64,000 bases of DNA from Photobacterium leiognathi (GTDB lineage: Bacteria; Pseudomonadota; Gammaproteobacteria; Enterobacterales; Vibrionaceae). The notes below the pieces were generated by a model. That model ran no database searches. It was given only the letters and a program-made list of their open reading frames with translations, and was not told the DNA's origin. The position numbers and the translations under genes are program-made. This document shows, one piece after another, positions 1 to 64,000 of this stretch. Each line of letters begins with the position of its first letter. Position 1 is the first letter of the stretch. The stretch covers positions 1,798,001 through 1,862,000 of the forward strand of contig NZ_CP131601.1 of NCBI RefSeq assembly GCF_030685535.1, read 5' to 3'.

Positions 1-1
1 T

Positions 2-382
2 GCTAAATTGCTTACCATTGATACCCCATTGTTAAGTCTTTCTGATAAACAGAAAATCCATGAAGTGAATGAAAAGCTCATCCATGTCTTAGATGACTTA
101 AATGCAATTCGTGAACGTGCGAACGTGACACAAGAAGAACTAATGAGTTTACAATCTGAAGCCTTGAATCAGCGATTATATTTTCTCTCATTAATTACCA
201 CAATATTCCTACCGTTAGGCTTTCTAACAGGATTATTAGGCGTTAACTTAGGCGGAATTCCTGGCGCACAATATCATTGGGCATTTTTTATTTTCTGTGG
301 CCTATTATTTGGTGTGTTAATTTTGCAACTAGTGCTTTTTTATCGAAAAAATGGATATAAATTAATAATGACAATTAAATAA
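2..382 (+). CDS. zntB: Zinc transporter ZntB, C-terminal part (5' truncated)
   Basis: This is the last ~127 codons of a CorA-superfamily metal channel; the reading frame runs off the left edge, so the TTG at position 8 is not taken as the true start. The visible part has a charged helical stretch, then two membrane helices. Between them sits the signature GVNLGGIPG, preceded by FLTGLLG. CorA magnesium channels have GMN here; GVN with the GGIPG tail is typical of ZntB, which moves zinc across the inner membrane. The C-terminus is short and basic (YRKNGYK), as in the family. Family call is firm from the signature; the substrate is known from the family, not shown here. Confidence 0.85.
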   Translation, partial: AKLLTIDTPLLSLSDKQKIHEVNEKLIHVLDDLNAIRERANVTQEELMSLQSEALNQRLYFLSLITTIFLPLGFLTGLLGVNLGGIPGAQYHWAFFIFCGLLFGVLILQLVLFYRKNGYKLIMTIK

Positions 383-482
383 ATCACACTTATGTAATTC
401 AATATTGTCAATTTCATACTTGATTAAATAAAAATATTATTAAATTATTAATATAGAAATAACTAAAATAATAAGGCTAATA

Positions 483-935
483 ATGTTCAAATCTTTACGT
501 ACGCTATTCCGACAATTAGTAAACGATACCAGTTGCGGTGATGCTGTTGATACCCCAACCCTGCACTTAGCCATGGCTTCTTTATTGTGTGAAGTTGCCA
601 GTGCCGATCATGAACAGGATCCGAGAGAAGAGATCGCTAAACAACACTTGTTAATGAAATTGCTCGATATTAACGAGGTTGCTGCAAGTGACTTATTAAC
701 CAAGGCACAACAACAAAGTGATGCGTCAGTATCCTTATACGATTTTACCAACAAATTACGTTCACTTGAGCAATCTGAGCGCTATCAACTCATTGAAGCT
801 ATGTGGAAAGTTGCCTATGCCGATGGTATTATTGACCCACTAGAAGAAGCGGTGATCCGCCAAGTTTCAGAACTTATTTATCTTGAACATTCAGCTTTTA
901 TTAAAGCAAAAATCAATGCCAAAAGTACAATGTGA
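483..935 (+). CDS. TerB-family protein
   Basis: A 150-residue acidic, soluble helical protein. The stretch LHLAMASLLCEVASADHEQDPREE (given here as LHLAMASLL...EVASADHE) and the later MWKVAYADGIIDPLEEAVIRQ are the paired acidic TerB/DjlA-like motifs (A.AD..id..E) that bind divalent metal. Stand-alone TerB proteins are common in marine gammaproteobacteria and are often labelled tellurite resistance, but a role in tellurite resistance is not shown by this context: no other ter genes are present. It follows zntB by 100 AT-rich bases and is followed by a perfect 26-bp palindrome that probably terminates it. Function beyond the domain is unknown. Confidence 0.75.
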   Translation: MFKSLRTLFRQLVNDTSCGDAVDTPTLHLAMASLLCEVASADHEQDPREEIAKQHLLMKLLDINEVAASDLLTKAQQQSDASVSLYDFTNKLRSLEQSERYQLIEAMWKVAYADGIIDPLEEAVIRQVSELIYLEHSAFIKAKINAKSTM

Positions 936-944
936 TCATTTTTT

Positions 945-970
945 AATAGAGCTAATTAATTAGCTCTATT
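945..970. terminator. Perfect 26-bp palindrome between terB-like gene and hrpB
   Basis: AATAGAGCTAATT is followed directly by its exact reverse complement, flanked by T runs on the left and AT-rich DNA on the right. It lies between convergent genes and probably serves as a bidirectional terminator. Confidence 0.55.
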
Positions 971-1055
971 ATTCCAGCTCTTTATATTATCTTACATTTA
1001 TTAATCTTTTCCAAAAAATCATAAACAATATAATCTTCACAACGCATAGATTTAC

Positions 1056-3461
1056 TTATTTTATATCAATCACACGGCTGGCTTTTTTATATTTGATCCG
1101 CCAACCTTGCCAGCGTGGAAGTTCCCAACGTTTCGGATCCGCTTTACGATTCCCTTGAATATGATTAGCCACTACCAACTTACGTGGAATGTCGTACTCA
1201 ATCGCCATGACTAAATCCGTAAGTTTGACTTCTCTTGGGTACTGCTCATCAAATTCTTGCCTCTCCCATTCTGGGATCCCATCAAAAATAAAGTCACTAG
1301 GCTCGAACAACGCTAAGTCATCGATATGTTCAATGCCTAAATCATCAATTTGATCTGTTAGCCACTGAGTAATATCAACAGGCTTAGGCTGACGCTTCAC
1401 AAAATCAGCGTTATATAACCCTAGTGCCAAATACAAATTCCACTGTGAAATATCTGCAACAATTCGCGGGGCAAGTTCAGGCATAGCTTCACCTGCAAAT
1501 AGCATATCGATAATCGCAGATCGTGCTGATTGACCTTCTGGTTGTGTCCACGCTGTATCAATAACACGCCCAGCGTAAATACGTTGCATAGCCGTTTTAA
1601 AAGAGCCATCGGTTTGCTCAACGGTATCGCCTTGCACAATATCCCCAAGATCAGCATCAACTATTTGTGACATTGTCACAGGTGAACAGCACGTCGCCAA
1701 AATACGGTTTTGTTTTACACCTCGCCCTGGTAAAGCAAATTGATCAAACACCAACATCGCTTGAGATAGTTGGTTGTCCTCGACTTTACAATCAATCAGT
1801 GAATCTCTAGCACTATTTACTTCTACGATACCATTACTCATGGCTTGCTGACGTTTTTCACGACGAACAAAAACCAGTTCTGGTACTGCATTAATCACCG
1901 CATTTTGCCATTGTTCACGCTTAAATCGACTTGCCACGGTGAGATCGGGTAATTCAAGAATTTCACGCATTTGAACTGACAGTAATCGCGCTTCGGCAAG
2001 CATATTGTCATCAACCGTTAGCCAATCTGGTAACGCTTCAGATCTCACGATTTTGATCAAAGCGCTAGCGTCACAAAAACTATTACCTAGCCATTGGTAT
2101 AGCTTTTCTTGTGTTTCTTCATTTTTTGGCGGTTGCCATAACCGCTGAGGAATAGAAAGCGCAGCGGCTAAATCCACCATCGCTTCTTTATCAGCTCGTG
2201 TTGCCATTGCCGTAATAAGGTGAGCAAATAATGTATCTATCGGTAGCTGATATAAACAACGACCATAATCCGTAATAACCTCATCTTCTGTCATTGCTTG
2301 CATTGCTGATAACGCATGTTTTGCAACAGTAAGCGTTTTCTCTGGCAATGGATCAATAAATGGTAATTGGCTAAATTTAGCCCCACAACAAAGTGATGCT
2401 AGATAAGCTTCCACCAGCTCTTCACGTTGAAGTTCTGGCGGAGTAATTAATTCAAGAGCAGCAGCTTTTCCATATAGACGAATACACATCCCGTCAGTCA
2501 CACGCCCTGCTCGCCCTTTTCGCTGCTCTGAACTGGCTTTTGATATGGCATGTAGCGCTAAAACCGTACGTCCATTACGCTGGTGGGTACGGCGCTCTAA
2601 TCCAGAATCAATAATCAAAGTGACACCGGGAATAGTCACTGACGTTTCAGCTACATTGGTTGCAACAATAATACGTTGCTTATCACTTTCGGTTAAAGCA
2701 CGTTTACGTTCATCATCGGTTACTGACGCATGCAGTGGAATAATATCTAACAGCCCGGCAGTAACTTGTTCACTAAATGCTTGTTTCAACGCGCTGTGAG
2801 TGGCTGAAATTTCTTTTCGACCCGGTAAGAAAATCAGAATATCTTGCTGAGTATCAATATGCTCACTTACCAAACGAGAAATGCGCTTGTCGATATTCAT
2901 AATATCGGGCATATCACGACTGTCTGATGCTTGATTAATCACAGTGACAGCAAAGTTACGCCCTTTCGCATGCAGATGCTTTGCCGATAAATAATCAACT
3001 AATCGCTGACTATCAATAGTTGCAGAGGTGATCACTAAACGGTGAGATTGTTGCTGTTTTAACAAAGCCAGTAATAAATCGGTATCCCAGCGCCTTTCAT
3101 GGAATTCATCAATGATCACTGTGGTGAAATCTGCTAACAAACCTTCGCTTAACCAACGCAGTGCCACACCAGGTGTTGCAAATATGATTTGGGTATTTTC
3201 ATCAAAATGTTGCTCAAAACGGATCGCATAACCCACTGATATCTTTTCAGGGTTCGCTTCATCTGTTGCTAAATATTCAGCCAATGAAGTACAAGCCACA
3301 CGACGAGGTTCAACCACTAGTACTTTACCTTGGGTTGATGACCATAATGGTAAGCGTGTTGACTTTCCCGATCCCGTTTCTGCTTCAACCACAATATGAT
3401 CGTTACGTAATAAGGTTTTAAATGGCTGCTCGATACTATCGATTGGTAATGCTTTCAACAT
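1056..3461 (-). CDS. hrpB: ATP-dependent RNA helicase HrpB
   Basis: DEAH-box helicase of the HrpB branch, 801 residues from the chosen start (E. coli HrpB is about 810). Helicase motifs are clear: Walker A ETGSGKST near residue 30, DEFHER (motif II), SAT (motif III), and QRKGRAGR (motif VI). The long C-terminal half ends with the HrpB-specific basic tail (PRWQGWRIKYKKASRV). The frame extends 32 codons upstream to 3557, but the family begins at MLKALPID, so the start is placed at 3461. HrpB is a cytoplasmic RNA helicase of poorly defined role; it is distinct from HrpA. It is transcribed divergently from menB and stands alone. Confidence 0.93.
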   Translation of the reverse strand: MLKALPIDSIEQPFKTLLRNDHIVVEAETGSGKSTRLPLWSSTQGKVLVVEPRRVACTSLAEYLATDEANPEKISVGYAIRFEQHFDENTQIIFATPGVALRWLSEGLLADFTTVIIDEFHERRWDTDLLLALLKQQQSHRLVITSATIDSQRLVDYLSAKHLHAKGRNFAVTVINQASDSRDMPDIMNIDKRISRLVSEHIDTQQDILIFLPGRKEISATHSALKQAFSEQVTAGLLDIIPLHASVTDDERKRALTESDKQRIIVATNVAETSVTIPGVTLIIDSGLERRTHQRNGRTVLALHAISKASSEQRKGRAGRVTDGMCIRLYGKAAALELITPPELQREELVEAYLASLCCGAKFSQLPFIDPLPEKTLTVAKHALSAMQAMTEDEVITDYGRCLYQLPIDTLFAHLITAMATRADKEAMVDLAAALSIPQRLWQPPKNEETQEKLYQWLGNSFCDASALIKIVRSEALPDWLTVDDNMLAEARLLSVQMREILELPDLTVASRFKREQWQNAVINAVPELVFVRREKRQQAMSNGIVEVNSARDSLIDCKVEDNQLSQAMLVFDQFALPGRGVKQNRILATCCSPVTMSQIVDADLGDIVQGDTVEQTDGSFKTAMQRIYAGRVIDTAWTQPEGQSARSAIIDMLFAGEAMPELAPRIVADISQWNLYLALGLYNADFVKRQPKPVDITQWLTDQIDDLGIEHIDDLALFEPSDFIFDGIPEWERQEFDEQYPREVKLTDLVMAIEYDIPRKLVVANHIQGNRKADPKRWELPRWQGWRIKYKKASRVIDIK

Positions 3462-3689
3462 AATGCGTCTGTGAGTAAAGAATTCGGGTTCATTTTGGCA
3501 AGATTTTGTTTTGTTGTCAGGAGAAAAAGCCATTTGATCAATGATGAAATAACACAAGTTTTATAATTGCCTAATCTGTCACCAACTTACGTTATTTTTC
3601 AATGGTTCGTTATGGTTATTTCATCGAAAAATTGACTTTTTTATATAACTCCCTAGCCTTACATCATTAACTTATGGAGGCTACGCCAC

Positions 3690-4586
3690 ATGACAACGAA
3701 AACCATTTTTAATCCTGAGCTTTGGGACGAAGTTGAAGGCTTTGATTTCGAAGATATTACTTACCACCGTGCGAAAAATCAGCCAACAGTACGTATCGCT
3801 ATTAATCGTCCTGATTGCCTGAATGCATTTCGCCCTAAAACAGTTGACGAGCTATTCACTGCATTAGATCACGCACGCCAATGGTCTGATGTTGGTTGTG
3901 TTCTGTTAACAGGTAATGGTCCTTCTCACAAAGGTCAATGGTCATTCTCATCAGGTGGTGATCAGCGTATCCGTGGTAAAGATGGTTACAAATATGAGGG
4001 TGAAGAAGCAGGTACTGCTGATGTGGCGCGTATGGGGCGTCTTCATATTCTTGAAGTTCAACGTCTGATCCGTTTCATGCCTAAAGTGGTTATCGCAGTC
4101 GTGCCTGGTTGGGCTGTTGGTGGTGGTCATAGCCTACACGTTGTGTGTGATTTAACCCTTGCATCAAAAGAGCACGCGGTATTTAAACAAACCGATCCTG
4201 ATGTTGCGTCATTCGATTCAGGTTACGGCTCTGCATACCTAGCGAAAATGATTGGTCAGAAACGTGCTCGTGAAATCTTCTTCTGTGGTTTTAACTACAG
4301 CGCACAAGAAGCTTACGAAATGGGCATGGTAAATAAGGTTGTTGATCACTTTGAGCTAGAAGAAGAAGCGCTTCGTTGGGGTAAAGAAATCAACAGTAAG
4401 TCACCTACGGCAATGCGTATGCTGAAGTACGGTTTCAACTTACCTGATGATGGTTTAGTTGGTCAGCAACTGTTTGCTGGTGAAGCAACTCGCCTAGCTT
4501 ACGGTACAGCTGAAGCACAAGAAGGTCGTGATGCATTCCTAGAAAAACGTGACCAAGACTTCAGTAAGTTCCCTTGGCACTATTGA
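3690..4586 (+). CDS. menB: 1,4-dihydroxy-2-naphthoyl-CoA synthase, mycobacterial-type (type II)
   Basis: A crotonase-fold enzyme of 298 residues that closes the naphthoate ring in menaquinone synthesis. A good ribosome site (GGAGG, 9 bases upstream) sets the start. Hallmarks are NRPDCLNAFRP near the N-terminus, the oxyanion-hole region SSGGDQRIRG, the long insert GKDGYKYEGEEAGTADVARM, GGGHSLHVVCDLTLAS, and the active-site region QTDPDVASFDSG with the catalytic Asp. The Asp in QTD/DV occupies the place where bicarbonate-dependent MenB of E. coli has Gly, so this should be the bicarbonate-independent type II enzyme. Text resembles actinobacterial MenB more than the enterobacterial operon-type enzyme. 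It sits alone, not in a men operon. Note Ser where most relatives have Cys in (F)CSGGD. Confidence 0.9.
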   Translation: MTTKTIFNPELWDEVEGFDFEDITYHRAKNQPTVRIAINRPDCLNAFRPKTVDELFTALDHARQWSDVGCVLLTGNGPSHKGQWSFSSGGDQRIRGKDGYKYEGEEAGTADVARMGRLHILEVQRLIRFMPKVVIAVVPGWAVGGGHSLHVVCDLTLASKEHAVFKQTDPDVASFDSGYGSAYLAKMIGQKRAREIFFCGFNYSAQEAYEMGMVNKVVDHFELEEEALRWGKEINSKSPTAMRMLKYGFNLPDDGLVGQQLFAGEATRLAYGTAEAQEGRDAFLEKRDQDFSKFPWHY

Positions 4587-4636
4587 TTTAAAATAAACGA
4601 ATAACGACTATTTGTTTGTTTTTAGCTCAATTTTAC

Positions 4637-4669
4637 AAAGCCATGCTGTGTTATACCGCATGGCTTTTT
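4637..4669 (+). terminator. Rho-independent terminator of menB
   Basis: AAAGCCATGC and GCATGGCTTT form a stem with an 11-base loop, followed by T5. Confidence 0.85.
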
Positions 4670-4901
4670 AATACCTGCCAGACAACTGACATTAAAACGA
4701 AACACTAACAGTTGTAACTATTTCCAGTAAATAACTCGAACGAAAAGCCAATAATCAAAAAATACTAAAAAAATTCTGCCGCTTTATCTAAATAAGTGAT
4801 CATACCCTTTGTATTCTTTTCCTCGACGTTCTAGCATTAGCACCTGATTGAAAACCATCGCTTGTTTTCTCCTTTATCCTTCTAGCTACAGAGTTATTTG
4901 C

Positions 4902-6590
4902 ATGAACAACGATAAAAGACCTTTATATATCCCCTATGCAGGTCCTGCACTGCTTGAAACACCACTTCTCAACAAAGGTAGTGCATTCTCTGTCGAAGAA
5001 CGTATGTTCTTTAACCTTGAAGGGCTTCTTCCTGAAGCTATTGAATCAATCGAAGAACAAACCGAACGTGCTTATCAACAATACCTTAAATTTGATAACG
5101 ACATGGATAAGCACATCTATCTACGTAATATCCAAGATACCAACGAAACACTGTTCTACCGTTTAGTGGAAAACCACATCACTGAAATGATGCCAATTAT
5201 CTACACGCCAACGGTTGGCTCTGCATGTGAAGATTTCTCAAATATCTACCGTCGTGGTCGTGGTCTGTTTATCTCTTACCCGAACCGTGATCGTATTGAA
5301 GACATGCTAAACAATGCTTCACGCCAAAACGTAAAAGTTATCGTTGTCACTGATGGCGAACGTATTCTTGGTTTAGGTGACCAAGGTATCGGTGGTATGG
5401 GTATTCCAATTGGTAAGCTATCGCTATACACCGCTTGTGGTGGTATTAGCCCTGCTTATACTCTACCTGTTGTGCTTGATGTAGGTACCAACAACCCACA
5501 ACGCCTTTCTGATCCTATGTACATGGGCTGGCGTCATACCCGTATTACAGGTAAAGAATACGATGCGTTCGTTGACGAGTTTATCCAAGCAGTTAAGCAA
5601 CGTTGGCCTGAAGCATTAATTCAATTTGAAGATTTTGCTCAAAAGAATGCAATGCCATTGCTAGAGCGTTATAAAGACAAAGTATGTTGCTTTAACGATG
5701 ACATTCAAGGTACAGCTGCGGTAACCGTTGGCTCTCTACTAGCAGCATGTAAAGCGGCAGGCAGCAAACTGTCTGAACAGCGTGTTACTTTCCTTGGTGC
5801 GGGCTCTGCTGGTTGTGGTATTGCAGAAGCTATCATTGCTCAAATGGTCTCTGAAGGTATTTCAGATGCACAAGCACGTAGCCAAGTGTTCATGGTTGAT
5901 CGTTGGGGCTTGCTAATTAATGAAATGCCAAACCTGCTTAACTTCCAACAAGCGCTTGTTCAGAAGAAAGAGCAACTAGCAGATTGGGATGTGGCAGATA
6001 ATAACATCTCATTACTTGATGTTATGCGTAATGCCAAACCAACTATTTTGATTGGTGTTTCTGGCGTTCCGGGCCTATTCAGCGAAGAAGTGATCCGTGA
6101 AATGTACGCACACTGCGAGCGTCCAATCATTTTCCCACTATCAAACCCAACAAGTCGTGTTGAAGCAACACCGTTTGATTTGATCCGTTGGACAGATGGT
6201 AACGCGCTAGTTGCGACAGGATCGCCATTTGATCCTGTGATTTACGAAGGCAAAACTTACCCAATCGCACAATGTAATAACAGCTACATTTTCCCAGGTA
6301 TTGGTTTAGGTGTACTTTCTGTTAATGCACGTCGTGTGACTAACGAAATGCTAATGGAAAGTAGCCGTGCGCTTGCTGAATGCTCACCGCTTGCAATTCA
6401 TGGTCAAGGTCCACTTCTACCACCGTTAGAAGATATTCAGAAAGTATCACGTAAGATCGCTTTTGCTGTTGCAAAGAAAGCGGTAGAGCAACACAAGGCG
6501 CCAAAAAATTCAGATGAGCGTATTCGTGAGAAGATTGACGCGAATTTCTGGAAATCAGAATACCGTCGCTATAAACGTACATCATTCTAA
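4902..6590 (+). CDS. maeA: NAD-dependent malic enzyme
   Basis: Oxidative decarboxylation of malate to pyruvate with NAD, a cytoplasmic link from C4 acids to pyruvate. 562 residues, near-colinear with E. coli MaeA (565). Diagnostic parts are [19 protein letters not shown] at the N-terminus, the malic-enzyme block [13 protein letters not shown], the catalytic [12 protein letters not shown] region and the NAD-binding [12 protein letters not shown]. The frame is open for 18 codons upstream (to 4848), but the family start and the weak ribosome site place it at 4902. It is a single gene with its own terminator; a ~310-base AT-rich leader separates it from menB. Confidence 0.95.
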
Positions 6591-6610
6591 TTTATCATTC
6601 GTAATAATTA

Positions 6611-6640
6611 AGAGGTGCCAATATTGGTACCTCTTTTTTT
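6611..6640 (+). terminator. Rho-independent terminator of maeA
   Basis: AGAGGTGCC / GGTACCTCT stem (one G-T pair) followed by T7. Confidence 0.88.
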
Positions 6641-6801
6641 GACTATAAAAACAGCAATGCATTTTATTACTTGTTTTCATTGAATATTATTTAAACGACA
6701 GCACTATAAAATGACAAAACGCAGACATTAGACTCTTTATTAATAGACATTTTATTGATTGATTAAGGTAAGATAAATGTCAGTAACTTCATATTTTTTG
6801 G

Positions 6802-7593
6802 ATGATTATGAAACTGCTCAATTTGCTCCGTATCTCTGCAGTTATCTGTATCTTATTTGTATCATCACTACTGTTATTAGATCGCTGGATATCAGCCCGC
6901 ACATCCGATCGTATTTATCATGATATCTCTGCGGTACCTAAGCATTCTGTCGGCTTGGTTCTTGGCACAAGTAAATATATAGCTAAAACATTAAACCCGT
7001 ATTATGAATACCGTATTACGGCAGCCCTTGATTTATACAAACAAGGTAAAATTGATTACTTTTTATTAAGTGGCGATAACGCCCACCGTTCATATAATGA
7101 ACCTTGGACGATGAAGCGTGATTTATTAAAAGCAGGCGTACCTGATGATAAAATCGCATTAGATTATGCAGGCTTTCGTACACTTGATTCTGTTGTGCGT
7201 GCAAAAGAAGTATTTGATGCCGATAACTTCACGATTATTACACAACAATTTCATTGTGAACGTGCGCTTTTCATTGCTGACAATTACAAAATTAATGCAA
7301 CATGTTTAGCCGTACACGAACCCAATGGGACTGCTCAGCTTAAAATTCGTATACGAGAAGTATTGGCTCGAGTAAAAGCGATGAGTGATCTGTTTATTTT
7401 AAATGTTCAGCCAAAGTTTTTAGGCCCAAAAGTACCCATAGTAAAACCTGAGCCTCCAGTTGAAAAAGGCTCTGCTGCGAGCGCTTCCATCAACTCACCA
7501 AGATTACAGTTATCTCCGTCGTCAGTGAACAACTCTATTTCAGAAGCGACTTCTACGGTGGTTTCAAGTGCAATGTCCAGCCAAACTAAATAA
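6802..7593 (+). CDS. sanA: SanA-like inner-membrane protein (DUF218)
   Basis: One N-terminal membrane helix (residues ~8-28) followed by a periplasmic DUF218 domain. The text follows E. coli SanA closely: VGLVLGTSKY, LLSGDNAHRSYNEPWTM, DYAGFRTLDSVVRAKEVF, ITQQFHCERALFIA. SanA affects the envelope barrier; loss in enterics lets vancomycin in at high temperature. The last ~50 residues form a Pro/Ser-rich tail that E. coli SanA lacks in this form. The second ATG at 6808 has the better distance to the purine stretch and may be the real start. It is a single gene with a terminator at about 7666-7702. Confidence 0.87.
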   Translation: MIMKLLNLLRISAVICILFVSSLLLLDRWISARTSDRIYHDISAVPKHSVGLVLGTSKYIAKTLNPYYEYRITAALDLYKQGKIDYFLLSGDNAHRSYNEPWTMKRDLLKAGVPDDKIALDYAGFRTLDSVVRAKEVFDADNFTIITQQFHCERALFIADNYKINATCLAVHEPNGTAQLKIRIREVLARVKAMSDLFILNVQPKFLGPKVPIVKPEPPVEKGSAASASINSPRLQLSPSSVNNSISEATSTVVSSAMSSQTK

Positions 7594-7665
7594 TAAGCTT
7601 AGTATGAGCTTAACTTCGAGCATTTAAGCTTAAGAAGATAAGTTGAACGATCCTATAGTTGCTTA

Positions 7666-7702
7666 AAAATACCCTCAAGCATTTCTGTTTGGGGTATTTT
7701 TA
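7666..7702 (+). terminator. Probable terminator of sanA
   Basis: AAAATACCC / GGGTATTTT arms around an imperfect loop, ending in T5. The rest of the sanA-receptor gap (7594-7922) shows nothing else except the receptor gene's terminator. Confidence 0.65.
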
Positions 7703-7853
7703 TGTTGTCTCTTTGCTAATTGATGTTGATGATTTCTCTTAGCCTTAAACACTTCCCCTTTTCTCCCGCAAACCTTTAATCATAATTGATAAAAAATCAG
7801 CTAGTAAAAGAAATAAAGCAGGCATGAGACTTTGACGGTAGACTCTAGTATTC

Positions 7854-7882
7854 ATAAAAAAACGGTCCCCAAAAGGACCGTT
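7854..7882 (-). terminator. Terminator of the TonB-dependent receptor gene
   Basis: AACGGTCC / GGACCGTT stem with a 6-base loop; on the minus strand it is followed by T7. Confidence 0.88.
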
Positions 7883-7922
7883 CATATGGATAAGTTAATT
7901 CTAAAAGACGTATAGTATTTAA

Positions 7923-10058
7923 TTAAAAATCGTATTTCACATTCACACCGAAGTTACGACCAGGTTGAGTACGACGATCTAAACCATCTGTGGTTGGTTT
8001 CGCCCCTTCTAAGTCTTGGTACTGCCAGTATTTCTTATCCAATGCGTTAAATAGACCCGCACGAATCGTTAAGTCTTTAGCAGGACGAGCATAAGTCGTT
8101 AAATCTACCACTGTGTAACCAGCAGCGTTTACGTTGTCTTTTTCCTGCCATTTATCTTTCGAAGCAACCATGGTGACATCAATTGCACTACCCCATGTTT
8201 CTTCTGGTGAATCGTAACCAAGAGAAACGACAGAGGTTAATGGCGCGACAGAATCCAGTTTCTTACCTGTCTTTTTATCTTCGCCGTTCATGTAAGCAAC
8301 AGAGGCTCTTGCATAAGTACCCATAGGTGCAGCAATCACTTCATCTAGCCACAATTTAGCACCTAGCTCAGCACCATAGATTTTTGCCTCTTCAACGTTT
8401 TCATTGATGGTGTAATCAATGTTATTAACGTTAGTCTTGGTTTCTTGGATGAAGTTTTTGTAGTCGTTGTAGTAAGCAGCAACATGTAGTTCACCAACAC
8501 GACCATTCGCACGTAAACCTACTTCATAAGAGTTACTTTCTTCAGGTTTCAGATCTGGGTTCGCTTGAATAACATAACCACGTGATGAGTTATCTTTTGC
8601 GTAGTACATCTCATATAAAGATGGCGCTCGGAAACCTTGGCTGTATTGCGCGTAAGTGCTTAGATTGTGGGTGAAATGGTATACACCACCTAAACGCATT
8701 GTGAAGGCATCACTGTTATGATCTTTTAAACCTGATGATGCTTCTGGTTTCGCTTCAAAATCGTCATAACGCACACCTGCGGTGATCACTGCTTTGTTAT
8801 CTAATAGATAGATTTGATCTTGTAAGAATACCGCGCGTTTTTCAGATTTCGACTTAGGCACTTCTTCAGAGCCTGGCTTAGATGTGTTGCGATCTAAGAA
8901 ATAATCGGTGTAGCTAATATCAAACTTATCGTTAACTAAGCTCACACCGTAAGTGAAGTTATGCGTGCTGGAGTCAAACGCCAGCTCTTTACCAAACTGC
9001 GCGTCAAACTGAGTACTGCTTTCTTTACCTGAACGGTAACGATCACGGTAGCCATACATATCTGTATGGTCGTAGTTATTGTGCTCTGTTTTACGCTCTT
9101 GCCAGTTCAGGTGCCATTTCAAGCTATCGAATACAACATTGTCAGCTTGCCATTCGTGCTCAAAACCAAAACGTTTACGGCTATCGTCATCGTTACCGCT
9201 TGTGCGCGTATAGGTAAAACCTGGCATAACAGTGTAGCCATCACGAGATGGGATCGCGCCTTCAGCACTACGAGTGAAATACTCACCAGTAAAACCAATA
9301 CGATGATTATCGTTAATTTGGTAGATAGCTTTCGTTAACACATTGTGAGAGTTAATATCTTGAGGATCTGCTGACTTGCGGTGAATACCTTTACTCTTAT
9401 CATGCGTGTTATAAGCATCGGTTTCATGACCATTTCGATAAGTATAAATCACCATGGTTTCCAGATCGCCAGTACGGTTTGCCGCTTCAAAACCCGCTTT
9501 ATACTCACCATTTGCACTGGCATAACCTGAAGTCACACCGACATGGGTATCATCACCATCAAGCAACATATCTTCTGGGTTTTTAGTACGAAGTAAAACC
9601 GTACCACCTAGCGCATCACTACCATACAAGGTTGAAGACGGGCCTTTGTTCACTTCAATTGCAGTTAACGTATCAACTTCATAGTTATTGCTGTTCATAC
9701 GCATGGCTTCTGCACCTGGATTGTAAGAAGCCATTTGCTCAACACCATCCACCATTACTTTGACTCGGCTACCACTCATACCACGAATAGTAATATCTTC
9801 CATACCAAAGCGGCCTTGCCCGTTCACGGATACACCCGGCTCATATTTCAATGCCTGTTTCACATCAACAGCTAAATTATTTTCAATCTCTTCTGCGGTG
9901 ACCTTGGCAATTGAGGCTGGTACGTTTTTGATGCTCTCTTCAGAGCGAGTACCAGTTACAACAACTTCGTCAAATTGAGAAACATCACTTGAGGCGAAAA
10001 CTGAAGGTGAAAATGCGGCCAAAAGTGAACTGGCGATAAGTGTTAACTTCTTGTTCAT
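7923..10058 (-). CDS. TonB-dependent outer-membrane receptor, hemoglobin/heme family
   Basis: A 711-residue precursor with a signal peptide (MNKKLTLIASSLLAAFSPSVFA), TonB box DEVVVTGTR, plug domain (VDVKQALKYEPGVSV, IRGMSGSRVKVMVDGVEQ, VNKGPSSTLYGSDALGG) and a 22-strand barrel ending in the aromatic NFGVNVKYDF. The FRAP and NPDL motifs of heme/hemoglobin/transferrin receptors are present (QGFRAPSLYEMYY, QANPDLKPEES). The conserved His that many heme receptors carry between these motifs is not seen, so heme as substrate is likely from family but not certain. Upstream lies a Fur-like box (10125). The gene would need the TonB-ExbBD system 52 kb further on. It could be HutA/HemR-like or a receptor for another iron source. 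Confidence 0.85.
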   Translation of the reverse strand: MNKKLTLIASSLLAAFSPSVFASSDVSQFDEVVVTGTRSEESIKNVPASIAKVTAEEIENNLAVDVKQALKYEPGVSVNGQGRFGMEDITIRGMSGSRVKVMVDGVEQMASYNPGAEAMRMNSNNYEVDTLTAIEVNKGPSSTLYGSDALGGTVLLRTKNPEDMLLDGDDTHVGVTSGYASANGEYKAGFEAANRTGDLETMVIYTYRNGHETDAYNTHDKSKGIHRKSADPQDINSHNVLTKAIYQINDNHRIGFTGEYFTRSAEGAIPSRDGYTVMPGFTYTRTSGNDDDSRKRFGFEHEWQADNVVFDSLKWHLNWQERKTEHNNYDHTDMYGYRDRYRSGKESSTQFDAQFGKELAFDSSTHNFTYGVSLVNDKFDISYTDYFLDRNTSKPGSEEVPKSKSEKRAVFLQDQIYLLDNKAVITAGVRYDDFEAKPEASSGLKDHNSDAFTMRLGGVYHFTHNLSTYAQYSQGFRAPSLYEMYYAKDNSSRGYVIQANPDLKPEESNSYEVGLRANGRVGELHVAAYYNDYKNFIQETKTNVNNIDYTINENVEEAKIYGAELGAKLWLDEVIAAPMGTYARASVAYMNGEDKKTGKKLDSVAPLTSVVSLGYDSPEETWGSAIDVTMVASKDKWQEKDNVNAAGYTVVDLTTYARPAKDLTIRAGLFNALDKKYWQYQDLEGAKPTTDGLDRRTQPGRNFGVNVKYDF

Positions 10059-10124
10059 ATATCCCTACTACACTACTTATTTCTAATAATTACGTGATCA
10101 AACTAAATACCACAGAACCGTAAC

Positions 10125-10143
10125 GATAATTACTATCATTTAG
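10125..10143. promoter_or_regulatory. Fur-like iron box upstream of the receptor
   Basis: GATAATTACTATCATTTAG matches 13 of 19 positions of the enterobacterial Fur consensus by eye and lies ~70 bases upstream of the receptor start. The remaining 10059-10440 gap also holds the promoter side of rplY; nothing else is recognised. Confidence 0.65.
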
Positions 10144-10440
10144 ATTTGCAATTATTTTTTTGCTATTTATCAGAAAATTAGTATTTTGGGGATGTCATGA
10201 CGAGAAGAAATACGGAGAGAAAATAACAAGGATAACGTTTGTTGATGGATGATTTACAGACAATTTATGCGCGAAAAACCAGCAAATAAACCAAGTTCAC
10301 TACGCTCAATTAAATAACGTTATTTTTCAGTTTAATATGCTTGATAAAACGCAATATGACTGTTAGTATTCGCGCTCGTTTTACGACTCTAAGTAAGGTC
10401 GCATTACTTAGTGAATCATTAATCTCAAAGAGAATTTATT

Positions 10441-10719
10441 ATGAAATTTGAAGCAGTAGTACGTACTGACCTAGGTAAAGGTGCGAGCCGCCGCCTACGT
10501 TCTGAAGGTCTTTTCCCTGGCATCGTTTACGGTGGCGAAGCAGCTCCAGTTGCTATCACTCTTAAGCACAGCGATGTTATCAACCAAATGGACAAGCCTG
10601 AGTTCTACGAAGGTTTCGTACTAGTAATCGACGGTCAAGAAGTTAAAGTTAAGCCTCAAGACATCCAACGTCACCCGTTCAAACCAAAAGTTGAACACAT
10701 GGACTTCAAACGCATCTAA
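10441..10719 (+). CDS. rplY: 50S ribosomal protein L25 (short form)
   Basis: A 92-residue protein of the single-domain L25 family, which binds 5S rRNA in the large ribosomal subunit. The text matches gammaproteobacterial RplY: an N-terminal GKGASRRLR, GLFPGIVYGGEAAPVAI, and a C-terminal KPQDIQRHPFKPKVEHMDFKRI. The length equals the enteric form (94) and lacks the CTC C-terminal extension of longer relatives. It is a single gene with a strong terminator. Codon choice is strongly biased, as expected for a ribosomal gene. Confidence 0.96.
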   Translation: MKFEAVVRTDLGKGASRRLRSEGLFPGIVYGGEAAPVAITLKHSDVINQMDKPEFYEGFVLVIDGQEVKVKPQDIQRHPFKPKVEHMDFKRI

Positions 10720-10742
10720 TTGCGGGTTCATAACTCTTTTAT

Positions 10743-10768
10743 AAAGCACTCTTCGGAGTGCTTTTTTT
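10743..10768 (+). terminator. Rho-independent terminator of rplY
   Basis: AAAGCACTC TTCG GAGTGCTTT stem with a stable UUCG tetraloop, then T7. Confidence 0.93.
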
Positions 10769-10797
10769 ATATCTATTACATTGCCATGCCGCATTTA

Positions 10798-11061
10798 TCA
10801 AAATAGCGACTGTTGCGGATCTTCTTCAATCCCTTTGGCCTTATCCAATTCCTGCTGTACTTTTGCACGATGTCGTCTTCGCACTTGCTGCTCTCGTCGA
10901 CGACAAATATCAAGCACCTGATGCTTTTGATCATCAGTCATTTGCAGCCAGTAAAGACGCTCTTGCCTACTGCGATAACACCCCTTGCAATATCCCCTAT
11001 TGTTGACTTCACATATACGTTTACAGGGGCTTGGAATATCAAAAAAGTCTTTCTGCTCCAT
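10798..11061 (-). CDS. DUF1289 domain protein
   Basis: An 87-residue small cytoplasmic protein. It carries the family motif PSPCKRICEV...GYCKGCYRSRQER near residues 11-35, with four Cys in CxxxC and CxxC spacing that probably bind a metal, followed by a charged, Arg-rich helix. It resembles the E. coli YdhL family. No function is established. It converges with rplY and shares its terminator region. Confidence 0.8.
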   Translation of the reverse strand: MEQKDFFDIPSPCKRICEVNNRGYCKGCYRSRQERLYWLQMTDDQKHQVLDICRRREQQVRRRHRAKVQQELDKAKGIEEDPQQSLF

Positions 11062-11330
11062 ATATCCCCATCCAAACTAAACCCAAAACAGACCACTTCA
11101 TTTGAGAATAATAGATCATAATGATTTATGCTTTTCTTTAGTGAAATATGAAAGCAAAAGTTTACTAAATAGTTAATTTGGTTTTATTTTTATGAAAAAT
11201 TAGACGGCTATATCAGTTGATTTCATTACCTCAACTCTGCTAAGGTTATTCGAGTTGTCACGGTTGATAACTAATTATTTACATTTATATCTATAATTCA
11301 GTGAATTAAGATATATCAGAGGAGGGAACC

Positions 11331-11648
11331 ATGGATTTTTTTGTACCATCGGCAACAGACCTTGAGCAAGCAAAAACAGTTTATTCATCTATTGCTGCGC
11401 ATGTATCAGCGCCAGTTCCTAATGATGATAAGCGAGTAAGTAAGCTTGTATGGTCGCATGAAGATACAGTTTGTATTGCTGAAGTTGGACAGCAGCCACC
11501 TGAAATTTTCCGTGCGCCAGAAGAGATCCTTGCTATTTTTGAATGTGGTGATGTTTACAAGATCTGTACCCAAAATCGTGGTGTGATTAATTTCGATCCT
11601 ATTCTAGCTAATACAAAAGATGTATCTAAAGTCGAATACTTTAAATAG
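11331..11648 (+). CDS. Conserved hypothetical protein, 105 residues
   Basis: A very strong ribosome site (GAGGAGGG) precedes the ATG, and a GC-rich terminator follows, so the gene is real. The protein is soluble, mildly acidic, with no signal peptide or membrane helix: MDFFVPSATDLEQA..., then HEDTVCIAEVGQ and ICTQNRGVINFDPIL. I do not recognise a family with a known function. It has a 270-base AT-rich leader of its own and no operon partner. Confidence 0.7.
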   Translation: MDFFVPSATDLEQAKTVYSSIAAHVSAPVPNDDKRVSKLVWSHEDTVCIAEVGQQPPEIFRAPEEILAIFECGDVYKICTQNRGVINFDPILANTKDVSKVEYFK

Positions 11649-11664
11649 TCTTATCGGTTAGCCA

Positions 11665-11696
11665 TAAAAAACGCGCTCATTGAGCGCGTTTTTTAT
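11665..11696. terminator. Bidirectional terminator
   Basis: AAAAAACGCGCTCA TT TGAGCGCGTTTTTT type stem with A run on one side and T run on the other, between convergent genes. Confidence 0.9.
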
Positions 11697-11725
11697 TATT
11701 AGGAAAAGAGATAATCAAAGGAGTA

Positions 11726-12256
11726 TTACTCTTTCTCTTCAATGCGATCTTCTGACTCTTCCGCTAGATTTAAAAACTTCAAACCTAAGCTCAAAAGTAA
11801 TATTGATACTGGTAGAATTAAGATCTTCCAATCGAGATGATCAAAGTTAACCAATACTGCCTCTAAGAACTTCACAAAGAGAATGATCACAATCACTTCG
11901 GCTAATACGTTCTTCAAATGCCCAATATTTGGGGTTTTGATCCAAGCCAGTACGTTTTCTTTGTCCGCGTCAGCTGGCTTTTTATTAGAGATAAACAGCG
12001 TAAAGACACCGTGAGCAAAAATAAACAACACAAAAGCAATTAAGAAGGTATCTAGCGATTTGATCAAATAGTAAGTCGCGATATCTGCGGTATCTAAATG
12101 CGCCAAGCTGTTGTGTGGTACTTCATTAAGAAACACAACAGCAAAAGCGGTATAGGTTTTCATTGCGCCAACAATAAACAGCAATAATGACCCAAAAGTT
12201 GAACAGATAATGGCTAACCAGCCAGCATAACGAAACGCGTTAAATGTTTTTTTCAT
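11726..12256 (-). CDS. YqhA/UPF0114-family membrane protein
   Basis: A 176-residue inner-membrane protein with about four hydrophobic segments: YAGWLAIICSTFGSLLLFIVG, the IKSLDTFLIAFVLFIFAHGVF helix, the LAEVIVIILFVKFLEAVLVN helix and a last segment before the acidic tail EESEDRIEEKE. The layout and the DTFLIAFVL..FAHGVF..LF motif fit the UPF0114 (YqhA) family. Function is unknown. It stands alone between two oppositely placed terminators. Confidence 0.75.
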   Translation of the reverse strand: MKKTFNAFRYAGWLAIICSTFGSLLLFIVGAMKTYTAFAVVFLNEVPHNSLAHLDTADIATYYLIKSLDTFLIAFVLFIFAHGVFTLFISNKKPADADKENVLAWIKTPNIGHLKNVLAEVIVIILFVKFLEAVLVNFDHLDWKILILPVSILLLSLGLKFLNLAEESEDRIEEKE

Positions 12257-12348
12257 AATAAATAGTTATCTAAAATTTTCGACATTATAAGGAATTAGCA
12301 ACCAAATAGTTAATACCTTTTAACAATAAAATTAGATAATAAACGCGC

Positions 12349-14733
12349 TTAAAACAATCCCAATTGTGGTGCAGTGATATCATCGAAGTACTTACCAATA
12401 AATGGCAAGATCCCATCAGCAACGGGTTTTAACTGTTTATCAATGTAATGATTGTAATCAATTGGGCTTTGACGATATTCACTCGGCTCTGCCCCTGAGG
12501 TAGTAAACACGTACTCAATTGTACCTTTGTTTTGATACTGCCTTGGACGCCCCAATTTTACATTCATTTCATCAGCTAAACGGGCTGCACGTACTTGTGG
12601 TGGAATGTTCTTCTGATAATCAGCAAGGTTACGTCGTAACCTTTTACGATAAATCAACTGATCATCAAACTCCCCTGCCAATGTACGCTGGGTGTATTCG
12701 CGAATATAATCATCAACAGGCTGATCGTGGAATACCATTTGATATAGCGATTGCTGAAAATGCTGTGCTAATGGTGTCCAGTCGGTTCGTACAGTTTCTA
12801 AACCTTTAAAAACGATTTCTTCTTTATCACCACGCCATACTAAACAAGCATAACGCTTTTTACTGCCCGTTTCCTGTCCACGAATAGTTGGCATAAGAAA
12901 CTTGTGATAATGGGTTTCGTACTCAATTTCTAATGCCGATGTTAAACCGTATTCGTCACAAAGATGATCAGTCCACCACTGGTTAATATACTCAACCAGA
13001 TCATTGCCTATCTGATCAGCATCTTGCTTTGAATGGGCTTTTTTCAATGACACAAACGTGGAGTCGGTATCACCGTAAATCACTTCATAGCCTTTTGCTT
13101 CAATCAATTCACGAGTAAGTTTCATGATCTCATGAGTACGCATGGTAATAGATGATGCTAAACGGTGATCAAAGAAACGACATCCTGAAGAGCCAAGCAC
13201 ACCATAAAACGAGTTCATGATGATCTTAATCGCTTGTGAGAAAGCCTTTTCACCATCTCGCTTGGCTTGATCCCGTGCCGCCCACAACTCTTCAATCATC
13301 TTGGGTAAGAAGTGTTTCGTTCGATGGAATCGTCCACCACGAAAACCGCTAATGGCTTGATCGTCAGCTTTGCCCTCTTGCAAGGTTAAACCTTCCACCA
13401 GCCCCATTGGATCGATACGAAAAGAACGAATAATCGATGGGTATAGCGATTTGAAATCTAAAACGAGTACTGAATCATATAAACCCGGCATAGAATCCAT
13501 GACATATCCACCGGGGCTTGCAATCCAGTTATCACTGATCAAGTTCGGTGCAATATAGCCAGCACGATGTAATTGCGGCATATAAAGATTAGTAAAAGCA
13601 GCCACAGAACCACCCACACGATCGAGCTCAACACCTGTTAGGCGGCAACGTTCGATAGCAAAATCAAGTAAGTGAGTATGATCAAAAATGCGTGTCACCA
13701 ACTCACAGTCTTGTAAGTTGTATTTGGCAAGTGAGAGCTTATCGTGACGGAACATATGGTTAATTTCCGCCATACGATCATGAACATTATGAATGGCCTT
13801 ACCTTCACCCAATAACTCTTGAGAAACAGACTCTAACGACCATGAGCGGAAGTTATAGGTTGCGGTTTTTAGTGTATCAATACCATCCATCACCACACGA
13901 CCGGGAATAGTAATAAATCCTTGGTTCGGATTTTGCGATGATGGTCGGTAATGCGGTGTTTGTCGTCCACGTCCGATACGTAGATTAACTTTATTCCACT
14001 CGGCACGATGGAGCAGCAAACGAAAATCGAAGTCGATAACATTCCAACCGATGATCACATCAGGATCAAACGCAGTAAACCAAGACTCTAATGCTTGTAG
14101 CAATGCCTTTTCATCATCAACCCACTCAATCACTAAATTATCGGAATCTTGATAATTATCAGGAGCTTGTCCTACCATGATCACTCGACTATCAGCTTCA
14201 CTATGTAAGCCCACAGAATAGAGAACGCCCTTCTCTGAACATTCAATATCGAGAGAAACTACGCTTAATTTAGGCACATAATCCGCAGGTTTTACTTTGG
14301 TATTGGTAACTTCGGTATACCCTAACTTTACTTTGTGATCGCCAGTAAAAACTAAACCACCACGAACAAAACGCTCCATTAGGAAGCGATCCGCTAAACG
14401 TATATCAGATTCAAATACATCAATATATTCTTCTGCTAGTGCTTTGGTTGCACTAAACCCGTCCCGGATTGTTTGGGTGTAACAAGCGGAAATCGCATGA
14501 TGTTGAAAGGTTTTTAATGGCAGATCGTTGAAGCGAACGGGAATATTGGCTTTCGCTAACACTTGTTGTGCTTGCGCTTTTTGCTCTGTGCGAACGAAAA
14601 ATACCGGATTATCACCCACAATAGACAGACGGTGCGGCCCTTGCTCTGTTTTTACCCAGAGTATAATTTCCGTTTGCCCTTTAATGTCACGACTTTGGCG
14701 AGTGAGTACAAAACCCGTTGTTAACGACTGCAA
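12349..14733 (-). CDS. polB: DNA polymerase II
   Basis: A family B DNA polymerase, 794 residues (E. coli Pol II 783), used in SOS repair and fork restart. The 3'-5' exonuclease shows LDIECSEKG (ExoI) and IIGWNVIDFDFRLLL (ExoII). The polymerase has DFKSLYPSIIRSF (motif A), KIIMNSFYGVLG (motif B) and YGDTDSTFV (motif C). The start is a TTG with GAGG seven bases upstream; no better ATG is in frame. It ends with GLF, close to the beta-clamp binding tail found in Pol II. No LexA box was clearly seen upstream. The neighbour is an unrelated nucleotidyltransferase 43 bases away on the same strand. Confidence 0.95.
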   Translation of the reverse strand: MQSLTTGFVLTRQSRDIKGQTEIILWVKTEQGPHRLSIVGDNPVFFVRTEQKAQAQQVLAKANIPVRFNDLPLKTFQHHAISACYTQTIRDGFSATKALAEEYIDVFESDIRLADRFLMERFVRGGLVFTGDHKVKLGYTEVTNTKVKPADYVPKLSVVSLDIECSEKGVLYSVGLHSEADSRVIMVGQAPDNYQDSDNLVIEWVDDEKALLQALESWFTAFDPDVIIGWNVIDFDFRLLLHRAEWNKVNLRIGRGRQTPHYRPSSQNPNQGFITIPGRVVMDGIDTLKTATYNFRSWSLESVSQELLGEGKAIHNVHDRMAEINHMFRHDKLSLAKYNLQDCELVTRIFDHTHLLDFAIERCRLTGVELDRVGGSVAAFTNLYMPQLHRAGYIAPNLISDNWIASPGGYVMDSMPGLYDSVLVLDFKSLYPSIIRSFRIDPMGLVEGLTLQEGKADDQAISGFRGGRFHRTKHFLPKMIEELWAARDQAKRDGEKAFSQAIKIIMNSFYGVLGSSGCRFFDHRLASSITMRTHEIMKLTRELIEAKGYEVIYGDTDSTFVSLKKAHSKQDADQIGNDLVEYINQWWTDHLCDEYGLTSALEIEYETHYHKFLMPTIRGQETGSKKRYACLVWRGDKEEIVFKGLETVRTDWTPLAQHFQQSLYQMVFHDQPVDDYIREYTQRTLAGEFDDQLIYRKRLRRNLADYQKNIPPQVRAARLADEMNVKLGRPRQYQNKGTIEYVFTTSGAEPSEYRQSPIDYNHYIDKQLKPVADGILPFIGKYFDDITAPQLGLF

Positions 14734-14776
14734 ATAAAACCTCGATTACCTTTTTCTATTCAACCTAGCTTGCTGT

Positions 14777-15547
14777 TTATCCGATTTTCTTTTCGATTTT
14801 TTCAAACTCAGCCACAATCCATTGACCAAATTGTTCTATTAAAAAGAGTGATGCCCTTTTTGGCACTTGCGGCCCATGAATTAAGATCTGAATACGTTCA
14901 ATTTCTACTGCTTTATCTGGATAAAAATGAAGAAAGTAATCGGCACATTGTTGCTCGCTATAAGCAAGGCTCGATGTACGGTGTGCCACTAACATAAAGC
15001 TACTGCGTAACATCTTCTTACCTGCTATACGGCACAGTGCGTTATATTCAGTAACGCTTTTGGTTGCCATGATTTTTTGACGACAATCAGCAAGTACTGC
15101 TTTTATATCACCATTAAAAGCTTTAGCTATTTCCCAGCTTGGTTCAAACAGACCAAACTTACTCGCTAAATCTTCACCGTATAAACACACGCTGCAATGT
15201 TTTAGCCAGAATCCCCATTTAAAAATTGCGCTAAGTGTCATGACTTCATCAAGAGTAACAACCCGAATATCAACACTAGGCACAACATCATAACGATACG
15301 CAATATGGTCACATAACGTTGCGACTGTACATTTTTCTATTGCCGTTAATTCACGATTAACAACCATTGTCAGATTAATATCGGACTCTCCCACCGTTGC
15401 ACAACGCGCAGCCACACTACCATTTAAATAAATACTGTGAATTTGTTGGGATAGATCTGCTTGTAATTGCTTTACCAGTGTTAGCAATACCGGCATGTAA
15501 GGCGCTTGGAATGGTGTAGATTGATCAAGTATTGGTAGTGTTTTCAT
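14777..15547 (-). CDS. Nucleotidyltransferase-domain protein
   Basis: A 256-residue protein with a minimal polymerase-beta-type nucleotidyltransferase core. The fingerprint is IHSIYLNGSVAARCATVGESDINLTM (quoted in part: NGSVAARC and ESDINL), i.e. GS..A....SD, with a third acidic residue at SVDIRVV. The C-terminal half is helical and resembles the substrate-binding part of streptomycin/kanamycin-type nucleotidyltransferases. The substrate is unknown; an antibiotic-modifying role is not supported by context. It is upstream of polB on the same strand with a 43-base gap. Confidence 0.65.
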   Translation of the reverse strand: MKTLPILDQSTPFQAPYMPVLLTLVKQLQADLSQQIHSIYLNGSVAARCATVGESDINLTMVVNRELTAIEKCTVATLCDHIAYRYDVVPSVDIRVVTLDEVMTLSAIFKWGFWLKHCSVCLYGEDLASKFGLFEPSWEIAKAFNGDIKAVLADCRQKIMATKSVTEYNALCRIAGKKMLRSSFMLVAHRTSSLAYSEQQCADYFLHFYPDKAVEIERIQILIHGPQVPKRASLFLIEQFGQWIVAEFEKIEKKIG

Positions 15548-15788
15548 TACAAATACATACTCGTAAACAGCGTAAAATGTACAATGGCAACAATAACGAA
15601 TCGAAATAACAGCTCAATTCTTTATGCTTCATCTGCTTATATACTACCAAACCCCGCCTACTAATAGTAAAAACGCGTAATCTGTGTTTTTATGATAAAT
15701 TTTCGTTCAAATCATCATAGTCATCGCATCTTATCTTGGTTTCAGTATAATCAGCAGTTCTTACAAACCAAGAGACAGATCTAAATCT

Positions 15789-16115
15789 ATGGAAACTCAA
15801 AACCTGATTTCTTACGATGACGTTATCGAAGCGGCATACGATATTTTCTTAGAAATGGCGCAAGATAACCTAGAGCCAGCAGACGTATTACTATTTACAG
15901 CTCAATTTGATGATCGCGGCGCAGCTGAAATTGTTGAAACTCGTGATGACTGGGCTGAGCACACAGGTTTTGAAGTTGATGGCGAACTTTACGCTGAAGT
16001 GATCATTGGTCTTGTTAACGAAGAAAATGACGAACTAGACGACATTTTTGCTCGTATGCTGATCAGCCGTGATCCTGAGAACAAAGGCTGTCACATCCTA
16101 TGGAAACGCGACTAA
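15789..16115 (+). CDS. yciU: YciU/HI1450 family, putative DNA-mimic protein
   Basis: A 108-residue, very acidic protein of the UPF0263 (DUF440) family. The shared blocks are EAAYDIFLEMAQDNLEPADVLLF, then EVIIGLVNEENDELDDIFARMLISRD and a C-terminal HILWKRD. The H. influenzae relative HI1450 has been proposed to mimic double-stranded DNA; that role is known only by structure-based inference in the family. It is a single gene with a long, strong terminator shared with emrD. Confidence 0.85.
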   Translation: METQNLISYDDVIEAAYDIFLEMAQDNLEPADVLLFTAQFDDRGAAEIVETRDDWAEHTGFEVDGELYAEVIIGLVNEENDELDDIFARMLISRDPENKGCHILWKRD

Positions 16116-16158
16116 TCTCGCAGCCATCGTATTGTGTAAATTAATATAGCGCAGATAC

Positions 16159-16207
16159 AAAAAGGCGGTATCGACTTTCTCATATAGGAAAGTGATACCG
16201 CCTTTTG
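16159..16207. terminator. Long bidirectional terminator
   Basis: AAAAGGCGGTATC and GATACCGCCTTTT plus inner arms ACTTTCT / AGGAAAGT give a long near-perfect hairpin between convergent genes. Confidence 0.92.
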
Positions 16208-16232
16208 TTTATAAGCGATAACGGTTTACACC

Positions 16233-17447
16233 TTAGTTCGCCAATACACTTGTATCTTGACGCTCACTATGACGAATCCACAGCAAACTAAATACCACAA
16301 TCAGTGCCATCACAGACAATACCGCACCTAGGTTGAACTGATCTTGTGCGCTCATCGCAGAAGCTGCCAATGTCGCTAAACCTGCACCTAAGTTTTGCAA
16401 GCCACCTAATACTGCACCTGCTGTACCTGCGTGTTGTGGGAACGGTTGAATCGCTAAGGTCGTCGCCGCTGGAAATAAAACACCAGCCCCGATGAAGTAA
16501 ATAAACGCCCCACCAATTAAGCTCGTTACTGTGACTAACCCTTCCATACCAGGGATAATAATTGTCACCGCACCTGCAAGCAATGCGAACATACCAAGAA
16601 ATAATACACGGTTAGTACCTAGACGCTTCATTAAGATATTAGAGCCCCAAGATCCTAATAAATAACCAGGTAACGGCAGAATGAATAGCCAACTTACCAT
16701 ACTTGGATCTAGCTTTAATACGCTACCTAGTAATACGCCTGCTGATGCTTCAAACGTTGCAACACCAGCAAAAGTCGCAATTAGACACACGACATAACCT
16801 TGGAAACGACGATTTGAAAGCACGTAACGATAGCTTACCCACACTCGCTCATGGCGACGATTTTCAATCGGTAAAGTTTCACCAAATGAGCGCATTAATG
16901 CCACTGTAACAAGCGCACCAAACACTAATAGGTAAACATAAATCGATTCCCAACCTAGATGCTCTGATAGGTAACCACCTAATACTGGCGCAATCAATGG
17001 CGAGAAAATAACACCCATGCTCACTAGGCTGTTTACTTTGTGTAGATCAGCACCATCATAGCAGTCACGTGTCACTGTACGGCTCATTGCACCACTTGTA
17101 CCTGTACCCATACCTTGAATAAAACTTGCTAATAATAAGATTTCAAAGCTAGGTGCAACTAACGCGATCACCGTACCAATAAGGAAAATCACCATCCCTG
17201 AGATCATCACAGGACGACGACCAATACGGTCAGATAATGGGCCATAAACGAACTGTGACAAGCCGTATGGGATCAAATACGCCGCCATTACTGCTTGTAA
17301 GTAAGCCGCTTTAACACCAAAGTATGTTGCCATTACGGGGATCGCTGGCACATACATTGTTTGTGTCATTTGCCCTACGGCAATAAAGATAATGAGCAAA
17401 AATAGGAACTTGCCCATACTAGAAGACGATTGCTTAACCACAACCAT
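16233..17447 (-). CDS. emrD: MFS multidrug efflux protein, EmrD type
   Basis: A 404-residue inner-membrane transporter with 12 predicted helices. The 12-TMS drug:H+ antiporter fingerprints are visible: QFVYGPLSDRIGRRPVMISG (motif A), a central SRTVTRDCYDG loop and GVIFSPLIAPVLGGYLSE (motif C). The text agrees best with EmrD of enterics and vibrios, which exports amphipathic compounds. An internal ATG at residue 11 (MGKFLF) is a possible start. It stands alone, with a 340-base AT-rich upstream stretch in which no regulator gene is present. Confidence 0.85.
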   Translation of the reverse strand: MVVVKQSSSSMGKFLFLLIIFIAVGQMTQTMYVPAIPVMATYFGVKAAYLQAVMAAYLIPYGLSQFVYGPLSDRIGRRPVMISGMVIFLIGTVIALVAPSFEILLLASFIQGMGTGTSGAMSRTVTRDCYDGADLHKVNSLVSMGVIFSPLIAPVLGGYLSEHLGWESIYVYLLVFGALVTVALMRSFGETLPIENRRHERVWVSYRYVLSNRRFQGYVVCLIATFAGVATFEASAGVLLGSVLKLDPSMVSWLFILPLPGYLLGSWGSNILMKRLGTNRVLFLGMFALLAGAVTIIIPGMEGLVTVTSLIGGAFIYFIGAGVLFPAATTLAIQPFPQHAGTAGAVLGGLQNLGAGLATLAASAMSAQDQFNLGAVLSVMALIVVFSLLWIRHSERQDTSVLAN

Positions 17448-17727
17448 TACCCTCAGACAGAATAATATCTCGTAAAAGATTCGAAATATGAAAAAACGAA
17501 CCCATAAAAAGAATAAAATTCCAATTTAAAAACAAACAACAAAAACAACGTTTGATATTTACTATTATATTAGAATCTATGACTAAAAAAGATACGAGAT
17601 GTTAATCCTCTACATGCATTTAAACAAGCAGATATTGCAGTAACTAGCACGAAATAATTTTAATTTTGGATTAGATTTTCTAATGGTGAGAATTTACTGG
17701 TTATGAAAAGCATATTCATTCAGGCAC

Positions 17728-17757
17728 AAAAAAGCCCTGCATCAAACAGGGCTTTTA
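17728..17757 (-). terminator. Terminator of ribA
   Basis: AAGCCCTG / CAGGGCTT stem; on the minus strand it runs into T6. Located between ribA and emrD. Confidence 0.9.
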
Positions 17758-17785
17758 TCATTAACATTAAAGGTAATAGTCAGAA

Positions 17786-18385
17786 TTAGCTTTCAAAATT
17801 AAAACGATGGTGACCATGACTTGCTTTGGTCTTTAGATAACTTTCATTACCATCTTTAACATGTGCTTTAGTACCAACGACTTCCACGATGTTAATGCCA
17901 TTTTCGCTCAGTTCACGGATTTTTTTCGGGTTGTTAGTAACAAGGCGAATATCCGTTAGACCTAAGGCTTTAAGCATTTGTGCTGCTTCACCAAATTCAC
18001 GTAAATCGTCACCAAAACCTAGATGATTATTCGCTTCATAAGTATTCATACCTTCACTTTGAAGCTTATAAGCATCAATTTTATTGTAAAGACCGATACC
18101 ACGACCTTCTTGGCGAAGATAAAAGATAATACCGCCTAACTCACCCATCTTTTCAATGGTTTCATCAAGCTGCTCACCACAGTCACAACGTGATGAGTGA
18201 AAAACATCACCCGTTAAACACTCAGAATGCATACGTACTAATGGCGCGGATGTTTTATCAGCATCTTTAAAAATCACCGCAACGTGTTCTTTACCAGACT
18301 CAAGCCCATTGAACGAAAGCAAATCTGCAGGAATATTGCTTTTAAGACCGACTTTAAAAGGCACTCTCGCCCTAACATTTACCAT
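17786..18385 (-). CDS. ribA: GTP cyclohydrolase II
   Basis: Opens the imidazole ring of GTP in the first step of riboflavin synthesis. The zinc site [16 protein letters not shown], catalytic [13 protein letters not shown] and the GTP-binding VRMHSE and [10 protein letters not shown] segments are all present. The frame is open to 18415, but Vibrionaceae relatives begin at a residue equivalent to [13 protein letters not shown], and AGGAAG precedes that ATG, so the start is set at 18385 (199 residues). This is a stand-alone ribA without ribB, ribE or ribH neighbours. No FMN riboswitch is visible upstream. Confidence 0.93.
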
Positions 18386-18656
18386 ATTCTTCCTAAGCAC
18401 TTTGCTAATACTCAATCATAATAACTGGATTACTTATGATGACTATCGTCGTAATTTCTTCTTTCGTAGATAATAGCGAAAATTGTCATCTGACAACAGT
18501 ACTGCACATTCAAACAGAAAGTATTACGTTATAAATTCCTGTAAAAGATCATCGCTAAATCATTTTTATTGCGATTGCTACAGGTGACCTCAACAATGAT
18601 AATTGTCTTTTGTTATAATATAACATATTTAATAACCAAGCAATTGACTCAGGTAA

Positions 18657-19934
18657 TTAGCTTTGATCGGCAAGTGCCATCAACTTAGATAAGATAATCT
18701 CGCCAGCTACACCTAAACCGTTATGCTCATACTCATTAGTTATCCACGCTTTTGCTGAATGCATTGATGCTAGTGTTTGGCAACTTAAATCATATTCAAC
18801 ATACATATCATCCACATAAACAGCAGCAACAACTGGGACTGTATTGTTCGCAAGTTGCTCTGCATCATAAAGCGCAGGCCAATCTGTTTTAGCTGCAAGT
18901 ATGTCAGCAGCGGCCTTTAGTGGTTTCAAACACTCTAGCTGTTCAAACATCCACGAATAAACCATTTCACCTGTGAACATAAATGGCTGCCCTTCGGCGT
19001 AATTAAACACTGGGTATTCATTACGTACTCGTTCTGCTGACCAGTTTGATGCTTGATGTTGACAATAAATAGACTCATGCAAAATCGCATAAATAGGATT
19101 AGTTTGGTAACTCTGCTCTGAAAGCATCTGTTGTAAGAAGCTATAACTCAGTTGTGGTTTTCCATTTACCTCAATGAAAGCTTCATCTAGCACGTAATAC
19201 ATAGCAAGATCACCACCACTACGGCCCAAATTAATTCCCCATAATTGGAATTGTTCAACCGTAAAGCGCTGAGCATTAGGTAAGCGAACATCATTATTTA
19301 ATAGATGCTCAGCAATCTTGATACATTGCTGCTGCGCTGCCGGAAAGCGCTCAAAGAATTTTGTATTTTTCCCCAATACACGTTGATAAGTGGCACGATA
19401 CACTTCATCAGCATGACCTGTGATAGGTGGAATACCACCCGTTAGATAAGCACGAGTTAAAGATTGAGGATAAAAAGACAAATAATGTAGCGAGCAAAAA
19501 CCACCGAAACTTTGCCCTAAAATAGACCACTGTTTAATACCTAAGGCTTCACGAATGAACTCCGCATCTCTAACAATGTTGTCTGCTCTAAAGTGGCTTA
19601 AATATTCAGCTTGTTGCTCTGGCGTTTTCATTGCCAGTGTTTGATGCGTAATTGGGGTACTTTTACCTGTACCGCGCTGATCTAACAACAATACACGGTA
19701 CTTAGTTAACGCTTGTTTTAACCAACCTGCATTTCCAGTTGGACGAGGAGATGGAAAACCAGGACCACCTTGTAGATAAACTAACCAAGGTAAATTTGAA
19801 TTATCATTATTTTGATGGGTTACTTCACGAGCAAAAACATCAATATTTGAACCATCAGCATTGTTATAATCTAGTGGTACTGAAAAGTAATGAGGTTTAA
19901 ATAATAAACCATCGCACTTAAATGCATCTTGCAC
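18657..19934 (-). CDS. Prolyl aminopeptidase (alpha/beta hydrolase, S33)
   Basis: A 425-residue cytoplasmic alpha/beta hydrolase that releases N-terminal proline. The oxyanion motif LQGGPGFPSPRP near residue 55, LLDQRGTGKST, and the nucleophile elbow GQSFGGF with catalytic Ser are typical of the long (Aeromonas/Xanthomonas-style) proline iminopeptidases. An Asp and a final His (NEYEHNGLG) complete the triad. Start is GTG with GAGG upstream. It stands alone; the upstream base pairs carry nothing further that I recognise. Confidence 0.88.
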   Translation of the reverse strand: MQDAFKCDGLLFKPHYFSVPLDYNNADGSNIDVFAREVTHQNNDNSNLPWLVYLQGGPGFPSPRPTGNAGWLKQALTKYRVLLLDQRGTGKSTPITHQTLAMKTPEQQAEYLSHFRADNIVRDAEFIREALGIKQWSILGQSFGGFCSLHYLSFYPQSLTRAYLTGGIPPITGHADEVYRATYQRVLGKNTKFFERFPAAQQQCIKIAEHLLNNDVRLPNAQRFTVEQFQLWGINLGRSGGDLAMYYVLDEAFIEVNGKPQLSYSFLQQMLSEQSYQTNPIYAILHESIYCQHQASNWSAERVRNEYPVFNYAEGQPFMFTGEMVYSWMFEQLECLKPLKAAADILAAKTDWPALYDAEQLANNTVPVVAAVYVDDMYVEYDLSCQTLASMHSAKAWITNEYEHNGLGVAGEIILSKLMALADQS

Positions 19935-20127
19935 TTTGATATCCTCTTGTAATTTTTTGCTGCATGAAAAGATAATATACTTTTACAAACTGGTTAGTAA
20001 TAGGTTAAGCAACACTCTTAATGGCATTTTCATACTAGCAATATATTCATAAAAAGAATTTGAGATTGAAAGATATTCTTGAAGCAAATAGAATATCCAC
20101 AACTAAGATACTCAGTCATTTTTATTT

Positions 20128-21666
20128 ATGAACAACACTTTATGGCTTCGTTGGCGACAGCCTTTAATCATTTTTATTTTGGTTTTACTGACCCTTTCAA
20201 TGATGCAGAATTTCATTAAATACGCATTGTTTGAACATGAGCTTAGTCACCGTGTTAACTTACCATTAGATGTTAACGATGCAAATGCCATTCTTATCAG
20301 TACAGCGATTAATAATCTATTGCCTGAACTATCAATGACATGCTCTGATGATGATATCGATGCGCTGCGCCTAGCAAATGACACTTCAACTAATATTCAA
20401 TTTTTGCAGTTAGTCACTACTGATAAGGGTTGTTCTATCTATGGCAATGTTGCACCTGTTGGTGATGATAGCCATGCAAGACATAAAATAACGGTAGGAA
20501 ATTTAACCATTTCTCCCTACACCAAGAACCGTGTAAAAGTGATCTATCATCTAAATAATGGCAGCTATGTGTTAGCTATATCAGAGCCATTTAGCCAATT
20601 TTTATATAGAAACCAAACAAATAAGCATAATATTGCTGTCTATTTGATCTACAAAGATCAACATATCCATTTACAAAGTAAAAAAAGCCTATCTGAAACA
20701 TATCAAGTATTTCAAAAGTCATTAACGCAAAATTTTATACTTCAAGTTTATGCCACAAAGAAAGGTATTGATGATCTAACAAAACCAGATATTGCATTTA
20801 TTAATCTATTCTTGGTACTCATATTATTCATTTTCAGCTTTTTACTGGGATTAAAAAACACTCACCAGAAAACTGTTAAATCAATGATTGAAATTGGGAT
20901 CCGTAAAAAGGAATTTATCCCTTATTATCAACCTATTATTAATAGCCTTTCAGGTGAAATTATAGGCTGTGAAACCTTATTACGTTGGCATAAATCTAAC
21001 GGTGATATCATACCGCCAAATGCCTTTATTGATATTGCTGAGAAGAACAAACAAATATACGAGATCACAGATCTACTTATTGATCAAGTTACTGCTGATA
21101 TTTCCAGTTTAAAAGGCCTTGATGATCAGTTTTATGCAAGTATTAACGTTCTACCACGTCAATTAGAGAATCAGACCTTTGCTACTAAGTTACTGCAAAA
21201 GCTATCTGAGCATGAGATGCCAAACCATCGTCTAGCGATTGAAGTGACTGAGAGCACTCCATTTACTGATCTCAAATCAGCTAAAAGTGTTATGCAGCGC
21301 TTAATCGATAATGATATTTCAATTAAATTAGACGATGCGAGTACCGGTTTTGGTGGTTTCAGCTACTTGCAACAACTGCCATTTAATACCCTGAAAATAG
21401 ACAAAATGTTTATTGATACCATTGGTACATGTGACGTTAAAGCTAACATATTAAATGCCATTATCACCTTTGGTAAGAAAGCGAAATTAACTATGATTGC
21501 TGAAGGCGTAGAAACATTAGACCAAGTAGAGTACCTAAGAGAGCAAGGTGTGTACCTTATTCAAGGGTTCGTGTACGCCAAACCTATGCCATTTGATGAA
21601 TTAAAAACATTTATTAATGCTTGTAAAAGTAATGATGATAACTGCCTTGCTTGTCGTTTAGACTAA
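20128..21666 (+). CDS. c-di-GMP phosphodiesterase with CSS sensor and EAL domain
   Basis: A 512-residue inner-membrane enzyme. One helix at residues ~12-30, a periplasmic domain with the CSS-type TCSDDDI motif and a second Cys (KGCSIYG), a second helix near 225-245, then an EAL domain. Catalytic EAL residues are kept in altered form: ETLLRW for EAL, INV, EVTES, LDDASTGFGG for DDFGTG, LKIDKMFI, AEGVET and QGF. The set of metal ligands and the catalytic Lys and Glu all look intact, so it should hydrolyse c-di-GMP to pGpG. CSS-domain enzymes respond to periplasmic thiol state and proteolysis in enterics. No GGDEF domain is present. Confidence 0.88.
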   Translation: MNNTLWLRWRQPLIIFILVLLTLSMMQNFIKYALFEHELSHRVNLPLDVNDANAILISTAINNLLPELSMTCSDDDIDALRLANDTSTNIQFLQLVTTDKGCSIYGNVAPVGDDSHARHKITVGNLTISPYTKNRVKVIYHLNNGSYVLAISEPFSQFLYRNQTNKHNIAVYLIYKDQHIHLQSKKSLSETYQVFQKSLTQNFILQVYATKKGIDDLTKPDIAFINLFLVLILFIFSFLLGLKNTHQKTVKSMIEIGIRKKEFIPYYQPIINSLSGEIIGCETLLRWHKSNGDIIPPNAFIDIAEKNKQIYEITDLLIDQVTADISSLKGLDDQFYASINVLPRQLENQTFATKLLQKLSEHEMPNHRLAIEVTESTPFTDLKSAKSVMQRLIDNDISIKLDDASTGFGGFSYLQQLPFNTLKIDKMFIDTIGTCDVKANILNAIITFGKKAKLTMIAEGVETLDQVEYLREQGVYLIQGFVYAKPMPFDELKTFINACKSNDDNCLACRLD

Positions 21667-21718
21667 AATAACAGAGCAATATATCGTCTGTATAAATACA
21701 ATAATTTAGATGTAAATA

Positions 21719-21753
21719 TACTCACTTTTCATTATAGGAAAGTGAGTTTTTTA
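21719..21753 (+). terminator. Terminator of the EAL gene
   Basis: ACTCACTTT / AAAGTGAGT stem followed by T6. The stretch from here to 22155 (about 400 bases) has only short frames without ribosome sites and no recognisable feature. Confidence 0.85.
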
Positions 21754-22155
21754 TATCATAAATATATAAACCACTATCAATAAGCCACACAGTTTTAGTA
21801 TCTTGATTTCATTTAAACAATAAAAAGAATAATCTTATTTAGTTGCAAATACTCAATAATATAAAGATTGAGTTCGATAATAATGGAAATAAATTATCGC
21901 AGGCACGCTATATTTCTTATTTAAAATATATGCTAAACCTATCCCCTTTAATTTATTACAGAGATTTATTCATCATCAAGTTTCGAAAGAGAGTAATAGT
22001 TAGTACCGTGATACATTTTAATTGCAAATGATATATATTCTCATTCAAAGATTTCAATTTTGGAATCTTTCTTTTGTTATTTAAATAACGCGGATAAAGA
22101 AAAAAAGAGTATATTGAAGTCATCAACGAAGTAGATATATTTATCACTAACCGTT

Positions 22156-22179
22156 TGCCATAAATAGACTTTTATGGCA
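22156..22179 (+). other. Perfect 9-bp hairpin directly before the riboswitch
   Basis: TGCCATAAA (22156-22164) pairs exactly with TTTATGGCA (22171-22179) around the loop TAGACT. The last base touches the first stem of the fluoride aptamer, so it may be a folding aid or part of the aptamer's 5' flank. Confidence 0.5.
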
Positions 22180-22236
22180 GGAGATGATGTTCCTCCTTTA
22201 ACCGCCTTTTCAAATAAAAGGATAATGACGTCTAAC
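22179..22236 (+). ncRNA. Fluoride riboswitch (crcB-type)
   Basis: The aptamer elements are all found in order. Stem 1 is AGGAG (22179-22183) with CTCCT (22193-22197). Its loop ATGATGTTC contains GATGTT (22186-22191), which can pair with GACGTC (22227-22232) to make the pseudoknot, including two G-U pairs. The linker TTTAACCG precedes stem 2, CCTTTT (22205-22210) with AAAAGG (22216-22221). Then comes TAATG before the pseudoknot strand, as in the family consensus. The first 27 bases resemble the E. coli crcB aptamer closely. Fluoride riboswitches turn genes on when fluoride enters the cell. The next gene on this strand starts 228 bases downstream; a weak hairpin (22242-22259) lies in between, but no terminator with a T run is visible. 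Confidence 0.82.
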
Positions 22237-22463
22237 AACATTCGGCTTTAAATAGTCGAGGACCGTGTATTTGTTTAAATGGATATTTTACAGTTCGAGT
22301 TAGAATTGTACTAATTTATGCATTCGTCGCGTTGTTATTTCATTTTTGTCCTCTTCTATTTTCTGCTCGATAAAGAATTATCAATTCAACACGGCTAAGC
22401 GTTATAACTCTCCCCTATTTTGAGTTTTATAATTCGCAACGCGGTGTCAAGTGAGGCAGAGCA

Positions 22464-23156
22464 ATGCAATACTCAACTGAAGTACAAAATATGTGTCCTA
22501 TCTCTCGTGGTCCTCGTCACGAGTCTGCACCAATTCCTGTTGAAGGTCGTTGGATCAATCCAAAAGACGTTATTGCAATTTCTGGTGTTAGTCACGGTGT
22601 TGGTGCTTGTGCGCCACAACAAGGTGCTGCAAAACTAACGCTAAATGTTAAAAACGGTATCATCGAAGAAGCACTAATCGAAACTATCGGTTGTTCTGGT
22701 ATGACTCACTCTGCGGCAATGGCTTCAGAGATCATCACTGGTAAAACAATCCTTGAAGCACTAAACACTGACCTAGTGTGTGATGCTATCAACGTTGCAA
22801 TGCGTGAAATCTTCCTTCAATACGTTTACGGTCGTACACAAACTGCATTCTCTCTAGACGGTCTACCAATTGGTGCTGGTCTTGAAGATCTAGGTAAAGG
22901 TCTACGTAGCCAAGTAGGTACACACTACGGTACACGTGAAAAAGGCCCTCGTTACATGGAGATGGCTGAAGGTTACGTTACTAAAATTGCACTAGATGAT
23001 AACGACGAAATCATCGGTTACCGCTTCGTTAACATCGGTAAGATGATGGAATCTATCGGTAAAGGTGTTCCAGCTGCAGACGCGATGGAACAAGCAACTG
23101 GTCAATATGGTCGTTTCGACGAAGCGGTTCGTACTATCGATCCTCGTCACGAATAA
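22464..23156 (+). CDS. NifU/IscU-like iron-sulfur scaffold protein paired with GGGtGRT
   Basis: A 230-residue soluble protein. Residues ~35-125 match the NifU/IscU scaffold fold: GACAPQQGAAKLTL (Cys49), ETIGCSGMTHSAAMASEIITGK (Cys77) and DLVCDAINVAM (Cys106), in the places where IscU has its three cluster cysteines. An extra Cys11 and a ~100-residue C-terminal extension (GTREKGPRYMEM..., RFVNIGKMMESIG) set it apart from IscU. The ribosome site GAGG lies 8-10 bases upstream. The gene is followed after 65 bases by the GGGtGRT gene, a pairing repeated in other bacteria. A fluoride riboswitch precedes it. Whether it carries a cluster is inferred, not shown; it is not the housekeeping IscU, as no isc genes adjoin. 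Confidence 0.8.
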   Translation: MQYSTEVQNMCPISRGPRHESAPIPVEGRWINPKDVIAISGVSHGVGACAPQQGAAKLTLNVKNGIIEEALIETIGCSGMTHSAAMASEIITGKTILEALNTDLVCDAINVAMREIFLQYVYGRTQTAFSLDGLPIGAGLEDLGKGLRSQVGTHYGTREKGPRYMEMAEGYVTKIALDDNDEIIGYRFVNIGKMMESIGKGVPAADAMEQATGQYGRFDEAVRTIDPRHE

Positions 23157-23221
23157 TCAGCCAAGCTGTTATCCATATATCTAATTAAACCTAATTTGCT
23201 AAATTTATTGAGGATTTTATC

Positions 23222-24226
23222 ATGGCTGCATTATTTGAAAGCTTTGATCGTCGTATCAACCAAATCACTCCAGTTCTAGAAAAATACGGTTTCGCATCAC
23301 TAGAAGAAGCACGTCAATACATCGAAGACAATGGTGTTCGTGCTTACGATATCGTGAAAGAAACACAACCTATCGCATTCGAAAACGCATCATGGGCTTA
23401 CGTGCTAGGTGCTGCTATTGCACTTAAAGAAGGCGCAAAAACAGCAGCAGAAGCCGCTGAATTCCTAGGTGAAGGTCTTCAAGCATTCTGTATTCCAGGA
23501 TCAGTTGCTGACCAACGTAAAGTAGGTCTAGGTCACGGTCGTCTAGGTGCTCGTCTACTAAGCAACGAAACACAATGTTTTGCATTCCTTGCAGGTCACG
23601 AATCTTACGCTGCTGCTGAAGGTGCAATCAAAATCGCACTAAACGCAAACAAAGTTCGTACTAACCCACTACGCGTTATTCTTAACGGTTTGGGTAAAGA
23701 TGCGGCTTACCTAATTGCACGTATCAACGGCTTTAACTATGTACAAACTCAGTTCAACTACACAACAGGTGAACTAGACGTGGTTAACGAGCGTCGTTTC
23801 TCACAAGGTACACGTGGCGAAATCAACTGTTACGGTGCTGACGATGTGCGTGAAGGTGTGGCAATTATGCACCGCGAAAACGTAGATATCTCTATTACTG
23901 GTAACTCTACCAACCCTACTCGTTTCCAACACCCAGTTGCTGGTACATACAAAAAAGAACGCCTAGAAGCAGGTCTTGACTACTTCTCAGTAGCTTCAGG
24001 CGGCGGTACTGGTCGTACACTACACCCAGATAACGTAGCTGCAGGTCCAGCTTCTTACGGTCTAACTGATACTATGGGTCGTATGCACTCTGACGCTCAG
24101 TTCGCAGGCTCCTCATCTGTACCGGCTCACGTTGAAATGATGGGTCTTATCGGTATGGGTAACAATCCAATGGTTGGTGCAACAGTAGCTGTTGCAGTAG
24201 CAATTGAGCAAGCGCAAAAAGCGTAA
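23222..24226 (+). CDS. GGGtGRT-family protein of unknown function
   Basis: A 334-residue soluble protein with the name-giving motif VASGGGTGRTLHPDN near residue 260. Other conserved-looking parts are GEGLQAFCIPGSVADQRKVGLGHGRLGARLL, ETQCFAFLAGHESYAAAEGAI, ITGNSTNPTRFQHPVAGTYKKE and MGLIGMGNNPMVGA. Three cysteines are present. The Gly-rich loops suggest nucleotide or phosphate binding, but no enzyme activity is known to me. The gene is certainly expressed well, judging from strong codon bias like that of ribosomal genes. It is second in the riboswitch-led operon and is closed by a terminator at 24262. Its constant partner is the NifU-like gene. Confidence 0.85.
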   Translation: MAALFESFDRRINQITPVLEKYGFASLEEARQYIEDNGVRAYDIVKETQPIAFENASWAYVLGAAIALKEGAKTAAEAAEFLGEGLQAFCIPGSVADQRKVGLGHGRLGARLLSNETQCFAFLAGHESYAAAEGAIKIALNANKVRTNPLRVILNGLGKDAAYLIARINGFNYVQTQFNYTTGELDVVNERRFSQGTRGEINCYGADDVREGVAIMHRENVDISITGNSTNPTRFQHPVAGTYKKERLEAGLDYFSVASGGGTGRTLHPDNVAAGPASYGLTDTMGRMHSDAQFAGSSSVPAHVEMMGLIGMGNNPMVGATVAVAVAIEQAQKA

Positions 24227-24261
24227 GCAGATAATTAAAAGCTTTATCTTCAAATAACGAC

Positions 24262-24300
24262 GAAAGGCGGGGTTTTAATCAACCTCGCCTTTATTTTTAT
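24262..24300 (+). terminator. Terminator after the GGGtGRT gene
   Basis: AAAGGCGGGGTT / AACCTCGCCTTT stem (one G-T pair), loop TTAATC, then a T-rich run. Confidence 0.85.
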
Positions 24301-24374
24301 CTGCTAATTCTTTATTTGTTGAATATAGATAAAAAATCTCTAAAATCCTCGGTACAAATGAAACTTGATAACAC

Positions 24375-24408
24375 TTATACCTATAAAAATGCAGGCTTAT
24401 AGGTATAA
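24375..24408. promoter_or_regulatory. Perfect 12-bp inverted repeat ahead of ppaC
   Basis: TTATACCTATAA (24375-24386) and its exact reverse complement TTATAGGTATAA (24397-24408) flank a 10-base spacer, 72 bases before the ppaC start. The right arm contains a good -10 box (TATAAT at its edge). It may be an operator or a leader hairpin. Confidence 0.6.
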
Positions 24409-24479
24409 TCGGTTGTAATTAAGTAATGTCGTATTACATCATCCAGTCTTGTACTGCATGATCGAGTTAAGGAAACATC

Positions 24480-25385
24480 ATGATCCAAGTAGTAGGTCAC
24501 AAAAATCCAGATAGTGATAGCATTTGTTCTGCACTAGTTTGTACAGCTCTTCTTAAGGCTCGCGGTCTTGAAGCAACTGCAATTCGTCAAGGCGAACTAA
24601 ACCGTGAAACTCAGCACATCCTAGAAGTGGCTGGCGTTACAGCACCTGAACTACGTACAAGCGTTGCTGGCGAGAAAGTATGGTTAGTTGACTACTCTGA
24701 TCTAGCTCAAGCACCTGATGATCTAGCAGAAGCTGAAGTTGTAGGTATTGTTGACCACCACCGTCTAGGTGACGTGATGACAATCAACCCACTAGAAGCT
24801 TGGATCTGGCCTGTAGGTTGTACTTGTACTGTACTATTCAACATGTTCAAGATCGAAGGTCACGAAATTACTCGTGAACTAGCGCTTCTTATGATGTCTG
24901 CAATCCTATCTGACACTGTTGGTTTCGCATCACCAACATGTACTCAAAAAGATAAAGACGCAGTGGCTGAGCTTGCTCAAATCGCTGACGTTCAAGATCT
25001 AGACGCATTCATCAAAGCACTACTAATCGCTAAGACTGACATCGAAGGTCTTTCTGCAGCTGAGCTAGTTGAAAAAGATCTTAAAGGCTACCCTTTCAAC
25101 AACCGTGATGTTGTTGTTGGTCAAATCGAACTTGCTACACTTGAGCAAGTAGAAGACATGATCGAAGCACTAGAAGCTGATCTACAGCGTCGTTGTGACG
25201 AAGAGAAACTAGCAATGGCTGCGCTAATGCTAACTGACATCACAACAAGCACTACTCGCCTACTTTACAAAGGTGAGTGGAACAACATCCTAGATACGCA
25301 CGCAAAAGACGGCGTTCTAATGATGGAAAATACGCTAAGCCGTAAGAAACAAGGCTGGCCTTGGCTACAAACTGTACTAGCTTAA
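24480..25385 (+). CDS. ppaC: Manganese-dependent inorganic pyrophosphatase (family II)
   Basis: Splits pyrophosphate to phosphate in the cytoplasm. The 301-residue protein has all DHH-superfamily signatures: VGHKNPDSDSI (metal ligands), GIVDHHRLGD (the DHH motif), SAILSDTVGF, and the C-terminal substrate motif SRKKQ near residue 291. No CBS or DRTGG regulatory insert is present. This class uses Mn and is distinct from the usual family I Ppa. It follows the fluoride riboswitch-led pair by 253 bases but has its own promoter region with a perfect inverted repeat. Pyrophosphatases are classic fluoride targets, and family II genes are among those found with fluoride riboswitches, so the shared neighbourhood fits a fluoride response. 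Confidence 0.95.
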   Translation: MIQVVGHKNPDSDSICSALVCTALLKARGLEATAIRQGELNRETQHILEVAGVTAPELRTSVAGEKVWLVDYSDLAQAPDDLAEAEVVGIVDHHRLGDVMTINPLEAWIWPVGCTCTVLFNMFKIEGHEITRELALLMMSAILSDTVGFASPTCTQKDKDAVAELAQIADVQDLDAFIKALLIAKTDIEGLSAAELVEKDLKGYPFNNRDVVVGQIELATLEQVEDMIEALEADLQRRCDEEKLAMAALMLTDITTSTTRLLYKGEWNNILDTHAKDGVLMMENTLSRKKQGWPWLQTVLA

Positions 25386-25415
25386 TCATCAAGTATTAGT
25401 ACAACGTAGTTAAAG

Positions 25416-25452
25416 AAAACGCGATATGAGGCAACTCTTATCGCGTTTTTTA
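25416..25452 (+). terminator. Terminator of ppaC
   Basis: AAAACGCGATA / TATCGCGTTTT stem with T6 tail; also usable by the convergent lipoprotein gene. Confidence 0.9.
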
Positions 25453-25459
25453 TTTATAG

Positions 25460-25771
25460 TTATTCTAACTCACCGAATGCGATACAAGAGGTAATACCAA
25501 GTAAAGCATTTCTCTCTGTCACATAATCAAAATTGGTTACATCAACAGACAATTTATCTGCAAGATTTTTTGATTCTTTCCTACATTTTATTAACAGACT
25601 CTTAGTATCAGGCACAAATTGATATTCTTGATATTGAATTGTTAATGTTTCTGAATCTAAGCTGTAATTAAGACCATCATCAGCATCTTTCATCTGTATC
25701 GCGTCATATTGGTGAGATGCACAACCATTTACAAATAACAAAATAAAAATTGAGAAATAGAACTTTTTCAT
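25460..25771 (-). CDS. Small lipoprotein, hypothetical
   Basis: A 103-residue protein with a lipoprotein signal: MKKFYFSIFILLFVNGC, where VNGC is the lipobox and Cys16 the lipidation site. The mature part is short, hydrophilic and has two further Cys (IKCRK, ITSCIAF) that could form a disulfide in the periplasm. I do not recognise the family. It converges on ppaC and is preceded on its strand by AT-rich DNA without other features. Confidence 0.6.
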   Translation of the reverse strand: MKKFYFSIFILLFVNGCASHQYDAIQMKDADDGLNYSLDSETLTIQYQEYQFVPDTKSLLIKCRKESKNLADKLSVDVTNFDYVTERNALLGITSCIAFGELE

Positions 25772-26146
25772 TTAGTTAGTCACACGTTAAAGTCCAAAAT
25801 AATTACTTATTAATTTCATAATACCGTCACTTATACTAGCGATATTTTGTATTCATTTGTTAACGTAAGACACCTAAAGACCACTCCAAATGTGGTTAAT
25901 AAAAATACTATAAAATATTCATCAGAACACAATTAGAGCAAATACTTTAATTTTTCGCTCATTTTATTTGTATAATAAATATACCCCACGGCTGATATAC
26001 AACCAAACAAACCTCATTTCTGTGACATTTCTCTAATTTTTCTTAGTATTCCTATTTGGTATACATATACTTCTCTCTCTAAAAATAATGCCGCCATTTA
26101 TCACACCAATGGCAGAGCAAGAAGCGAATAAAAAGAGAGACAGTCA
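25772..26146. other. 375-base AT-rich gap upstream of fadL
   Basis: Holds the promoter regions of the divergent lipoprotein and fadL genes. I see no clear FadR site, terminator or RNA structure. Confidence 0.4.
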
Positions 26147-27392
26147 ATGTCCATTAAAAAACGATACATAGCATGCGTAATTGGTACAGCCTTATCAAGT
26201 CAAGCCTATGCGGCTGGCTACCAAGTTTCAGAACATAGTGCTGTCGTTTTTAGGTCGAGCTTATGCTGTTGATGCTGCGGTTGCAGACACAGCAGCTGTG
26301 ATTGCAAGAAACCCTGCTGCAATGACACTTTTCAAAAAAGCAGAAGTCTCTGGCGTTATCAGCGTGATCAAACCTTCGGTTGATATTTATGATCACAGCT
26401 TTGGTCAAGGTGCGACCAACATCGCCCCTGTTAGCTTTATACCTGCAAGTTACTACGTTCAACCGATTAACGACAAAGTAGCCGTTGGTCTTGGACTTTT
26501 CAGTAATTACGGTGTAACAACTAAATACCCTAACGACTTCAATGCAGGTTCATTGGCTGGTAAAACCTCTCTTGAAACCATCAACTTTAATCCAAACATC
26601 GCTTACCGAGTAAACCAACATCTTAGCTTAGGTGCAGGTGTGAGCCTTGTTTACGCTAATGCTGAATTTGACCGTCGATTAGGTGCCCTTTCTCTAGCTG
26701 TACCTAATAGTCAACCAAGTGATCATGCCATTAACCTTAAAGGTAACAGTTGGGGCTGGGGTTGGAACATTGGCGCATTATATGAATTAGATCAAAACAA
26801 CCGCTTTGGTTTAAGTTACCGTTCACAAGTAGATCTTGATTTTGATGGTGACTTTACTGATTACTTAGGTCCAATCACGGGTAAACCACATAACACTGTT
26901 TCTGCTAACCTTTCGTTACCACTACCCGCTATTGCCGAATTTTCTGGCTTCCATCAATTAGATTCACAATGGGCTATCAGCTACAGCTTACAATGGACAC
27001 AATACAGTAAGTTCAAAGAAATTCGTGCCACCAGCGAACAATGTAAACCGGGTTATAACGGTCAAGCTGGCACATGCTTGCTGAAAAAAGAACACTATAA
27101 AAATACTTACCGTTGGGCTGTAGGTACAACTTACACCATGAACGATAAGTGGACATTACGTTACGGTTTCGCCCTTGATCAAAATGCTGGTCAAGCAACA
27201 TTAAGCATTCCAGATACTGATCGCTACTGGTACTCAGCAGGTGCTACTTACCACTTCAACCCAGATCTTTCAGTCGATATGGGTCTTTCATACATTCACA
27301 GTAAGAAAGCAACTTTTGTTGAAGATGGCAGTACCTTTACTTCTCGTGGTAAAGCCTACCTTGCTGCAGCACAGATCAACTACCGCTTTTAA
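26147..27392 (+). pseudogene. fadL: FadL/OmpP1-type outer-membrane fatty acid channel, frameshifted
   Basis: The gene starts at ATG 26147 with a normal signal peptide (MSIKKRYIACVIGTALSSQAYA) and the first mature residues AGYQVSEHSA, then runs into a TGA at about 26271. The rest of the barrel continues one frame over: LGRAYAVDAAVADTAAVIARNPAAM through to the terminal QINYRF. The switch point is at the T5 run at 26247-26251; removing one base would join the parts as ...EHSAVVLGRAYA. Two glycines usual in this N-terminal hatch (SGLGRAYAGDAA) appear as Val. FadL lets long-chain fatty acids cross the outer membrane. The next gene is volA, its usual Vibrio partner. Either a real pseudogene or a one-base sequence error. 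Confidence 0.85.
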
Positions 27393-27428
27393 TGCGTTGT
27401 CAGTTATTCATTATTTGGAATATATAAC

Positions 27429-29825
27429 ATGAAATTTAATTCAATTGCCTTGGTTATTGCATCAGCATTAAGCGTTGTTGGTTGTGGCGGCGGTAGTCAA
27501 ACAACGGTGAAACCAACCGTTGATCCTGATATTGCAAACAGCTTGAAAGCGGAAACTAAAGTCGATTTCGATCTGCTTTCTGCAAACAAGAAGATTGTGA
27601 TCCCTAGCTACCTAGGTATGGATGTACAAGATGGTACACTAGCAACCCGTGAAGGTGCGACAACACCTGAAATCGCAATGGGTCAAACTGATGGTTGGAG
27701 CACAACCCAACCGATTACGATTAACTTCACTGGTAAGGCGCTTGATGCTACTACAGCCGCAAATAGCTTTTACTTAATCAAATCAGGCGATCCAACTAAT
27801 CCTGACGATACCACGGAGCCAACACTGTTATCCCAACAAAATGGGGATTTCATGGTAACGGTTTCTGGCAATAGCTTGATCGTTATGCTGCTTAAGCCTC
27901 TAGAACCATCAAGTAACTACATGTTCGCTGTTACTGATGATCTAAAAGATGTGAATGGCGAAGCGGTAGGTATGAGTAACTCATACGCTTTATTAAAAGC
28001 TGATAGTACGCCACCAGCTGCTGCATTAGTGCCAGCGCAGAAGATCACCCATGCGACAGAAGCTGAATTTGAGCAAGTCGATGTCAATCGTGACAATATT
28101 ATCTTCTCAACTTGGTTTACTACCCTCTCATCAGGTGATGTGTTATTTGCAGCTAAAATGGCAACCGAAGAAGCGATGCAATTAGGGGCTAAAAACGTAT
28201 GGCAAGGATCTGCTATTGCAAGCACCGTAACAGATGAACAACTAGATAATCTATTTACCTTTTCTGAACCAACGAAAATTGAAGATAAAGATAAGGTCAC
28301 GGGGAATATCAGCATCTATCAAGGTACGCTTTCACTACCTTATTACTTGGATATTCGTGCGAACAAGTTTATGAATACACCTTGGCAAAGTGGTATGCCA
28401 AGTCTTGCAAAAATTAAGTATGTATTAACTAATGGCAGTGATGCTGATAACTCTGCCGTTTTAGGTCAATTGTCTGATTTTGGTGTAACACCAGAAGATA
28501 TGGCAGAGGTCGCAACCAACCCACAAACACAAGTTGAAGTACTGACTAAGCTAATGGGTAAAAAAATCACCTTAGCAAATGGTAAGCAACTCGACCCTGA
28601 ACGCATTATCACCCGTTACAGTGCTGTACCTGAATTAAAGTCCGTTCAAACCATTAATTACACCTTGGTATTACCTAACAATCCTAAGTGTCAAAGCCTT
28701 GGTGCGAACAATGTGACTATTTTCCAACATGGCGTTACAGCAGATAAAAGTGTATTAACAGCGCATAGTGAAGGTTTACCCTCTTTGGCTGAAAGTATTA
28801 TCGGTGATCAATGTCGTGCGATATTTGCGATTAATCAACCTCTACATGGTGAAGATCGTGGTATTCATATCACGGACGCAAACGGCAATACTCAATACGA
28901 AAATGCCTCAACTGATCCATCGATGTACTTAAACTTAGAAAACCTAACGGTTGCCCGTGATAACTTACGCCAAAGCACCATTGATGTGATAAACCTACGT
29001 GCCTCTATTGGTAAATTATTTGCTGGCATTAAGCAAAAACAAAATGATGGTACTAATCCTAAAGACGTATCACCATTAGACATGCTTAATCCTAATAATG
29101 GCGTCAGCTTTGCAGGCCACTCACTAGGTGCAATCGTGGGTACAAACGTTGGTAATATTGCTAATCGCCCAACCATGAACCCTGCTTTTGATCAGCAATA
29201 CTTTGCTATTAACAAATTATCATTGGCAAACCCAGGGGCTGAAATTCCTTACCTACTGATGAACTCAGGCAGTTTTAGCGGCCTGATTAAAGCTGGTGTA
29301 TTACAAGGAACCATTACTAGCCCAACAGAGATTACACCGTATGTCATTGAAACAGGTAAGTTCCTGCAAATACTTCAAACCTGTTATGAAGCACAAGACA
29401 GTCAGCATAAAAATTTAAGTAAATGTTACGTCGATAATGTTGAAGGCTATGAAAAGCAGCATCCTGAACTTAAAGCCCAATGGACACAAAATTTCGTTAA
29501 GTTTGCTTATGCAGCTCAAACAGTCATGGATCCGGTCGATCCAATCAATATGGCTCATGGTATCCCGCAGTCATTACCAGTGTTTGTACAAATGGTAAAA
29601 GGTGATTCAACTATTCCAAATATCACTACGCCATCTCAGCTACCGTATTCACCATTTACAGGTACAGAACCACTGATCAAACAACTAGGTTTAACAAAGC
29701 AAGGTGGGAACAAAGCTTGGAAAGAGTATCTGAATGGTACACATACTTCGCTACTAGATGCGACAGCATCGAATACCACCACCAAAACAATGCAAAACGA
29801 TATGGCGAACTTCTTAAATAGCTAA
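27429..29825 (+). CDS. volA: Surface lipoprotein lysophospholipase VolA
   Basis: A 798-residue lipoprotein: the lipobox VVGC gives Cys19, followed by GGGSQ. The N-terminal half has an Ig-like/calcium-protease-style region; the C-terminal half is an alpha/beta hydrolase with nucleophile motif GHSLGA at residues ~563-568 and the upstream FQHGVTADKS oxyanion region. In V. cholerae VolA is displayed on the cell surface, removes acyl chains from lysophosphatidylcholine and feeds the fatty acids to FadL, with which it is co-transcribed. The same gene order, 36 bases apart, is kept here. If the fadL frameshift is real, VolA would release fatty acids with no matching channel from this locus. Confidence 0.9.
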   Translation: MKFNSIALVIASALSVVGCGGGSQTTVKPTVDPDIANSLKAETKVDFDLLSANKKIVIPSYLGMDVQDGTLATREGATTPEIAMGQTDGWSTTQPITINFTGKALDATTAANSFYLIKSGDPTNPDDTTEPTLLSQQNGDFMVTVSGNSLIVMLLKPLEPSSNYMFAVTDDLKDVNGEAVGMSNSYALLKADSTPPAAALVPAQKITHATEAEFEQVDVNRDNIIFSTWFTTLSSGDVLFAAKMATEEAMQLGAKNVWQGSAIASTVTDEQLDNLFTFSEPTKIEDKDKVTGNISIYQGTLSLPYYLDIRANKFMNTPWQSGMPSLAKIKYVLTNGSDADNSAVLGQLSDFGVTPEDMAEVATNPQTQVEVLTKLMGKKITLANGKQLDPERIITRYSAVPELKSVQTINYTLVLPNNPKCQSLGANNVTIFQHGVTADKSVLTAHSEGLPSLAESIIGDQCRAIFAINQPLHGEDRGIHITDANGNTQYENASTDPSMYLNLENLTVARDNLRQSTIDVINLRASIGKLFAGIKQKQNDGTNPKDVSPLDMLNPNNGVSFAGHSLGAIVGTNVGNIANRPTMNPAFDQQYFAINKLSLANPGAEIPYLLMNSGSFSGLIKAGVLQGTITSPTEITPYVIETGKFLQILQTCYEAQDSQHKNLSKCYVDNVEGYEKQHPELKAQWTQNFVKFAYAAQTVMDPVDPINMAHGIPQSLPVFVQMVKGDSTIPNITTPSQLPYSPFTGTEPLIKQLGLTKQGGNKAWKEYLNGTHTSLLDATASNTTTKTMQNDMANFLNS

Positions 29826-29866
29826 TATCGATATATCCAAGCTACTTATCAAGGCTTGGATACAAC

Positions 29867-29919
29867 AAAGCCTTGGTAATTCTCTCTTCGATTAAAGAGG
29901 AATACCAAGGCTTCTTTTT
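29867..29919. terminator. Bidirectional terminator between volA and patatin gene
   Basis: AAAGCCTTGGTAATTC and GAATACCAAGGCTT arms make a long hairpin followed by a T run. Confidence 0.88.
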
Positions 29920-29939
29920 ATTCTAATTAATAATGACAG

Positions 29940-31202
29940 TTACTCTTTCCGTAAGCGCTGCATTAAACTGCTTCTCTCATTCAATATTTGAGAGAAACAA
30001 TGTACAAACTTACGTCCGATTATTTTCCCTTCGCGATAATCCATTTCCAAATCATCACCACTGCTTAATAATGCGCGGCTATGTAGTGCTTTTTCTGGTG
30101 CAATTTGAATAACCTGTAAACCTGTCGGTGGTTCAACCAAAAATTCATTCATGTCTTGATAGGTTTTATAATATTTGGCGAGCATTTCTATTACATCAAT
30201 ATTATTACTTTGCCCTGCCAGCTTTAATAACCGCTCAATATTAATATGGGATAACCAGCTCTTATTTCCAAAGATAGATTGTTTTACTTTTTCATCACTC
30301 TTTGTTTTTAAATGCGTTAATTCATCCTGAATATGACGTTTATTCTCATCAATGATGTCTTCTTTTCGGTACTGCTCACGCCATTGTTCAAATCGACCAG
30401 TTAACTCCTGATGGATCGTTTTAATGCGATCAACAGGTTCATTTAAACTGAGTTTATTTATGTAATATGGAAAATATAACTCCACACTCTCACGCCAGTC
30501 TTCAAAGATCCCTCGTTCTTCTTCCCGTTCATGCTCTAATGGCTCGGTACGTATAACAACAACTAAATCGGCCCCTCTATGCCATGCCTCTTTAACCGGA
30601 ACAGCAGCACTAACACCACCGTCAACCCATTCCAAATCATCAAGGTTTACAGGCAAGTTATATAGCACAGGGATCGCACAACTGGCACGCAACACTTCTC
30701 GCCAGTTCTCCTGATACATTGGCATATAAATATCTTGCAACGTATCTTTACGCGTTGCGCAGGCAAAAGCTTCACGATAGCGCAATGTTTTCTTAGCGGT
30801 AATAAAATCTAACGGCAACTCGCCCGATGGAGAAACCACTTGCAGCACCCAATCCAGATTCATCGGCTGCTGTTTACTTAAATATTTATACAAGCTAAAG
30901 AATTTGTCGGTTGTGGTGTAGTTTTGAATAAACTGATAACCAAAACGATGCTGGCGGCTAATATAAGAAGAAAGATTCAACGCCCCTGCGGAAGTGCCAA
31001 TATACATAGCAAAGGGATCAAATTGGTGTTCAAGAAAACTATCTAGTACCCCTGCAGTAAAAATGCCGCGTTGACCACCGCCCTGAACAACTAAAGCGAT
31101 TTTCTTATGTTGTGAGGCATAAATATGTGACGAAAAAGCTGATACCGATTCTTTATCAAAAGAACTCAAACTAAACGGCAGATAATTCATTTCTCTCCCC
31201 AC
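29940..31202 (-). CDS. Patatin-like phospholipase
   Basis: A 420-residue protein with a patatin domain in its first ~240 residues. The oxyanion loop VVQGGGQRGIFTAG, nucleophile GTSAGA, and catalytic Asp in WVDGGVSAAVPV are intact, so it should be an active Ser-Asp dyad lipid acyl hydrolase. The C-terminal ~180 residues are charged and helical. No signal peptide is seen, so it is probably cytoplasmic or reaches membranes from inside. MNYLPFS at residue 5 is an alternative start. It converges on volA; the shared lipid theme may be chance. The family overlaps with YjjU of E. coli. Confidence 0.85.
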   Translation of the reverse strand: MGREMNYLPFSLSSFDKESVSAFSSHIYASQHKKIALVVQGGGQRGIFTAGVLDSFLEHQFDPFAMYIGTSAGALNLSSYISRQHRFGYQFIQNYTTTDKFFSLYKYLSKQQPMNLDWVLQVVSPSGELPLDFITAKKTLRYREAFACATRKDTLQDIYMPMYQENWREVLRASCAIPVLYNLPVNLDDLEWVDGGVSAAVPVKEAWHRGADLVVVIRTEPLEHEREEERGIFEDWRESVELYFPYYINKLSLNEPVDRIKTIHQELTGRFEQWREQYRKEDIIDENKRHIQDELTHLKTKSDEKVKQSIFGNKSWLSHINIERLLKLAGQSNNIDVIEMLAKYYKTYQDMNEFLVEPPTGLQVIQIAPEKALHSRALLSSGDDLEMDYREGKIIGRKFVHCFSQILNERSSLMQRLRKE

Positions 31203-31270
31203 AGGTTAGAAAACATTCTGACGTAAATATACTAACTTAGCTGAGTATTTAAAATGAATAAGCACTTAAC

Positions 31271-31309
31271 AAGTAAAAGAGATAAACCTCAAACTTATCT
31301 CTTTTACTT
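31271..31309. repeat. Perfect 15-bp inverted repeat
   Basis: AAGTAAAAGAGATAA (31271-31285) and its exact reverse complement (31295-31309) around a 9-base spacer, just downstream of the ynhF-like gene on the minus strand. Probably a terminator hairpin without a strong T run. Confidence 0.65.
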
Positions 31310-31318
31310 ACCAAAGTT

Positions 31319-31408
31319 TTAAGCTGTTAACGCAACGATGGCGTAACTAAAAATAGTCGATAACGTCAGTGTTACTGTCACTACAGCAAGTTTTAAGTCT
31401 TGCTCCAT
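31319..31408 (-). CDS. ynhF: YnhF-family small membrane protein, 29 residues
   Basis: A tiny gene with a strong ribosome site (AAGGAG, 7 bases before the ATG). The product MEQDLKLAVVTVTLTLSTIF... ends SYAIVALTA: a short charged N-terminus and one membrane helix. E. coli YnhF (29 residues) starts MSTDLKFSLVTTIIVL and has the same length and layout, so the call is by direct comparison from memory. Function is unknown in E. coli. A perfect inverted repeat follows it. Too short for usual gene finders. Confidence 0.75.
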   Translation of the reverse strand: MEQDLKLAVVTVTLTLSTIFSYAIVALTA

Positions 31409-31615
31409 GCTCAACTCCTTATTTATCCCTGTTGGATACGTAACATTTTGTTAACCTAAGTGTAGGCATGTTACACAGATGTTATCAATTTAATTTCTGT
31501 CGAATTAAGATAATTATCACAGAAATATCAATACCGTATAACTTGCTCCAAGTTTGTTACAGCCGTCACTGATTATCCTTAGACAACATAGTAGAAGTAA
31601 CTCCATCATTTTCTT

Positions 31616-31969
31616 GTGTTAGAAGCACTTTTAAGTGATAAATATCATCAGTACGTTGACGCTTCTCTAGAATGGTATAAAAATCTGGTGGAACTTACGG
31701 TACAGAAGCACCCAGATTTAAAAGAAGTCAGTGATTGGCTTATGCCAGGAAGAATGAACCATTTTGAATTAAACCGTGAAGCCTTTGATTGGTATTTAAC
31801 CAATGATGCCACACATCTAAATTTAGACTCTTCTGTTGAATCATAGCTGAAATTATCGCAACAGGATGTGAAAGCCCTATCACAGCAAAACACCGCATTA
31901 GGACAAACGCCAAAAAAAGCGTTTAACGATCGCCAAACCAAACCACATCACAATAAAATGAGTGCGTAG
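31616..31969 (+). pseudogene. Hypothetical protein gene split by in-frame TAG
   Basis: A frame beginning at GTG 31616 codes for 76 residues (LEALLSDKYHQYVDASLEWYK...; LNLDSSVES), meets TAG at 31844-31846, then stays open in the same frame for 40 more codons that look protein-like (LKLSQQDVKALSQQNTALGQ..., ending HHNKMSA) to TAG 31967. The TAG most simply replaces CAG (Gln). The combined product of ~117 residues is soluble and helical, perhaps phasin-like in its N-terminal SLEWYKNLVEL, but I cannot name it. The start is weak, and the 5' end may also be lost. Confidence 0.5.
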
Positions 31970-32279
31970 TGCGTTTGCTAATTGATTAACGTACCCAGCC
32001 GATATTAAAAAGCCGTTGAATATTTATAATGAAAAAATGCAGCGTTTAGCAGCTATTACATGTAAGTAATCTTAAAAATGCTCTTATTACCAAACAGGGG
32101 CATTATTTTGCCAGTACGAATAAGACTGAATATCTCGTCTGTAATAAATAAATTCCGATTGCCTAGTTTTTTATAAAGTCTGACTACGATAAAATTGATC
32201 TATATTGTAATTTTATTTTTATTCCGTATTTCATTCACTGCTTGAAGTAATGAAATAATTGGTGAAAAGGACACTCATA
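31970..32279. other. 310-base gap before DUF2860 gene
   Basis: AT-rich leader of the DUF2860 gene with a weak hairpin (arms near 32080 and 32096). No gene or named motif found. Confidence 0.4.
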
Positions 32280-33251
32280 ATGAAACCGATCTATCTTGGT
32301 TTAGTTACCGCACTTGCTAGTTTTAATTCTGTAGCCAAGCCTGCTGATTGGACACCAGGCTTTGGCGGTGATATTTCACTAATGGCAGCCTACACTAATA
32401 CCAATTCTCAATTTAGTGACGATAATGCTACAACGCCAAACCTAGATTCCCATGGTAAAGATCAAAGCTCAACAATCGTTGCACCATTAGGCACTCTTTC
32501 ATACACGCTAGATAATGCAAAGCAGCAATTCTTTTTTGGTACAGATCGCTCTGATGTTGCTTTAGGTCGTTTTCACGCTGAACTTGGTTACCGCCAGAAA
32601 ATGGATAACGGTAGTACGTTATCTGTAAGTTATATTCCAGGTTTATTGGATATCAAAACTTGGCAAGATCCGTACGTAACTAATAAAGCGAGAGAAAAAA
32701 CAGGTAGCCACATTAAGGCTGTGCGTATAAAAGTAGATAATATTGCAGGTTCGATGTTCTCTGTTGATAGTGCTTATGGTAAGTACGATCTTGATGAAGA
32801 GAAAAGTGGTGAAAACTTTGCGGTTAATAAACAACTGCTTGATCGTAATTCAGATATATTCTTCATTGAAGGAAGCCATCTATTACCACTAAGTCAAACC
32901 CAGATGCTTCGTAGTGCGTTAAATTACACAAAAATTGATGCTTCAGGCAAAGCAATGGCTGCTGATGTATTTGGTGGCTCTGCAACCTTTATTCAGCTGT
33001 TCCAACGCTCAAGCCTTGCCTTTACATTAAGCTATAAAAAAGCCCTGTTTGATGCGGAAAACCCTATCTTCAATAAAAAACAAGATGATAACCAGTTCGG
33101 TGCCTTCCTTGCTTACGAATATAAGCAACCATTTGGTTGGAAGGATTGGGGCGTTGTATCTCTAGTGGGTTATAACACCACACAATCTAATATCAATTTC
33201 TACGATGCTGATACTATGCTTGTTAGTTTAGGTATGAACTACCACTTCTAA
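32280..33251 (+). CDS. DUF2860 family outer-membrane-like protein
   Basis: A 323-residue secreted protein: signal peptide MKPIYLGLVTALASFNSVA, then a mature region of alternating hydrophobic/aromatic strands ending in MNYHF, the terminal Phe pattern of outer-membrane beta-barrels. The blocks WTPGFGGDISLMAAY and SNINFYDADTMLVSLG fit the DUF2860 family, found mostly in Vibrionaceae and Shewanella. Function is unknown. The start is at 32280, with AAAGGA eight bases upstream, not at the in-frame upstream codon 32259. A terminator hairpin follows. Confidence 0.8.
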   Translation: MKPIYLGLVTALASFNSVAKPADWTPGFGGDISLMAAYTNTNSQFSDDNATTPNLDSHGKDQSSTIVAPLGTLSYTLDNAKQQFFFGTDRSDVALGRFHAELGYRQKMDNGSTLSVSYIPGLLDIKTWQDPYVTNKAREKTGSHIKAVRIKVDNIAGSMFSVDSAYGKYDLDEEKSGENFAVNKQLLDRNSDIFFIEGSHLLPLSQTQMLRSALNYTKIDASGKAMAADVFGGSATFIQLFQRSSLAFTLSYKKALFDAENPIFNKKQDDNQFGAFLAYEYKQPFGWKDWGVVSLVGYNTTQSNINFYDADTMLVSLGMNYHF

Positions 33252-33301
33252 CGAGTTTCAACACAATAAGTATTCCCTTTATTTATTGTCTTATAAACGT
33301 A

Positions 33302-33338
33302 ATTTATGGCTCCGTTATGATACAGAGCCATAAATTTT
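33302..33338 (+). terminator. Terminator of the DUF2860 gene
   Basis: ATTTATGGCTC / GAGCCATAAAT stem with a T4 end. Confidence 0.75.
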
Positions 33339-33410
33339 ACGAGACATAGGTTGGATTTTCCTTTAGATTAACAGCACTTTACCAAAGTTAAAGAAACGTT
33401 ACTGAGTATT

Positions 33411-35078
33411 ATGGCTGTTAATAATCGCACTGCCGATGCATCGCAGGAATCGTTGCACCGCATTTTTACAGTACCGGAAGCCCCTGATTCCACCTTAGGG
33501 ATGATCGAAAAAGAGCTATCAGAAAACTTAAATGAGTTTTTACGCACACACATTGCTGCGACTGAAAAGCCTCTGCTCGAGATAGAGAAAGACTTCTCTG
33601 ATCCTGCTATTCCTGAAACACCGAGTTTTGTCTCAGAGCACACCCAGTTACTATTAAATAAACTGGTATCCCAATCTGTGCACACATCAGCGCCTACCTT
33701 CATTGGGCATATGACTTCCGCCCTACCTTATTTCATGATGCCTCTTTCAAAGATCATGATTGCGCTGAACCAAAACCTCGTCAAAATCGAAACATCGAAA
33801 GCATTTACTCCACTAGAGCGCCAAGTATTAGGGATGCTTCATAAGCTCATCTTTAATGAAAATGAAAGTTTCTATCAGCAATGGATGCACAGTGCTGACC
33901 ATTCCTTAGGAGCTTTTTGTTCAGGTGGCACCATCGCTAATATCACTGCCCTATGGGTAGCGCGTAATACGGTGTTAAAACCGGATGGTGAATTTAAAGG
34001 TGTCGCACAAGAAGGTTTATTCCGAGCAATGAAACATTATGGTTATGATGATTTAGCCATTTTAGTTTCCGAACGTGGTCACTATTCTTTAAAGAAAGCA
34101 GCCGATGTATTAGGCATTGGTCGTGACAGTTTGATTTCAATAAAAACAGACGACAATAACCGTGTCGATCTGGCTCACCTACAAACCACCCTCGCTGATC
34201 TTAAGCAACGCAATATAAAGCCTTTCGCTATTATCGGCATTGCTGGTACTACAGAAACAGGCAACATTGATCCCTTAGATCAACTTGCAGACATCGCTGA
34301 AGAACATCAATGCCACTTCCACGTTGATGCCGCTTGGGGTGGCGCAACCTTAATGTCGAACAAATACCGTCCTTTACTAAAAGGTATTGAACGCGCAGAT
34401 TCGATCACTATTGATGCTCATAAGCAGCTTTATATTCCAATGGGCGCAGGTATGGTGATCTTTAAGAACCCTGAGCTCATGACAGCGATTGAGCATCATG
34501 CGGAATACATTCTTCGTAAAGGTTCAAAAGACTTAGGTAGCCATACACTCGAAGGGTCGCGTAGTGGTATGGCAATGTTGCTATATGCCAGCTTAAATAT
34601 CATAAGCCGTCCAGGTTATGAATTGCTGATCAATAACAGTATTGAAAAGGCGCGTTACTTTGCCGATCTCATCAAGCAACAAGATGACTTTGAATTAGTG
34701 ACGGAGCCTGAGTTGTGCTTGCTCACCTATCGTTACGTGCCAAAACGTACTCAACAAGCATTAGAAATTGCGACACCCGAAGAGCGTGAAATCCTGTTAG
34801 AACTGCTTAATGATCTGACGCAGTTTATCCAAAAACGACAGCGTGAATCCGGCAAGACATTTGTATCACGTACACGTATTACACCAGAGAAATGGAACCA
34901 CAAAATCACCACGGTTTTCCGTGTTGTTCTGGCTAATCCATTAACCACAAATACTATCTTGCAAGATGTTCTCAATGATCAACGTGAGTTAGCGAAGGAA
35001 AGTAACATTAGCTTGCCTGAACTGGTGAATTTAACAGACCAAATAATGCTAAAAAGAGATGATAATCTTAATAATTAG
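33411..35078 (+). CDS. panP: PLP-dependent aspartate 1-decarboxylase PanP
   Basis: A 555-residue fold-type I PLP enzyme of the group II decarboxylase family. The PLP-binding Lys is Lys338 in TIDAHKQLYIPMGAG; the His stacking on PLP and the Asp of HVDAAWGGA are present, as is CSGGTIANITALW. Vibrionaceae use this enzyme in place of PanD to make beta-alanine for pantothenate and CoA. Related glutamate or diaminobutyrate decarboxylases share the fold, but overall length and N-terminal helical extension fit PanP. It is a single gene closed by a strong terminator. Confidence 0.88.
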   Translation: MAVNNRTADASQESLHRIFTVPEAPDSTLGMIEKELSENLNEFLRTHIAATEKPLLEIEKDFSDPAIPETPSFVSEHTQLLLNKLVSQSVHTSAPTFIGHMTSALPYFMMPLSKIMIALNQNLVKIETSKAFTPLERQVLGMLHKLIFNENESFYQQWMHSADHSLGAFCSGGTIANITALWVARNTVLKPDGEFKGVAQEGLFRAMKHYGYDDLAILVSERGHYSLKKAADVLGIGRDSLISIKTDDNNRVDLAHLQTTLADLKQRNIKPFAIIGIAGTTETGNIDPLDQLADIAEEHQCHFHVDAAWGGATLMSNKYRPLLKGIERADSITIDAHKQLYIPMGAGMVIFKNPELMTAIEHHAEYILRKGSKDLGSHTLEGSRSGMAMLLYASLNIISRPGYELLINNSIEKARYFADLIKQQDDFELVTEPELCLLTYRYVPKRTQQALEIATPEEREILLELLNDLTQFIQKRQRESGKTFVSRTRITPEKWNHKITTVFRVVLANPLTTNTILQDVLNDQRELAKESNISLPELVNLTDQIMLKRDDNLNN

Positions 35079-35116
35079 CGCGATTTTCTATATAAAAATT
35101 TGCAATATTTAGCGTT

Positions 35117-35141
35117 AAAGCCCAGATTTTCTGGGCTTTTT
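35117..35141 (+). terminator. Terminator of panP
   Basis: AAAGCCCAGA / TCTGGGCTTT stem followed by T5. Confidence 0.93.
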
Positions 35142-35514
35142 ACATTTTGTTACCTATTAACAATCGAAAAATTGTATGTCTGCTTTATTAATAATCTGCA
35201 AATCAACTATTAACAGTGCATTATTGTAGTATGAATAACTGATTTGTGAGGTCAATATTCTACTTCTATCCCTCGCATAGTGTTTCTTCATTTCCTTATA
35301 AATATTCAAAGTCTCTTTTTGAACAGCGATCAATAAATTCTCTTATTAACAAAATGACATTTAATTTTCGCAATGTTAAACGCAATGAATCCAAATGATT
35401 CTAGGTTGTTATCACCATTGTTAATAAAGAGTTTAAATAATCGAATTTAAATACGAGTAATTCTTAGTTATTGATTTTGAATAAAAATTGCACAAAAAAA
35501 TATATTTACCTTAA

Positions 35515-35528
35515 TTGATTTCGATCAA
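35515..35528. promoter_or_regulatory. Consensus FNR box in a gene-free stretch
   Basis: TTGATTTCGATCAA matches TTGAT-N4-ATCAA exactly. It lies in the 570-base gap between panP and the end of torR; no gene start lies within 400 bases on either side. The gap 35142-35514 otherwise holds only a weak 44-codon minus-strand frame (35157-35291). Confidence 0.6.
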
Positions 35529-35551
35529 GAAATTAGCTCATTTTCTTCTAC

Positions 35552-35587
35552 AAAAAAGGCCATATCATCAAATGACATGGCCTTTTT
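35552..35587. terminator. Terminator downstream of torR
   Basis: AAAAAGGCCAT / ATGGCCTTTTT stem with inner TCAT/ATGA; lies just past the torR stop and can act on both strands. Confidence 0.85.
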
Positions 35588-35650
35588 ATTTCAAAATGTT
35601 TCACTCACTTAAGAGCGATAAAGTGAGAACAGTGTATGATTTGCGGCTAA

Positions 35651-36364
35651 TTAATCGCCAGCGAACATATAACCTTCACCGTGAACTGTCACAAAAATCT
35701 GTGGATTTTTCGGATCTAATTCCATTTTAGAACGCATACGACGAATCAAAACGTCGATGGTTCTGTCGTTTGGCGCTTCTACTCGATGGCTTAACATGTT
35801 CAAAATTCGTTCACGACTTAGCACCACATTTGGGTGTGAAGAGAAAGCAACTAATAGCTCATATTCAGCCTTAGTTAGCTTCACAGGTAAGCCGTTATGA
35901 GTCAGTGCGCGTTTGTTAATATCAAACTGCCATTCACCAAAACGAATGATGTTATCTTCCTGCATTTCGACCATGGTTTCGTCGCGAGCTTTTTCCACTA
36001 AGGTCATGCGCCATAACAAGTTTTTCACTCGAACAAGCAGTTCGCGAAGCTCGAAAGGCTTAGTAACGTAGTCGTCTGCACCCATCTCTAAACCAACGAT
36101 TCGATCGATGCTATCTGTGCGTCCTGTCACCAAAATAATACCCACTTCTGAGCGGCTACGAAGCTCACGAGTTAGCATCAAACCGTCTTCACCGGGAAGG
36201 TTAATATCAAGCATGACGAGGTCGATTTTTTCGGTCGCCATGATCTCTCGCATCTGTGCGCCACTATCCGCTTGGCTAACCTTATATCCTTCGTTCTCGA
36301 AATACCCTACCAGTTTAGTACGGGTAACAATTTCATCTTCCACAACAAGTACGTGATGAGTCAT
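35651..36364 (-). CDS. torR: TMAO response regulator TorR
   Basis: A 237-residue OmpR-family regulator. The receiver has phosphoacceptor Asp in MLDINLPGEDGLML, with GIILVTGRTD and YVTKPFELREL following; the C-terminal winged helix contains VLSRERILNML and RTIDVLIRRMR. The text is closer to TorR (GLEMGADDYVTKP, VRVKNLLWRM) than to ArcA. It faces away from torC, sharing a 200-base control region with three TATTCA repeats. The sensor TorS and the binding protein TorT are not in this window. Confidence 0.92.
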   Translation of the reverse strand: MTHHVLVVEDEIVTRTKLVGYFENEGYKVSQADSGAQMREIMATEKIDLVMLDINLPGEDGLMLTRELRSRSEVGIILVTGRTDSIDRIVGLEMGADDYVTKPFELRELLVRVKNLLWRMTLVEKARDETMVEMQEDNIIRFGEWQFDINKRALTHNGLPVKLTKAEYELLVAFSSHPNVVLSRERILNMLSHRVEAPNDRTIDVLIRRMRSKMELDPKNPQIFVTVHGEGYMFAGD

Positions 36365-36420
36365 GTTTGTCTCTTTTAGTTTTTTAGGTGTTCTTACGAA
36401 ACGTTAGCACAAACAGCTGT

Positions 36421-36480
36421 TATTCACAATTTGTCATAAACCTGAGTTTGCTATTCATTCGTGGCATTAACCTTATTCAC
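36421..36480. promoter_or_regulatory. Three TATTCA(C/T) repeats in torR-torC control region
   Basis: TATTCAC (36421), TATTCAT (36452) and TATTCAC (36474) are direct repeats spaced 31 and 22 bases, close to whole helical turns. The E. coli tor boxes are CTGTTCATAT, so these are candidate TorR sites. Confidence 0.5.
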
Positions 36481-36566
36481 ATCGTGGACATAAGATTACC
36501 TCATAAAATTTATAACGTCACCGTAGTCCTACGGTGTGCATTCATTCTTATATGGAATCTTTCAAC

Positions 36567-37733
36567 ATGAAAAAACTTTGGCAAATGTTGACTAAGCCAA
36601 GCAGCAAGTACTCTGTTCTTGCACTTGTACTAGTTGGTATTGGTATCACCCTTGCGGGCATTTTTGCTGTGCATAAGGGATTTGAACACGCCTCTCAAAC
36701 TGAATTCTGTATCAGCTGCCACACCATGCAGCAGAACTACGAAGAATATAAGCAATCTGTACACTTCAAAAACGCTTCAGGTGTACGTGCTGAATGTGTT
36801 GACTGTCACCAACCTAAAGACCTTCCAGGTGCTGTTCAACGTAAACTTGGCGCTTGGAAAGATGTATACAACCAATACATCACTAAGAAGATTGACACAC
36901 CTGAGAAATTTGAAGAGCACCGCCTAGAGCTTGCTCAGATTGTTTGGAAGCGTATGTCTGACAACAACTCTAAAACTTGTAAGAGCTGTCACGACTACTC
37001 TGCAATGGACCACGCTAAGCAGTCTCCTGAAGCTGCGAAAGCAATGACAGAAGCTGCAGCTAAGAACATGAACTGTATCGAGTGTCACAAAGGTATTGCA
37101 CACGAACTACCAAACATGGCAGGCGGTTTCCAGAAGGATTTCCAAAACCTTCAAGCTGAAGCAACTGCACAAGGTGCAACAGCAGACAAACTTTACTCTC
37201 TTGGTGAGAAAGATCTGTTCGCAACTGACGACGCTAACGGTAAATCAGAAGGTAAATTACTACCTGCTTCTGAAGTAACTGTTCTTGAGCGTAAAGGCGA
37301 CATGCTGAAAGTTGAAGTAAATGGCTGGTTAGAGAAATCTGGTAAAGGCCGTGTAATGACTGAGTACATGGGTAAACGTGTATTCAAAGCAACTATCCGT
37401 GGCGACATCAAAGCGAACGAGAAGATTGTTAAAGAAGAAACAGATCCTGCGACTGACATCGTATGGCAAAACGTTTCTGTACAAGCTTGGATCACTAAAG
37501 CTGACATGATCGATAGCATCCAGCCAATCTGGAACTACGCAGAAGAAATGTACGGCTCTACTTGTAACGCTTGTCACGCGGCGCCAGCGCCAGGCCATTT
37601 TACTGCAAATGGCTGGATCGCAAGTCTGAAAGCCATGAGCTCATACTACCGTCTGTCTAAGACTGAAGAACGTACGCTACTTAAATACCTACAGAACCAC
37701 GGTAGCGATACAGGCGGTGCAGGCGCGCACTAA
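36567..37733 (+). CDS. torC: Pentaheme c-type cytochrome TorC
   Basis: A 388-residue NapC/NirT-family quinol dehydrogenase. One N-terminal membrane anchor (residues ~15-36), then four CxxCH heme sites (CISCH at 48, CVDCH, CKSCH, CIECH) and a C-terminal TorC domain with the fifth, CNACH. It takes electrons from menaquinol at the inner membrane and hands them to TorA in the periplasm; the C-terminal domain also tunes TorS signalling in E. coli. The start is 36567; the longer frame from 36534 is not family-like. A 94-base gap with a GC hairpin separates it from torA. Confidence 0.95.
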   Translation: MKKLWQMLTKPSSKYSVLALVLVGIGITLAGIFAVHKGFEHASQTEFCISCHTMQQNYEEYKQSVHFKNASGVRAECVDCHQPKDLPGAVQRKLGAWKDVYNQYITKKIDTPEKFEEHRLELAQIVWKRMSDNNSKTCKSCHDYSAMDHAKQSPEAAKAMTEAAAKNMNCIECHKGIAHELPNMAGGFQKDFQNLQAEATAQGATADKLYSLGEKDLFATDDANGKSEGKLLPASEVTVLERKGDMLKVEVNGWLEKSGKGRVMTEYMGKRVFKATIRGDIKANEKIVKEETDPATDIVWQNVSVQAWITKADMIDSIQPIWNYAEEMYGSTCNACHAAPAPGHFTANGWIASLKAMSSYYRLSKTEERTLLKYLQNHGSDTGGAGAH

Positions 37734-37763
37734 TCCCGCGAGCCAATAAACGAATAAATGATA

Positions 37764-37788
37764 GGCGGGGACGTCCCTAGTCCCCGCC
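37764..37788 (+). other. GC-rich hairpin between torC and torA
   Basis: GGCGGGGAC / GTCCCCGCC, perfect 9-bp stem, 7-base loop, no T run. Stable structure inside the operon mRNA, possibly a processing or partial termination site. Confidence 0.65.
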
Positions 37789-37827
37789 CCATTGATAAAA
37801 ATTAAAGTTTAAGGATTGACCAAAAAT

Positions 37828-40356
37828 ATGGCGACTCAAACGAATAATACAGGCATTTCACGCCGCCGCTTCCTATCTGGCCTTGCTATGGCAAGTGCTG
37901 CATCGGTTGTTGGTACTAGCCTACTTGCACCACGCAAGGCAATGGCTGCTGAAGAAGCAAAAGCTGCTTTCTCTGGTGAAGTGCTATCAGGCTCTCACTG
38001 GGGTGCTTTCCGCGCTAAAGTAGTTGATGGTGTTTGGACTGAAACAACACCATTTGAAAAAGACAAAAACCCAACTGATATGATCCAAGCGGTACGTGAA
38101 GTGGTTTACAACCCTGCTCGTATCAAATACCCAATGGTTCGTATCGATTGGTTAAAGCAAGGCTATAAGTCTGACACAACCCAACGTGGTAATAACCGTT
38201 TCGTACGTGTGCCATGGTCTCAAGCGCTAGACTTCTTCTACCATGAGATGGAACGTGTTCAGAACAACTTTGGCCCAAGTGCACTGTACTCTGGTCACAC
38301 AGGTTGGCAGTCAGTAGGTAAATTGCATAACGCAGGTACTATGATGAAGCGTGGTATCGGTCTACACGGTACGACGCTTGGTAAGATGGGTGACTACTCT
38401 ACTGGTGCAGCTCAGGTAATTCTTCCTTACGTTGCTGGTGCAATGGAAGTTTACGAACAGCAAACTTCATGATTACTAGTGCTTGAGCACTCTGACACTA
38501 TCGTTATTTGGGCATCTGACCCAATTAAGAACCTACAAGTTGGTTGGTTAGTACCTGACCACAGCCCATACCAATACTATGAGCAACTTGCAGAGAAAGT
38601 GAAGAACAAAGAAATCAAAGTGATCTACGTGGATCCAGTGGTTTCTAGCACGCAAAAAGCCGTTGGTGGTGAGCAGATCCGTGTTAACCCACAGACTGAC
38701 GTTCCATTAATGCTTGCGCTTGCGCACACGCTATACACTGAAAACTTATACAACAAAGACTTCATTGCTGATTACACAACAGGTCTTGATAAGTTCATGC
38801 CTTACGTTCTTGGTAAGACTGACGGTGTTGTTAAGAACCCTGAGTGGGCAGAGAAGATCTGTGGCGTTAAAGCTGATGACATCCGTGCACTTGCTCGCAC
38901 TATGGCAAGCGGTCGTACACAAATCATCGGTGGCTGGTGTCTACAGCGTATGCAGCACGGCGAGCAGTACGCGTGGATGCTAGTAGTACTTGCAGCAATG
39001 CTTGGTCAAATCGGTCTACCTGGTGGTGGTTTCGGTTTCGGCTGGCACTACAACGATGCAGGTTCTATCACGTCTAACGGCCCACTAATGTCAGGCTTTA
39101 GCGGTGTAACTGGTATTGACCCAATCCATAACGGTTCTTACAACGGTTACTCTACTTTCATTCCTGTAGCGCGTTTTGTTGACTGTATCGACAACCCAGG
39201 AAAGACCATCAACTACAATGGTCAGAAAGTGAAGTTCCCATTCATGAAGATGGCTATCTTCAGTGGTAACAACCCATTTGGTCACCACCAAGACCGTAAC
39301 AAGATGATCAAAGCTTGGACTAAGCTAGAAACTGTTGTTTCGATTGATCACCAATGGACAGCGACATGTCGTTTTGCAGATATCGTATTACCTGCTACAA
39401 CTACATACGAGCGTAACGACATCGAACAATACGGTAACCACTCTAACGCAGGTATTATTGCCCTACGTAAGATTGTTGAGCCTATGTACGAATCTAAAGA
39501 TGATTTCGAAATCTTCCGTGAGCTATGTTCTCGCTTTGACCGCGAAGAAGCATTCACTGGCGGTAAGACGCAAATGGAAATCATTGAAGAGATCTACAAC
39601 GGTGCGCGTCTGCAAGGTCGTGGTCTAGGTGTTCGTATGCCTAACTTCAAGAAGTTCTGGGATGGTGAAGGTTTCATCGAGTTTCCTGCGGGTAAAGAGT
39701 GGGTTCGCCACGAATCATTCCGTAAAGAACCTGACCTTGAGCCACTAGGTACGTCTTCAGGTATGATCGAAATCTACTGTAAGACTATCGCAGATATGGG
39801 TTACAAAGACTGTCAAGGTCACCCAATGTGGTTTGAAAAGACTGAACGTAGCCACGGTGGTCCTCGCTCTGATCGCTTCCCGATCAACATGCAGAGTACG
39901 CACCCGAAAGATCGTCTACACTCACAGCTATGTTCATCAACTGATTTCCGCGCAACTTACGCTGTTGCGGATCGCGAGCCTATCTTCATGAACACTGAAG
40001 ATGCTGCGGCACGTGGTATTAAATCAGGTGACATCGTTCGTGTATTCAACGATCGTGGTCAAGTGCTTGCGGGCGCTGTAGTAACAGACGATTACCTACC
40101 AGGTGTTTGTCGTCTACAAGAAGGTGCATGGTACAGCCCATTAGAAGGCGGTAAAGCAGGCACTATCTGTACTTACGGTGATCCAAACGTACTAACAGAA
40201 GACATCGGTACTTCTAGCCTAGCGCAAGCAACATCAGCAGCTGCTGCCCTAGTTCAAATCGAGAAGTACACGGGTACAGTTCCAGCGGTAACAGGCTTTA
40301 ACGGTCCTATCTACGAAAAAGGTATCGACCCACTGTTCCCTGCAATGGACAAATAA
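37828..40356 (+). pseudogene. torA: TMAO reductase TorA with in-frame UGA
   Basis: Periplasmic molybdoenzyme reducing trimethylamine N-oxide. The Tat signal (ISRRRFLSG) and Ala-rich region lead into a normal N-terminus; the Mo-ligand Ser lies in GDYSTGAAQ. At codon 215 (38470-38472) a TGA interrupts the frame; the text then continues in the same frame (LLVLEHSDTIVIWASDP) to the normal end ~842 codons long. E. coli TorA has Trp at this place (QQTTWPLVL), so TGG to TGA is the simplest reading. The rest shows no decay: both halves keep full motifs, e.g. the dimethyl-sulfoxide reductase-family NGRLNP/MGD-binding blocks. ATG 37828 has AAGGA upstream; TTG 37816 is less likely. Read-through, a sequencing error or a fresh nonsense mutation cannot be told apart here. 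Confidence 0.85.
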
Positions 40357-40380
40357 TTTAACGAGTTAGTTAAATAAAAT

Positions 40381-40412
40381 AAGGCGATGAACGAAAATTC
40401 ATCGCCTTTATT
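40381..40412 (+). terminator. Hairpin between torA and torD
   Basis: AAGGCGATGA / TCATCGCCTT stem followed by TATTTC; likely a terminator or attenuator after torA. Confidence 0.8.
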
Positions 40413-40486
40413 TCACCTTTTTAAAATAGATTCCAATATAATGCGTTAGGTTATATTTGAATGTGTTTTATGTGTCTGGAGTGACA

Positions 40487-41134
40487 ATGCAAGAATTTAT
40501 TGCTTTCAACGAACAACGTGCAGAAATTTACTGGTGGATGTCTTCATTGTTCGCACGCGAACTCACTGATGCGGATCTGCATGAATACCACGGCGGTGAA
40601 ATGTACACATTCCTTTCAGGTTTAGGCATGACAGAGGAATTAAAAGCACCTGTTGAAGCTTTCCGTGACGCCATTAATCAATCTAACTCTCGCCCAGATG
40701 AGCAACTAGAACTTGCAGCTGATTTCTGTGGCTTATTCCTAAGTACACCGAAAACAGGTGCCCTACCGTATGCGTCTATGTATGTGGGTACATCAGGTTT
40801 ACTTAACGATAAACCAGCACAAGATATGAACGTGCTAATGAACGATTACGCGATTGCGCAGCGTAAAGAGTTCAATGAGCCAGCCGATCACCTTGCGGTT
40901 GAATTAGATTTCATGGGAAATCTGATCATCATGGCTAACCAACAAGAAACAGAAGAAAAGCGTGAAGAGCTAATGCAAGCGCAGCTTTCTTTCGTTAATA
41001 CTATGCTGCTTAACTGGTTGCCGCTATTCGTAAAAGAGTGCCAAAACCGTGACCAATTTGGTTTCTATGCAGCAGCTGCTAACCTGCTTTTAGCTTTCTG
41101 TAAGCTTGATGCAGCCTTCCTTGCTGGTGAGTAA
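40487..41134 (+). CDS. torD: TorA-specific chaperone TorD
   Basis: A 215-residue all-helical cytoplasmic protein of the TorD/DmsD family. It binds the Tat signal and core of apo-TorA and helps cofactor insertion. The family look is seen in YWWMSSLFARELT at the N-terminus, then LPYASMYVGTSGLLND, and EPADHLAVELDFMGNL (the E.DH...EL core motif). GGAG six bases upstream sets the start at 40487 in place of the upstream frame start 40457. It is intact although torA carries a stop, so either the operon is only recently damaged or TorD still has work. Confidence 0.92.
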   Translation: MQEFIAFNEQRAEIYWWMSSLFARELTDADLHEYHGGEMYTFLSGLGMTEELKAPVEAFRDAINQSNSRPDEQLELAADFCGLFLSTPKTGALPYASMYVGTSGLLNDKPAQDMNVLMNDYAIAQRKEFNEPADHLAVELDFMGNLIIMANQQETEEKREELMQAQLSFVNTMLLNWLPLFVKECQNRDQFGFYAAAANLLLAFCKLDAAFLAGE

Positions 41135-41162
41135 TCTTTTACATCACTAACGCTCGGAATAC

Positions 41163-41191
41163 AAAACCTCGGCTTATCGCTGAGGTTTTTT
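41163..41191 (+). terminator. Terminator of torD
   Basis: AAAACCTC / GAGGTTTT stem with inner GC pairs, ending in T6. Confidence 0.9.
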
Positions 41192-41494
41192 GCTTTTAAT
41201 GAGCAATTAATTGCTATAAAAAGCAAAACATTTCTAATATTGCTCATGCTTGTTGTTCGTCAGGCTGATTATTCATTTTTTATCTTAGATTTATGTTGCA
41301 TAGCCAAGCAAGTTTTATACATTAACTAACCGATTAACTTATTCCAACATTTTATATAATCCCATAATTTCAATAAGTTAAATCTTGTATAAACATCACG
41401 GTTAATACAAAAAGTTCTCATTAACAATATCAATGACTTATTTATGCATAGCGTCATTTTTGATTTTTTATATTGTCATACAAAAAATCAAAAT

Positions 41495-41508
41495 CTGATG
41501 TAGATCAA
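41495..41508. promoter_or_regulatory. FNR-like box upstream of hyaA
   Basis: CTGATGTAGATCAA differs from TTGAT-N4-ATCAA at one base; centre is 88 bases before the hyaA start, fitting anaerobic activation. The rest of the 41135-41589 gap is AT-rich with no gene. Confidence 0.65.
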
Positions 41509-41589
41509 TCATTTCCCTCCTCTATCCTCCTAAAATTCTCACGCTATACCCATAGCGCATAAGTATTATTTTATAAACAAGGTTGATAG

Positions 41590-42726
41590 ATGGACTCGCA
41601 TGCAGCCCTTTTCGAACTTGGCAAAAAACGCCTTGCTGAGTTACGAGCAATGAAACCTCTTCGTGAGGAATCATTCAAAGATAAATTAGAACAAAATGGC
41701 ATTACCCGTCGTGACTTCATGATTTGGAGTGCCACCATCACATCACTTCTCGCCTTACCCCTACCTTTTAGCACCATGGTAGCTGAAGCGGCTGAGCTTT
41801 CAGATCGTGTGCCTCTTATCTGGCTAAGCCTTGCGGAATGTACTGGTTGTTCAGAGTCTCTAACTCGTACAACAACACCTGATATTAGTACCCTTTTGTT
41901 TGAACATGTTTCTCTTGAATACCAAGAAGTACTCATGGCAGCGGCTGGTCAACAAGCTGAAGAAAACCTAGAAAATGCAATGAAAGCGTACAAAGGCAAA
42001 TACCTATTAGCAGCAGAAGGTGCAGTTCCTACTGCTAATAACGGTATTTATCTTACGCTTGGTAGCAAAGCTGAAACTGGTATGTCACTGATCAAGCGTG
42101 TGGCTAACGATGCAGCTGCGGTTATCTGTGTTGGTACTTGTTCTTCTTTCGGTGGTGTACAAGCGGCTCGCCCTAACCCAACCTATGCGAAAAGCGTAGG
42201 TGCTGTGATTGATCGCCCTGTAATTAACGTTGCGGGCTGCCCGCCAAACCCTGCCAACATCACAGGTACACTAATGTACTACATCATGTTTGGTCGTCTT
42301 CCTGCCCTTGATATGTTCAACCGTCCTAAGTGGGCGTATGGCGCACGTGTACATGATAACTGTGAACGTCGTGGTCACTTTGATGCTGGCGAATTCGTGA
42401 CTGAATTTGGTGACGATAACGCTAAACAAGGTTACTGCCTATTTAAGATGGGTTGTAAAGGTCCATACACTTACAACAACTGTCCTACTGAGCGTTTCAA
42501 CGCACACACTAGCTGGCCTGTACTTGCTGGTCACGGTTGTATTGGTTGTTCAGAACCAGACTTCTGGGATGAAATGGCGTACTTCGAGAAGCCATTAAGC
42601 CGTAAGCCATTACATGGTTTAGATGCCACTGCCGATACCATTGGCGCAGTGACACTAGGCGTTACCGCTGTGGGTATTGGTGCTCACGCAGTAAGTAGTA
42701 TTTTTGCAAAGAAAGTCGAGGAATAA
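41590..42726 (+). CDS. hyaA: Uptake [NiFe] hydrogenase small subunit
   Basis: A 378-residue precursor. A long N-region and Tat signal (ITRRDFMIWS, RR at 40-41) export it folded with the large subunit. Proximal iron-sulfur cluster Cys are seen in AECTGCSES (84, 87) and later GTCSSFGGVQAARPNP and AGCPPNP; the medial/distal clusters use HDNCERRGHFDAGEF, GYCLFKMGCKGP, NCPTERF and GHGCIGCSEPDFWD. Oxygen-tolerant Hyd-1-type enzymes have CTCC and a second extra Cys in WGC; here both are Gly, so a standard [4Fe-4S] proximal cluster and oxygen sensitivity are expected. A C-terminal helix (AVTLGVTAVGIGAHAV) anchors it. First gene of hyaABCD. Confidence 0.94.
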   Translation: MDSHAALFELGKKRLAELRAMKPLREESFKDKLEQNGITRRDFMIWSATITSLLALPLPFSTMVAEAAELSDRVPLIWLSLAECTGCSESLTRTTTPDISTLLFEHVSLEYQEVLMAAAGQQAEENLENAMKAYKGKYLLAAEGAVPTANNGIYLTLGSKAETGMSLIKRVANDAAAVICVGTCSSFGGVQAARPNPTYAKSVGAVIDRPVINVAGCPPNPANITGTLMYYIMFGRLPALDMFNRPKWAYGARVHDNCERRGHFDAGEFVTEFGDDNAKQGYCLFKMGCKGPYTYNNCPTERFNAHTSWPVLAGHGCIGCSEPDFWDEMAYFEKPLSRKPLHGLDATADTIGAVTLGVTAVGIGAHAVSSIFAKKVEE

Positions 42727-42729
42727 TTC

Positions 42730-44433
42730 ATGAGCAAGCGTGTCGTAATCGATCCCATTACTCGTATCGAAGGCCACTTACGCATCGAAGTTGAACTTGA
42801 TGCCAACAACGTTATTGAAAAAGCATACGCCTCTTCTACCCTGTTCCGTGGTTTAGAGATCATCATGAAAGGCCGTACGCCTTACGATACTGGTCTATTA
42901 ATGCAGCGTATCTGTGGTGTATGTACTTCATCTCACTACTTATGCGGCACATTGGCGGTTGAAAATGCAATCAATGCGCAAGTGCCTATTAACGCAAAAT
43001 ACATTCGTAGCCTGATCTTAACCTCACTTGAAATGCACGACCACATTGTGCACTTCTATCTACTTCACGGCCTTGACTGGGTTGATGTGGTGTCTGCTCT
43101 AAGTGCAGACCCAGCAAAAGCTGCACAAGAAGCAATGAAGTGGTCGAAAACACCAATGGCGGCAGGCGAAGGTGAACTACGCGCTGTACAAGAGAAAGTA
43201 CAAGGCCTAGTAAACACAGGTAAGTTAGGTCCGTTTGCTAACGCATACTGGGGCAATAAAACTTACGCTTTCACACCAGAGCAGAACCTTATTGGTCTAT
43301 CTCACTACCTTAAAGCACTAGAAGTTCAGCGTGTTGGTGCTGAGATGATGGCTATTTGGGGTGGTAAGAACCCTCACCCACAATCAATTGTTGTTGGTGG
43401 TGTGACTTGTGTTCGTGACATGCTAGATCCTGCGCGTCTACAAGAGTTTAAACAGAAGTTTGCCCACGTTGCAGAGTTTATCGAACGTGCATACCAAGCT
43501 GATATTTTGATGGCAGCCTCTGCATTTGGTAAAGAGCCAAGTGTTCTTGGTGGCTGTAACATCAGCACCTTCATGTGTAGCGAGTCTATTCAGCTAAACG
43601 AAGAAACCCATCTATTCACTAGCGGTGTAATCCGCAATAAAGACATCACTAAAGCAGAAGATGTGGATCTAAGCCTGATCGCTGAAGATGTGACTCACTC
43701 ATGGTACAACGCAGATAAGCCACAGCACCCTTACGATGGTACAACCATCCCTGAACATACGCCGTTCATTGAACGTGACACTCTTGAAGGTAAGCGTCCA
43801 ACCATTAACGAAGCTGGCAAATACTCTTGGGTTAAATCACCACGTTACAATGGCGAGCCAGTAGAAGTAGGTCCACTAGCGACTATCGCTGTGAACTACG
43901 CAAAAGGTAACCCATACGTAGTGCCTGTGGTTAACGAGTTCTTAAAAACAACAGGTCTTCCAGCAGGTGCCCTATTTACTACATTAGGTCGTACTGCTGC
44001 ACGTATGCTGCATACATTGATCATTGCTCGTAACGGTTTAACCACCTTTGAATCTATGGTGAACAACCTAAATTCAGATCAAACCACTTACATTGAACCA
44101 ACTATTGATCCAGCTAAAGAGTACAAAGGTGTGGGTGTAATTGAAGCGCCTCGTGGCCTGCTAAGTCACTGGATCCGCATTAAAGATGGTTTAGTCGAAA
44201 ACTACCAAGCTGTTGTTCCAACCACATGGAACGCAAGCCCAATTGATGGTAACGGCAAAATTGCACCTTACGAAGCCTCTTTAGTTGGCTTGAAGCTAGA
44301 AGATCCAACTAAGCCACTTGAAGTGCTACGTGTGATCCACTCATTTGACCCATGTATGGCGTGTTCTGTACACGTGATGGATTACAAAGGCCAATCTTTG
44401 AGTGAGTTCCGTATTCCTGCACAAGCGATGTAA
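42730..44433 (+). CDS. hyaB: Uptake [NiFe] hydrogenase large subunit
   Basis: 567 residues carrying the NiFe active site: RICGVC near residue 61 (first Cys pair) and DPCMACSVH near the end (second pair). After the His lies a 15-residue tail VMDYKGQSLSEFRIP..., to be cut off by HyaD once nickel is in place. The N-terminal DPITRIEGHLRIEVE is typical. It oxidises H2 on the periplasmic side with HyaA and passes electrons via HyaC to quinone. Only three bases separate it from hyaA. Confidence 0.96.
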   Translation: MSKRVVIDPITRIEGHLRIEVELDANNVIEKAYASSTLFRGLEIIMKGRTPYDTGLLMQRICGVCTSSHYLCGTLAVENAINAQVPINAKYIRSLILTSLEMHDHIVHFYLLHGLDWVDVVSALSADPAKAAQEAMKWSKTPMAAGEGELRAVQEKVQGLVNTGKLGPFANAYWGNKTYAFTPEQNLIGLSHYLKALEVQRVGAEMMAIWGGKNPHPQSIVVGGVTCVRDMLDPARLQEFKQKFAHVAEFIERAYQADILMAASAFGKEPSVLGGCNISTFMCSESIQLNEETHLFTSGVIRNKDITKAEDVDLSLIAEDVTHSWYNADKPQHPYDGTTIPEHTPFIERDTLEGKRPTINEAGKYSWVKSPRYNGEPVEVGPLATIAVNYAKGNPYVVPVVNEFLKTTGLPAGALFTTLGRTAARMLHTLIIARNGLTTFESMVNNLNSDQTTYIEPTIDPAKEYKGVGVIEAPRGLLSHWIRIKDGLVENYQAVVPTTWNASPIDGNGKIAPYEASLVGLKLEDPTKPLEVLRVIHSFDPCMACSVHVMDYKGQSLSEFRIPAQAM

Positions 44434-44444
44434 GGAAGGAATTT

Positions 44445-45188
44445 ATGTCAACAGATACAGTGTTGTACAAACGATCCTATGTTTTCTCTTTTATTATACG
44501 TCTCTGTCACTGGCTACGTGCTTTTGCCATTTTTGGCTTAATTGCAACGGGCTTTTACATTGCGTGGCCTTTCTTGGTTGCGCCAGATAGCACCAACGTA
44601 TTAGAGCAAGGCTGGATCCGTTTTGCACATGAAGTTCTTGGTTTTGTGTTAATCGCAGTCACCTTAATTCGTGCTTACTTGTTCTTCTTTAGTCGCAGTA
44701 ACGTTGAGCGTCGCTCGGTGAAAGATGCAGTCAGTCCGACAAGTTGGATTAAACAGATCAAAGCCTACTTCTGGATCGGTCAACCGCCTCACCATGGCGC
44801 ATACGGCCCATTACAGTTAGTGGTTTATGCGGGTATTTCTATTGCCGCTATTTTCATGTGTGTAACGGGCTTAACCCTGTATGCCAACGTTTATCATTTA
44901 GGTATGGGCGGCCTATTCTGGCAACCTGCTGAATGGGTAACGTACGCGATGGGTGGTTTAGCGAATGTTCGTGAATGGCACCATATCGTGACTTGGGCAT
45001 TCATTGTGTTCGTTCTGATCCACGTTTACATGGTGATTTGGACAGGCATCCGTTTCCGTAATGGCTCAGCTGACGCCATCATGTCAGGTTACGACTACCA
45101 CCCTGTGCATGTGAAAGAAGAGAACCACGGTGAACACCCGGTTCAACATCACGCACACCACGCAAATACTGACCATAAAGGCCACTAG
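44445..45188 (+). CDS. hyaC: Hydrogenase b-type cytochrome subunit
   Basis: A 247-residue inner-membrane diheme cytochrome b of the HyaC/HupC family with four to five helices. Heme-ligand His are likely in RLCHWLRAFAI, RFAHEVLGF, and NVREWHHIVTWAFIVFVLIHVYM. It links HyaAB to the menaquinone pool. A strong AAGGAAGGAA site precedes the ATG. The C-terminus is an unusual His-rich tail (HAHHANTDHKGH and earlier HPVQHHAHH) that may bind nickel or other metal. Confidence 0.92.
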   Translation: MSTDTVLYKRSYVFSFIIRLCHWLRAFAIFGLIATGFYIAWPFLVAPDSTNVLEQGWIRFAHEVLGFVLIAVTLIRAYLFFFSRSNVERRSVKDAVSPTSWIKQIKAYFWIGQPPHHGAYGPLQLVVYAGISIAAIFMCVTGLTLYANVYHLGMGGLFWQPAEWVTYAMGGLANVREWHHIVTWAFIVFVLIHVYMVIWTGIRFRNGSADAIMSGYDYHPVHVKEENHGEHPVQHHAHHANTDHKGH

Positions 45189-45193
45189 CACTA

Positions 45194-45739
45194 ATGAAGA
45201 TATTGCTACTTGGTATTGGCAATGTCTTGTACGCCGACGAAGGTGTCGGCGTACATTTCGTCAATTACCTCACCGAAAACTACCGCTTTTCACATCCAGA
45301 ACATCAGATTGATCTCGTGGATGGCGGTACCCTTGCTCACAGTTTAATTCCAACCCTGACCCAGTACGATCACTTGGTAGTGATTGATACCGTTAATGCC
45401 GCAGGCGTTGATGCAGGTGAAGTCTACTTCTTTGATTTTGATAAAGCGCCAGCCGAGATCGATTGGCAAGGCAGTGCCCATGAAGTTGAAATGCTGCAGA
45501 CCTTGATCATGATGGAATTGGTCGGCGATCGCCCTAAAACTTTTGTACTGGGTGTAACACCTACCGTATTAGAGCCAATGCACATGGGCTTAACACCGAA
45601 AATTCACGCTGCGATCCCTGTCATGGAGTCTGCGATTCTTAATCATTTGCGTGAGCTAGGTGTGACTTGTGAGCGCATCAATAACATCGAAATTAATAGT
45701 TTAATACCAACGGCTTATAAGCGAGGTGTGGAAGCATGA
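45194..45739 (+). CDS. hyaD: Hydrogenase maturation protease HyaD
   Basis: A 181-residue HybD/HyaD-family endopeptidase that trims the HyaB C-terminal tail after Ni insertion. The N-terminus MKILLLGIGNVLYADEGVGVHF carries the first metal ligand Glu, LVDGGTLAHSLIP the Asp, and SAHEVEMLQTL the His. It starts 5 bases after hyaC and overlaps the next gene by 4 bases (ATGA), indicating translational coupling. Confidence 0.93.
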   Translation: MKILLLGIGNVLYADEGVGVHFVNYLTENYRFSHPEHQIDLVDGGTLAHSLIPTLTQYDHLVVIDTVNAAGVDAGEVYFFDFDKAPAEIDWQGSAHEVEMLQTLIMMELVGDRPKTFVLGVTPTVLEPMHMGLTPKIHAAIPVMESAILNHLRELGVTCERINNIEINSLIPTAYKRGVEA

Positions 45740-47478
45740 AATTAATCCAATTTTCATTTAAATGCTCTCGCCAAGTCCCGTTTTACGCCCAGTTATGTAA
45801 CGATTATTTAGCTAATGAGCCGTATGAAATCACTATCGGTTTCGTCAAGAATCGCTACATTATTGAAGCTGTGGGTGAGCAAGCGCAATTAGAAGCTTTA
45901 GCCGATAAAATTGCCCATGATTTCTTACTGTCTATCTGGTTATTAGACACCAAAGTAGAAGAAATTAGCCATCGTGAAGGTGGCGTTGTTCCACTGGTAA
46001 ATACTTCGCATCAATTACCATTCTGCCAACATTGTGAGCCATTATTAGGTGATAACCAATCGCCACAATTTGGTGAATTAAGCTTGCCATGCGCATGCTG
46101 TCACGGTGAAAAGCGTCTACCTGCTGCGGTTAGCTTTAATCAAGTAAAAGCGTGGGCTGATGATGTGATCAGTAATGGTTCGGTGATTTTCACCTTAACC
46201 AACGAGCAAGGTAAACATCAGCTATTTCAGCTAAGTACATCACCCGTTTCTACTTCGTCGCAGAAACGTCCACAAGTGCTGGTTTGTAATCCCAATACAG
46301 TGCCAATGCACTTTATTACCCCATCAGCACATGTGTTGGCCTTATCTAGCTTAGAAAAACCACGAGTAACGGTTCAACCTAAAGCGCAACATCAGCAATT
46401 ACATGCACCACTGTACGATTTATGTTTTAGCTACAATCGTGTTCTTACAGTACTGACCGAGGTATTACGTCAGCAAGGTATTGATTATGTATACCTTGAC
46501 ACCAACCACTGGCAACCCTTGATCACTTGGATTGAAAACGGTTGGAGTCAGATCGACAGTGATCCAGAAGTGTCCCTACCCGTTTCTATCAAAGCGCTAG
46601 AGCCTCTGCACGATCAAGCGTGCATTAACGGACTAAATGCTTACTGGCATAAACGTCGTATTCACTTCGACCACCAGCCTAAACATGCCAATGATGTGCC
46701 TGCACATGCACTTCCGATTTGCGCTTTACATGGTGGCAATATTGAATCAGGTAATGGTCGTAATACCACGGTGATTTATTTTGGTCGTTATGCGGCAGGT
46801 GAAATTGTTAGCCAAGATAAGTTTACTCGTACCGATAGTTTCTTAGTGCTACCGAGCCTACCTCATACAGGTCATGAGATTATTCGTGCAATGGCTGATG
46901 GTGAACAAGCGACCATATTAGCCAAATTTAAAGATGCGCAGCCTGAAAGTTATCAAGCATTAAGCCAAATCGACATTAGCCAATGTTATAACCAATTAAC
47001 TGGCTTGTTTGCCGTTGCCGCAACAATTTTGGGCTTAGCGACTTCTAGTACAAATAGTATTCAATACTTAAATGATGCCTTAATTGCCAAAGCACTACAA
47101 AACAGCGGTCAAAAAGGTCATCGTGTTGATTACTCATTAGATATGATTGATGGTAAGCGTACGATTGAATGGGCGAAAACATTAGGCAGCTTAATGAGTT
47201 TCCGTTTAGTGGTCGATGAATCCGAGTTAGACAAACTCGCCTTTGGCATCATGGATTCACTGGCAGACTACATAGCAAACTGGATTGAACGTATTGATGA
47301 GACCACAGGCGTTAAAGCAGTTGTTCTTGCTGGTAGCGACTTTGCCAATGAAGTATTAACAGAACGTTTATCACTTCGTGTCGGTAAAAACTTCAACATC
47401 ACAGTGAATCGTCAATTAGAGCTGGATGGTAGTAACTTAAGTGCTGGCGCCTTGTATTTAAAAATGCGTCGCCGCTAA
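45736..47478 (+). CDS. Divergent HypF-like hydrogenase maturation protein
   Basis: 580 residues, shorter than HypF (about 750). By position it looks like HypF with worn motifs: residues 1-76 have acylphosphatase-like strands without the VQGVGFR signature; then a zinc-finger-like pair FCQHCEP and CACCHGE; a YrdC-like part is poorly kept; the C-terminal ~250 residues resemble the Kae1-like domain (LPSLPHTGHEIIRAM for the usual LPGGDAA..., LTGLFAVAATILGL for GRLFDAVAALLG, AVVLAGSDFANEVLTERL for VLSGGVFQN..L). The HHHAH metal motif is absent. HypF makes the CN ligand of the NiFe centre from carbamoyl phosphate; no canonical HypF is in the window. It may be a hydrogenase-specific substitute or helper. 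Co-transcribed with hyaABCD. Confidence 0.65.
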   Translation: MKLIQFSFKCSRQVPFYAQLCNDYLANEPYEITIGFVKNRYIIEAVGEQAQLEALADKIAHDFLLSIWLLDTKVEEISHREGGVVPLVNTSHQLPFCQHCEPLLGDNQSPQFGELSLPCACCHGEKRLPAAVSFNQVKAWADDVISNGSVIFTLTNEQGKHQLFQLSTSPVSTSSQKRPQVLVCNPNTVPMHFITPSAHVLALSSLEKPRVTVQPKAQHQQLHAPLYDLCFSYNRVLTVLTEVLRQQGIDYVYLDTNHWQPLITWIENGWSQIDSDPEVSLPVSIKALEPLHDQACINGLNAYWHKRRIHFDHQPKHANDVPAHALPICALHGGNIESGNGRNTTVIYFGRYAAGEIVSQDKFTRTDSFLVLPSLPHTGHEIIRAMADGEQATILAKFKDAQPESYQALSQIDISQCYNQLTGLFAVAATILGLATSSTNSIQYLNDALIAKALQNSGQKGHRVDYSLDMIDGKRTIEWAKTLGSLMSFRLVVDESELDKLAFGIMDSLADYIANWIERIDETTGVKAVVLAGSDFANEVLTERLSLRVGKNFNITVNRQLELDGSNLSAGALYLKMRRR

Positions 47479-47485
47479 TTTAATA

Positions 47486-47512
47486 ACGTCTTTTTGACGG
47501 ATCAAAGAGACG
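47486..47512 (+). terminator. Hairpin after the hya operon
   Basis: AACGTCT / AGACGTT arms with a long loop; moderate terminator. Confidence 0.55.
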
Positions 47513-47674
47513 TTTCTATTTACTAATAGAAAACTTTAATAAAAAACCAAAAAAGACCACAAGTTTTATTAAATTCAGTTTATTTTATAAATTATAATTT
47601 CATTTTTTATTGTACTTAATAGTTTATTCTTGATAAATAACAACCCTGCCTGTCATTTTTTTGACCTTAATTAC

Positions 47675-47692
47675 TAATTTTGTACAAAATTA
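47675..47692. promoter_or_regulatory. Perfect 18-bp palindrome
   Basis: TAATTTTGTACAAAATTA is its own reverse complement and overlaps a possible -35 (TTGTAC) with TACAAT 19 bases on. Candidate operator for the RNA proposed next. Confidence 0.45.
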
Positions 47693-47716
47693 AGAGCAAA
47701 TAAATACAATTATCTA

Positions 47717-47879
47717 TATATGCATGTACCAAGATCTCAAAACGATTATTATCTGTTTTGAAATTATCGCCTAATCATATAAAGTTAGATTCATACCTAG
47801 CTAATATTTAGGCTCCTTGCCAGTAAATAATCTGAATCTATTGATTATTAAGCCTCATTTTTTAATGAGGCTTTTTTTA
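47717..47879 (+). ncRNA. Candidate small RNA with orphan terminator
   Basis: The 47479-48037 gap has no gene, yet contains a strong terminator at 47850-47879. Upstream lie a plausible promoter (TTGTAC / TACAAT), and a TCAAAAC / GTTTTGA hairpin (47737-47761). A 13-codon frame starts at 47722 (MHVPRSQ...). Inference only. Confidence 0.3.
47850..47879 (+). terminator. Strong terminator with no gene before it
   Basis: AAGCCTCATT / AATGAGGCTT stem and T7. Confidence 0.9.
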
Positions 47880-48037
47880 TTCCCGAAGGACATAACCGTT
47901 AATGATGAAATGCTCATGAGTTGCTGTAGTGAGTTATTCTAAAACAAACATAAAATGCTTCATTATTTGTTTAAAATTACGATTTTATTACATCCTTTAA
48001 TAACAACAATACCAAACAAATAGCCGTCAAAAAAATA

Positions 48038-48811
48038 TCACTCCATTAAACCTGCAATAATTTGTTTGCCATTCTGCTGTAAATAGTCAATGTCAGCTAA
48101 ATAACTCAAATGATGACCATCCGCTAAATTTGCAATAAATTGAGTATTCCCTTCAGTCGCTTGTTGCTTCATAAAATCAACCAGAGCCTGTAGTCGCTCA
48201 ATCATCGTCGCTACCAATTGCTGACGCTGACTTTTTGTCATACCGTATGCATCACAAAATAGCTTGGCGCGATAAATCTGATCTGGCAACTCTCCTAATT
48301 TGTCATAAACATGGGTTTTAAACGGAGCCCAACAATAAATAGCATACGCAAGATCCCATAACCTTGGTGCAGGATGAGCAGTATCAAAATCGAAAATACC
48401 CACCACCTCATTACCTACTAATGCAACATTATAAGGTGCATAATCACCGTGGCACATTACCTCTACAGGCTCACGCACAGGTAGCATCCATTGTTGGTAT
48501 TTGTAACTTGCATCTGCAATAAATCCAACCGATGCATCATGCAAGCATCTCAGTAGCTTCCCTGCACTTTTCACTGCTGCATCTGATGCTGCTGCTCCTG
48601 ATAATGGGTAGTTCACGGTCTGTCCTTCAACAAAGGTGACAACCTCATTGTCGCCATCAATAGCAACAAACCGTGGAACGCCTTCAATACCTTGTTTTTC
48701 AAAATGTTGAAGTAACAAATGAATACTTGATGAATACGAATTTAACGGCCTAACAACCGTATCATTACGTTTGAAAATTGCGTTTTCACGCCCGCCAGAA
48801 AGTATTTCCAT
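48038..48811 (-). CDS. Aminoglycoside phosphotransferase/choline kinase-family protein
   Basis: A 257-residue cytoplasmic kinase-like protein. The catalytic loop CHGDYAPYNVAL (HGD....N) and metal-binding DFDTAHPAPRLWDLAYA of the APH superfamily are intact. The N-terminus has SGGRENAIFKRNDTVVRP in place of the usual ATP-lobe loop. Substrates in this family range from choline and homoserine to drugs; which applies cannot be told, and resistance should not be assumed. It follows the acetyltransferase gene by 13 bases on the same strand, making a two-gene unit. Confidence 0.78.
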   Translation of the reverse strand: MEILSGGRENAIFKRNDTVVRPLNSYSSSIHLLLQHFEKQGIEGVPRFVAIDGDNEVVTFVEGQTVNYPLSGAAASDAAVKSAGKLLRCLHDASVGFIADASYKYQQWMLPVREPVEVMCHGDYAPYNVALVGNEVVGIFDFDTAHPAPRLWDLAYAIYCWAPFKTHVYDKLGELPDQIYRAKLFCDAYGMTKSQRQQLVATMIERLQALVDFMKQQATEGNTQFIANLADGHHLSYLADIDYLQQNGKQIIAGLME

Positions 48812-48824
48812 CTCACTCTCTTAA

Positions 48825-49298
48825 TTAACTTTGCTGCCAATGCTTAAAGTCATAACACATAAATAAGCTATGAGGATCAGGTAAGTAGTCAGCAAATGGC
48901 TCACAATATTCAAAACCAAACTTTTCATATAAACGACAGGCTGACTCAAAAAAATTATGTGAACCTGTTTCTAAGCTAATGGTTTTAAACCCCATGCTCT
49001 TGGCTTCAAATAATACATGTTCTAGTAACCTTGCCCCCACCCCTTGATTTCGTGCTTCAATCTTCGTTCGCATTGATTTCAGCTCAGCACTTTCAGCATT
49101 TAGACGTTTAATGGCAACACAACCAAGCAACATATCTTGCTTCCAGCAGGTGTAAAACGTCACATCCTCTGCCTGAAGAGCATCTAAATCTAACGCATGA
49201 ACACTGTCAGCAGGCGATGTAGCATACATATCTTCTAGATGTTCCATTAACAGTTGAATGACTTGTGGGTGTGTTAAGTCACCAATTTTAATATCCAT
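48825..49298 (-). CDS. GNAT-family N-acetyltransferase
   Basis: A 157-residue acetyl-CoA-dependent acetyltransferase. The acetyl-CoA loop is RNQGVGARLLEHVLFEA (Q/RxxGxG/A), preceded by strand AELKSMRTKIEA and followed by KTISLETGSHNFFESACRLYEKFGFEYCEPF, the usual GNAT end. AAGGAA sits seven bases before the ATG. The acceptor is unknown. It heads the unit with the APH-like kinase and is divergent from eptA. Confidence 0.85.
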   Translation of the reverse strand: MDIKIGDLTHPQVIQLLMEHLEDMYATSPADSVHALDLDALQAEDVTFYTCWKQDMLLGCVAIKRLNAESAELKSMRTKIEARNQGVGARLLEHVLFEAKSMGFKTISLETGSHNFFESACRLYEKFGFEYCEPFADYLPDPHSLFMCYDFKHWQQS

Positions 49299-49668
49299 GT
49301 TAAATTCCTTTTCATCGTATCTGCATCACCAACGATATTCCTTGAAGATACGGCTTCTAACATGATCCTATCGAGTGAAGATCGACTTACCCATTAGTTA
49401 TAAAGTCCCAACATAACGAGCTTTACAATTCTGCCGCAATATCTCATTCGTTTGGTATAAACACTCTCTAGATTTGCAACTAAGCTAAATAGAGCACGTA
49501 TCAAAAATGAGACAAATGGCATCAGCGTTGATTAATCAGAGATAAACCGTTTCAACATTTTTTTCACCTTTCAGTGTTTATAACTTACGGCGATTAACGA
49601 CGTGGAGACAAAAGGAAATCATTCCGCTTATTTACATCGGTTTGGTTTGCAGCCTTTCGAAATAAACA
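49299..49668. other. 370-base divergent control region (GNAT / eptA)
   Basis: No gene. Carries promoters for both directions, but I could not pick out a clear binding site for the adjacent response regulator. Confidence 0.4.
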
Positions 49669-51351
49669 ATGAATATGATTAAGAAAAAACTTATTGGTGG
49701 TATGTCCTATGTCACCTTTACTTTCCTACTCGCACTGTATTTTACAGTGGTAGTAAATCTACCTGTATATAAAGCACTGATTGGAATATTTAGTCAACTT
49801 GAAACCGTCAAACTTGGCTTTGTACTCACGATCCCGCTTTTCTTTCTCGCCAGCTTAAACTTTCTTTTTTCACTATTTAGCTGGCCTAAGATAAGCAAAC
49901 CGTTCTTTATTATCCTGCTGATTTTATCAAGCATAGTGAGTTATGCCGGATTTAATTACGGTGTCATGTTTGACTACGATATGATTATCAACATCATGGA
50001 AACAGACAGCAGTGAAGCTAGTTCATATCTCAGCTTATACTCTGTCATATGGACACTACTAATCGGCGTGATACCCGCGCTGATTATCTATAAACTGCCA
50101 ATCAAGCCAATAACAAACCCTATTACATTTATTACAGCCAAGTTTGTATCAATGTTTATTTCATTAGTGGTGGTTGGATTAATTGCGGCTGCGTATTACC
50201 AAGATTACGCTTCGGTTGGACGTAATAATAGCTATCTAAAAAAGGTGATTATTCCCACTCAGTTTGTCTACAGCACTAGTCAATATGTAAAAGACACCTA
50301 CTTCACGACTCCACAACCTTATAAGCAAATAGGTTTGGATGCTAAACAAAGTGACGCTACCTTAGCTCAAGCACAAACAAAACCAACACTGATGATCATG
50401 GTAGTAGGTGAAACAGCTCGCGCGCAGAATTACGAATTAAATGGCTATCACCGCAACACCAACCCTTATACCCGTGAGCTTGATATAATCTCGTTTCAAG
50501 ACGTAACAGCGTGTGGCACAGCAACAGCAGTATCAGTACCTTGCATGTTTGCCAATATGACCCGAGATAATTTCAATCGCTCACAAGCGGATAACCAAGA
50601 TAACCTACTTGATATTCTGCAACGTGCTAACGTTTCTCAGCTATGGAAAGAGAACGATGGTGGTGATAAATCAGTGGCGAAAAATATTACTAAGATCGAG
50701 ATAGATCGTTCCCGTAAGGATGATATGTGTAATGGCTCAACTTGTTACGACATGGCGCTACTTGAAAATATCGATCAAGATATCGCAGATCTAAAAGGTA
50801 ATCGCATGATCACGCTTCATTTAATCGGTAGTCACGGTCCTACTTACTATCAACGTTACCCGTCAAATAAAGCGATATTCCAACCTGATTGCCCACGTGC
50901 TGATATTGAAAACTGTAGCCAAGAGCAAATCATCAACAGCTACGATAATACGATTTTGTATACTGACTACGTGATCAGCCAAATGATCGACAAACTAAAG
51001 CAACTGGATGAGCAATATAATACCGCGCTGGTTTATATCTCAGATCATGGTGAGTCACTCGGTGAAAACGGCACGTATTTACATGGTATTCCCTATCGCT
51101 TTGCCCCTGAATACCAAACCAAAGTACCGTTAATGGTATGGATGTCACCAAGTTTTCAACAAACTAAAAATATTGACTATACGTGTTTAAAACAAGCGGC
51201 TAGAAAAACAGGTACCTACTCTCACGATAATATCTTTCATTCCATGTTGGGCGTGATGGATGTCAGTACCCAAGAATACCAAGCGCAATTAGATATTTTC
51301 AGCCAATGTCGTAATAAATTTGCAACTGAAGTTACGAAAAACAACAATTAA
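49669..51351 (+). CDS. eptA: Lipid A phosphoethanolamine transferase, EptA family
   Basis: 560 residues: about five membrane helices in the first ~190, then a periplasmic alkaline phosphatase-fold domain. The catalytic Thr lies in VVGETARAQNYELNGY; metal ligands appear in HLIGSHGPTYYQRYP and YISDHGESLGENGTYLHG. Paired Cys (ACGTATAVSVPCMF, MCNGSTCYD, FQPDCPRADIENC) give the family disulfides. It adds phosphoethanolamine to lipid A, which lowers surface charge and cationic peptide binding. MNM or the second Met is the start. A two-component system follows 96 bases on, after a hairpin, which suggests its own regulators. Confidence 0.9.
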   Translation: MNMIKKKLIGGMSYVTFTFLLALYFTVVVNLPVYKALIGIFSQLETVKLGFVLTIPLFFLASLNFLFSLFSWPKISKPFFIILLILSSIVSYAGFNYGVMFDYDMIINIMETDSSEASSYLSLYSVIWTLLIGVIPALIIYKLPIKPITNPITFITAKFVSMFISLVVVGLIAAAYYQDYASVGRNNSYLKKVIIPTQFVYSTSQYVKDTYFTTPQPYKQIGLDAKQSDATLAQAQTKPTLMIMVVGETARAQNYELNGYHRNTNPYTRELDIISFQDVTACGTATAVSVPCMFANMTRDNFNRSQADNQDNLLDILQRANVSQLWKENDGGDKSVAKNITKIEIDRSRKDDMCNGSTCYDMALLENIDQDIADLKGNRMITLHLIGSHGPTYYQRYPSNKAIFQPDCPRADIENCSQEQIINSYDNTILYTDYVISQMIDKLKQLDEQYNTALVYISDHGESLGENGTYLHGIPYRFAPEYQTKVPLMVWMSPSFQQTKNIDYTCLKQAARKTGTYSHDNIFHSMLGVMDVSTQEYQAQLDIFSQCRNKFATEVTKNNN

Positions 51352-51370
51352 GTAACACGAACCAAGGAAT

Positions 51371-51410
51371 AAGAGAAAAGAGAATCTACTAACCGATCCT
51401 CTTTTCTCTT
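51371..51410 (+). terminator. Hairpin between eptA and the regulator gene
   Basis: AAGAGAAAAGAG (51371-51382) and its exact reverse complement (51399-51410), 12 bp. Partial terminator likely. Confidence 0.7.
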
Positions 51411-51447
51411 CACTTATAGTGCTGAACAACCATCGAACTTATACATA

Positions 51448-52140
51448 ATGAAATTATTACTAATTGAAGATCACCAAGACATAGCCAATATCATCTTCGA
51501 CTTTTTTGAAATTAAAGGCTATACGCTAGATTACGCAAACAATGGTCTCCAAGGATACGAACTGGCAAAGCAACATCATTATGATTTGATCGTACTTGAT
51601 GTCATGCTGCCACGTATGGACGGCTACATGGTATGTCAACAATTACGTAAAGATGGCATCGATACTCCTATACTCATGCTTACAGCCCGAGATACTCGTG
51701 AAGATACATTAGAAGGCTTCGCAACCGATGCTGATGATTATTTAATTAAGCCTTTTGATTTAGAGATCCTTGAAGCAAGGATTACCGCTTTAACCCGCCG
51801 CCGTAAAGGAAACACAGCGGCACAAATACTACAATTTGGTGATTTGTTCCTTAATCTCAAAACTCACATCGCCACCCGTGAAAACACAAAGATATCACTG
51901 AATCCTACCCAATTTACTATTTTGAAATTAATGCTATTACGAGCACCAAATATCCTAAAGAAACAAGAAGTAATGAATACCTTATGGGGCGATGATGAAC
52001 CTGAAAACAATGTACTACGTAGCCACATCTATCAGCTAAGAACTCAAATAGATAAAGGCTTTAGTCATAGCTATATCAAAACAATCCCTAAGGTGGGCTA
52101 CCAACTCATCAAACAGATTAAAGAAGATAATCAGAAATGA
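51448..52140 (+). CDS. OmpR-family response regulator
   Basis: 230 residues. The receiver has acidic pocket IEDHQD, phosphoacceptor Asp in VLDVMLPRMDGY, Thr in MLTARD, and Lys in YLIKPFD; a winged-helix DNA-binding domain with LRSHIYQLRTQIDK and KTIPKVGYQL follows. In family terms it stands near PmrA/CarR, which control lipid A modification. It overlaps the kinase gene by 4 bases (ATGA). The gene order after eptA suggests it controls eptA expression. Confidence 0.88.
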   Translation: MKLLLIEDHQDIANIIFDFFEIKGYTLDYANNGLQGYELAKQHHYDLIVLDVMLPRMDGYMVCQQLRKDGIDTPILMLTARDTREDTLEGFATDADDYLIKPFDLEILEARITALTRRRKGNTAAQILQFGDLFLNLKTHIATRENTKISLNPTQFTILKLMLLRAPNILKKQEVMNTLWGDDEPENNVLRSHIYQLRTQIDKGFSHSYIKTIPKVGYQLIKQIKEDNQK

Positions 52141-53405
52141 AAAAACTACGCTCTGCACGCGAAATAACGTTTTTCTATTTTGCTGTTGTCGCTATAGCAA
52201 TGATCACCATCCACTTCTCCTTAGTTGAATCAACAGTGGATGAACTCGAATTATTAAATGCACAAAATGCCCTAGAGCACAAAACTGAGCAAGCAATTAA
52301 TAAACTACAAAACACGCCTTCAGAATTACAATACATAACTAAAACCAGTCAAAGTTATGTTGGTTTAGCCAATGTTCCTAAACATTTTGATATTAAGGAA
52401 GATCTACCCTATAACAAAGCGGTCGAAGTTTACCAACCCAATGGATACGCAACAGACTACTTTGTAATGAAAAGCTTAATGACCGAGCGTAACGGTCATC
52501 ATACCGATCTCTATACCTTTTACTTCGATGAAATTTACGAGTTTAGCGAAGATCAGATCTTTAAAGAGAATATCAAACAAGCCATTATTTCAGTCATACT
52601 ATTGGTTACCACCTTGATGATTGTGATGTTAATTTCACGTCGCCTAAACCATCCTTTATCTGTTCTAACCCATCAACTGCAACATCGCTCAGCCAATGAT
52701 TTAAGCCCAATCGTCCTCCCTCATGGTGTTAAAACACAAGAGTTGACCATGCTTGTTGATAGCTTAAACCAGTACCAAAATCGTATTAAGCTATCCATCG
52801 AACGGGAAAGAGCATTTAATCGATATGCAAGTCATGAACTTCGCACACCACTAATGGTAATAAAAGGTGCAACGTCTTTATTAGCGCATTCTTCAGCCCC
52901 TGAGTTTATTGAAAAACAACGTGAGCGTTTGTCTAGCGCCTGTGAGGAAATGAACGATTTCGTGACAACGTTACTTTCTCTTACCCGTGAAGAAAATCTA
53001 AATGAGCTACAAAATCGTGAATTAACCAAAGAAGAATTAGAAGAAGTAGTACAAAGTCACTTGCATCTATTAAAGAACAAGCCCGTCGAATTCCGTATTG
53101 AATTGAACCACTCTATTGACGTTAAAATTCCTAAAACCAGTTTAAAAATCCTAGTGGGAAATTTACTCAAAAACGCATTTGCTTGCACCGAAAAAGGCTC
53201 AGTGGTGATTAGTGTTACACCATCACGTATATCAATCATTGATACTGGTATTGGATCAGAAAAGAAGCCAAGAGGCGTTGAAGGATATGGATTAGGATTA
53301 CTGATAGCCCGTGATATATGCCATAAATACGGTTATGAATTCGAGCTTCTGAATAACCCATACGGTGGTTGTAGTGCGCAAATTAGCATTCAGCCAGATC
53401 AGTAA
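52137..53405 (+). CDS. Sensor histidine kinase
   Basis: 422 residues. Two membrane helices (~14-30 and ~147-165) enclose a ~115-residue periplasmic sensor; then a HAMP-like linker, H-box YASHELRTPLMVIKG with the phosphoryl His near 236, N-box LVGNLLKNAFAC and G-boxes IIDTGIGSE and GYGLGLLIARDI. The ligand is unknown; kinases next to eptA usually sense metal ions, acid or cationic peptides. Last gene of the eptA-regulator unit; the terminal-inverted-repeat element begins 9 bases after its stop. Confidence 0.88.
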   Translation: MKKLRSAREITFFYFAVVAIAMITIHFSLVESTVDELELLNAQNALEHKTEQAINKLQNTPSELQYITKTSQSYVGLANVPKHFDIKEDLPYNKAVEVYQPNGYATDYFVMKSLMTERNGHHTDLYTFYFDEIYEFSEDQIFKENIKQAIISVILLVTTLMIVMLISRRLNHPLSVLTHQLQHRSANDLSPIVLPHGVKTQELTMLVDSLNQYQNRIKLSIERERAFNRYASHELRTPLMVIKGATSLLAHSSAPEFIEKQRERLSSACEEMNDFVTTLLSLTREENLNELQNRELTKEELEEVVQSHLHLLKNKPVEFRIELNHSIDVKIPKTSLKILVGNLLKNAFACTEKGSVVISVTPSRISIIDTGIGSEKKPRGVEGYGLGLLIARDICHKYGYEFELLNNPYGGCSAQISIQPDQ

Positions 53406-53413
53406 TTTCACTA

Positions 53414-53683
53414 ATATACCCAAACAACTTCAAGATGCCTGATTCAGAGCGAAGTCACTGAGTTGAATTCAAGGAAGACAACGAAGCGGAATAGCGAGCT
53501 CTTTCCAAGTTGTCTGACGCAAGAAGTCGGCTCAGTGACACGCTCCCAAAGGGCGAGCGTCCTTAGCTCTCAGACTTTGTTAACTATTCTCAATGTAGAA
53601 CCACTATATCTACGAATCGTTGCCGCGCCTGAGAACTAAGGTCGTCTCGCTAAACACTGCATCTTGAAGTCGCTTGGGTATAT
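53414..53683. repeat. 270-bp terminal-inverted-repeat element (MITE-like)
   Basis: The left end (53414-53438, ATATACCCAAACAACTTCAA...) and right end (53659-53683, ...TTGAAGTCGCTTGGGTATAT) are reverse complements over 25 bases with two mismatches. No coding frame lies inside. Sequences with TATACCCAA-type ends recur in Vibrionaceae genomes as dispersed, transcribed repeats. No clear target-site duplication was seen. Confidence 0.75.
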
Positions 53684-53692
53684 AAACATAAA

Positions 53693-53729
53693 GAAAGGCA
53701 GCCTCTGTATCCGACAGAGCTGCCTTTCG
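53693..53729 (-). terminator. Terminator of the hypBCDEA operon
   Basis: AAAGGCAG, CTCTGT / ACAGAG and CTGCCTTT make a long stem just past the hypA stop. Confidence 0.88.
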
Positions 53730-53751
53730 TCTTCATGATAGAATGTTTGCT

Positions 53752-54093
53752 TTATTCCAACTCAAGTTGCATCAACAGTAAATCTTCACCATCTATCACT
53801 TGAGTATGATTACTTTGGCAATGGCTACAAACCACACTACGCTCGTTATCTGTCGTTTGCTTACCACAAGCTAAACAAGAGAGTACCAGAGGCTGAATTT
53901 GCATTTCAAACGCAGCCTCACGGCAAATGCTTTCTAACTTAAAGGTTTGAAATGCCGTCTCTAACAACGCAGGTTCTACCCCGCTTAAGATACCGACTTT
54001 AATTGCAACACGAGTAACCTTAGTGGCATCGTTAGCAACGGCATGTTGCTCACATTGTTCTATCAAAGCACCAACAATGGAATACTCATGCAT
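53752..54093 (-). CDS. hypA: Hydrogenase nickel incorporation protein HypA
   Basis: 113 residues from MHEYSIV. The N-terminal Met-His-Glu binds nickel; the zinc site is CLACG and CSHCQ near residues 73 and 90. It delivers Ni to HyaB with HypB. A TTG two codons upstream extends the frame, but Met-His must be at the amino end for nickel binding, so the start is 54093. The start overlaps the hypE stop (TAATG), a sign of coupled translation. Last gene of the hyp operon. Confidence 0.94.
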
Positions 54094-55124
54094 TAGCAAA
54101 TCCTCGGCAATAGCTCACCTTGCGGTAGATCTAGATAACGACGACTCCCCCACGGACTGGTTAAAATCACACGTCCTTGATGTTCATCATTCACTTGACC
54201 AATTACCGCAGCATCACCACAGGCAGCAAACGCACTTAATACTTCTAATGCTTTTTCTGCTTGCTCTTGCGGTAATGCAATAATGAATGTGCCTTCATTT
54301 GCCAAATCAAAAGGTTCAAAGCCATAAAGCTCGCACAAACCACGCACTTCTTCACTTACAGGTACATCTTCTTCACTAACGGTAATGCCAACGTTAGATG
54401 CTTGCGCCCATTCGTTAAGTACTGCAGATAAGCCTCCACGTGTTGCATCACGCATCGCATGAATATCAAGATCTGCTTCAATCAAGGCTTCAACCGCAGT
54501 CCATAGTGTATTGCAGTCACTAACCAATTCAGATTCTAATGTTAAACCTTCACGTGCCATTAAAATCGCAGCGCCATGACGACCAATATCACGGGATACA
54601 ATGATCACATCATCTTGCTTTAGGTTACGAACTGAAATGCCTTGTTTAACAATCGAGCCAACACCTGTGGTATTGATAAATAGCCCGTCAGCACAGCCTT
54701 TCGGTACAACTTTAGTATCGCCACAGACGATTTTTGCGCCTGAAATGCTTAACTCTTTTGCCATGCTATCAACAATTGTTTTTAAGTTTGCAACATCAAA
54801 GCCTTCTTCGATGATCACACTACAGCTTAAATACTGAGGTTTTGCCCCCATCATGGCTAAGTCATTTACTGTACCCGCAATGGCTAATTTCCCGATATTG
54901 CCACCAGCAAAAAATAGCGGTGAAACAGTAAAAGAGTCTGTGGTAAATGCCGTTTTACCTTCAAAGGTTAATACTGCTGCATCTTCTTCACTACGTAAAA
55001 TATCGTTATCAAAGGCTTTAAAAAATAAACCTTTGATCAACTTATTCATTTCCTGACCGCCACCTCCATGACTTAACTGAATAGACTTGGTTGAAGACAG
55101 GGTTGTTAAATCAATCTCACTCAT
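54093..55124 (-). CDS. hypE: Hydrogenase maturation factor HypE
   Basis: A 343-residue PurM-like ATPase that dehydrates the thiocarboxamide on its C-terminal Cys to thiocyanate, the CN donor. The tail PRIC with Cys at the very end is intact. Other marks: [46 protein letters not shown]. It takes the carbamoyl group from HypF; here the only candidate is the divergent protein at 45736. It directly abuts hypD. Confidence 0.96.
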
Positions 55125-56243
55125 TTACACACCTCGGTAACGGAAATAGGCATTGCAGGCACCTTCAGAGCTAACCATGCAGCTACCGAGTGGTGTTTGT
55201 GGCGTACAACCACGACCAAAAACTTTACAATCTTGTGGTTTGGCTAAGCCGCGAAGAATATCGCCACATTGACAGGCTTTATGATCGTCAATGGGTGCCA
55301 TGGGTAAGCAATCAGCAAAACGTACTTCTGCATCGCGATGTTTGAACGTGTTATTGAGTTTAAGTGCAGAGTTTGGAATGGGTCCTAAACCGCGCCAGCG
55401 GAAACTATCACGCACATCAAAACAGCATTTCACTGCTTGTTGAGCAACAGTATTGCCTTCTTCAGTCACAGCACGGGTGTATTGCACATCAAGCTCTGGC
55501 TCACCCGCAATTTTTTGTTTTGTTAAACGAAGGATTGACTCCATCACATCAACAGGTTCAAACCCTGCAACCACAACAGGTGTGTTGTATTTCTCAACTA
55601 ACGGACGGTAAATTTTCGCCCCTTCAATCACACTCACATGTGACGGGCCAATAAACGCATTCACTTTAACCGCAGGATCAGCCATCACCGCATCAACAGC
55701 AGGTGGCACTAATACATGATTAATGTGGAAATAGAGGTTATTGATTTGACGCTGCTCGGCTTGTTCTACCAAGATGGCCGTCATTGGCGTGGAGGTTTCA
55801 AAACCAATCGCAAAGAACACCACGTCTTTATCTGGGTTTTCAGTTGCAATAGTTAAACAATCAAGCGGATCATAGATAGGTCGAATATCACAGCCTTTAG
55901 CACGGTATTGCGCCAAACTGCCTTTTGAACCGGGAACACGGATCATATCCCCAAGCGTTACCAAAATAACATTCGGTTGGCATGCCAAAGCTGCGGCATG
56001 ATCAATACGCTCTTTTGGCATCACGCAAACCGGACATCCAGGACCATGTATAAAGTCGATATTATCAGGCAATAACTGCTTTAAACCGTACTTCATAATG
56101 GTATGAGTATGACCGCCACATACTTCCATCACTTTTAGCGGCTCAGGCAATTGTGGCGCTAATACTTTAATTTGCTCAGCAAGGTTAAGCACCGTATCTG
56201 CATTACGAAAGCCTTGATATAACTGTTTTAAATCAAAACTCAT
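55125..56243 (-). CDS. hypD: Hydrogenase maturation factor HypD
   Basis: 372 residues; the scaffold on which Fe(CN)2CO is built with HypC. Conserved motifs are MEVCGGHTHTIMKYG, GPGCPVCV (redox Cys), GFETSTPMTA, and the C-terminal [4Fe-4S] ligands in CQCGDILRG and FGRGCTPQTPLGSCMVSSEGAC. Its ATG overlaps the hypC stop by 4 bases. Confidence 0.97.
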   Translation of the reverse strand: MSFDLKQLYQGFRNADTVLNLAEQIKVLAPQLPEPLKVMEVCGGHTHTIMKYGLKQLLPDNIDFIHGPGCPVCVMPKERIDHAAALACQPNVILVTLGDMIRVPGSKGSLAQYRAKGCDIRPIYDPLDCLTIATENPDKDVVFFAIGFETSTPMTAILVEQAEQRQINNLYFHINHVLVPPAVDAVMADPAVKVNAFIGPSHVSVIEGAKIYRPLVEKYNTPVVVAGFEPVDVMESILRLTKQKIAGEPELDVQYTRAVTEEGNTVAQQAVKCCFDVRDSFRWRGLGPIPNSALKLNNTFKHRDAEVRFADCLPMAPIDDHKACQCGDILRGLAKPQDCKVFGRGCTPQTPLGSCMVSSEGACNAYFRYRGV

Positions 56244-56482
56244 AATGCTAGTGGTCCAGTTTCAGCTAATAACTGACGATACATTTCAAGGCTTTCTTGG
56301 GCATCTTTCTCATCAATTTTGCTCATCACAAAACCAATGTGAATTAAAACGTAATCACCAATATTGAGTGGCTCTGTTAATAGATGACAGCTCACCGTGC
56401 GTTTAACGCCCATGGTATCAACCGTCACGCTATTATCTTGCTCATGAACCTCAACAACCTGAGAAGGAATAGATAAACACAT
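56240..56482 (-). CDS. hypC: Hydrogenase maturation chaperone HypC
   Basis: 80 residues starting MCLSIPSQV; the Cys2 after Met removal binds the iron moiety together with HypD. The OB-fold core VDTMGVKRTVSCHLL and GDYVLIHIGFVMSKIDE match the family. It lies five bases after hypB and overlaps hypD. Confidence 0.96.
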   Translation of the reverse strand: MCLSIPSQVVEVHEQDNSVTVDTMGVKRTVSCHLLTEPLNIGDYVLIHIGFVMSKIDEKDAQESLEMYRQLLAETGPLAL

Positions 56483-56487
56483 GGTAA

Positions 56488-57222
56488 TTACTTTCCTGCT
56501 ACTTGGTTGTTATTGATCCACTCAACTAAAGGCTGGAAGCTTTCAGGTTGCTTGGTTGATAGCGTGATAACTTCAACCTCAGGGTTCAGTTTTTGTAGCT
56601 GTAATTTTGCTTCTTCAACACTGAAATCAAAGTAAGGCAGTAAGTCGCACTTAGTAATAAGAACTAAATCTGCGCGACGGAACATCACTGGGTACTTTTC
56701 GATTTTGTCATCACCTTCTGGTACAGACACCAACACAATGTTTTTATGTGTACCAACATCGTAGCTAGCAGGACAGACAAGGTTACCCACGTTCTCAACG
56801 AAACAAATGTCTAACTCATCTAAATTGATGTGGTGAAGTGCAGAATGCACCATGAATGCATCAAGGTGACAAGCAGAGCTAGTCTGGATTTGGTAAGCAT
56901 TAATGCCATGTGCTTGTAGTCGGTCAGCATCACGAGAGGTTTCTAAATCCCCTTCTACCACCGCATATTTAAGTGGTGTGTACTGATGTAGATGTTCTAA
57001 CAGTGTGGTTTTGCCACTACCAGGGCTACTCATCAAGTTAAATGCAGTTACATTCTTCGCATTAAAATGCGCACGGTTATGTGCCGCTTCCACGTCATTT
57101 TTATCAAGAATTTTATGAATGACAGATAATGTTTTTTTATCGTTTAATTGTGGATTAGCTTGTAATTGATGATGGTGATGATGATCACCTTGAGGCAGTG
57201 AACAACCGCAATCTTGACACAT
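56488..57222 (-). CDS. hypB: Hydrogenase nickel GTPase HypB
   Basis: 244 residues. N-terminus MCQDCGCSLPQG (high-affinity Ni site CxxCGC) is followed by a His run DHHHHHQ for nickel storage. The G domain has SSPGSGKTTLLEH (P-loop), the zinc/Ni-binding region SSACHLDAFMVHSALHH, ENVGNLVCPASYD and TKCDLL (guanine). It inserts Ni into the large subunit with HypA. First gene of the minus-strand hyp operon; the order B-C-D-E-A lacks hypF. Confidence 0.96.
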   Translation of the reverse strand: MCQDCGCSLPQGDHHHHHQLQANPQLNDKKTLSVIHKILDKNDVEAAHNRAHFNAKNVTAFNLMSSPGSGKTTLLEHLHQYTPLKYAVVEGDLETSRDADRLQAHGINAYQIQTSSACHLDAFMVHSALHHINLDELDICFVENVGNLVCPASYDVGTHKNIVLVSVPEGDDKIEKYPVMFRRADLVLITKCDLLPYFDFSVEEAKLQLQKLNPEVEVITLSTKQPESFQPLVEWINNNQVAGK

Positions 57223-57557
57223 AGGAACTCCAACCTACATCGGCTTACATCAGGCTTTTGCGATACACAAAAAAGTTGTCAGCCCTGCAAAACCAAAATG
57301 GATAATGGCTATTTAACATGCAATAGCCTAAAAATTTGAGCTGAGATTATCTATGCTATAGAGGAATAATGCAATTGTATGATGATTTATTTGCGTAGAA
57401 CTATGATTTACGATATTAGTAGTTAAACGGCGATGAAGCTGAGATACGAGCATTTGTCAGCTAATATTCAGACTTCATGACAATCACCTGACAAAGACTG
57501 TTTTTACACATCGTATCTTACGCTTATGCTGTATTAACAAAGAAAAGAGAAAGTAAT

Positions 57558-58127
57558 ATGCATTCTAAAACTTCAAGCTTAAAAACAAAGTTACTAAAGG
57601 CTGCTGTTCCACTAGCTCTTGCATGCGCATTTACCGCAGCACCAGCTATGGCAAAAACGGCAACAACTGTACCTGCTGCTGCGCCGCAAATCACAGCTGA
57701 ACAACAACATATCGCCCAACGTATTGGTGCTATTCAGCAAGAATTAGCAGGCATTCGTAGCCAAACACTTCAAGCTCATCCTGAACTTGTAAAAGAGCTT
57801 AAGGCTTACGAAACAGCATTTAACAACAAAGTTAAAGCTATGGGTTACCAACCTGAGAAGCTAATTAAACGCGCACAAGAAATTCAGCTTGAAGCACGTA
57901 AAGAAGGTCTATCTAACGCAAAACGTACTGAGCTTGTTAAAGAGTTTGCAAGTATTCGTACTGAGCTTGCTAAACAACAACGTACTATCCTTTCTGATCC
58001 TGCGATCAGCAAACAAGATAAGCAAGTACAACAAGACGTTATTACAGCAATGAAAAAGCAAGATCCTAAAGCATCAAAGCTTCTTGCTGAATTAGATGGC
58101 TTAGTTAAGCAATTTAAGAAAAGTTAA
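57558..58127 (+). CDS. Exported helical protein, hypothetical (Spy/CpxP-like layout)
   Basis: 189 residues with a signal peptide (cleavage after APAMA). The mature part is charged, almost all helical, with ITAEQQHIAQRIGAIQQEL and repeated KxxE patterns that favour a coiled coil. The ITAEQ near the start resembles the LTxxQ pattern of Spy/CpxP periplasmic chaperones, but only once, so the match is weak. The 335-base upstream gap holds the divergent hypB promoter and an inverted repeat TTTGTCAG (57453) / CTGACAAA (57488). Strong terminator downstream. Confidence 0.6.
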   Translation: MHSKTSSLKTKLLKAAVPLALACAFTAAPAMAKTATTVPAAAPQITAEQQHIAQRIGAIQQELAGIRSQTLQAHPELVKELKAYETAFNNKVKAMGYQPEKLIKRAQEIQLEARKEGLSNAKRTELVKEFASIRTELAKQQRTILSDPAISKQDKQVQQDVITAMKKQDPKASKLLAELDGLVKQFKKS

Positions 58128-58152
58128 TTTTACTGATTAGCTTTAACTCAAC

Positions 58153-58183
58153 AAAAAAAGGATAGCGATCGCTATCCTTTTTT
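58153..58183 (+). terminator. Terminator of the exported-protein gene
   Basis: AAAAAAGGATAGCGAT CGCTATCC stem with T6; near-palindromic. Confidence 0.92.
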
Positions 58184-58226
58184 ATAAATGAACTTTCGAC
58201 CTACTGTGATCGATTTGCATTAATAT

Positions 58227-58261
58227 AAAAAAGAGTGGCTATCTAGCCACTCTTTCTTTTT
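58227..58261 (-). terminator. Terminator of the small membrane protein gene
   Basis: AAAGAGTGGCTA / TAGCCACTCTTT stem with T run on both sides. Confidence 0.9.
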
Positions 58262-58288
58262 ATCTTAGCGTTTCTTGAATAGCTAAGC

Positions 58289-58696
58289 TTACAAACACAT
58301 TGGTTTGTTTTGGCTTAGCATACGCATGCCTTTAACGATTTTGAACAACCAGTAAAGCACTGCTATAGCTGCAATCACACCACCAACAAATGGGATCACG
58401 TTAAGCACACTATTCATCACATCGTGAAGCATTGAGCCTTGAACCCAGTAATCAGCACCAGCAACCATACCTGTTGTTGTTGCCGCTGTTACACCCAAAA
58501 CCACGAAAAATGTAAAGAACAAAAAGAAGCTACGGATAATGGAGTAATAGTGACTGTATGTAAGCTCATCAGTACCTTTATTTAATTGGTAACCAGCATA
58601 GATGATTGCCACGATACCTGAAGCCAGTAGTGTAAATGGTGTTAAGAAGCTTGCGATATAAGCAAACCAAACGCCTTTCTTATTATCTTGTGTCAT
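58289..58696 (-). CDS. Four-helix membrane protein, hypothetical
   Basis: 135 residues from MTQDNKKG (58696); the frame extends 7 codons further but without ribosome site support. Segments: VWFAYIASFLTPFTLLASGIVAIIYAGY, SFFLFFTFFVVLGVTAATTTGMVAG, and VIPFVGGVIAAIAVLYWLFKIV. The layout resembles DUF4870/TM2-type small inner-membrane proteins. Function unknown. Stands between two terminators. Confidence 0.65.
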   Translation of the reverse strand: MTQDNKKGVWFAYIASFLTPFTLLASGIVAIIYAGYQLNKGTDELTYSHYYSIIRSFFLFFTFFVVLGVTAATTTGMVAGADYWVQGSMLHDVMNSVLNVIPFVGGVIAAIAVLYWLFKIVKGMRMLSQNKPMCL

Positions 58697-58849
58697 AACG
58701 TTGATCCAAATCAGCAATAAGGTAATGATTTACCCCTAATTATCACAGGTATTTCACTGACTTCAAGTTTCGCTGCAAATTACGATGATCAGGATCAAAA
58801 CAGCCCATTTACACTTCGCTAAAGTCTGCTATAACACCCTAAACAAACA

Positions 58850-58877
58850 AGTGCCCGCATATGACTATGCGGGCACT
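58850..58877 (-). terminator. Terminator of hutWXZ
   Basis: AGTGCCCGCATA / TATGCGGGCACT, perfect 12-bp stem; T-rich on the minus strand side. Confidence 0.88.
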
Positions 58878-58909
58878 GGATAAGATTCAATCACTGTTAA
58901 ATAACTTAA

Positions 58910-59467
58910 TTACAGCTTCTCTTCTGCTGATTCAATTTCACTGCCGTCTTTAATACGACGGTGTCCTTCTTGAAGATGAACAAAATCCACTAAATCATCA
59001 CCACTCACTTGGAATGCCTGACCAAAGCCTTTTACAAATAAGCCTTGCGTTGGTGCTAATCGGAACAAGCTGAAATCCTCTAGCCCACTTAGTCCTTCTA
59101 CAATCTCACCAAAACGTGCTTGCAGTGCTGCAACACCTTGCTGCCAACGTTCAGAATTACGTTCAACCACACTCACATCCGCTTCAAAGGTTAAGCGTTT
59201 ACGAGCATAAAGCACTTTTGATGCCGATTCGTCTTCAATCATCATCAATGATACTTGTGGGTTTTCTAATAAGTTACGTGCGTGTTTTGCAATCTGGCTA
59301 ATTAGCACGTAGTAACCATCATCAAGTAAAGCAAACGGTGCATAACTTACATTCGGTTTCCCATTGGCATCAACAGTCGCTAACTGTAATGTTTGGCAGG
59401 CTTCACGGAACTCTTTAATTTCTGGGCCTAATCGGTTTTGTAAGCGTTCCTGTTTTACTTCACTCAT
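58910..59467 (-). CDS. hutZ: Heme-degrading protein HutZ
   Basis: 185 residues of the split-barrel pyridoxamine-oxidase-like fold. QTLQLATVDANGKPNVSYAPF and YVLISQIAKHARNLLENPQVSL are the family core. The C-terminal HLQEGHRRIKDG holds the His that binds heme iron in HugZ/HutZ. In V. cholerae HutZ breaks heme using oxygen and gets heme from HutX. Third gene of hutWXZ, 51 bases after hutX. Confidence 0.93.
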   Translation of the reverse strand: MSEVKQERLQNRLGPEIKEFREACQTLQLATVDANGKPNVSYAPFALLDDGYYVLISQIAKHARNLLENPQVSLMMIEDESASKVLYARKRLTFEADVSVVERNSERWQQGVAALQARFGEIVEGLSGLEDFSLFRLAPTQGLFVKGFGQAFQVSGDDLVDFVHLQEGHRRIKDGSEIESAEEKL

Positions 59468-59518
59468 TATTTCTTCCTCGAATTTGCTGACTTTTGTAAC
59501 CTAAATCTACGCTTAGGT

Positions 59519-60040
59519 TTATTTCATTTGTTTTAACTGCTGGAACTTTTCAATTTGCTCAGGGAACAAGTTACGCTGCTTATCACGACCTAAGTAAACC
59601 TTAAATACGCACTCACCCGTTGCTGCAAAAAAGCCAATAAAGTAACTTTCTTGCCCCATAAATGGCTTACTGACTAATGCAATATCTGACACATTTTCTA
59701 GGCGAAGATGTCCGTGAAGCTCACCCTCTTTACCCATTAAATTATAATAACCACGGGCTTCTTTCCCTTTAGGAAAGCTGGCTTTAACCTCAAAAATCGA
59801 TCCCATTGAATGCACGATAGTGGTGACGGGACCCCATGATGGCAATGCTTCTAAAATAGTTTTAGCTAGACTTCCCGGTAATAATTGCACCATGTCATCA
59901 GGGTAAGACAAGACGATTTCACCTTCAGTAACACCTAAATCTTCAGAAATAGATACCGCATGAAGTTTCGGGTTTTCTGTCAGTAGTGCTGCAACGCGAG
60001 TTTTTAACTCTTCTCGTGTGTATTTATCAAACACCTTCAT
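59519..60040 (-). CDS. hutX: Heme carrier HutX
   Basis: 173 residues of the HutX/ChuX fold, a cytoplasmic heme carrier that passes heme to HutZ. Family signs: an N-terminal short helical segment, AVSISEDLGVTEGEIVLSY, TTIVHSMGSIFEVKASFPKG, and a Tyr-rich GYYNLMGKEGELHGHL near the known heme-binding Tyr. Located 22 bases after hutW. Confidence 0.93.
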   Translation of the reverse strand: MKVFDKYTREELKTRVAALLTENPKLHAVSISEDLGVTEGEIVLSYPDDMVQLLPGSLAKTILEALPSWGPVTTIVHSMGSIFEVKASFPKGKEARGYYNLMGKEGELHGHLRLENVSDIALVSKPFMGQESYFIGFFAATGECVFKVYLGRDKQRNLFPEQIEKFQQLKQMK

Positions 60041-60062
60041 TTTCCTTATTTGTCAGTGCGTT

Positions 60063-61460
60063 CTATGCTGCTTGCATTGTTGAATCATTAACTTTATTAA
60101 TCACTTTAATCATGGCTTGCGCTAGAGTGACAGCCCAAAACTGTCCTGCTAATGTCAACGTGACATATTGGTGTTGCTCTGTTGTATTTAAAGTAACAAA
60201 ACCATGCTGTTGCCACGCTTTAAATAATGGCAAACAGTAATCGAACACATTCCAACCCGCTTGCTGCTCTAATTCAATTTTAGACACAACCCCACGATCA
60301 AAAGCACATTTGATCGCCATGGTAGTCGCAGCATTAACGGGTTGCTTTATCATCATCGCCACAGGCATTGAGCCCTGCTTAATAGCTGCTAAATAACCAT
60401 CAAGAGTGCGATGCTGCATTACGCCATAGCCACCAATATTGCCGCCCGCTCCTGCGCCTAATGGCAAAACCTCTGCGGTTGTTTTCGCTAGGCTGTTGTA
60501 TAAGCTGCGTTCTCGATTGTCTCTTGCCCAATGGTTGACGCTTAAACGATTAAAATGATGTGCATCCATCGCAGCAACACCCGTTTCAAACATCGATGCT
60601 TTTATCGCAGTGCCAGCAGGTTGTGGTAATCGGCCTTTCTCAACCAAATCCGCCATTGGTGTGCCATTCATTTCGACTAGTTGGTATAAATCAACACCAT
60701 GAGCCCCTGTTGCAAAAAAGTCGGATAAATCCTGCTGCCATATCGTCAAATCTTGATATGGCAAGCCATAGAGCAAATCAATCACAATGGGGGCTTGATC
60801 ATATTGTGCTAAACGCTGAACACGAGATAACACCACCTCACGATCATCTAACCGCTTTGCTTTACGTCGTACTTGAGTATCAAAGCTCTGCACACCAAAT
60901 GAAAATCGGTTAAAGCCGCCTTCTAACGCAGATTCAAACATTTCATCGTCAAAACGATTGATCCGACCTTCAAGGGTTAACTCACAATCCGTAGTTAACG
61001 GAAAATGCTGGCGTATCATCTTGCCTAGTTGTTCAATTTGCTTAGCTGATAAATCTGTCGGTGTTCCCCCACCAATATAAACCGCTTGAAAAGGAGCTGC
61101 TTGCGTCCAAGGCTGTTTTGCCTTTTCTACCAGCTCAATCATTAAAGCGGCAAAGTAATCGTCCACCAGCTGTTTGCTCGATGCATATTGGAAAAAGTTA
61201 CAATACGTACAGCGCACACGACAAAATGGGATATGCACATATAAACAACGTATTGCTATGCCACTTATCGTGGATTCGCTACGTGATTCACTCTTCCCTT
61301 GCAACAAGGCTGCCATCAAGGATTGATGCTCATCAGGCTTTATCGGTTGAGAATGACCACCAGCATGCGCCGATGTTTTCTTCACAAAGCCAAAACGCAA
61401 AGGATCTGGCGTATTTTCACCGATAACATCCGTGGTTAATTGTTCCTCTGGGACTGACAT
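60063..61460 (-). CDS. hutW: Radical SAM heme-handling protein HutW
   Basis: 465 residues from MSVPEEQL; AGGAAAGGGG precedes this ATG, while the frame extends 13 codons to 61499. The radical SAM motif CRVRCTYC lies in LYVHIPFC...NFF; YIGGGTPTDL and ELTLEGRINRF follow, in the HemN-like arrangement. HutW/ChuW proteins open heme without oxygen by a radical methyl transfer, freeing iron under anaerobic conditions. With HutZ it gives both oxic and anoxic heme use, matching the anaerobic genes elsewhere in the window. Start call is moderate. Confidence 0.9.
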   Translation of the reverse strand: MSVPEEQLTTDVIGENTPDPLRFGFVKKTSAHAGGHSQPIKPDEHQSLMAALLQGKSESRSESTISGIAIRCLYVHIPFCRVRCTYCNFFQYASSKQLVDDYFAALMIELVEKAKQPWTQAAPFQAVYIGGGTPTDLSAKQIEQLGKMIRQHFPLTTDCELTLEGRINRFDDEMFESALEGGFNRFSFGVQSFDTQVRRKAKRLDDREVVLSRVQRLAQYDQAPIVIDLLYGLPYQDLTIWQQDLSDFFATGAHGVDLYQLVEMNGTPMADLVEKGRLPQPAGTAIKASMFETGVAAMDAHHFNRLSVNHWARDNRERSLYNSLAKTTAEVLPLGAGAGGNIGGYGVMQHRTLDGYLAAIKQGSMPVAMMIKQPVNAATTMAIKCAFDRGVVSKIELEQQAGWNVFDYCLPLFKAWQQHGFVTLNTTEQHQYVTLTLAGQFWAVTLAQAMIKVINKVNDSTMQAA

Positions 61461-61902
61461 CCCCTTTCCTAACGTCGAACTTTCATGGGTTTTACGCATA
61501 ACTATTGGCTAATCGCCCCTCGGTTGCCCTGTGCTTATTATTAATACAAGTCACAAGGTAGAGCCCTCATAGGTTGGCATGCTATGCACAGGCTCAAGAG
61601 CAAATGTATTAGCTGTTTACTTTCAATCTTGTTGCTTTTCGCAATCTAAGCGAATGATCTTGTTTAAAAATCATCCACATAATTTTTTGTTTTAATTATC
61701 ATATTGAGCATTAAATAATATTGCAAATGATAATTGATATTATTCGCATTTCATGGATAATAAATTCAAAGAGTGCTGCACTAAGTACACCAGCACCTAA
61801 ATAATTAAGCTAATTCATTGAATAAACGGACTTACATCACGATGCAAATTATCACTTCCGATCAATACCTAATCATGGCTATCAGCAAATAAGGTTGTTG
61901 TT
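61461..61902. other. Divergent hutW-tonB control region
   Basis: 442 bases with no gene. Contains the Fur-like box at 61729 and AT-rich promoter DNA; small antisense frames here lack support. Confidence 0.6.
61729..61747. promoter_or_regulatory. Fur-like box for hutWXZ and tonB-exbBD-hutB
   Basis: GATAATTGATATTATTCGC contains ATAAT / ATTAT arms around TGAT and is flanked by AAAT and CATTT in inverted order. It suits iron control of both divergent units. Confidence 0.62.
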
Positions 61903-62721
61903 GTGAATTTAAAACGCTACGCCATTGCAGGCAGTGCTTCCATTTTGTTCCATAGCCTTCTTGTCTCTGCAATGCCTGACAAAAAAATCATCACAGTGCC
62001 AGTTTCTGAGCCTGCTAGCGTAAGTGTGAATCTGGTTTCTTTACCTATCGCCAAACCAGAACCTGTTATTCAGCCTGTCGTTGAAACGCCTGTTGAACCG
62101 ATAAAGCCTGTCGCAAAAACGATGACGCCAGCGCCAAAAACAGAGATGAAAAAGCTGGTTCAGAAAACCAAGCCAGTAACAAAACCAAAAGCTGAACCTA
62201 AGAAGAAAGCTGTTCCTAAAAAACCAGCACAGCCGACACCTAAAAAAACAGTGACTAAAAAAGCTGACGTTAAAAAGCCCGTTCAGAACAAAACGGTAAA
62301 GAAAGCACAACCAACGAAACCTATTACTACCAGTAAAAAATTTACGTTAGATAAACCCAATAATAAGCCAGCCATCAAATCAGTGGTTGAGGTCAATAAA
62401 AAGACCAAAAACCAGCAAGCAACACTGGGTTCCAGCGAGCCGCAGTTGGTCTCAAAACCGACATTTGCAACTAGACCTTCCCCTGTCAGCTATCCACGTT
62501 TGGCTAAGCGTCGAGGTATTGAAGGCACTGTTTTAGTGGAAGTGTTAATTGGTAAAGACGGCAAACAACTAAAACAGAAATTAGCCAAATCATCCGGTGC
62601 TAGCGTGCTTGATAAAGCAGCACTGAAAGCAATCAAACTGTGGCGCTTTTCTCCGCACATTATTGACGGAAAAGCTATCGCCCACCGTGTACAAATTCCT
62701 GTTCGTTTCAAATTGGATTAA
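61903..62721 (+). CDS. tonB: TonB energy transducer
   Basis: 272 residues starting GTG, with AAGG eight bases upstream. A short N-terminal anchor (AIAGSASILFHSLLVSAMP, the SxxxH helix) is followed by a long Pro/Lys-rich periplasmic stretch (EPVIQPVVETPVEP..., KKKAVPKKPAQPTPKK) and the TonB C-terminal domain: PSPVSYPRLAKRRGIEGTVLVE, ALKAIKLWRFSP, IPVRFKLD. It carries energy from ExbBD to outer-membrane receptors such as the one at 7923. Order tonB-exbB-exbD-hutB matches the Vibrio TonB1 heme locus. Confidence 0.95.
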   Translation: MNLKRYAIAGSASILFHSLLVSAMPDKKIITVPVSEPASVSVNLVSLPIAKPEPVIQPVVETPVEPIKPVAKTMTPAPKTEMKKLVQKTKPVTKPKAEPKKKAVPKKPAQPTPKKTVTKKADVKKPVQNKTVKKAQPTKPITTSKKFTLDKPNNKPAIKSVVEVNKKTKNQQATLGSSEPQLVSKPTFATRPSPVSYPRLAKRRGIEGTVLVEVLIGKDGKQLKQKLAKSSGASVLDKAALKAIKLWRFSPHIIDGKAIAHRVQIPVRFKLD

Positions 62722-62724
62722 ATC

Positions 62725-63426
62725 ATGAGCTTTTTAGACAACCTGACCCAACAACTTGGCCTGATGGCATGGCCTCTCATTATCTGCTCTGTGCTCACAG
62801 TAATGATCCTTGTGGAGCGTTTAGTTCAAGTTTTGCTTTGCACTGGTGTTGGCAAAACTAAGGTAAACGCTATTCTTGCTAAACAGAATCGTCACGATGA
62901 TTGTGCTCTAGATAAACTGACTGAAGAGTTAAAACAGCAACGCCCTCTACTTTATAAAGGCATTGCTATGTTGATTGCTCACCGCCATTTCACCAAACCT
63001 CTACGTGAAGATGCAGCTGCTATTTGGCTTATACAAAAACGTACTGAACTGCGTTCAGGCTTACGTTTGCTTAGCTTAATTGGTGTAATCAGCCCGCTAT
63101 TAGGTTTGCTTGGCACCGTTTTAGGGCTAATTGAAATGTTCAGTGGCATTTCACAATCGACAGGTTCAGTAACACCTAGCGATTTAGCCGATGGCTTAGG
63201 CTTAGCCATGCGAACAACAGCAGCAGGCTTATTGATTGCCCTACCGGCTATTACAGGTGCACAGCTTTTAGGTTTATGGGCAGATAACGTAACAGCCAAA
63301 TTAGAACACTGTTTGAATCGCTGTAACTTATGGCTTGAGGGCATGAATATCGAAGTGGAAAACGGCAAAACAACCGCTTGTGATACTTGTGAACAAAACC
63401 CAGCGGTTAACGGTAAAGCATTATGA
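62725..63426 (+). CDS. exbB: TonB-system proton channel subunit ExbB
   Basis: 233 residues with three membrane helices: MAWPLIICSVLTVMILVERLVQVLL, LIGVISPLLGLLGTVLGLIEMF, and AMRTTAAGLLIALPAITGAQLLGLW. The GLLGTVLG and TTAAGLLIA motifs are the MotA/TolQ/ExbB channel signature. Overlaps exbD by 4 bases. Confidence 0.95.
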   Translation: MSFLDNLTQQLGLMAWPLIICSVLTVMILVERLVQVLLCTGVGKTKVNAILAKQNRHDDCALDKLTEELKQQRPLLYKGIAMLIAHRHFTKPLREDAAAIWLIQKRTELRSGLRLLSLIGVISPLLGLLGTVLGLIEMFSGISQSTGSVTPSDLADGLGLAMRTTAAGLLIALPAITGAQLLGLWADNVTAKLEHCLNRCNLWLEGMNIEVENGKTTACDTCEQNPAVNGKAL

Positions 63427-63845
63427 TCAGAGCTAATAGCAGCATAACTCAATCTGATGATATGGCCCCAGATCTGACACCTTTACTCGATATTATCTTT
63501 ATTGTGATGGTGTTTTTACTGCTTACCGCTACGGTAAAAATTAAGTCTTTGGATGTCGATTTACCGCAAACTGCCACTAAGACATTACAAACCACACAGG
63601 CCGATCCTATCACCATCAATCTCGTTGCTAATGCGCCACATTGGGCGCTTCAGGGCGAAAAAGTCAATGACTGGGACAGCTTTAAGCAATCCCTGTTACA
63701 AGAAGTAAAAGCCAGCCCCAATAAGCCTGTTGTGATCGGGGCTGATAAAACAGCCTCTGTTGAACAGATGCTTAAACTGCTCGCTTTCTTACAAGAAAAC
63801 AATATCAAAGCAACTCAGCTACTTATGGAAGAATCATCATCATGA
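63423..63845 (+). CDS. exbD: TonB-system subunit ExbD
   Basis: 140 residues. One membrane helix with the essential Asp in LTPLLDIIFIVMVFLLL, then a periplasmic domain (VVIGADKTASVEQMLKLLAFLQ). It forms the proton path with ExbB. Start overlaps exbB (ATGA); its stop overlaps hutB start (ATGA). Confidence 0.95.
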   Translation: MIRANSSITQSDDMAPDLTPLLDIIFIVMVFLLLTATVKIKSLDVDLPQTATKTLQTTQADPITINLVANAPHWALQGEKVNDWDSFKQSLLQEVKASPNKPVVIGADKTASVEQMLKLLAFLQENNIKATQLLMEESSS

Positions 63846-64000
63846 AACGACGCACACTTTTAAAAACATCTTTGCTGACGATCACATTAGGATTGAGTAG
63901 CTTTTCATACGCCAATGCAGATACCAACACAAAAAAATCATCAGTGCTGGCGCATCAATTACACAAATCATTAACGCTTTAAACGCGCAAGATCAGATAG
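63842..64000 (+). pseudogene. hutB: Heme ABC transporter periplasmic protein HutB, frame-broken and truncated by window end
   Basis: ATG overlaps the exbD stop. The first ~31 codons give a signal peptide (MKRRTLLKTSLLTITLGLSS...) to ADTNTK. Then the frame meets TAA near 63980. One frame over, directly after the A7 run (63931-63937), the text continues as IISAGASITQIINALNAQDQI, the expected HutB/HmuT start of mature protein (IISAG....E/QII..L). Restoring the frame needs one extra A or a -1 shift on A-AAA-AAA. The mature protein would bind heme in the periplasm for HutCD. The window ends inside the gene. Confidence 0.8.

Follow-up and report, generated by a model that had tools for sequence, protein, structure and literature searches.

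A Fluoride Riboswitch Aptamer in Front of a NifU-Like/GGGtGRT Gene Pair in Photobacterium leiognathi and Its Relatives Suggests a Non-Export Fluoride Response

Introduction

The closest described systems are RNAs of the crcB motif (Rfam RF01734) associated with the exporters CrcB/Fluc and CLC-F. According to the available text of one paper, a predicted terminator overlaps the motif in many crcB RNAs (PMC2864571). Enolase, pyrophosphatase, formate hydrogen lyase, and Na+/H+ antiporters are named as genes located behind fluoride riboswitches in the accessible part of another (PMC11139923). In contrast to these metabolic targets, NifU-like and GGGtGRT genes go unmentioned in the portions available of PMC11139923, PMC2864571, and PMC7266159, and our literature searches, which did not extend to the list of Baker et al. 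(2012), found no report of a fluoride riboswitch paired with a NifU-like/GGGtGRT gene pair.

Judging by their titles, papers on gut and rumen proteomes report GGGtGRT proteins, and no function was found assigned to them in the literature and family records searched. Two partly accessible data sets connect the genes with iron: in early-phase Clostridium pasteurianum iron made GGGtGRT 7.1-fold higher (PMC5395762), and in Bacteroides thetaiotaomicron without iron both genes went down 11- to 12.8-fold (PMC10434189). In a third study, anaerobic E. coli responded to NaF with raised mRNAs of sufABCDSE and of iron uptake, an independent hint at a link between fluoride and iron-sulfur chemistry (PMC10100675).

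In this work we analyzed a 64-kb stretch of Photobacterium leiognathi DNA (64,000 nucleotides, called the window below; all features given are on its forward strand), in which a fluoride riboswitch had been proposed in front of such a pair. Of the 67 linked leaders found in the window's family, 43 were read (42 distinct); 26 Photobacterium-type leaders were placed in one alignment and 15 Vibrio-type leaders in the other, with L029 in neither.

Results and Discussion

The Aptamer and the Gene Pair

RF01734 (Fluoride) is the sole Rfam match at or above the gathering score in the window, at positions 22171-22241 (48.1 bits, gathering score 34, E 3e-10, model positions 1-64 of 64). This match encloses the aptamer originally drawn at 22179-22236, and the covariance check proposed for it thus came out above threshold. 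A whole-genome search with RF01734 found no second match. The window therefore shares a full-model, above-cut-off aptamer with the exporter riboswitches, and we infer from its sequence that it would bind fluoride with Mg2+. The P1 hairpin (22180-22183 with 22193-22196) has standard pairs in 26/26 Photobacterium-type leaders, formed in 100% of cells, and since it is invariant among them it carries no covariation. The inner P3 hairpin (22205-22207 with 22219-22221) is likewise formed in 100% of cells in the 26 leaders, and the pseudoknot (22186-22190 with 22228-22232) is paired in 96.9% of cells; relative to both the Rfam consensus and leaders of the Vibrio type, one pseudoknot pair has changed on both sides from G-C to A-U and is kept. 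The original claim that both stems and the pseudoknot can be drawn thus holds; the outermost P3 pair, G22204/A22222, is a non-standard G-A in 26/26 Photobacterium-type leaders.

Behind the aptamer lie a NifU-like scaffold gene (22464-23156, 230 aa; NifU_N PF01592, 26.6 bits, cut-off 22) and a GGGtGRT gene (23222-24226, 334 aa; PF14057, 633.9 bits, cut-off 27, profile positions 1-327 of 327), as originally named. Pfam finds no CRCB or Voltage_CLC domain in either gene, in agreement with the claim that the target is not a CrcB/Fluc or EriC exporter. In this the locus differs from the exporter riboswitches and resembles the metabolic-gene fluoride riboswitches, which also have non-exporter targets in the text available of PMC11139923. 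It further differs from exporter riboswitches in the long spacing of 222 bases between the aptamer and the start codon (98-232 across the 43 leaders examined) and in the lack of a terminator-like site found there when the window was scanned, so a transcriptional terminator was rejected as the platform.

The NifU-like protein has a NifU_N domain and its nearest solved relatives, by sequence and by fold, in common with the IscU/NifU/SufU scaffolds; its best structural neighbours are ISCU/IscU/SufU chains, with an E value of 0.0026 at best. Like those scaffolds it has three conserved cysteines: C49, C77, and C106, which we take to correspond to the cluster-ligand cysteines of IscU, are invariant in 44/44 NifU-like proteins. 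This invariance and the two published iron-dependent expression sets, in the parts of them that could be consulted, indirectly support an iron link of the pair. The protein differs from the known scaffolds in about 120 extra residues past the matched domain, and it falls well short of the IscU/NifU/SufU equivalogs of NCBIfam (34.3, 26, 20.3, and 18.8 bits against cut-offs of 187.9, 192.4, 92.5, and 273.3). It also differs in its neighbour, an invariant gene pairing: NifU-like stands beside GGGtGRT, preceding it on the same strand, in 79/80 loci. The GGGtGRT protein is a full-length, ordinary member of PF14057 in which no difference from the family was found. PDB sequence searches gave it no credible relative, a fold search returned no match with E < 0.001 and no confident structural relative, and its conserved cysteines are its only Fe-S indication. 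A kinship with PLP-dependent, threonine-synthase-like enzymes was considered and rejected. It arose from one sub-threshold match (G582, 19.9 bits, cut-off 27), a protein that presumably resembles threonine synthase; hhalign gave a probability of 0.2% against six PALP proteins, and Pfam, NCBIfam, and PDB sequence scans of GGGtGRT yielded nothing credible.

An intrinsic-terminator-like site (24263-24292, a stem of 12 pairs with a T-rich tail behind it) closes the two-gene unit. Past it lies a manganese-dependent inorganic pyrophosphatase gene (24480-25385; NF003877, 401.3 bits, cut-off 283), which follows the pair in 22/26 Photobacterium-type loci. Pyrophosphatase being a known fluoride-response gene type, the switch might serve this gene by read-through with the pair merely in between. 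We consider this very improbable: the terminator-like site intervenes, the aptamer stands directly 5' of the NifU-like gene in the 43 leaders read, and the pyrophosphatase was not found at L002, L016, L023, or L027, nor at four other loci with downstream sequence (L028-L031). Clustering of neighbouring ORFs at 80 loci, in search of a conserved third gene, produced largely shadow ORFs without a shared partner gene.

Distribution of the Linkage

The family sample comprised 150 Vibrionaceae genomes, 68 of which carry the pair after two short second GGGtGRT pieces (G013, G057) were excluded. In 67/68 an aptamer (35.4-62.3 bits) lies 812-1026 bases 5' of GGGtGRT, G011 being the only genome with the pair and no aptamer, which bears out the expectation that other Vibrionaceae would have the same leader before the pair. 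Given this frequency, the aptamer before the pair is more than chance, and the original observation is confirmed. In other families of the order, 38 genomes have the pair and 10 of these have an above-cut-off aptamer, in 10/10 cases before the pair and 787-895 bases 5' of GGGtGRT; in three of these families it is found in 0/20, 0/6, and 0/1 pair-bearing genomes. A single genome from a different class carries two aptamers, one 840 bases 5' of GGGtGRT and the other ahead of a CrcB gene.

CLC-type and CrcB genes do follow this RNA class in the same family, as CrcB does in that genome of another class: the family aptamers found elsewhere stand before CLC-type or CrcB genes at 14/14 loci read, with one of each Pfam-confirmed. 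The window genome's CrcB is located elsewhere and has no aptamer match. In 55/68 pair-bearing family genomes CrcB is present and there is no above-cut-off aptamer except before the pair (in G011, none at all), so in these genomes riboswitch control would be spent on the pair and not on the exporter. Fluoride control of the NifU-like/GGGtGRT pair, though putative, is in our judgement very likely. Elsewhere no fluoride switch was found before the pair (0/79 loci, mostly of anaerobes going by titles). Since the pair is this widespread without the switch, the apparent fluoride control is not what defines it but was acquired secondarily, in particular lineages, by a pair that is older.

We then considered how often this recruitment took place. 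Sequence L204 was absent from the first protein tree; the thinned tree started from 149 sequences, with duplicates L162 and L164 removed, and kept 30/41 linked and 39/106 unlinked rows. The majority of linked sequences cluster, as they would if the switch had been placed once before the pair and simply carried along with no functional tie. We hold this to be quite improbable. Well supported branches force four changes between linked and unlinked labels, platform sequences turned over while pairing was kept, and a tree with every linked row in one clade is rejected (p-AU 6.7e-5; 0.005 when L184 is excluded), although losses may account for part of this rejection. The other-class row, L184, speaks less clearly, because its long branch makes its placement unsure; its removal from the anaerobe clade, a group named post hoc, is barely rejected (p-AU 0.04), which is in favour of shared descent. 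The tree suggests that the pair was put under a fluoride riboswitch more than once.

Leader Helices and Switching

Conserved and partly covarying helices occupy the leader. In the proposed fluoride-free state the 3' strand of the aptamer (22233-22239) can pair with an anti-aptamer strand (GTTGTTA, 22331-22337), and in the proposed fluoride-bound state 22250-22263 (22250-22255 and 22258-22263) pairs with 22348-22361. One pair of the latter helix varies among the 26 Photobacterium-type leaders (UA:10, GC:8, AU:7). The ribosome-binding region before the NifU-like start codon (GTGAGGCAGAG, 22451-22461) is similar in other aligned leaders. Loss of pairing in relatives was also looked for, and pairing was found retained in both leader types, at 96.9% of cells in the 15 Vibrio-type and 95.1% in the 26 Photobacterium-type leaders. 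The covariation score exceeds all 500 shuffles in both alignments, with the caveat that related sequences may surpass shuffles even when no structure exists. Two of five measures are unremarkable for the Photobacterium type (pairs with two-sided change matched by 300/500 shuffles, further pair types by 500/500) and one for the Vibrio type (56/500 as high). The Vibrio-type fluoride-free helices beat the shuffles on no measure (15 rows), their count being lowered because in 4/15 rows the anti-aptamer strand seems to be out of register.

A shuffle test of the anti-aptamer helix and a folding test of ribosome-site accessibility were run on 27 leaders. In 20/27 at most 6/200 shuffles gave as good an anti-aptamer helix. 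The ribosome-site part of the shuffle test omitted the 22 bases closest to the start codon and was therefore blind to a close-by hairpin, so the alignments and the folding test were used instead. Access to the ribosome-binding site went up in 22/27 leaders when the tail was blocked, and in only 18/27 when the whole aptamer was blocked. In the window's own leader there was no real gain (0.40 free, 0.42 with the tail blocked, 0.39 with the whole aptamer blocked). In most lineages the predicted helices would be compatible with a translational ON switch; in the window's copy they hardly are.

This raises the question of whether the window's lineage retains a real aptamer that no longer switches or that senses fluoride poorly. 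The flat folding result, the G-A closing pair in P3, and an anti-aptamer helix of 7 pairs only, equalled by 59/200 shuffles, are what such drift would leave behind. Against it stand the 48.1-bit score, an invariant P1, a pseudoknot kept in 26 leaders through a two-sided change from the Vibrio type, and the fact that only G011 in the family sample has the pair with no aptamer; on balance we find drift improbable.

Possible Role of the Gene Pair

Our preferred reading, to which we give a probability of roughly 70%, is that the fluoride riboswitch turns on the pair as fluoride rises and that its products are Fe-S-linked proteins acting together under fluoride stress. When fluoride and Mg2+ are bound, the 3' strand would be retained within the aptamer, the long-range downstream helix would form, and the ribosome-binding site would be free; when fluoride is absent, 22233-22239 would pair with 22331-22337 and the ribosome-binding site would be paired more often. 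The NifU-like protein is probably a carrier or donor of an Fe-S cluster; GGGtGRT, predicted to be Rossmann-like and in a family of its own, may be its client or partner enzyme. The pair would then be an Fe-S-linked enzyme or assembly unit, in a standing iron-dependent role in anaerobes and summoned in switch-bearing lineages once fluoride upsets metal-dependent metabolism. The direction of control in vivo, the Fe-S content, and a protective role are what we infer, and the original interpretation as a whole is partly supported. A more far-reaching version, which we offer tentatively and with more doubt than confidence, is that the pair forms a previously unrecognised non-export arm of fluoride tolerance, in which an Fe-S scaffold and a partner enzyme bypass or repair fluoride-blocked metabolism, shared with anaerobes and riboswitched at least two times.

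The pair could also be the target of fluoride instead of a defence: a fluoride-sensitive metabolic enzyme whose amount the switch raises, as for enolase. Enolase and pyrophosphatase are both riboswitch-associated according to the text available of PMC11139923, outside these lineages the pair lacks the fluoride switch and depends on iron in two species, and an enolase-like gene lies less than 3 kb from the pair in 3/80 loci, one of them Pfam-confirmed and with the background rate uncalculated. However, GGGtGRT is missing from 82/150 family genomes, which means that it is not a core enzyme in the family, and it has no catalytic assignment. We regard compensation of this kind as possible but unlikely.

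On the preferred reading of a pair induced under fluoride stress, the arrangement in one marine bacterium and many relatives suggests an uncharacterised, non-export fluoride response; the known response, through export, pH, and glycolysis, would thereby widen to include iron-sulfur chemistry. The conserved switch also offers a physiological handle on GGGtGRT, namely a condition under which some bacteria would want the pair.

Upstream Region

A pattern scan of 25 regions upstream of the aptamer for an FNR-type site gave one dubious match (L013), and this candidate was rejected. A consensus promoter scan, in which promoter-like sites are no commoner than in shuffles, proposes 22114-22141. Read by eye instead, a candidate -10 box (TATATT) lies at 22110-22115, about 55 bases 5' of the aptamer, and the string GTATA(G/T)T recurs upstream in many Photobacterium-type leaders.

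The fluoride aptamer and its gene pair

The original prediction placed a fluoride riboswitch ahead of a NifU-like/GGGtGRT gene pair, and this was borne out: the Rfam covariance model RF01734 matches positions 22171-22241 (+) as a full model at 48.1 bits (cut-off 34, E 3e-10), and both genes are matched by protein profiles. The NifU-like gene lies at 22464-23156 (+; 230 aa; NifU_N, 26.6 bits) and the GGGtGRT gene at 23222-24226 (+; 334 aa; PF14057, 633.9 bits), with a terminator-like site 3' of the latter (24263-24292, +). No other Rfam match reached its cut-off in the 64-kb window, and RF01734 found no second match in the 4.75-Mb genome. The closest named proteins are from Photobacterium, for example P. 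angustum GGGtGRT at 97% identity. The RNA is a typical representative of its class. The associated genes named in the available parts of two papers are exporters, Na+/H+ antiporters, pyrophosphatase, enolase, formate hydrogen lyase, and mutS (PMC11139923; PMC2864571). Literature searches found no joint report of a fluoride riboswitch and GGGtGRT, and searches for fluoride with NifU and riboswitch, or for fluoride riboswitch with Vibrio, gave nothing pointing to the pair; the gene lists of the class-defining 2012 paper lay outside these searches and possibly include it already.

Downstream of the pair, 22 of 26 Photobacterium-type loci have a gene for a manganese-dependent pyrophosphatase, an enzyme type tied to the fluoride response; the window's copy (24480-25385, +) is separated from the pair by the terminator-like site. 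By eye, imperfect inverted repeats with AATCTTT/GCAATCT-like arms, a possible operator, seem to recur 5' of several Photobacterium-type aptamers (window ~22040-22075).

Linkage within Vibrionaceae

One set of 150 Vibrionaceae genomes was searched for PF14057, RF01734 and CrcB. GGGtGRT is present in 68, and a same-strand aptamer was detected 812-1026 bases (median 933) 5' of the GGGtGRT match in 67 of the 68. The remaining genome (G011) gave no aptamer even with a lax scan of its 4-kb locus. Just 3' of GGGtGRT that locus (L028, 2587-2711) has a sub-threshold match to V_AS5, a Vibrio antisense RNA (46.8 bits, cut-off 96). The set yielded 107 aptamers (102 above cut-off) under stricter filters able to miss weak ones, and 40 (35 above cut-off) lie away from the pair. 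At the 14 of these loci inspected, the next gene begins 53-93 bases 3' of the aptamer and is CLC-type by resemblance in 13 and CrcB in one; Pfam confirmed one CLC and the CrcB. RNAs of this class thus serve accepted fluoride exporters in the family. CrcB occurs in 55 of the 68 pair genomes, none of which has an above-cut-off aptamer away from the pair, and 12 of the 13 without CrcB carry a separate above-cut-off aptamer. The pair is thus found with one exporter type or the other, and it seems to be no substitute for export. Across the 150 genomes, CrcB and away-from-pair aptamers are nearly mutually exclusive: 34 of 35 genomes with an above-cut-off aptamer of this kind lack CrcB, versus 4 of the other 115.

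The association is real and conserved. Judged from sequence, fluoride very probably controls the pair, a reading to which we assign a probability of about 90%.

Linkage beyond the family and its history

GGGtGRT was found in 57 of 394 Enterobacterales genomes, 38 of them outside Vibrionaceae. Ten of these 38 have an above-cut-off aptamer, in every case 787-895 bases 5' of GGGtGRT; by family, the link holds in 6/6 (f2), 2/2 (f6), 1/2 (f12, the unlinked copy being a remnant), and 1/1 (f13), and no aptamer was found in the pair genomes of f3 (0/20), f10 (0/6), or f21 (0/1). One f3 GGGtGRT protein is identical to a Succinivibrio protein. In the phylum sample 10 of 398 genomes have GGGtGRT above cut-off. 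One of these ten, G661, a genome of another class (row L184), carries a 55.9-bit aptamer 840 bases 5' of GGGtGRT and a second one directly 5' of a CrcB gene.

Among the best 80 GGGtGRT loci of the matches listed in a one-genome-per-species scan, 79 lie outside Photobacterium, by their titles mostly in anaerobes from gut, rumen, and sediment that span several phyla. In 79 of the 80 a NifU-like gene stands 5' of GGGtGRT in the same orientation, a few of these assignments being partial matches or overlapping ORF starts, with a gap usually below 50 bases and up to 461 by ORF calls; at the remaining locus (L114) the contig begins 54 bases 5' of GGGtGRT. None of the 79 non-Photobacterium loci, nine of which contain less than ~1,050 bases of upstream sequence, has an aptamer at or above cut-off. 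Whole-genome searches of G661 and of 23 genomes reached via these loci gave an above-cut-off aptamer in eight of the 24, beside the pair only in G661. The pair occurs in 3 of 326 Bacteroidota genomes, one of which has an above-cut-off aptamer ~85 kb distant. Since the pair elsewhere occurs without the aptamer, the fluoride link is secondary and lineage-specific. Three of the best 80 loci (L063, L072, L137) have an enolase-like gene within 3 kb of the pair, confirmed by Pfam in L072; enolase is a classic fluoride-inhibited enzyme.

A maximum-likelihood tree built from 69 GGGtGRT proteins (30 linked) shows clustering of the linked label, with none of 500 shuffles scoring as low; the label needs four changes, which well supported branches force. 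Grouping every linked row into a single clade is rejected (p-AU 6.7e-5; 0.005 without G661). G661 sits on a long branch inside the anaerobe clade, and placing it outside is barely rejected (p-AU 0.04) for a group named after the tree was seen; the fold of its switch is a compact hairpin, in contrast to the long gammaproteobacterial leaders. The aptamer was probably recruited to the pair two or more times, with losses in f10/f21 and G011 forming part of the same reading; transfer of the leader between lineages is a possible alternative source of linkage.

Leader structure and predicted switching

The leaders compared were 26 of the Photobacterium type and 15 of the Vibrio type. Loss of pairing in relatives with the same operon would have refuted the prediction and was not observed: P1 and the pseudoknot are retained in both types, the pseudoknot differing between them by two-sided change. 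In the Vibrio type, a long helix 3' of the aptamer has 94.4% of cells paired, and four of its pairs show two-sided changes. Another helix, which overlaps the first and covers the ribosome-binding site, has 100% of cells paired with one-sided variation only. The equivalent long helix of the Photobacterium type has 90.2% of cells paired; one of its pairs is UA in 10, GC in 8, and AU in 7 of the 26 leaders. For the whole structures of both types, the covariation score exceeds 500 of 500 shuffles and pairing is far above slid controls. The count of pairs with two-sided changes (Photobacterium type) and that of further pair types (both types) do not stand out from the shuffles, and the Vibrio-type fluoride-free structure is above shuffles on no measure.

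In 20 of 27 leaders, the possible pairing of the aptamer 3' end with a downstream strand outperforms 194 or more of 200 shuffles; the window's own pairing is not special (59 of 200 as good). When the 3' strand was blocked in folding tests, the ribosome-binding region became freer in 22 of 27 leaders, by at least 0.12 in seven, and hardly at all in the window (0.40 to 0.42). Blocking the whole aptamer raised access in 18 of 27 (window 0.39). These helix, shuffle, and folding comparisons make a translational ON switch likely for the leader class and plausible for the window's copy; overall, we consider an ON-type switch quite probable on these models.

The two proteins and iron

Three cysteines of the NifU-like protein are present in every one of 44 sequences. 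Its closest solved relatives by sequence and fold are NifU-like, IscU, ISCU, and SufU scaffolds; it scores below each equivalog cut-off listed. GGGtGRT has a mean column identity of 78% over 52 sequences from several phyla, in which C119 and C203 are invariant; its core is generic Rossmann-like, and PDB holds no credible sequence relative. In the published tables consulted, iron raises GGGtGRT of C. pasteurianum 7.1-fold early and 2.2-fold late (Table 2, columns as interpreted; PMC5395762), and absence of iron lowers both pair genes of B. thetaiotaomicron 11- to 12.8-fold (Table 6; PMC10434189). Such iron-dependent expression ties the pair to iron. Fluoride is itself tied to iron by the response of anaerobic E. 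coli, whose sufABCDSE and iron-uptake transcripts rise with NaF (PMC10100675). A putative role of the pair in fluoride tolerance is somewhat favored in our judgement; that this role is specifically Fe-S repair or bypass is a reasonable guess, held tentatively.

The GGGtGRT gene and phages

In viral contigs (L217-L238), 21 of 27 GGGtGRT matches cover the last 17-64 residues only, some at contig ends, and a single contig has such matches close to each of its ends (L217, L225). In all seven loci inspected (L218, L220-L224, L231), the fragment and a gene for a tyrosine-type phage integrase are ~100-380 bases apart. These sequences suggest a phage attachment site at the 3' end of the gene. GGGtGRT is in pieces in G013 and a remnant in G388; the aptamer is retained in G013 and G057, and none was found in G388. 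In G057 the gene is split, with ~7 kb between the pieces (L239, G057:C2:1363000-1373000), and the intervening stretch carries Mu-like prophage genes (Mu-like protease, tape measure protein; sub-threshold Mor match).
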